Source of the DNA: a virus
Direction: 5' to 3' (one strand)
IMG/VR virus record: IMGVR_UViG_3300037199_000014
Span: 1-21,464 of that record
Length of the DNA: 21,464 nt
The notes under the pieces are model-generated. The model worked only from the letters and a program-made list of their open reading frames with translations, was not told the DNA's origin and did no database searches. Below are positions 1 to 21,464 of the stretch, in pieces; the first letter of the stretch is position 1; every line of letters starts with the position of its first letter. The translations under genes and the position numbers were made by a program.

Positions 1-1370
1 CCTCATTCACCGTTGTGTGCAATGGAGCTTCTCCGGCAACCGCATATGTGAATGGACACTCGCCAACGAGTTATCTGTACCCTGCGGTTACATCGACACT
101 ACCCTCTTGTCCGACCTGGGCAAGCACAGGAAGCGTAGAGATAGGCGGCACTTCTTATTTCTCTGGAGTTGGAAACTCAACGCCGCAGTGGAAGCTGTTC
201 GGTATTGTGGTCTATCCGACGACTGTCCCAGTCACTCCAGCGATTGTCTTACAGAACGAAGCCTTTATGTCGAAGACTGCTCTGCCACAACATGGAGCGA
301 CAACCTTTGGAATTGAATCGCGCCCACCTTACTGGCTAGCTTATCAAGGAGATTCACGCACGGCGAATGCGGCTGGATCGCCTCCGAGCGGAGGTAATTG
401 GCAGCTCACGACTTCGCGTGAGTGGCAGATTTCGCGTTTAGAGCCGGACCGCGACCAGTACAACGATATGGGAATGTATAACCAGAGACTTTCAACTATG
501 GTTACGAATATGCCCAACGAGATCACGCCTCTTTGCACACAAAATATAAGTGTGGCAAAGACAGTCCTTCTTGACGCTGGTACGAATGACATTCAAGGCG
601 GCGCGACGGGCGCAACGACCTACGCATCGTTGCAGAGCTATGCCTCTAACCTGCACACAGCGTGTAATGGAGTGAAAATTTTGTATGCTACATCCGTCGC
701 CAGAGGCTCTTTCACGGCGACGATGGAGGGCTACCGCGAGACACTCAACTCGGATGCTATTTCCGGATGGGTGGCAGGGACATTCAACGGCGATGCGGTA
801 GACGACAATGCCAATGATCCGATTGCAGCGACACAAGTTACGCCGAACACATACAATCCCTCAGCAGCGTCATCATGCAATGCAACGTGGTTCGATTCTG
901 ACTGCGTTCACTTTACCGCTGCAATGAACGCTGAGATGGCATCAGGAGAAAGCGCGGCGATAAAGTTAGTGCAGGGGCGCTTGAATACGTGCACGATAGT
1001 GCAAAAGCAGATTCCCTATCAGGTATTGGTGGCGGCGAACACAGCTTCCCCGGGCCTCACTCAGACGATTCCACTGGGCATACAACTCGCCAAAGGTGAG
1101 AACGTGTGTTCGCTCAGCGAGAACATTACAAGCGCATTTACTGGACCGACAACTCTAACAATGTCAGTAGGCAATAGTGGAGGTTCAACGACCTCATATC
1201 AGAGCGCATTCAGCCTGATGTCAGGAGGCGACACAACAGCTTCGCCTACCTACGTTGGTCCGGGCGGTGCGGTGAACGTGACATTCACCGCGACAGGAGC
1301 CAACCTTTCAACGGTCAGCGGGGGAAACATGGTCGTAAACGTGGGAGTGATTTACAACGGATTGTATTAA
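1..1370 (+). CDS. Fibre-like protein with SGNH/GDSL hydrolase domain (5' partial)
   Basis: The frame (first full codon at base 3) is open from the window edge, so the gene starts upstream; a GTG at 15 is only an internal candidate. An SGNH hydrolase core is visible: a GDSR block with the candidate nucleophile Ser at 354-356, a GTND block at 579-590, and a C-terminal D-C-V-H block at 900-911 that would supply the catalytic Asp and His. Enzymes of this family are esterases, lipases or sugar O-deacetylases, and phage versions often deacetylate host surface polysaccharide. After the hydrolase comes a region of about 130 residues rich in Thr, Ser, Gly and Val, resembling a beta-sandwich or fibre tip. 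The family call is firm from the motif order. The role in host attachment is inferred from the phage context. The substrate cannot be read from the sequence. Confidence 0.75.
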   Translation, partial: SFTVVCNGASPATAYVNGHSPTSYLYPAVTSTLPSCPTWASTGSVEIGGTSYFSGVGNSTPQWKLFGIVVYPTTVPVTPAIVLQNEAFMSKTALPQHGATTFGIESRPPYWLAYQGDSRTANAAGSPPSGGNWQLTTSREWQISRLEPDRDQYNDMGMYNQRLSTMVTNMPNEITPLCTQNISVAKTVLLDAGTNDIQGGATGATTYASLQSYASNLHTACNGVKILYATSVARGSFTATMEGYRETLNSDAISGWVAGTFNGDAVDDNANDPIAATQVTPNTYNPSAASSCNATWFDSDCVHFTAAMNAEMASGESAAIKLVQGRLNTCTIVQKQIPYQVLVAANTASPGLTQTIPLGIQLAKGENVCSLSENITSAFTGPTTLTMSVGNSGGSTTSYQSAFSLMSGGDTTASPTYVGPGGAVNVTFTATGANLSTVSGGNMVVNVGVIYNGLY

Positions 1371-1458
1371 CCGGCTGTCCTGTACATAGGAGTCACAGAG
1401 CAGGTGACAGGCTTGAAAGAGTTGCCGGGGCAGTAGATCATGAGTACGAGGAAGAATA

Positions 1459-1872
1459 ATGGCTGACATCGAGAGCAGAGTAGAAAAACTCGAAGACTGG
1501 CGAAGCGGAGTTGATAAACAAATGGCCGAAATTGAACCCCTTGTTTATGATATGAAAGACGAAATTTTTAACCACGATGGAGTCAAAGGCGTAAAGACTA
1601 TCGTGATTGAAGAGTTCGCCAAGCTGAACGCAGAGCGGTCTAGGCGATGGTCTACGTCAAACAAACTCGCTGCTGTGGGCATCATTATGACTTTGCTTGC
1701 GTGGCCTTCTGCAAAAGTTTGGTCGTTCGTTGTTGATGTCTACCAAATAACTCAGGAATGGCATCAAACCCACAAGAGCGAAATTGATAAGATCCCTAAA
1801 ATGTCAGGCGCGATGGCCCTGAAAGAGAAGTCCGCGCCGATCTCAGAAGTGACCGACTACATCCCACAGTAA
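1459..1872 (+). CDS. Small coiled-coil membrane protein, XhlA-like
   Basis: This 137-residue protein starts at an ATG preceded by a good ribosome site (GAGGAAG). The N-terminal 60 residues are charged and heptad-like (IESRVEKLEDW), as in a short coiled coil. One hydrophobic segment follows at about residues 68-90 (KLAAVGIIMTLLAWPSAKVW), then a polar tail. This layout matches small phage membrane proteins of the haemolysin XhlA type, which often sit beside holins and endolysins. The neighbours (holin-like, signal-anchored and lipoprotein-like genes) fit a lysis or envelope module. No enzymatic motif is visible. The membrane call is fairly safe; the XhlA assignment rests on architecture only. 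Confidence 0.55.
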   Translation: MADIESRVEKLEDWRSGVDKQMAEIEPLVYDMKDEIFNHDGVKGVKTIVIEEFAKLNAERSRRWSTSNKLAAVGIIMTLLAWPSAKVWSFVVDVYQITQEWHQTHKSEIDKIPKMSGAMALKEKSAPISEVTDYIPQ

Positions 1873-1884
1873 AGGAAAACTACC

Positions 1885-2016
1885 ATGCGTTCAGATGATC
1901 CGCCCAAGATTCCAGGAAACCCAGACCCGAATCCGAAAATACCGTGCGAAGAACCCGTCGCGCCTGTCGAGGAAACCGAAGAGGAACCGCTTGACAGCAG
2001 AGAGCGAAAAGTGTAA
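1885..2016 (+). CDS. Small acidic proline-rich protein
   Basis: A 43-residue ORF starts at an ATG placed correctly after AAAGGAAAA (1871-1879), directly downstream of the previous stop. It is rich in Pro, Glu and Asp, with the imperfect repeat KIPGNPDPNPKIP near the N-terminus and an acidic run (EETEEEP) near the C-terminus, so it is probably disordered. The +1 frame over the same bases is also open and runs into the ribbon-helix-helix-like gene. Because the good ribosome site belongs to this frame, I take this as the translated frame here. It could be a separate small protein or the front part of a longer product made by a frameshift. Function unknown. Confidence 0.5.
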   Translation: MRSDDPPKIPGNPDPNPKIPCEEPVAPVEETEEEPLDSRERKV

Positions 2017-2019
2017 AAG
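1991..2019 (+). promoter_or_regulatory. Candidate sigma70-type promoter
   Basis: A perfect TTGACA at 1991-1996 is followed after 17 bases by TAAAAG at 2014-2019 (4 of 6 matches to the -10 consensus). The predicted transcription start, about 7 bases downstream, falls on or next to the GTG at 2027. A similar pair (TTGACA, 18 bases, TAGAAG) occurs at 12705. It lies inside the acidic-protein ORF, so chance is a real alternative. Confidence 0.35.
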
Positions 2020-2026
2020 TGTATTT

Positions 2027-2188
2027 GTGAAACCCAAGCAAGTCTACATTCCCGGTGAATTGCACGATGAGCTGAAGCTGTTAGCGCATCAGTTGCATCT
2101 GTCGCTGAAGAGCTTGGTTGCGCGTCACTTGCAAGATGTGGTGAAAACTTATCGGGACGCAGGACGTTTGCAAGCACGGAAGAAGTGA
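2027..2188 (+). CDS. Ribbon-helix-helix-like (CopG/Arc type) small protein
   Basis: The C-terminal part of an ORF open from 1895 reads as a compact 53-residue domain from the GTG at 2027: a short strand (KQVYIPGELHDEL) then two helices (KLLAHQLHLSLKSLVARHL). That is the pattern of ribbon-helix-helix DNA-binding proteins, which act as dimers and often repress their own operon. I prefer the GTG at 2027 because the bases before it overlap a better-supported small ORF in another frame. No Shine-Dalgarno site precedes this GTG. The alternatives are an ATG at 1895, which adds an Arg/Lys-rich extension, or a frameshift fusion with the upstream acidic ORF. The fold is recognised from pattern only; target DNA unknown. 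Confidence 0.5.
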   Translation: MKPKQVYIPGELHDELKLLAHQLHLSLKSLVARHLQDVVKTYRDAGRLQARKK

Positions 2189-2300
2189 GACTGCGGCTGT
2201 CTACGGATAGCGCATAGGCCAGCCGGGAGCCTTTAATTCCGGTATGCTGAGCGGCGGTGAGCAGCGATGCAAGCTGCCGCAAAGCAAAGGAGCAAGCATC

Positions 2301-2525
2301 ATGGAGAATTGGAAAACAACACTCATCGGAGCAGTCGGCGCATTGCTGATGGCTGCTGCAAACTACAGCGGAGAGCATACGTGGCAGGGATATGTCGCGT
2401 GTCTTGTGCCCGTCGCGCTTGGGCTTTATGCCAAAGACTACGACACGCATTCAACCGTGGTGCAAACGCAGACGGCCACCACCGAAGCGCACGCCGCAGA
2501 GCTCGCGGCCATCAACAAGCAGTGA
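2301..2525 (+). CDS. Holin-like small membrane protein
   Basis: A 74-residue protein starts at an ATG preceded by AAAGGAG. It opens MENWKTTLIGAVGALL, a hallmark of a widespread group of small phage proteins annotated as holins or holin-like, and has a second hydrophobic stretch near residues 29-43 (GYVACLVPVALGLYAKD). The GLYAKD motif after the second segment is also typical of the group. The polar C-terminus is Thr/Ala-rich. Two short membrane segments fit a holin that permeabilises the inner membrane at lysis. An upstream ATG at 2244 in frame is less likely because it lacks a good ribosome site. A small hairpin (GCAGC at 2261, GCTGC at 2273) lies in the 112-base gap before it. The stop overlaps the next start as TGATG. 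Confidence 0.6.
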   Translation: MENWKTTLIGAVGALLMAAANYSGEHTWQGYVACLVPVALGLYAKDYDTHSTVVQTQTATTEAHAAELAAINKQ

Positions 2526-2905
2526 TGCAGATGACGCTGAAGACGATCCTCTCCATCCTTGCGCTGTTGGCTCTTGGCGCTCTGCTGGGCGTTCTGGCAC
2601 GCGCGCAAGCGCCTTGCATACAACAGGATTACGATGCGTTGAGTCTAAAGTGGAACACATTGCTGCCGTCCGCCTACAACAATGACGAACTCGGATCCAT
2701 GTGGCGCGACGTGGACAATCAACTGCACCAGTGCGACAGAGCAGCGATACATGCCAACACGGTGGCGTTGCGGGCTGGGGATCAGGGTTTACAGGAGGAA
2801 GAAAATCGAGACTTTGCAATCGTGTTTTACAAACAGTGCCATCCGTCGTTTTGGTGGCACATAGGCCACCCGTTACACCGCGCTCCTGAATGGTGCAAAC
2901 GATAA
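2525..2905 (+). CDS. Signal-anchored or exported small protein, possibly spanin-like
   Basis: This 126-residue protein starts at the ATG of a TGATG overlap with the holin-like gene, so the two are probably translationally coupled. Residues about 5-27 are strongly hydrophobic (ILSILALLALGALLGVLA) and followed by ARAQAPC, which could be a signal anchor or a cleavable signal. The rest is soluble, with Cys residues near positions 31, 70, 106 and 124 that could form disulphides in the periplasm, and aromatic residues near the C-terminus (SFWWHIGHP). Position directly after a holin-like gene suggests a lysis accessory such as an inner-membrane spanin, but there is no long coiled coil, so this is weak. 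It could equally be an unrelated exported protein. Confidence 0.45.
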   Translation: MQMTLKTILSILALLALGALLGVLARAQAPCIQQDYDALSLKWNTLLPSAYNNDELGSMWRDVDNQLHQCDRAAIHANTVALRAGDQGLQEEENRDFAIVFYKQCHPSFWWHIGHPLHRAPEWCKR

Positions 2906-2935
2906 CCCACCACAGCACAACCGAAAAGAGGAATT

Positions 2936-3559
2936 ATGAAGTTCAATCTCCAATCGAAGCTCGGCGCATGGGCGCTGATCGCAGTTCTCATGCTTGGCAT
3001 CGTGCCAACTGTCGGCTGCTCCGGCCAAAGCGTTGCACAGCAGATCGTCGGATGGACGCCCTTTATCGACTCGGCGCTTACCACGCTCGGCTCTGTTGCC
3101 GGTTCGTTATCCCCGCAGGACTCCGTGATTATCGATCCCGTCGTGACGGCCTTGGTGACCTCTCAGAACCTTTTGAAGAACCAGGCTCAGGCTTACCTCG
3201 CCAACCCTACAGCGGGCGTCCTGGCGCAGCTACAGGCCCAAGCGGTGACGTTCCAGCAAAGCCTCAACTCGGCAGTTCTGACGGCCTTGAAGATTACCAA
3301 CTCGGACAGCCAGAAACGAATCATCGCTCAGATTCAGGTGGTGCTTACCGGAGCGACGGCGGTACTGGCTCTGCTCCAGACGATCAAGGGAAACACGCTG
3401 ACCGTCACGACCGGCTCGGTAACTACTTCTCAGGTTCTTCCCTACTTGGATGAGAGCAAGAGCGTGGCGCTGGTGGCCGAGCATGAAGGAGTTCCATCGT
3501 TTGTGGCGTCCTACCGCGTGCATCAGGCAGAAGCATCACTCATCGCGGCAGGACTCTAA
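2936..3559 (+). CDS. Probable phage lipoprotein or exported protein
   Basis: A 207-residue protein starts at an ATG with a clear ribosome site (AAAGAGGAA). The N-terminus is a lipoprotein-type signal: a basic start (MKFNLQSK), a hydrophobic core (WALIAVLMLGIV), then PTVGC with the candidate lipidated Cys at residue 28. The lipobox is imperfect because position -3 is Thr. The mature part is rich in Ala, Gln, Leu and Thr and looks helical, including a weakly hydrophobic stretch (VVLTGATAVLALLQTI). There is no enzyme motif. Placement after the holin-like and signal-anchored genes suggests an envelope role such as an outer-membrane spanin or superinfection exclusion. At about 180 mature residues it is long for an o-spanin. 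Function unproven. Confidence 0.55.
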   Translation: MKFNLQSKLGAWALIAVLMLGIVPTVGCSGQSVAQQIVGWTPFIDSALTTLGSVAGSLSPQDSVIIDPVVTALVTSQNLLKNQAQAYLANPTAGVLAQLQAQAVTFQQSLNSAVLTALKITNSDSQKRIIAQIQVVLTGATAVLALLQTIKGNTLTVTTGSVTTSQVLPYLDESKSVALVAEHEGVPSFVASYRVHQAEASLIAAGL

Positions 3560-3610
3560 CCATTGGGAATTACGTACTTAACTCCCGAATGGGAGAGAAA
3601 AGAGGAAAAG

Positions 3611-3859
3611 ATGCATTATCGCAACGGGCGTGAAGCAAAGAACGGCGACAAGATTGTGAGTCTCGGATACGGCGGGGGCACGATTGAGGCTTTCGGCGTA
3701 CTGCACAGCGCAGTGCCGGGAAATGACTACTGCAACGGGGCGATTGCCCCGGTCCAGCCAACAAACGCGGGCGCGTGCCTTTGCGATTGCCTGCACGTTG
3801 ACGATCTGGCTGCAATTCTTGCGGAAAAGGGTTTGGATAAGCGACCTGAAGGCAAGTAG
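3611..3859 (+). CDS. Small Cys-containing protein, unknown
   Basis: I choose the ATG at 3611, with GAGGAAAAG just upstream, over a TTG at 3563 that would lack a ribosome site. The product is 82 residues and begins MHYRNGREAKNGDKIV, a compact beta-rich start. It has a Gly-rich turn (GYGGGTIEAFG) and a small Cys cluster (GACLCDCLHVDD) near residues 58-66 with a further Cys upstream, which could bind a metal. The C-terminus is helical (LAAILAEKGLDK). I do not recognise a family. It closes a transcription unit, because an intrinsic terminator begins at its stop codon. Confidence 0.55.
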   Translation: MHYRNGREAKNGDKIVSLGYGGGTIEAFGVLHSAVPGNDYCNGAIAPVQPTNAGACLCDCLHVDDLAAILAEKGLDKRPEGK

Positions 3860-3889
3860 GGACTCAAGTATATAAGTCCCTTTTGTTTT
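3859..3889 (+). terminator. Rho-independent terminator
   Basis: GGGACT (3859-3864) pairs with AGTCCC (3875-3880) across a 10-base AT-rich loop, followed by TTTTGTTTT (3881-3889). It lies at the stop codon of the 82-residue gene and before the XRE regulator gene, as expected for a transcription-unit boundary. The stem is only 6 bp, so strength is uncertain. Confidence 0.6.
3866..3880 (+). repeat. 15-base repeat, copy 1
   Basis: The 15 bases AAGTATATAAGTCCC here recur exactly at 8435-8449. In this copy they form the loop and right arm of the terminator. A chance exact 15-mer in 21 kb is unlikely. Confidence 0.7.
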
Positions 3890-3929
3890 AGCAATTTTCC
3901 TCGGGGTTGCAGTGCCCCCGGCGAAATAA

Positions 3930-3943
3930 GTCTGAAATCAGAC
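3930..3943. promoter_or_regulatory. Dyad, candidate operator for the XRE regulator
   Basis: GTCTGA-AA-TCAGAC is a perfect 6-2-6 inverted repeat ending 13 bases before the ATG of the helix-turn-helix gene at 3957. XRE repressors commonly bind 14-16 base dyads beside their own start. A second small hairpin (CGGGG 3902-3906 with CCCCG 3916-3920) lies just upstream. I see no convincing -35/-10 pair with standard spacing in this 97-base gap. Confidence 0.4.
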
Positions 3944-3956
3944 CCTATGCTCGAAG

Positions 3957-4157
3957 ATGAAAACCAGAACGATATCCGCCGCTGCCCGGTTCCGTCGTTT
4001 CCGGCGAGCTACGAAGATGACGCAACGCTTGCTGGCTTTGTGTCTTGGGATCAGTCGCCGATCGGTCATAAACATAGAAAAGGGCGTGCACGATCCGTCG
4101 CTTCGGCACCTGGCGGAATTCGACGCGCTGGTGGAAAGGCATAAAAGTGGACTCTGA
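3957..4157 (+). CDS. XRE-type helix-turn-helix regulator
   Basis: A 66-residue protein. From about residue 13 the order is typical of an XRE/Cro-type DNA-binding domain: FRRFRRATKMTQRLLALCLG, then ISRRSVINIEKG as recognition helix and turn, then DPSLRHLAEFDALV. It is a minimal single-domain form, like Cro-sized phage regulators or XRE antitoxins. The ATG at 3957 is chosen because a later ATG at 4017 would remove the first helix. A shadow ORF in another frame begins at 3947. The gene overlaps the next start by 11 bases, so both are probably one transcript. The dyad at 3930-3943 is a natural candidate for autoregulation. The ribosome site is weak, which fits low expression. Confidence 0.7.
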   Translation: MKTRTISAAARFRRFRRATKMTQRLLALCLGISRRSVINIEKGVHDPSLRHLAEFDALVERHKSGL

Positions 4158-4527
4158 AAAATCCATCCCGCTCCCATTGACTGGAGAAGAAGTCCAAGAG
4201 GCCGCGCTTTACAGCCTGCGCGAGTGTATGCAGAAAAACTGCCACTTGAGCGCCGGAAACGCTTACACCGCAGCCCGGATCGAAATCTCGGTCAAGATGA
4301 CACTGTTTGACTATGGCCGCGAAATCCGGAACAACGAAGTCTTGACGGTCAATCTCGACTCAGGATTACCCGCAGAGAGCGAGCCAGAGACCGTAGAGGG
4401 CTCGCTGACGGTTGAACCTGTTCCACCCAACCAACTTCGCGTAGAGACCGAGCAGCCCGTCCCTGTGGCTACCGTTCAAGACGGGAAGAAGGTTGTCAAG
4501 CACTTACGGTATGCGCCCCGAAAATGA
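4147..4527 (+). CDS. Hypothetical protein, 126 residues
   Basis: Starts at a GTG preceded by GGAAAGG at good spacing, inside the end of the XRE regulator gene. The N-terminal half (residues about 10-60) appears mixed helix and strand (EEVQEAALYSLRECMQ, then ARIEISVKMTLFDYGREI). The second half is Pro, Glu and Val-rich and probably extended (VEPVPPNQLRVETEQPVPV). No known motif. The stop overlaps the next ATG as ATGA, indicating coupled translation with the following gene in the run toward the terminase. Its place just before the terminase suggests an early packaging or regulatory accessory, but that is inference. I do not recognise the family. Confidence 0.6.
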   Translation: MDSEKSIPLPLTGEEVQEAALYSLRECMQKNCHLSAGNAYTAARIEISVKMTLFDYGREIRNNEVLTVNLDSGLPAESEPETVEGSLTVEPVPPNQLRVETEQPVPVATVQDGKKVVKHLRYAPRK

Positions 4528-4865
4528 GCCTCGAAGACGAATTCGTGCGTGACACCCGAGCAATGGAGCGCATAGCGTCTGCCCTTGAGAGATGGGCTAC
4601 AATTGCCGAGAAGCGTTTCGAGAAAGAATTTCCAGAACCGAGGCCCAAACGCGATGTCGAACTCATCCGATCTGACGCCACAGAGCGAGCCGAGCAGTAT
4701 GGCGACAAGCCTCCCGATGGCTGGCTCGACGAAACTCCGAAAGAGGCTGAACCTTCCCGGTTCCAAAAGCGGCTCGAAGAAGCTGGCCCTAAAGCGGCTC
4801 CCAAGGGGAGAGGCCGCGCTTCTAAGGTTCCTGAAGGGGACGGGAATCAAGCCAAGCCAAGTTGA
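4524..4865 (+). CDS. Charged helical protein upstream of terminase, unknown
   Basis: A 113-residue protein whose ATG shares bases with the previous TGA (ATGA overlap). The N-terminal 40 residues are strongly helical and charged (MSLEDEFVRDTRAMERIASA, then ERWATIAEKRFEKEF), with coiled-coil character. The rest is Pro, Glu, Lys and Arg-rich and likely disordered, ending GRGRASKVPEGDGNQAKPS. It overlaps the terminase small-subunit ORF in another frame over most of its second half. Its coding character is better than that of the overlapping frame between 4585 and about 4830, so I think this frame is translated throughout. It could be a DNA-binding accessory to packaging; no motif proves this. Confidence 0.6.
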   Translation: MSLEDEFVRDTRAMERIASALERWATIAEKRFEKEFPEPRPKRDVELIRSDATERAEQYGDKPPDGWLDETPKEAEPSRFQKRLEEAGPKAAPKGRGRASKVPEGDGNQAKPS

Positions 4866-5382
4866 GACGGCGCCGAATATTTCGTCCGTATTTCCCAACC
4901 GCCAGTCCGTGATTGACGCACTTCGTTTCTCGGCAGCGCCTGCCGCGATTGGATTCTTGCAGACTTACGACGCGACCCCGTCCTGTGACCGCAGGCTGCT
5001 TTCGTTCGAAGCCATCGCACTCAAGTGCCAAGCAAACTTCGCAGAGTTGTTCGGCGCAATGATGCTGGCGTTTCAGTCGTTTCAGGCGCAGAAAAGCGCG
5101 GCACTGGTCATGGGAGAACATCCCGGCATAGTCGCGGCCAGTGTGAAGTTTGCCAAGAAGTCGAAAGGCATTCAGGATCGCAAGATGCTGCATGAAGCTG
5201 TGCGTTTCCTGCCGACGCCGAAGGGTTCAAGCATCAACTTCAATTTCCCCGGCAAAGAATCGGAGCCCCCGGACGAAGGCGAAGCGACCTCGCCCGAGAT
5301 GGAAGCTCTTTTTCCCATGATTACTCATCGGGAAGAGAAGTGGCAGCACGACAGGTCAAGAATGTTGGAGGGAGATAAATAA
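4654..5382 (+). CDS. terS: Probable terminase small subunit
   Basis: Assigned mainly by position, directly before the large terminase, where phages normally encode the DNA-recognition subunit. The ORF is open from 4585. Candidate starts are TTG 4585, ATG 4654, 4699 and 4717, and GTG 4909. I use 4654, which has a GAGG about 10 bases upstream, but the true start may be later. The stretch after about 4860 has the most protein-like sequence: RQSVIDALRF, then helical segments (LLSFEAIALKCQANFAELFG, AMMLAFQSFQ), then GIQDRKMLHEAVRFLPTPKG and an acidic tail. A helical core with a flexible C-terminus fits a TerS oligomer. No classic helix-turn-helix is obvious. The 4654-4865 part would be encoded in two frames. 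Confidence 0.5.
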   Translation: MSNSSDLTPQSEPSSMATSLPMAGSTKLRKRLNLPGSKSGSKKLALKRLPRGEAALLRFLKGTGIKPSQVETAPNISSVFPNRQSVIDALRFSAAPAAIGFLQTYDATPSCDRRLLSFEAIALKCQANFAELFGAMMLAFQSFQAQKSAALVMGEHPGIVAASVKFAKKSKGIQDRKMLHEAVRFLPTPKGSSINFNFPGKESEPPDEGEATSPEMEALFPMITHREEKWQHDRSRMLEGDK

Positions 5383-5383
5383 A

Positions 5384-7534
5384 TTGTACTCGCCAGTCGT
5401 CATTGCCAAGACGCTCGACACCTTTGAGGCCCAAAACGGCTGGCGACCGGAATATCACACTCTCGGAGAAGTGGACGAGTGGAAAGCCTACCTCGAATCC
5501 TTGGTTGACATCGAAGAAAATCAGGCCGGCAAGTCGTACTATATCAAAGACGGCTTGCGGCTCACGCAGGCTCGGCAAAAACAAATCCAGAAATTCATTA
5601 TCAACGAGCAGTTCCTCTGTTTCGCAGACTCAGCATATTGGGAGAGCCGCTACGCTTGGATTTGCGACGACAAGAACGAAATCTTTCGCTACAAACCGCG
5701 CAAGTCGCAGCAGATTTTCCACAAAATTTTGGAGCCTTTTGACGAGAATCAGTTTGCTATAGAGATCTTCAGCATCAAAGCTCGCCAAGTGGGTATCACG
5801 ACCGCAACCGCGATGAAGTTTCTACACCGACTTTTGTTCATACCTAACACTCAGGCAGTTATGGCGTCGGTCAGAACGGCCAGTTCGGAACTGATTGGCC
5901 GGATGCTGGACGTTTGTTGCGATCGGCAACCGTTCTGGCTGGGACCATCGAAGTCCAGTACGAAAGCGGCTACTCCGAAGTGGACAAACGGCTCGATTCT
6001 CTCGATTCAGTCGGGCTCGCAGGCAATGGGAATTGCGCAAGGGTGGACGCCCACAGCAATTCACGTGTCCGAAATAGCCGACATTCCTCGCCCTAAAAAA
6101 GTCCTTGAAGAAGGGTTGTTCCCCGCAGCGCACCAGTCGCGCAAATTATTTTTTGTTCTTGAAGGGACAGGGGGAGACTCAACTAGTTGGCAAGCAGAGA
6201 AATGGCGCTACTATAAGGCTAATTACGGCAAGGATGGTGGACGCTTCCTTTGCATGTTTATCACTTGGCCGTGCGCGAGTGATCTGTATCCCCAACCTGA
6301 TTGGTTGCGCCAGCACCCCGTTCCCGAGGCGTGGAGGCCCCTAGAAGAGACGAAGAGGATGCAGCGCAAGGCGGAACTCTACATTCAGTCAACCGACTAC
6401 CTGGCGCGAATCATGGGCTCGAATTGGTCGATGCCCCCCGAGCAGGCATGGTTTTGGGAAACCAAGTACCGCGAGGCTGTCCAGAGCCATACCGTGAAAG
6501 TGTTTCTTTCGCAGTACCCGGTGACCGACGATGAAGCGCTCCAGTCGAAAGACGATCTCGTGTTTTCGGAAGACGTGATTGCCGATGTGGGCAACCGGAG
6601 CGAGAAGCAGTACGAAGCCTATGCCATTACCGGCAAGTCCGTCCTGATCGGCCAGAACGATGAACCTTACGAACCGGACCCGTCAGAAATCGACTACGAG
6701 AAGCCGCGCATCCCAGTCTCTTGGAAGTCGAAGCAGGGGAACATGGTCTTTTGGGAGCTGGTCCCGCTACGGGAATTCAAGGACACCGACGACACGCTCT
6801 GCTTCAATAAAGTTCTGATCTTTAAGCACCCGGAAGAAGGCAGTGATTATTCCATCGGGATCGACACGGCAGACGGTCTCGGCTACCCTGACGAAGACCG
6901 CTCGGTGTGTACAGTTCTTGAGAATCACACGGGGATGCAGCGCGACGAAGAGGCGGCGACGTTTGTCTCGAATCAGGTCAATCCGCCGCAGATGGTGTCG
7001 ATTGCGGCGTGCCTCGCGTCTTACTACGGCCAGTGGTATGACCAGAGAGCGCATACGAAAGACCCTCGCGGCTGCAAGTTCATCATCGAGCAGAGAGCGC
7101 GGTACGGAGACGACTGCCAGAACCAGCTCAAGCTTATGGGATTTTTCTGGCATCACCTGTTCCACACGATTGACGACAAGAAAGTGTCGAGCGAGAAGGC
7201 GCACAAAATGGGATGGTTCTCGAATGCCTGGAGCGTGCCGTTACTCCTCAACGGATTCACGAATGCGCTACAGGGCGGATGGATCAAAATCAGCCATCCC
7301 ATGACCTTGCGGCAGTTGAAGACTTGGGTCAGAAAAACCTCGAACACGGGCAAGACAAAACTCGATCACGAAAGCGGAAAGCATGACGACAACCTGAGAA
7401 CCATCGCGCAGGCTTACTACACGTTCCACGAAAAAGACATCGCGGCCGAACGTCATCAGGGGAAATACGAAAGCGCCCAAGAAAAGCAACCGCCACTGAA
7501 CATGGACTGGTGCGAGAATACGATTACGGTGTAA
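5384..7534 (+). CDS. terL: Terminase large subunit (ATPase and nuclease)
   Basis: A 716-residue packaging motor. It starts at a TTG one base after the previous stop, with a strong ribosome site (GGAGGGAGA, 5371-5375 region). The ATPase domain shows a Walker A-like KARQVGITT at residues 132-140, in the variant form usual for terminases, and a Walker B-like IHVSE at 226-230 with the catalytic Glu. The C-terminal RNase H-fold nuclease shows the acidic residues in order: YSIGIDTADG (Asp 494), FIIEQ (Glu 569) and KHDDN (Asp 668, Asp 669). All key residues are present, so the enzyme should work. At 716 residues it is longer than the common 450-600, with the extra length mainly N-terminal and in the linker (about 400-480). 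It docks on the portal and pumps DNA into the prohead. Confidence 0.93.
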   Translation: MYSPVVIAKTLDTFEAQNGWRPEYHTLGEVDEWKAYLESLVDIEENQAGKSYYIKDGLRLTQARQKQIQKFIINEQFLCFADSAYWESRYAWICDDKNEIFRYKPRKSQQIFHKILEPFDENQFAIEIFSIKARQVGITTATAMKFLHRLLFIPNTQAVMASVRTASSELIGRMLDVCCDRQPFWLGPSKSSTKAATPKWTNGSILSIQSGSQAMGIAQGWTPTAIHVSEIADIPRPKKVLEEGLFPAAHQSRKLFFVLEGTGGDSTSWQAEKWRYYKANYGKDGGRFLCMFITWPCASDLYPQPDWLRQHPVPEAWRPLEETKRMQRKAELYIQSTDYLARIMGSNWSMPPEQAWFWETKYREAVQSHTVKVFLSQYPVTDDEALQSKDDLVFSEDVIADVGNRSEKQYEAYAITGKSVLIGQNDEPYEPDPSEIDYEKPRIPVSWKSKQGNMVFWELVPLREFKDTDDTLCFNKVLIFKHPEEGSDYSIGIDTADGLGYPDEDRSVCTVLENHTGMQRDEEAATFVSNQVNPPQMVSIAACLASYYGQWYDQRAHTKDPRGCKFIIEQRARYGDDCQNQLKLMGFFWHHLFHTIDDKKVSSEKAHKMGWFSNAWSVPLLLNGFTNALQGGWIKISHPMTLRQLKTWVRKTSNTGKTKLDHESGKHDDNLRTIAQAYYTFHEKDIAAERHQGKYESAQEKQPPLNMDWCENTITV

Positions 7535-7544
7535 AGGTGAAAAA

Positions 7545-7712
7545 ATGAACACAGAAACAGTCACAATCACTCAAGCGCAACTAGATCGCAGTATCAAGGT
7601 AGACCGGGAAACACTCGAAGTGACATGCGCCGCTTGCAACCAGAAGACTTCGGACGGATCGTGCTGCGATAGTGCCCGGAAGTTATTTGAGTTTTGGAAG
7701 AAATCGAAATGA
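7545..7712 (+). CDS. Small Cys-rich protein, possible zinc-binding
   Basis: A 55-residue ORF starts at an ATG after AAAGGTGAAAAA, ten bases past the terminase stop. The second half has four Cys in the order CAAC, then nine residues later CC (VTCAACNQKTSDGSCCD), which could hold a zinc ion. The N-terminus is polar. The stop overlaps the next ATG as ATGA, so it is part of the operon. Small zinc-ribbon-like proteins are common in phage packaging regions but have varied roles, and no function can be given. Confidence 0.55.
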   Translation: MNTETVTITQAQLDRSIKVDRETLEVTCAACNQKTSDGSCCDSARKLFEFWKKSK

Positions 7713-8197
7713 GCGACATCTGGCTCCCGCCTTCCGAGCGCACGCCCGTAAAGATTCAGCAGAAGCAGCGAGTCTGCGTTCTGATTCACAACACAACCAA
7801 GCGCATTCTCTGCTTTGCGATGGATGACTGGTTTGCCGATCAGTTTGCAGCAAAGGGCTATGTCAAGGTTCCGATCATGCACGCCCATGAGTACGACATG
7901 TACGCGCAGCGCATTCGAGACCAGGCCAAAGAGGAAAACGAAGCCGAAGACTACGCCCATCTCGAAAGAGAGAACGCAGTCAGAAAGAGGCTCAGGGCGC
8001 AGTTGGAAGATGTGGTGCGGTCCTCGACAAAGCCTGTTGCGGATCGCAAGGCGGCGTCGGACGCGCTGCACTGCATGGAGATCATGGAGAAACGTCGCAG
8101 GCGTTACCGTGACGAGAGCTTTTTCGCGCAGGAAGCCTATGACGAGAAAAAGAACGCGGGCGAAGAAATTGTGAACAAGATCATGGTGCCAAAATAG
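7709..8197 (+). CDS. Hypothetical protein with long helical charged region
   Basis: The ATG at 7709 overlaps the previous TGA and has GGAAG upstream; an in-frame TTG at 7694 is less likely. The 162-residue product has an N-terminal folded part (residues 1-60; KQRVCVLIHNTTKRILCFAM and DDWFADQFAAKGYVKVPI), then a long charged helix-rich part (residues about 65-150; RDQAKEENEAEDYAHLERE and MEIMEKRRRRYRDE). No known motif stands out. Its place between the terminase and the glycosyltransferases suggests a packaging-associated or structural accessory. I do not recognise the family. Confidence 0.6.
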   Translation: MSDIWLPPSERTPVKIQQKQRVCVLIHNTTKRILCFAMDDWFADQFAAKGYVKVPIMHAHEYDMYAQRIRDQAKEENEAEDYAHLERENAVRKRLRAQLEDVVRSSTKPVADRKAASDALHCMEIMEKRRRRYRDESFFAQEAYDEKKNAGEEIVNKIMVPK

Positions 8198-8216
8198 TTA
8201 ACTCCCCAGGAGACGA

Positions 8217-8258
8217 ATGAAGCCCTATTACGAGCACGCGGAGCCGGTATCTAAATGA
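8217..8258 (+). CDS. Thirteen-residue mini-ORF with good ribosome site
   Basis: AGGAG at 8208-8212 precedes an ATG encoding MKPYYEHAEPVSK, and its TGA overlaps the ATG of the next gene (ATGA at 8255). It may be a leader peptide that couples translation to the next gene. The opening MKPYYEHA resembles the first residues of many phage adenine methyltransferases (from memory, not searched), so it may instead be the remaining 5' tip of a deleted methyltransferase gene. The rest of that family is not present in any frame nearby. Confidence 0.35.
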   Translation: MKPYYEHAEPVSK

Positions 8259-8455
8259 TTACGATAACGATAAGACAGGAAGAACTGTGCGGAACTTGGC
8301 ACGCAGATTTTAGCGATGAAGAGCACACGCAACATTTCAGTGGGCACGCTTGGCAGCTCTCAGACTGGCTAAGCGAGTTTAACTGTCCTCGTCCTCTGCT
8401 ACGCAAGTACGCTGGCGAGATTTCTGCACAAGTTAAGTATATAAGTCCCAAATGA
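8255..8455 (+). CDS. Small hypothetical protein, 66 residues
   Basis: Starts at the ATG of an ATGA overlap with the mini-ORF and ends in an ATGA overlap with the glycosyltransferase gene, so it is translationally embedded in the operon. The sequence is compact with alternating strand-like (MITITIRQEELCGTWHADF) and helical (WQLSDWLSEFN) parts, aromatic residues and three His. No family is recognised. Its last codons are made from the second copy of the 15-base repeat (VKYISPK). Confidence 0.5.
   Translation: MITITIRQEELCGTWHADFSDEEHTQHFSGHAWQLSDWLSEFNCPRPLLRKYAGEISAQVKYISPK
8435..8449 (+). repeat. 15-base repeat, copy 2
   Basis: An exact second copy of AAGTATATAAGTCCC, ending two bases before the ATG of the first glycosyltransferase gene (8452). 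Here there is no matching GGGACT upstream and no T-run, so it is not a terminator. It could be a protein-binding site, a phage promoter element or a recombination scar. Confidence 0.7.
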
Positions 8456-9636
8456 AACCTATCCCGCTGCTCATCTTCTCCGATGCAGTCTCGTCACCAA
8501 CTGGTTTGGCGCGGATCACGCGCGACCTCGCCAGCCGCATCCACGCGAACCTCGCAGACGTTTTCAGGGTTGCCACAATCGGATACGGAGGATCGGGCTC
8601 CAGTAAGTTCCCGTGGACGCAGTATTCGTGGACGCGAAACGAAGAGTGGATCGTCCACGATCTGCCAGAAATTTGGGAAGACTTTGCCGGCGGCGAGCGC
8701 GGCATATTTTTAAGCATCTATGATCTCCATCGGATGTTCTGGTTTGCGCGGCCGGAAACCTGCTCGGATCAGAGAGTGCGTCGGTTCCTTGAAAAACTTC
8801 CGTTTCGCAAATGGGGATACTTCCCAATCGACGCGACCGGGCCGAATAACAAGCTGTCGCTGATGCTTGGAGAATGTCTCAAGGGATATGACCGGATCTT
8901 GTGTTACTCGGAATGGGCGCGAAAGATCGTGGAGAATACGGTTGGTCAAGAGCAGAGCGACAAGCGTGACTTGGATCAACTTCCCCACGGCATTGATACC
9001 TCCGTGTTCTATCCGCGTCCTCGCGCACGCCAGCGTCAGATGTTCGGACAGATGGCCGTGGGCAAGGAAGTGGCAATTCAGGATGACGAATTACTGGTCG
9101 GCATCGTTGCCACGAATCAGGCGCGAAAGGACTACGGATTGGGCATTGCGACCTGCGCGGAACTGGCAAAGACGCGCAAGGTCCGCATCTGGATTCACAC
9201 AGACGTACTCGATCGGCACTGGTCGATTCCGTACCTGCTCGCAGACTTCGGACTGAATCGCGGGAACCTGATCTCGCTCGGATACTTGAGCGACGACACG
9301 ATGGCGAAACTCTACTCGGCGTGCGACGTGTCTCTCGGGATCGGGCTCGCTGAGGGATTTGGTTTCCCTCTGTTCGAATCCCTAGCCTGCGGATGTCCGG
9401 TTGTCCATTGCGACGACGGAGGAGCAGCGGAACATTTGCCAAGGGAAATGAAAGTGCCCGCTGAGATATATAGGATTGAAGGCGTGTATGGCTGTCATCG
9501 CGGAGTCCATGCGCCGTCTGAATGGGCTAAGGCCGTTCTAGCACTGGAACCCGGTCTACGTTACACAGTACCGAAGCATCTTGATTGGAACAATCTCTGG
9601 CCCCAATGGGAAGCATGGTTGCGAAAGGGAATTTAA
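8452..9636 (+). CDS. GT4-like (GT-B fold) glycosyltransferase
   Basis: A 394-residue protein starting at an ATGA overlap. The N-terminal domain begins with a strand and Gly loop (FSDAVSSPTGLARITRDLA), as in GT-B enzymes. LPHGID at 177-182 marks the interdomain region seen in GT4 enzymes. The C-terminal domain has the E-x7-E motif in EGFGFPLFE (Glu 301 and Glu 309), followed by SLACGCPVV, the usual nucleotide-sugar binding region of GT4 retaining enzymes. The length is normal for a complete enzyme. It would transfer a sugar from a nucleotide-sugar donor, with unknown acceptor: phage DNA base, virion protein or host polysaccharide. It is coupled (TAATG) to a second glycosyltransferase and lies between terminase and portal genes, which favours a virion-related target. 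There is no membrane segment, so it should be cytosolic. Confidence 0.88.
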   Translation: MKPIPLLIFSDAVSSPTGLARITRDLASRIHANLADVFRVATIGYGGSGSSKFPWTQYSWTRNEEWIVHDLPEIWEDFAGGERGIFLSIYDLHRMFWFARPETCSDQRVRRFLEKLPFRKWGYFPIDATGPNNKLSLMLGECLKGYDRILCYSEWARKIVENTVGQEQSDKRDLDQLPHGIDTSVFYPRPRARQRQMFGQMAVGKEVAIQDDELLVGIVATNQARKDYGLGIATCAELAKTRKVRIWIHTDVLDRHWSIPYLLADFGLNRGNLISLGYLSDDTMAKLYSACDVSLGIGLAEGFGFPLFESLACGCPVVHCDDGGAAEHLPREMKVPAEIYRIEGVYGCHRGVHAPSEWAKAVLALEPGLRYTVPKHLDWNNLWPQWEAWLRKGI

Positions 9637-10415
9637 TGAAAGATCGTCATGCCGTCTTGATGGTAATTTTCAATACGACGCCAGCGCAATTTGCGATGAC
9701 CCAGCGAGCCATCGCCTCTGTGCTTGCCCAAGACATAGGAGAGATTACCCTATGGATAGCCAACAACGGCAGCACGGATGCGTTCACTGAGCCCTATCTT
9801 GACAGCCTGCGGAGCGGGAATATCTACGTCCACAGTTACCCTGAGAACAGGTCTCCCATAGCCATTGGCAACGAGATGTCGCTGATGCTGTTTGCCTTGG
9901 GCTACGACAAAGTTCTCGGCGTCCCCAACGATGCCATTCTGCCGCCGAATGCGTACCGCCTGATGAACGAGTGGCCGCGCGGATTTATTTGCGCCTCCCA
10001 GAGCGACCGGCAAGACGTTCCTGTGAAAGAAAATGCGTCGGCAGTCAGCGAGGCTACTCCGATGGCGGTCATGCTTGTGCGAAAGTGGGCCTATGACGCC
10101 ATCGTTACCAAAGACGGTTATTTCTTTGACACGGGATATTTCCACTATGCTTCCGACTGCGACCTCGCGCTGCGTATGGCCGCGTGTGGGATTCACGGAG
10201 TCCAGTTGGACGTTGAGTATTACCACTTCGGTTCTGCGAGTTGGCGGCTGGCAACGCCGGGAGTATCGCGGCAAATAACCGAGCAAGCCGACATCGACCG
10301 AGCCTATTTCGAGGCCAAGTGGGGGTTCCGCGTAGACGATGCCCGCTATGGTCAATGCTGTGGCGACATCAATTTCCGTGCAATTCCAAAATCTGTCGTG
10401 TTAACATCCGCTTGA
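9636..10415 (+). CDS. GT2-like (GT-A fold) glycosyltransferase
   Basis: I start this at ATG 9636, which overlaps the stop of the first enzyme (TAATG); in-frame sequence further upstream is inside that gene. The 259-residue product has a GT-A fold pattern: first strand (AVLMVIFNT), NNGSTD at 43-48 that binds the nucleotide, PNDA at 97-100 in the place of the metal-binding DxD, and SDCDLALRM at 173-181 matching the region that holds the catalytic acid. The DxD is reduced to Asn-Asp, which some GT2 members also show. No membrane helices, so cytosolic. Being coupled to a GT4-like enzyme suggests that the two act in sequence to build a disaccharide or longer glycan on one acceptor. Acceptor unknown. 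Confidence 0.85.
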   Translation: MKDRHAVLMVIFNTTPAQFAMTQRAIASVLAQDIGEITLWIANNGSTDAFTEPYLDSLRSGNIYVHSYPENRSPIAIGNEMSLMLFALGYDKVLGVPNDAILPPNAYRLMNEWPRGFICASQSDRQDVPVKENASAVSEATPMAVMLVRKWAYDAIVTKDGYFFDTGYFHYASDCDLALRMAACGIHGVQLDVEYYHFGSASWRLATPGVSRQITEQADIDRAYFEAKWGFRVDDARYGQCCGDINFRAIPKSVVLTSA

Positions 10416-10416
10416 G

Positions 10417-12459
10417 ATGCCCGAGCAAAAACTACTCGACTGGCAAGTCCCAAATTTCGAGGCTGATGCAACTCGCCGGCAAGATTGGGTAATCGAGCAG
10501 GTCCAAGAAGGTGAGAACTGGCTGGAAAGCCAGGACGTAAATTCAAGCGAAGCCAATCTCAGCCTTTTGAGCGCCCGCGGTACAGAAAAACTCAAGTCCA
10601 ACAGTCTAAAATCAGACATTCGCAAGTTCGTGGAGACGATCTCCGATATTCGGGAGATTGCGACTTTCGGCAGTGGGGCCGACGAGTTTAAGAGCATCGT
10701 TGAGATGTTCAACAAGGTCGTGAAAGTCGTCTACCAGAAGTCCCACTTTCCACGCCAATCCCGCCAAGCACTCCAGTATTCAGTTGCTCTCAAGCGCGGC
10801 TACCTGTGGCCGCGATACATTCGGAATGAGTTTGGGTGGGGGACTGGCGACATCCAATTCGACGCGCTTGGACCCCGAGAGGTATTGCCGAGTCAGGTTC
10901 CCCGGTCCAACGACATCCAGGGGGCATACGCCGTTACCATCGTTGAGTGCATGGGCGTGGCTGAGGCCCATGCTCGCTTTCCAAATAATCAAGACGAACT
11001 GATTCCCATTTCCAGATTCAAGTACACGTCCCCGAATCAGGTGCGCCGGCACGAATACTGGGACCGGCGTTACGGGAACGAAAAGCAGGATTGGGAGCAG
11101 CGCTACTGCGAGATCAGGCATACGTTTGTTCGAGACCTCCGCATCAATCGCACTGGAAACATGCTGCCAATGGGCGACTGGGGCGATCGTGACGGCGTGA
11201 ATTCCCCCTTGACGAGCTGGTCTTACGAAGTACCTTCGGTCGGATCGCTGATCTCGTGGACTAATCCCGAAAACGGAATTGCCGCATCGCGCAAGGCCAC
11301 AGTGGAAGACTGCCGGATATATCCCAACCTCCGGCAGATCATCACAAATCCCGGCATGAACAGGCCGCTTTACGACGGGCCAGCGTTTGACCTGCATGGG
11401 CAGATGCCGCCAGTGCAGTACGACGTTGACGACTGGCCGTGGATGGCGATTGGTTTCTCTTTGCTGGACGATGTAGCGAGTGTCGAGAAAGGCAGCCGTG
11501 CGTTTCTCGACCTGATGTATCGCGTTCTTCGCGCGAAAATGAATCCGCTCAAAGGCTACGATCTGAATGCTGGTGTGCCACGCGAAGCTTTGAAAAAACT
11601 CGACTGGCTAGATGACAACGGGGACACGATTGGCACGGATGGAGATCCGAGAAAGGCGCTGCAATCTCTCCTGCCGGATAGCGTGAACGTCAACAAGGAA
11701 GACTTCACGATGTACGAACTTCTGGACAAGTTGCGCCAGAAGACGCTCGGACTGAACGATCTCGGGAGCCTTGCACAACTGAAATTTAATCTATCGAGCG
11801 AGACAGCGGATAAATTACTTGAGACCATCGGGCCGATTGCGAAGGGGATTGCCGGGAATCTCGAAGTAGCGCATGCCAAGATCGCGCAGATGTTGAAGTA
11901 CATGATCTTGCAGTATTTCAGCACGCGCAAACTTATGTCTTATGTCGGCCCGGACGGCATATCGACGGCAGTTTTCGATCTTGATCCAAATTCCATCGTG
12001 CCATCGCATTTGCCGTGGGAAAAAGATAAAACCAAAACAAGTGAAATATCGCGGCTGGAGCGGGCGAAGTGGTTTGCTGAGAATCTCGATGTGATCTCTG
12101 TTCCAAGTTTTCTGTTGAATGTTACGCAGATGCAGGAGCAGATGAAGTGGCTCAATTTCCTGCAACGCGGGATGCCGGTATCGTTCTCGACGGCGATGAA
12201 GAAACTTGGAGTTGAGAACTGGGGCGAGACGCCTGGTGCAACAGAGTTTGAGAAGTACAAACATGAGCAGTTCGAGCTTCTGGAGATGAAGGCCAAAGCC
12301 GCGCAGATCGCGCAGGTAGAGGGGTTGGGCGGCGGTGACGACAAGAAAGGCCAAGGCAAGGGAGGCGGCAGGCCGCCGAGTGGCAAGAAACCGCCCAAGC
12401 TCGAACAGCGTGGCAACACGACGGGGAACCCGCGAACAGTGGTAAGCCAGAGCCAGTGA
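10417..12459 (+). CDS. Portal protein
   Basis: A 680-residue protein starting at an ATG two bases after the previous stop. It is called portal from position (after the terminase, before scaffold and capsid), size and features: an N-terminal helical region, a mixed central part with many Trp, Tyr and Arg residues (residues about 110-310), a long helical stem-like stretch (about 420-520; ELLDKLRQKTLGLNDLG and IAQMLKYMILQYFS), and a flexible Gly/Lys/Pro-rich C-terminus (GGGDDKKGQGKGGGRPPSG). Large portals of 650-750 residues occur in several podovirus groups. It would form the dodecameric ring at one vertex, bind the large terminase during packaging and then the connector. The family call is confident by context; I cannot name the closest relative. 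Confidence 0.8.
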   Translation: MPEQKLLDWQVPNFEADATRRQDWVIEQVQEGENWLESQDVNSSEANLSLLSARGTEKLKSNSLKSDIRKFVETISDIREIATFGSGADEFKSIVEMFNKVVKVVYQKSHFPRQSRQALQYSVALKRGYLWPRYIRNEFGWGTGDIQFDALGPREVLPSQVPRSNDIQGAYAVTIVECMGVAEAHARFPNNQDELIPISRFKYTSPNQVRRHEYWDRRYGNEKQDWEQRYCEIRHTFVRDLRINRTGNMLPMGDWGDRDGVNSPLTSWSYEVPSVGSLISWTNPENGIAASRKATVEDCRIYPNLRQIITNPGMNRPLYDGPAFDLHGQMPPVQYDVDDWPWMAIGFSLLDDVASVEKGSRAFLDLMYRVLRAKMNPLKGYDLNAGVPREALKKLDWLDDNGDTIGTDGDPRKALQSLLPDSVNVNKEDFTMYELLDKLRQKTLGLNDLGSLAQLKFNLSSETADKLLETIGPIAKGIAGNLEVAHAKIAQMLKYMILQYFSTRKLMSYVGPDGISTAVFDLDPNSIVPSHLPWEKDKTKTSEISRLERAKWFAENLDVISVPSFLLNVTQMQEQMKWLNFLQRGMPVSFSTAMKKLGVENWGETPGATEFEKYKHEQFELLEMKAKAAQIAQVEGLGGGDDKKGQGKGGGRPPSGKKPPKLEQRGNTTGNPRTVVSQSQ

Positions 12460-12465
12460 GGTAAA

Positions 12466-12708
12466 ATGGAAGCGCCAACCGTGAAAAAAGTCAAAGTATT
12501 TGCGACAGTTGAATCGGTGCTTGAAGCGAAAGCGAGCCCACAGGAATTGAATGACTATCTGCGGGCAAACAGGTTCACTGGGAGCGTGGATTACACGTAT
12601 GACGCGATCTACTGCGAGGGCGGATTGCGCCGGTTGGTGACAAAAGAACACATCCCAATCACGATGGCGGAACTCGACCGAATCCTCGCTGCGAGAAATA
12701 ATCCTTGA
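12466..12708 (+). CDS. Small hypothetical protein after portal
   Basis: An 80-residue protein with an ATG six bases after the portal stop and GAGG just upstream. It starts with a basic patch (TVKKVKVFATVES), then a helix (VLEAKASPQELNDYLRANRF), a strand-rich centre (TGSVDYTYDAIYCEGG) and a C-terminal helix (MAELDRILAARN). It looks like a compact folded domain. No family recognised. The candidate promoter for the next genes begins at its last codons, so it ends the portal transcription unit or reads through into the next. Confidence 0.6.
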   Translation: MEAPTVKKVKVFATVESVLEAKASPQELNDYLRANRFTGSVDYTYDAIYCEGGLRRLVTKEHIPITMAELDRILAARNNP

Positions 12709-12734
12709 CAATCGTTTCTCGTTAGGGTTAGAAG
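12705..12734 (+). promoter_or_regulatory. Candidate sigma70-type promoter for basic/scaffold/capsid genes
   Basis: A perfect TTGACA at 12705-12710, overlapping the stop of the upstream gene, is followed after 18 bases by TAGAAG at 12729-12734 (4 of 6 -10 matches). It lies in the largest gap of the window (124 bases), just before the structural genes that need the highest expression. A related pair is at 1991. Confidence 0.5.
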
Positions 12735-12778
12735 TGGAACTGTAGAGCCTGCTATCACCCCGTTCTCGGGCCTCCGAC

Positions 12779-12809
12779 AGCGCCTCGACGCAAAGCGTCT
12801 TGAGGCGCT
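12779..12809 (+). promoter_or_regulatory. Strong leader hairpin before the basic-protein genes
   Basis: AGCGCCTC-GACGC pairs with GCGTC-(TT)-GAGGCGCT around an AAA loop: 13 base pairs with one 2-base bulge. It lies between the candidate promoter and the ribosome site (AGGAGG at 12820-12825). The bases after it (TCGCATTTCT) are not a good T-run, so it is more likely a 5' leader structure (mRNA stabiliser, processing site or weak attenuator) than a full terminator. Confidence 0.6.
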
Positions 12810-12832
12810 TCGCATTTCTCAGGAGGATTCAC

Positions 12833-12949
12833 ATGGCAAAGAAAGGTCACAAAGGTCTGGTCATCAAGGGCGGGGCCCACATGGGCAAGAAAGGCAAGAA
12901 GCACGTTCGCAAGAGCGGCGGGCGCAAGGGTCGCGGCAAGAAACGGTAG
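12833..12949 (+). CDS. Tiny highly basic protein 1, histone-tail-like
   Basis: A 38-residue ORF with a perfect AGGAGG ribosome site eight bases before its ATG. About half of the residues are Lys, Arg or His, with Gly filling most of the rest: MAKKGHKGLVIKGG, then HMGKKGKKHVRKSGGRKG and a basic end. There are no acidic residues. It must bind nucleic acid or an acidic partner. In composition it resembles histone H1 tails, the small DNA-condensing core proteins of some viruses, and some ribosomal extensions. The strong ribosome site behind a candidate promoter suggests high expression together with scaffold and capsid. Likely a virion DNA-binding or assembly protein; this is inference. Confidence 0.65.
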   Translation: MAKKGHKGLVIKGGAHMGKKGKKHVRKSGGRKGRGKKR

Positions 12950-12958
12950 GAGCCGCCA

Positions 12959-13087
12959 ATGGCCAAGCGCAAAGGCAGTAAGCTGAAGATCAAAATCCGA
13001 GCGGTTGGCTGGCAGAAGGGCCGCTTGAAAGGCCGATTGAACAACAAGCGTGCCAACAAGGGCGCCTGGAAGTCAGGGAAAACCTAA
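12959..13087 (+). CDS. Tiny highly basic protein 2
   Basis: A 42-residue ORF starting nine bases after the first basic gene, with only a weak GGAG-type ribosome site (TAGGAGCC at 12947-12954). The sequence MAKRKGSKLKIKIRAVGWQK continues with Lys, Arg, Gly and Asn residues to a basic end (GAWKSGKT). There are no acidic residues. It has two Trp and more hydrophobic residues than its neighbour, so it may fold on binding. It shares the MAK-K/R-KG opening with basic protein 1, so the two may be old duplicates. Its stop directly abuts the next ATG (TAAATG). Confidence 0.65.
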   Translation: MAKRKGSKLKIKIRAVGWQKGRLKGRLNNKRANKGAWKSGKT

Positions 13088-13363
13088 ATGGCCGCACAGC
13101 CAACGCCGCAACCAGATTCACAGCCGCAGGACGGGGCTCCCCCTCAAGGTGGGGGAGTCCCGCCAGCGCAACAGCAAGCGAACCCACTCCAGCAACAGCT
13201 TGCAGCGGCGGCAAAGGCGATGGAAACCCTGGCAGAGCAAAATCCCATCGTGCAAGGCGAATTGATGGAAGCTCGCACTGCACTCAAGAAAGCACTCCAA
13301 AAAACCATAATGGCGCAGCGGCCACAACAAGAGCCGCAAGCCGCACCACCACAAGGACAATGA
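13088..13363 (+). CDS. Pro/Gln/Ala-rich small protein
   Basis: A 91-residue protein starting immediately after the basic gene. The first 30 residues and last 14 are rich in Pro, Gln and Gly and should be disordered. The centre (residues about 34-75; QQQLAAAAKAMETLAEQN and LMEARTALKKALQKTIM) is a clear amphipathic helix, possibly a helical hairpin. It resembles small scaffold-associated or minor virion proteins. It sits between the basic proteins and the scaffold, so an assembly role is plausible. An 11 bp hairpin lies inside its coding sequence near the start. Family not recognised. Confidence 0.65.
   Translation: MAAQPTPQPDSQPQDGAPPQGGGVPPAQQQANPLQQQLAAAAKAMETLAEQNPIVQGELMEARTALKKALQKTIMAQRPQQEPQAAPPQGQ
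13133..13161 (+). other. Strong hairpin inside coding sequence
   Basis: GGGGCTCCCCC (13133-13143) pairs with GGGGGAGTCCC (13151-13161) around a 7-base loop: 11 base pairs with one G-U. It encodes the GAPPQGGGVPP stretch about 15 codons into the gene. It could slow ribosomes or mark an mRNA processing site; there is no T-run, so it is not a terminator. Confidence 0.6.
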
Positions 13364-13364
13364 A

Positions 13365-14201
13365 ATGCCAACGGTCCAAGAACTCCTAAAAAACGCGGGA
13401 ATTGCGGATGAAGTTGCGGCTGGCCTCCCCAAGGAAGTTTTCGCCGCGCTCACCGGATATGTCTCCGAAGCCGATACCAAGCTCTCGACTGCCGCGCAGG
13501 AAGCGCAGAAGGCAGAAGAAGCCCGCCGCCAAGCCGAACTCGAACGAAAAGAGATCGACGCCTACGTTACGAAGTACGAGACTTCTCTGAATGAGCAGGG
13601 CTCACTGAAAGCCAAGTATGACGCGACACTTGCCTATCTCGAATCGCTCAAGACTCAGGGCTTCGATGTGAAAATCCCTGGGGCGGAAGCAACTCCCGGC
13701 GCGAGGCCGGTTGTACCTGGCAGTCCGGCGATGGGAGGAAACGCAGTGGATGAAGGCAAGATTTTGGGCAAAGTTGGCAATGTGATGAGCCAGTGGCTCG
13801 ACGCGAATAACGAGCACATCCGGCTCTACGGCGTGCCGATTCCAGATGCCTCGACAAATGTTGCCGAGGAAGCCTCTCGCGCCCGGAAGCCGGTCGGTGA
13901 GTATATTGCCGAGAAGTACAAGTTCTCGGAAAAGCGTCAGGAAAAAGAGAAGGCAGACTACCAAGCGCGTGTTGACCGTGACGTGAAGGCGAAACTCGAT
14001 GAGGAGCGCCGGAAGGATGCGGAGCAGAATGGCAGCAATCCCAATCTTCGCGCCGGCGAATCTTCACGCAACAGTTTCGTTCCGAAAATCAAGGGCGAGG
14101 AATTCCACAAGTCGGACGGGAATATCCCGCAGCGCGAGCGCCACAAGCGATTGCTCGACAATTTGCACAAGGATGTCGAACAGATCAGATCAGTTGCGTA
14201 G
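13365..14201 (+). CDS. Capsid scaffold-like protein
   Basis: A 278-residue protein whose ATG lies one base after the previous stop, directly before the major capsid gene, which is the standard place for scaffold genes. Residues about 35-100 form a long charged coiled coil (STAAQEAQKAEEARRQAELE, then YETSLNEQGSLKAKYDATLA). A Pro/Gly-rich linker follows (PGARPVVPGSPAMGG), then a second helical region (about 175-215; KYKFSEKRQEKEKADYQARV) and a basic C-terminus with many Lys, Arg and His. Acidic-helical N-terminus plus basic C-terminus is the usual scaffold layout, where the basic end binds capsid subunits. No protease domain is visible, so it probably leaves or is degraded by another factor. 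Identified by architecture and place. Confidence 0.75.
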   Translation: MPTVQELLKNAGIADEVAAGLPKEVFAALTGYVSEADTKLSTAAQEAQKAEEARRQAELERKEIDAYVTKYETSLNEQGSLKAKYDATLAYLESLKTQGFDVKIPGAEATPGARPVVPGSPAMGGNAVDEGKILGKVGNVMSQWLDANNEHIRLYGVPIPDASTNVAEEASRARKPVGEYIAEKYKFSEKRQEKEKADYQARVDRDVKAKLDEERRKDAEQNGSNPNLRAGESSRNSFVPKIKGEEFHKSDGNIPQRERHKRLLDNLHKDVEQIRSVA

Positions 14202-14216
14202 GAAAGGTGAACTAAC

Positions 14217-15482
14217 ATGCCATACCCGTTATTTGATCCGCAGTACAATAACGTCGAAGTAAGCACCCGCGAGTCGATTCGCAAGAATGTGATTTCGGAG
14301 TGCTTTTTCGTGGATACGCCCCTCCAAGACATCCTCCGGCGCTACGGCGTGGTTGAGGACTTCTTGGGCGGCTCTGGCATGGTGGAAGCCTACAACTATG
14401 CGCGCCTGCAAGGCATGGCGGTAACGCCGGGGCAGACAATCACGGTGACTCGCAACCAGGTTGCAAGCGCTGCGAAGTTCTACGAGAAAGCGTATGCGGT
14501 CTATACGCAGATTGAGGACTTCGAGTTGGATGTCATCAACCGGGCTGGCGACACGCAAGCCATCGACGAGCGAGCACTACTTGAGGCGAACCTTGTCTCG
14601 CAGATGAACACGATGCTCGAAATGGACGGCTACCGTCACGGACAGCCCTCGGCAGCCAATGGCGGAACTGCGGGCGTCTCAGATGATCGCTCGAAGTCGT
14701 CCAACGGCTTCTTTGAGGGCTTCTCGAACGGTGTTGACCCCTCCCCCGACGGAAACGTGTTTACAACGACTGGCGGCGTGACGCGCAACGGCGCCACCGG
14801 CCAAGCCTACAACTCGACCCCGTACTACTGTGGGCAGTCGAACGGATATCCGGGGCCGATTACCTACCCGGTCCTGACCAACGTTGTCGCGCAACTGCTC
14901 ACCCTGAACGGCAAGGCCAAGGTCGGAATCACGAGTCCGTTTGGATGGGCGGCCTTGGTGAACATGCTTCGCGCGATAGCTCGCGTCGATCAGCAGAGCG
15001 TGAAAGAGGGAACGGACTTTGGGTGGCCCTCGGTTGACTTCTTCGGCGTCAAGATTTACGCCGATCCGTTGTGCCCTTCGGGTAAGACTTGGAATTATCT
15101 CCCTGGCGGCAACACGGCAGCGTTTGGGACAGCGGCGCCAAACACGAATTTTGTGGATGGCAGCGGCAACACGACGAAACTGACCACTTACACCACGCCA
15201 ACGTACTTGTCGAATGGTGTCGCGATTGCTGCTGGTGCGGCTTCTCCGACTGGATCGAATTTTCCGTCGGCAACGGTCATTCAGCCTTCGGAGTTGCTGT
15301 TCCTGTTCGATCCTGAAGCAATCAAACTGCGTCCGACCGCCGAAAAGAGCTGGTTCTTTGCGACGAAGATCAAGGAAATTCCAGACAACATCAGCGCCGC
15401 GAATATGTTCCAGCGCTTGGCAACGAATTTGTACGTGTACAACACTCGGCACGGCTTAATCGTGTCGGGATTTACCGCTTAA
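14217..15482 (+). CDS. Major capsid protein (probable)
   Basis: A 421-residue protein with a strong ribosome site (GGAAAGGTGA) and an ATG 16 bases after the scaffold stop. The layout fits a capsid protein: an N-terminal arm (MPYPLFDPQYNNVEVSTRES), a long helix-containing middle (DFELDVINRAGDTQAIDERA), a likely insertion rich in Gly, Asn, Ser and Thr (about residues 145-210), an HK97-like spine region (VAQLLTLNGKAKVGITSPFG), a second Gly/Thr-rich loop (about 290-345) and a C-terminal stretch with LLFLFDPEAIKLRPTAEKSW. The two loops may be surface-exposed. The call rests on position after the scaffold, size and composition. The HK97 fold is inferred, since almost all tailed phages use it. Confidence 0.78.
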   Translation: MPYPLFDPQYNNVEVSTRESIRKNVISECFFVDTPLQDILRRYGVVEDFLGGSGMVEAYNYARLQGMAVTPGQTITVTRNQVASAAKFYEKAYAVYTQIEDFELDVINRAGDTQAIDERALLEANLVSQMNTMLEMDGYRHGQPSAANGGTAGVSDDRSKSSNGFFEGFSNGVDPSPDGNVFTTTGGVTRNGATGQAYNSTPYYCGQSNGYPGPITYPVLTNVVAQLLTLNGKAKVGITSPFGWAALVNMLRAIARVDQQSVKEGTDFGWPSVDFFGVKIYADPLCPSGKTWNYLPGGNTAAFGTAAPNTNFVDGSGNTTKLTTYTTPTYLSNGVAIAAGAASPTGSNFPSATVIQPSELLFLFDPEAIKLRPTAEKSWFFATKIKEIPDNISAANMFQRLATNLYVYNTRHGLIVSGFTA

Positions 15483-15497
15483 TCGAAGGAGACTGAA

Positions 15498-16070
15498 ATG
15501 CCGTTACAACGGAACGAGTTTCTACCGCAGGACATGGTTACGGTGTACACGTCTCCTTCGGGGATGACCGACACGCGCACGGGCGCCGCCTACAACTTCG
15601 GCGGTCTGCTGGTCGGTGGCTACTTCGACCTGACTGAGCAGGAAGCGCAATCTTACGGGCGCTCGCAGTTGCATGAGGGCCGGTATCGCTATGTCCAGAT
15701 TGATTCGTCTGCGACGGCGGCAAATATCGTGCAGGGCAGCATCGGCCTGATGAAGTCGCTTGCTCTTGGCGTCAACGTCATCACGAGTTACGACAAAGGG
15801 TTGGCGGCTGGTTTGCGTCCGGTTGTGTTCCTGAACGCTCCAACTGCCGCGCAAGTCTTGGCTGGCTGCTACCTCTTCGTGCAGGAGCAGGGTGACGCGA
15901 GCGTGCTTGCCGCAGGGTCGATTTCGGCCACGGCTGGTACGGTGGTGCAATCGACCACAGGCGGTGTCGTCAACAACGGCACCACGACTCCGATTGGAGT
16001 AGCTGAAGCGACGGCAACGGCGAATGGCCTGTTCCGCGTGCTGCTCAACTTGCCAATTATTCAGGGATAA
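15498..16070 (+). CDS. Capsid decoration/cement-like protein
   Basis: A 190-residue protein with GAAGGAGA just upstream of its ATG, 15 bases after the major capsid stop. The C-terminal half is beta-rich and full of Ala, Gly, Thr and Val (residues about 95-190), ending with PIGVAEATATANGLFRVLLN. That kind of ending, a Gly-Val-Ala step and a final strand, is seen in small capsid cement proteins such as DUF2190-type proteins. The N-terminal half contains the motif RTGAAYNFGGLLVGGYFDLT. Position directly after the major capsid gene supports a head surface role. The fold is inferred. Confidence 0.55.
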   Translation: MPLQRNEFLPQDMVTVYTSPSGMTDTRTGAAYNFGGLLVGGYFDLTEQEAQSYGRSQLHEGRYRYVQIDSSATAANIVQGSIGLMKSLALGVNVITSYDKGLAAGLRPVVFLNAPTAAQVLAGCYLFVQEQGDASVLAAGSISATAGTVVQSTTGGVVNNGTTTPIGVAEATATANGLFRVLLNLPIIQG

Positions 16071-16082
16071 CGGAGGCCGACT

Positions 16083-16418
16083 GTGCAGGTAAAAATTGTT
16101 CCCGGTTACGAAGGCGGACAAGCCATAGGGCAGAGAAAACTTTTCTGCTGCTACGGAACTGGGCCAAAGTCCTACTCTCAGACTACCGGAGATGTAGTTT
16201 CGGTCGGGCCCGGCGTCTACATCGATGATTTTTTGAGCGATAACCGACGCACGGTCAGCGGCACGTATTATGTGGTTGCCAGATACACGGTGGCTGGCAC
16301 TACGCGAGCCACCTGGAGTCTGCATTGGTATACCACGGGCGGCTCGACCGAAGTCAGCAACGGCGTCGATTTGTCGGGCGAGTCGCTGCAATTCTCAATT
16401 CTCGGAGGCGATTTCTAG
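16083..16418 (+). CDS. Small beta-rich virion protein, unknown
   Basis: A 111-residue protein starting at a GTG after a clear CGGAGG site (16071-16076). The composition is beta-rich with many Gly, Ser, Thr, Tyr and Val and alternating strand patterns (SGTYYVVARYTVAGTTRATW, then SLHWYTTGG). It could be a small immunoglobulin-like decoration domain. It ends the capsid transcription unit, because a strong terminator follows. No family recognised. Confidence 0.6.
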   Translation: MQVKIVPGYEGGQAIGQRKLFCCYGTGPKSYSQTTGDVVSVGPGVYIDDFLSDNRRTVSGTYYVVARYTVAGTTRATWSLHWYTTGGSTEVSNGVDLSGESLQFSILGGDF

Positions 16419-16445
16419 CTTTTCTTGGGCAGTCCGTTTGGCGTA

Positions 16446-16481
16446 GGGGAGCGTGCGTCGCGAACGCGCCTCCCCTTTTTT
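16446..16481 (+). terminator. Strong Rho-independent terminator
   Basis: GGGGAG-(C)-GTGCG pairs with CGCGC-CTCCCC around a 7-base loop: 11 base pairs with one bulge and one G-U, followed by six T residues (16476-16481). It ends the capsid unit and lies just before the ribosome site of the connector gene, so it would reduce the dose of tail and fibre genes relative to capsid genes. Confidence 0.88.
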
Positions 16482-16495
16482 AACAGGAGGCGAAA

Positions 16496-17497
16496 TTGAG
16501 CTTGGTCACGATGGCAAAGTCTCTGGCGTTGGAGATCCCCAACACGTCGCAGATTTTCGCCTCAAACAAACTCAGTGAAGCCCTCGCCAAAATTGAAGAC
16601 GAAACAAGCTGGTCATTCCAGACAAAGACGGGCGGCTGGCTGATTCCCGGCATGGTTGCCAGTTTGGGAACGGTCACGACGACGCCCTACAGCAACGAAG
16701 TGATTGGAGATGCCGTCGCAAGCGCGATCTGGGCGGGCTTAATAGGGCATCCGTTCTTAACCGAACTCCAGTTTCGAAATCCCTCATACGCCCTTTACGA
16801 CATCGTTGCGATCAATGGCAACAACCCGCCGTTCATTACGCTGGTTCTCGACCGCCCGTGGATGGAGCCGCCGGCAGGACCAGGGCAGCAGTATTACATC
16901 TACCAAGCGTACTTTCCTGTGCCGGTTCTAAATTTTCGGTCGTTCTCGGAGATTCGAGACACGACAAACGGAGACTGGGTATCGTACACGGGCATCTCGC
17001 AAGACGATTTGTCGCTGGAAGACCCACAGCGCGTTATCTTTGGTCCGGCACTTCCAACCTATGCCGTGCCTTTTGGAATCGACCAAAGGCCCAATAGCGC
17101 CACTCCGGGATACCTCCGGTATGAGGTCTGGCCTCACATCCTGAGCCTCTGGCCGCTCGCGTTCACCTACAAGTACCAAGGGCCGCAGTTGGTGAATCCC
17201 AGCGACATGGTTCCCAACCCGATTACTGAAGAGTTGGTCATGTGGAGAGCAAAGGAGATGTTGTATCAATATGCCGAAGCGCAGAAGGGGCAAGATGTTC
17301 AACGAGGGTCCGGGGCCGACTTTCGGTTCCTTGCTGAAATGGCACGCAAGGAGTATGTCGAGTGTCTAAAAAAGACCAGAGCGGTAGATGCAAACCTGCA
17401 TAACGACTTCTTTACGCGCCCGAAGCGCCGTTCGGATGCGATGAACGATGGATTCTCAACGACTCGACTCGGGCAATTGAATGTTGGAAGGTGGTAA
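16496..17497 (+). CDS. Head-to-tail connector/adaptor-like protein
   Basis: A 333-residue protein starting at a TTG with a perfect AGGAGG five bases upstream; an ATG at 16511 is a weaker alternative. The N-terminal helical part (MAKSLALEIPNTSQIF and NKLSEALAKIEDETSWSF) resembles gp4/gp11-type adaptor starts. The centre is strand and loop-rich with many Pro, Trp and Tyr (residues about 90-220). The C-terminal helical region (about 240-300; TEELVMWRAKEMLYQYAEAQ) and charged tail fit the helices that pack on a portal ring. It is placed between the capsid genes and the fibre gene. No motif is unique, so the name is from position and secondary-structure pattern. Confidence 0.5.
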   Translation: MSLVTMAKSLALEIPNTSQIFASNKLSEALAKIEDETSWSFQTKTGGWLIPGMVASLGTVTTTPYSNEVIGDAVASAIWAGLIGHPFLTELQFRNPSYALYDIVAINGNNPPFITLVLDRPWMEPPAGPGQQYYIYQAYFPVPVLNFRSFSEIRDTTNGDWVSYTGISQDDLSLEDPQRVIFGPALPTYAVPFGIDQRPNSATPGYLRYEVWPHILSLWPLAFTYKYQGPQLVNPSDMVPNPITEELVMWRAKEMLYQYAEAQKGQDVQRGSGADFRFLAEMARKEYVECLKKTRAVDANLHNDFFTRPKRRSDAMNDGFSTTRLGQLNVGRW

Positions 17498-17499
17498 GC

Positions 17500-17862
17500 A
17501 TGTCAACTTCAGCAACGATCACGATTACTGACATTACGCAGCCCGCGCAGAATCTTTTCACGCTGCTCTCGAAAGGTTCTATGCCGGGGTACACGGTTGT
17601 CCCCAACGGCGGGATCATCACGCCAATGACATTGATAGGCGGAGTCAGTTACCTGTCTGTGCAAGCCTCTTTGAGCAATTCTGCAATTGTGTACAAGGGA
17701 GACGAAAAGACCGCGAACGATGGGAGCAGGCAAGGGAAAGAGATGCCTGCCGGGAGCGCCGATGTTATTCAAGGCTTGCCGACATCGGTTAATTTGCAGG
17801 AAATCTATCTGCGGGCAAGCGCGAACGGAGCGAAAATCAATGTTGAAATTCATTACTGTTAG
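17500..17862 (+). CDS. Small beta-rich structural protein, unknown
   Basis: I start this at the ATG at 17500, with GGAAGGTGG just upstream; a GTG at 17491 lies inside the previous gene. The 120-residue protein opens with a strand-rich Thr/Ile segment (TSATITITDITQPAQNLFTL), has GYTVVPNGGIITPMTLIGG in the middle and ends SANGAKINVEIHYC. It looks like a small beta-sandwich, perhaps a tail or head-completion protein. The last 23 bases overlap the signal-peptide gene in another frame. No family recognised. Confidence 0.55.
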   Translation: MSTSATITITDITQPAQNLFTLLSKGSMPGYTVVPNGGIITPMTLIGGVSYLSVQASLSNSAIVYKGDEKTANDGSRQGKEMPAGSADVIQGLPTSVNLQEIYLRASANGAKINVEIHYC

Positions 17863-17995
17863 TGCCCTACTGCTTTGTGCGGCAGTGAGCTTTGCTCAAT
17901 TCGAGAATCCCAGTGTGGACGCCGCACAGCAGATCATGCAGGACGCGCTGGTGGCGGCGGGATATCAGCACGCACTGGTCGCGGAGATTGGGTAA
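17840..17995 (+). CDS. 51-residue protein with Sec signal peptide
   Basis: The ATG at 17840 lies inside the end of the previous gene. The N-terminus is a textbook Sec signal: MLKFITVSALLLCAAVSFA then Q, with a likely cut after Ala 19. The mature peptide would be about 32 residues (FENPSVDAAQQIMQDALVAA, ending AGYQHALVAEIG), helical and mildly acidic. The next gene carries a signal of the same length and the same Phe-Ala-Gln junction, so the two are probably related in origin or function. A GTG or ATG further upstream in this frame (from 17687) would destroy the signal. Function unknown; perhaps an envelope-targeted accessory of the fibre. Confidence 0.6.
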   Translation: MLKFITVSALLLCAAVSFAQFENPSVDAAQQIMQDALVAAGYQHALVAEIG

Positions 17996-18015
17996 CCAGA
18001 AAGGAATGGCAGGAG

Positions 18016-21000
18016 ATGAAGGCTCTCAAACTGTTCGTACTGCTGATTCTCTTGTCCCTTCCTGTCTTCGCTCAGTATCAGGCTTGGAATGGTGACTGCT
18101 CCAAGGGTGGGCAGAAAGTAGTCACACAGGGTTCGGTCTCCAGTACCCTCGTGCTTGCTTCCTACCCGCTCTGCCTTGTTTCCGTCTATTACACCGGGAC
18201 GACAAACCAAATCTCCATATTCTCCACCGCTACGGGCGGAACGATCGCGCAGCCGTTCACGGCGAACACGGATGGATCTATTTTCTTCTACACCACGCCG
18301 GGGGTTGCATTCGACGTGTTGATGTCTGGTGCGGGGATGCCCGCACCCAAAACTTTGACTGGCGAGATGGTAGGCGGCGCCGGCGGCGGTGGAGGGAGCG
18401 GGATTAGCAGCCTCGGCATGACGGCGCCAACTGGCATGACCATCACCCCTACGTCGCTATCCAACAGCGGGACGTTCGTCTTTACCTGGACCGGGCAAAT
18501 TCCATCGTCGGCTGTTCCAAATAATTCCGCCAACACGACCGGAACCGCTGGCGGCCTCTCGGCGGGAGCGACCATTGCAGGCGTGTCGGATGGCTGCCTA
18601 AACGTAGCATCCAGTGTGATTGGCTCGCAGCCGTGTGTGTCTTATCCGTCGGGGAGCGGGATCCCGATTGTTTCCGCTGGAAGTTCTTGGGGTTCAACTC
18701 TTGGCCCGGTAAACGGCGGGATTCCATTTGGCGCGGGCGGCGCGTGGACGGTTTCAACCGCACCCGCCTTGAGCGCCGCGAACATGATTAACTTCCCTCA
18801 GTTCAATCAGAATACGACAGGATATGCCGGAGGCTTGGCGGGATGTCCGAATCCGGCGACCGTTGCCGCGGGCTCGATTTGTTACTCGAACGGGTCAGCG
18901 TGGAATTGGATAGCTGGCAACACGTCTTCGACGGCTCAAATTTTCCAAGAACAGTCTGGCGTTCCGTCTTTCGTATCTCCACCCGGGGGAACCACCGTAA
19001 ACGCTTCAGGAGTTCCTCTGGCTGGACAGATTGCCGTCTGGACAAACTCGAACACCATTCAGGGACTAAACACACTGCCCAATGGAACCCTCGGGGCTAC
19101 TCAGACTTCGGGCGACAATACTGCGGCTCTCGCCACAGATGCCTTTGTGCAAGCAGCAGTGGCCAGCATGGGAACTGTTCCGGCCGCAGGGCAGGTAGCC
19201 ATCGGAAATTCAGGGGGCACGGCCTATGCTCCTCAGACTCTCACGCAAGACATTTCCTTAACCAGTGCCGGGGTAGCCACGGTCGTAGGAGCACAAGGGA
19301 AGCTATTCCCCGCGTTGGCCGCATTCGCCACGTCGCCATACCTGGGTTACGTCGCTGGGGCGTGGACCGCATTGAATCCTTTCTCCGGCCCAACATTCAC
19401 TGGCACGGTGACAGCCAGTGGACTAGGTGGGAGCGGAACGCAGTGTGTCAGTGTCACTAATACTGGACAACTTCAAACCAGCGGTGTAGGCCCCTGTGGA
19501 ACTGGTGGTGGCGGTGGCGGCAACATGACCGGCAGCGGGGCGTCCACGGCCAACGATATTATTCTGGTTGGAACTACGGGTACCCCTTTAAGCACGGCCG
19601 TGGACGCCGGCTTCGGATTTCCCTTGGCGAACGCTCACCTTGCCAATTCGAGCATCGGCATCTCTGGGACCACGAATCAGATTGCCAGCAGCACCCTGAC
19701 TCCGTCTCTTGGCGGATCGACGATTCTCAGTATTGCTAATCCGTTCACTTTCCCCGGTCCAGCAACTCTAGCGGCTGGGACAACCTCGGCGCCGTCCTTG
19801 GTGATCCCGTCTGGCGTGGCCATGACTTCGCCATCAATAAACGGGCAGATGTGGAATCTTTCTGGCGTTCCTCAGATCTACGACGGAACGCACACGAATT
19901 CATTGGCAAGGGTTCAGGCGGCTCCAGCCTCGGGCAACATGATGGGAGCAAGTGGCACGACTGGAGTTTTGGCGGCGGTTCCCGGAACGTCGCTGGATTT
20001 CACGAATGGTCTGGTAAGCATTGCGCCAATCGGAACCGGCGTCGGGTTGTCGGTGACTGGTGACGCTTCGGTTTCTGATCTGCAAAGGTTCTTTCTGCAT
20101 GGTAACAGCGGATCAAATTGGGGCATGACAGTTCAGCCCTATTCTGATTCGCTTGGGGCGCAGCTCGCCTTTCAGGATTCGTCTGGGCGCAACGGAGTAT
20201 TGAATGCAACGAATCTAAGACTGAACGATAGCTCCTCCGATTATTCTTTAGTTAGCCCTCTTGGATTATTTGCACAGGCCCAGCCGAGCGGAAATTACAT
20301 ATCTCTCGTACCCTCTATCCCGCCAGCGGAGTTCTTTGGAACATCGCTGCGATTTATACCGAATCCTGGGAGTGGGGGATATAGCAGCGGCTATGCGATA
20401 TCTTTGACGGCTGCGGCCATCGGGGACGTTTTTGATGTGTTTAACAATGCTTCGACAAAGACCTTCTTTATCAACAACATTGGCTACCCGCAGATCACTG
20501 GAGGGACTTCGGGACAGTGCATCTCAGCCAATGGTGTTGGGGCTGTGACGTGCGGAAGCGGAACGGGCAACGTCAACACGGCTACCAACAACACCTATGC
20601 GAACACGACGACGCAGACGTTTGCTGGCGGGGACTCGTTCGGTCCAGCCGGCCTGAATCTTGTCAATCCGATCACAACTACTTTTCCTTACGTAGTGACT
20701 ACCACATTTCCCGGCAGCGACTTATCGGCTCCTTCGACTGCCAACCAGATGTCCTACGGTCCGGGAGCGAGCGGGCAACTTGAAGAGGCAATCAACAACG
20801 GCGGCACGACGGCCAGCGGTCAAATGCTGCACGTGCCAATTGGCGGCAGCGGGTTCACGGTAGGGCACGTGTTTACGGTCGGATCAAGTACGCTAGTTGG
20901 CGGAGAACATTTCATTACAGCGGCAGATGGTGGGGCGCTTTATCCGGGGACTGTGACTTACACGGCCACGCAGACGGCATCTCTAGTGGACAACGGGAAG

Positions 21001-21464
21001 AAAGTGCAGATGAATTGTCCATCGTCCTGTGCCTACGTTCTGCCGAATCCACAAGTATCTAGCACGTTTAGCATCCGGCTTGTGAGCGTCGGCATCGCAA
21101 ACGCTGGTTTCATAGCAAGTACAGGCATGACGGTGAACGGGTCATCGGGACCTTTCTCGGGGAGTCTGATACCTTACATCAGCACGGGGATTTCTTCCGA
21201 TTCCGCAGTGAGCACAAATTACGTTGTAGATGCTCCCTTAGTTTCTGGAACGGGAATCACGTTCACGCCAGCAACAAACGGTGTGACAATTTCGGCCACT
21301 GGTTCCGGCAGCACAGCTCCTGTCTTTTTCTCCAGCACGACCGCGCTATCGACTTCAGCAACGGATTACATCGGTGTGGGGCAGTTCGCTGCGAATGAAA
21401 CTACGGTCGCCCTTCCTATTCCGCGAGCGGCGACAATCGCAAATCTTGCTTGCGCCCTCAATGG
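18016..21464 (+). CDS. Giant fibre/receptor-binding-like protein with signal peptide (3' partial)
   Basis: The frame is open from the ATG at 18016 to the window end, at least 1149 residues. A ribosome site AAAGGA lies 11 bases upstream. Residues 1-19 are a Sec signal (MKALKLFVLLILLSLPVFA, then Q), which is unusual for a virion protein. The rest is low in Lys, Arg and His and very rich in Gly, Ser, Thr, Asn and Ala. Gly-rich hinges occur near residues 119-128 and 495-503. Fibre-type repeat motifs are visible: GATQTSGDNTAALATDAFV near 360, FTGTVTASGLGGSG near 475, and a segment near 583-622 (LAAGTTSAPSLVIPSG, then INGQMWNLSGVPQIYDG) like repeats of many metagenomic phage fibres. It probably trimerises and binds the host surface. 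Either the virion fibre itself is exported, or this is a host-surface or released decoy; the sequence cannot decide. Confidence 0.78.
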   Translation, partial: MKALKLFVLLILLSLPVFAQYQAWNGDCSKGGQKVVTQGSVSSTLVLASYPLCLVSVYYTGTTNQISIFSTATGGTIAQPFTANTDGSIFFYTTPGVAFDVLMSGAGMPAPKTLTGEMVGGAGGGGGSGISSLGMTAPTGMTITPTSLSNSGTFVFTWTGQIPSSAVPNNSANTTGTAGGLSAGATIAGVSDGCLNVASSVIGSQPCVSYPSGSGIPIVSAGSSWGSTLGPVNGGIPFGAGGAWTVSTAPALSAANMINFPQFNQNTTGYAGGLAGCPNPATVAAGSICYSNGSAWNWIAGNTSSTAQIFQEQSGVPSFVSPPGGTTVNASGVPLAGQIAVWTNSNTIQGLNTLPNGTLGATQTSGDNTAALATDAFVQAAVASMGTVPAAGQVAIGNSGGTAYAPQTLTQDISLTSAGVATVVGAQGKLFPALAAFATSPYLGYVAGAWTALNPFSGPTFTGTVTASGLGGSGTQCVSVTNTGQLQTSGVGPCGTGGGGGGNMTGSGASTANDIILVGTTGTPLSTAVDAGFGFPLANAHLANSSIGISGTTNQIASSTLTPSLGGSTILSIANPFTFPGPATLAAGTTSAPSLVIPSGVAMTSPSINGQMWNLSGVPQIYDGTHTNSLARVQAAPASGNMMGASGTTGVLAAVPGTSLDFTNGLVSIAPIGTGVGLSVTGDASVSDLQRFFLHGNSGSNWGMTVQPYSDSLGAQLAFQDSSGRNGVLNATNLRLNDSSSDYSLVSPLGLFAQAQPSGNYISLVPSIPPAEFFGTSLRFIPNPGSGGYSSGYAISLTAAAIGDVFDVFNNASTKTFFINNIGYPQITGGTSGQCISANGVGAVTCGSGTGNVNTATNNTYANTTTQTFAGGDSFGPAGLNLVNPITTTFPYVVTTTFPGSDLSAPSTANQMSYGPGASGQLEEAINNGGTTASGQMLHVPIGGSGFTVGHVFTVGSSTLVGGEHFITAADGGALYPGTVTYTATQTASLVDNGKKVQMNCPSSCAYVLPNPQVSSTFSIRLVSVGIANAGFIASTGMTVNGSSGPFSGSLIPYISTGISSDSAVSTNYVVDAPLVSGTGITFTPATNGVTISATGSGSTAPVFFSSTTALSTSATDYIGVGQFAANETTVALPIPRAATIANLACALN

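Follow-up and report, generated by a model that had tools for sequence, protein, structure and literature searches.

Secretion signals ahead of the virion-anchoring tailspike domain in a group of soil phages suggest spikes that mature outside the cytoplasm

Tailed-phage assembly is taught as a process that stays in the cytoplasm until lysis. The question raised by the locus described here is why a phage of this kind would place a secretion signal at the start of a spike gene, and in which compartment the product would then mature. The window (the whole stretch of DNA analysed) is a 21,464-base genome fragment of a tailed phage, IMG/VR record IMGVR_UViG_3300037199_000014, that ends within a long fibre gene. 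The presence of a secretion signal directly before the domain that ordinarily plugs a tailspike into the virion, in a group of soil phages of which two have been grown on an acidobacterium, suggests that spike maturation takes place outside the cytoplasm and that the particles acquire their spikes only when the cell bursts.

The window fibre and its signal

The tailspike or fibre ORF occupies 18016..21464 on the + strand and encodes at least 1149 amino acids, remaining open at the window end; the "giant fibre-like" label given to it in the first-pass annotation is retained. This open-ended ORF matched no family in Pfam or PHROG, and a search of plasmid records gave no match. Translation of 18016-18075 gives MKALKLFVLLILLSLPVFAQ, with lysines at residues 2 and 5, a hydrophobic core, and V-F-A followed by Q at residues 17-20. 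The basic n-region, hydrophobic core and A-x-A-like cut site were all recognized by a rule-based scorer, which passes 9 of 10 textbook E. coli Sec signals and has a chance rate of 1.2% on 14,100 internal windows from the same fibres; permutations of the first 45 residues of the window fibre pass in 12% of cases. The predicted signal peptide, of the Sec/SPase I type, comprises residues 1-19 (MKALKLFVLLILLSLPVFA; 18016..18072, + strand) with the cut placed before Q20, and its core hydropathy is 3.81, compared with a mean of 3.12 in relatives. Judged by its sequence the window fibre begins with a textbook Sec/SPase I signal, for which export and cleavage are predicted. The earlier identification of a Sec-type signal at 18016 was therefore sound, and we share the view that such a signal on a fibre is unusual.

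A Shine-Dalgarno-like GAAAGGA (17999..18005, + strand) precedes the fibre ATG, which lies 20 nt downstream of the stop codon of the preceding ORF. There is no in-frame ATG, GTG or TTG between the window signal and the first Cys of the domain that follows, and so the signal is not an artefact of start-site annotation. Nine relatives do begin at the domain (see below), as would be expected if the true start lay downstream and the hydrophobic stretch were untranslated or a non-functional product of chance. Such an explanation is nonetheless extremely improbable, given the Shine-Dalgarno sequence and missing alternative start in the window, and given that the signal occurs in 38 of 47 clusters of relatives against the 1.2% chance rate.

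The surrounding genes include those of a late structural block. On the + strand the window carries the large terminase (phrog_5989; 5384..7534) and portal protein (phrog_156; 10417..12459), both assigned by PHROG match, the major capsid protein (14217..15482), a homologue of the Tunturi major head protein, and a 333-residue portal-tail adaptor or tail protein (16496..17497), the equivalent of Tunturi gp11. The last assignment comes from its predicted structure, whose fold resembles the podovirus portal-tail proteins GP4, Pa223 and SU10. The order terminase-portal-capsid-tail adaptor-fibre is common to the window and its relatives: the terminase is present in 26 of 26 relatives' records tested, and the 333-residue protein in 24 of the 26. 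The window tailspike gene thus lies beside podovirus short-tail adaptor genes, and within this phage group fibre genes with and without a signal both adjoin the adaptor gene. Between adaptor and fibre, also on the + strand, are a 123-residue protein (17491..17862), which has a 120-residue equivalent in the same slot of the relative L025, and a 51-residue ORF (17840..17995) that scores as having its own signal (MLKFITVSALLLCAAVSFA followed by QFENP). In L025 the slot of this small ORF holds an 879-residue signalled fibre; the window ORF may be a truncated fibre remnant or a small exported protein. A gene for a GT4-type glycosyltransferase (8452-9636) is also found inside the structural block, between terminase and portal.

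Relatives with and without the signal

Relatives were sought with the mature domain alone, which kept the signal from influencing what was found. Viral contigs were scanned twice with a profile, and the second, larger scan yielded 57 distinct IMG/VR loci; the domain is thus found in these loci and in the cultured Tunturiibacter phages Tunturi_1 and Tunturi_2. Two candidates, L004 and L005, were rejected as relatives, having matched an internal fibre motif only, in ORFs with no signal. The loci, minus the aberrant L065, were clustered at 85% identity together with the window and Tunturi_2, giving 47 rows. A signal is present in 38 of these (37 by rule and one borderline case with a clear hydrophobic leader), and the other nine start directly at the domain. 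Conservation in homologues from uncultivated phages, which the first-pass annotation had proposed as a check, is therefore borne out by the rule-based scorer, with one cultured phage among the 38 clusters, and homologues do not consistently start downstream of the signal. A scan of bacterial and archaeal genomes for proviruses or host homologues returned 15 pattern matches, none of which was confirmed, and that scan thus gives no evidence of a provirus or of a secreted protein taken from a host.

Identity between rows is 30% in the signal region (20% for shuffled signals) and 47% in the domain, while the hydropathy of the signal is kept. Low identity with preserved hydropathy is the usual pattern of real signals, and it bears on whether the N-terminus might remain uncut and anchor the spike in the tail or in a membrane. 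A hydrophobic N-terminus could pack against the tail hub, but the conservation pattern is not that of a packing interface, the signal-less relatives keep the same anchor domain, and the junction between signal and domain coincides with the signal-less start. Of the three options that the first-pass annotation had offered, the uncut tail anchor fares poorly on these grounds and we regard it as very unlikely. Export followed by attachment to the virion fares best, since a virion-anchoring domain comes first after the signal and the signal-less relatives start where the signal ends.

The junction itself is exact. Of the nine signal-less rows, eight have their start Met exactly 7 residues ahead of the first conserved Cys column (Cys1), and in signalled rows the cleavage region falls where the signal-less forms have that Met. 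Removal of the signal would accordingly yield about the same N-terminus as that of a signal-less spike. Five of the 38 signalled rows (L019, L041, L043, L053 and L054) keep an ATG at precisely this place, with 0.37 expected (binomial p 3e-5); the signal may have been grafted on at this point, or may have been lost in some forms down to a Met that was retained. These codons might allow dual use of the gene, in which a second start, or else inefficient export, supplies a cytoplasmic pool for virions beside an exported pool that acts on the envelope. The five ATGs, however, have no Shine-Dalgarno sequence, no such codon exists in the window or in most relatives, and the conserved Cys pair described below suggests that the main product resides in an oxidising compartment; dual use is accordingly rather improbable.

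Tunturi_1 and Tunturi_2 are podoviruses of Tunturiibacter psychrotolerans (Acidobacteriota) (PMC11924767, a paper in which we found no mention of virion proteomics), and theirs are the only annotated phage records that match the window's own N-terminus. Their gp12, annotated simply as a hypothetical protein, begins with MKKFIQLALLFILPAAASAQ and, like the window fibre, combines signal, domain and Cys pair in the slot after the tail protein; these phages are the sole cultured relatives found. They differ from the window, which has the truncated signalled ORF upstream, in that gp13, gp14, gp16 and gp17 are also signalled, so that in Tunturi_2 five of the six adjacent genes gp12-gp17 carry signals. 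Of these, gp14 is annotated as a pectin lyase and gp17 has 34 Cys. In the 50 kb of Tunturi_2 that were scanned, a signal was found on no other gene annotated as structural, and the annotated fibres of Tunturi_3 and Tunturi_4 have none. Tandem runs of 2-5 signalled fibre genes occur in several relatives; the closest, L025 (record G001, 60,888 bases), has four in succession, of 879, 697, 412 and 2408 residues. Signalled neighbour genes accompany 15 of 36 signalled and 1 of 9 signal-less loci, a difference that is not significant (p 0.13).

The domain behind the signal and its cysteine pair

The mature N-terminal domain of the window fibre (residues 20-120; 18073..18375, + strand) was identified by profile and by model. 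A 50-row domain profile matched tail spike proteins in the PDB, 9vyg at E 7e-4 and 7eeq, the "Tailspike head-binding domain", at E 0.048, whereas PHROG and Pfam scans with the 50 domain rows gave weak, uninformative matches only. An AlphaFold2 model of the domain (pLDDT 86) was matched by Foldseek to the tailspike head-binding domains of Pan3 and Pam1 with probability 1.00, TM 0.50-0.57 and modest E-values of 2.5e-3 to 0.15, and to many viral tailspike N-domains (E 3e-5), several of which precede pectate-lyase bodies. By tblastn the domain is 44-50% identical over about 55 residues to enterobacterial phage tailspikes, in ORFs that start 10-21 residues before the match, too short a distance for a signal. 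On profile and fold, then, the domain behind the signal is a tailspike particle-binding (head-binding) domain, and the export signal directly precedes the part that ordinarily plugs a spike into a short tail. In the primary product this domain is preceded by the 19-residue signal; it is N-terminal only in the predicted mature protein.

Comparison with the known domains sharpens what is new. Those of the cyanophages Pam1 (7eeq) and Pan3 (9vyg), which match the window domain in profile and fold, join the spike to a short tail; no signal is known to precede them, the match in the solved chains beginning at about residue 19, and the window adds to them a Sec signal and a Cys pair. The EPS-depolymerase tailspikes of Pantoea phage Vid5 (gp10), Serratia phage MTx and Klebsiella phage KA2-1 have the same N-domain and no signal.

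The Cys pair comprises Cys28 (18097..18099, + strand) and Cys53 (18172..18174, + strand). Both Cys are present in 33 of 38 signalled and 0 of 9 signal-less clusters (Fisher p 1.5e-6, not corrected for kinship). One or both are missing in five signalled clusters, and in the signal-less rows the Cys1 column holds Ala, Ser or Val. The tree is poorly resolved and implies about eight changes of signal state. It offers three contrasts on well-supported branches: in about two of them the Cys pair accompanies the signal, and in none does it run the other way. Cysteines elsewhere in the fibres are also paired. In the window fibre, 12 of the 13 Cys are closely paired (28/53, 194/207, 277/289, 477/494, 835/846 and 1001/1005; 5.0 expected, p 4.5e-4), and in the pooled signalled fibres 376 of 517 are, with 247 expected. 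Signal-less fibres, though they contribute fewer Cys, show a comparable excess (42 of 59 vs 30 expected), and pairing along the shaft is thus not specific to the signalled class; nor does the total number of Cys outside the domain differ between signalled and signal-less fibres (p 0.20). It is the pair in the N-domain that separates the two classes.

Proposed export and late attachment, and the alternatives

The sequences themselves show a predicted signal that is conserved, a domain that can be identified, an exact join between the two, and a Cys pair that goes with the signal. A scheme that would accommodate them begins with export of the tailspike precursor of a short-tailed phage by the host Sec pathway. 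Signal peptidase I would remove residues 1-19, so that the mature protein begins exactly at the virion-anchoring domain, and in the periplasm the spike would fold and its disulfides form (C28-C53 and the further close Cys pairs), while capsid and tail are assembled in the cytoplasm as usual. Lysis would mix periplasm and cytoplasm, whereupon spikes could meet the particles and complete assembly by binding to the tail adaptor. Cleavage, oxidation and docking after lysis are what we infer, and we give this scheme of Sec export, periplasmic cleavage and disulfide bonding, and docking on tails after lysis slightly better than an even chance. It has against it that, after lysis, spikes and particles in the medium would have to find each other at high dilution. 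A broader proposal falls a little short of even: that a group of tailed phages moves its adhesin set to the periplasm, where the spikes are cleaved and acquire disulfides, and completes assembly outside the cytoplasm only after lysis, and that gain or loss of a signal right at the start codon, followed by the Cys pair, has turned the trait on or off several times.

The signal could also belong to proteins that are exported and never become part of a virion: secreted or released enzymes or adhesins, whose task would be to remove receptors or matrix polysaccharide, to prevent superinfection or to serve as decoys, and whose anchor domain would be a leftover or would hold them together. A Sec signal does target the periplasm, the signalled Tunturi gp14 is annotated as a pectin lyase, and several signalled fibre genes may stand side by side. 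The particle-binding domain is, however, conserved directly behind the signal, the genes lie in the late structural block adjoining the tail adaptor, the same slot is occupied by the signal-less relatives, and no other anchored receptor-binding protein is seen in the window, an incomplete genome. Such a role outside the virion is therefore unlikely, if deserving of more weight than the other alternatives.

Attachment of a spike as a last step has a precedent in P22, the tailspike of which is made and attached in the cytoplasm, has no signal, is added last, and assembles on heads in vitro. The spikes proposed here would dock likewise at the end of assembly and would differ in compartment, which would be the new element. 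Sec signals are used by virion proteins of filamentous phages, the coat proteins g3p and g8p; those phages are unrelated and their virions are extruded through the membrane, whereas the present phages are tailed and presumably lytic. Our search of openly licensed PMC papers turned up neither a description of Sec signals in tail fibres or tailspikes nor a precedent for a Sec-exported tailspike. If post-lysis docking of exported spikes holds true, adhesins can mature in another compartment and be added outside, with a virion-anchoring domain lying behind a Sec signal across dozens of phages and linked to a Cys pair, and the model is testable in a cultured phage, Tunturi_2. It would also offer an interpretation of many signalled fibre genes from soil viromes that are labelled "hypothetical", together with a warning that filters for secretion signals could misassign phage spikes as secreted proteins of the host.

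Some further features of the fibre cassettes may be recorded. Signalled fibre N-domains of a second type, which have a Cys pair of their own (P-x-G-x-C ... C-x-x-G-x-W), recur either upstream of the main fibre or in its place (L025 1291-3930; L027 2840-3859; L032 702-1940; G021 30027-32462), and a similar motif is found inside the window fibre at Cys 277/289. In the nearest relative the fibre cassette ends with the 2408-residue signalled protein (L071-L072; G001:19013-26239), which has 75 Cys. Locus L066 has two adjacent signalled fibres, 1220-2749 and 3914-7366; the mature part of the first starts QTGPISGFCE and resembles the domain that has Cys1; in the second the domain is present and lacks the Cys pair.
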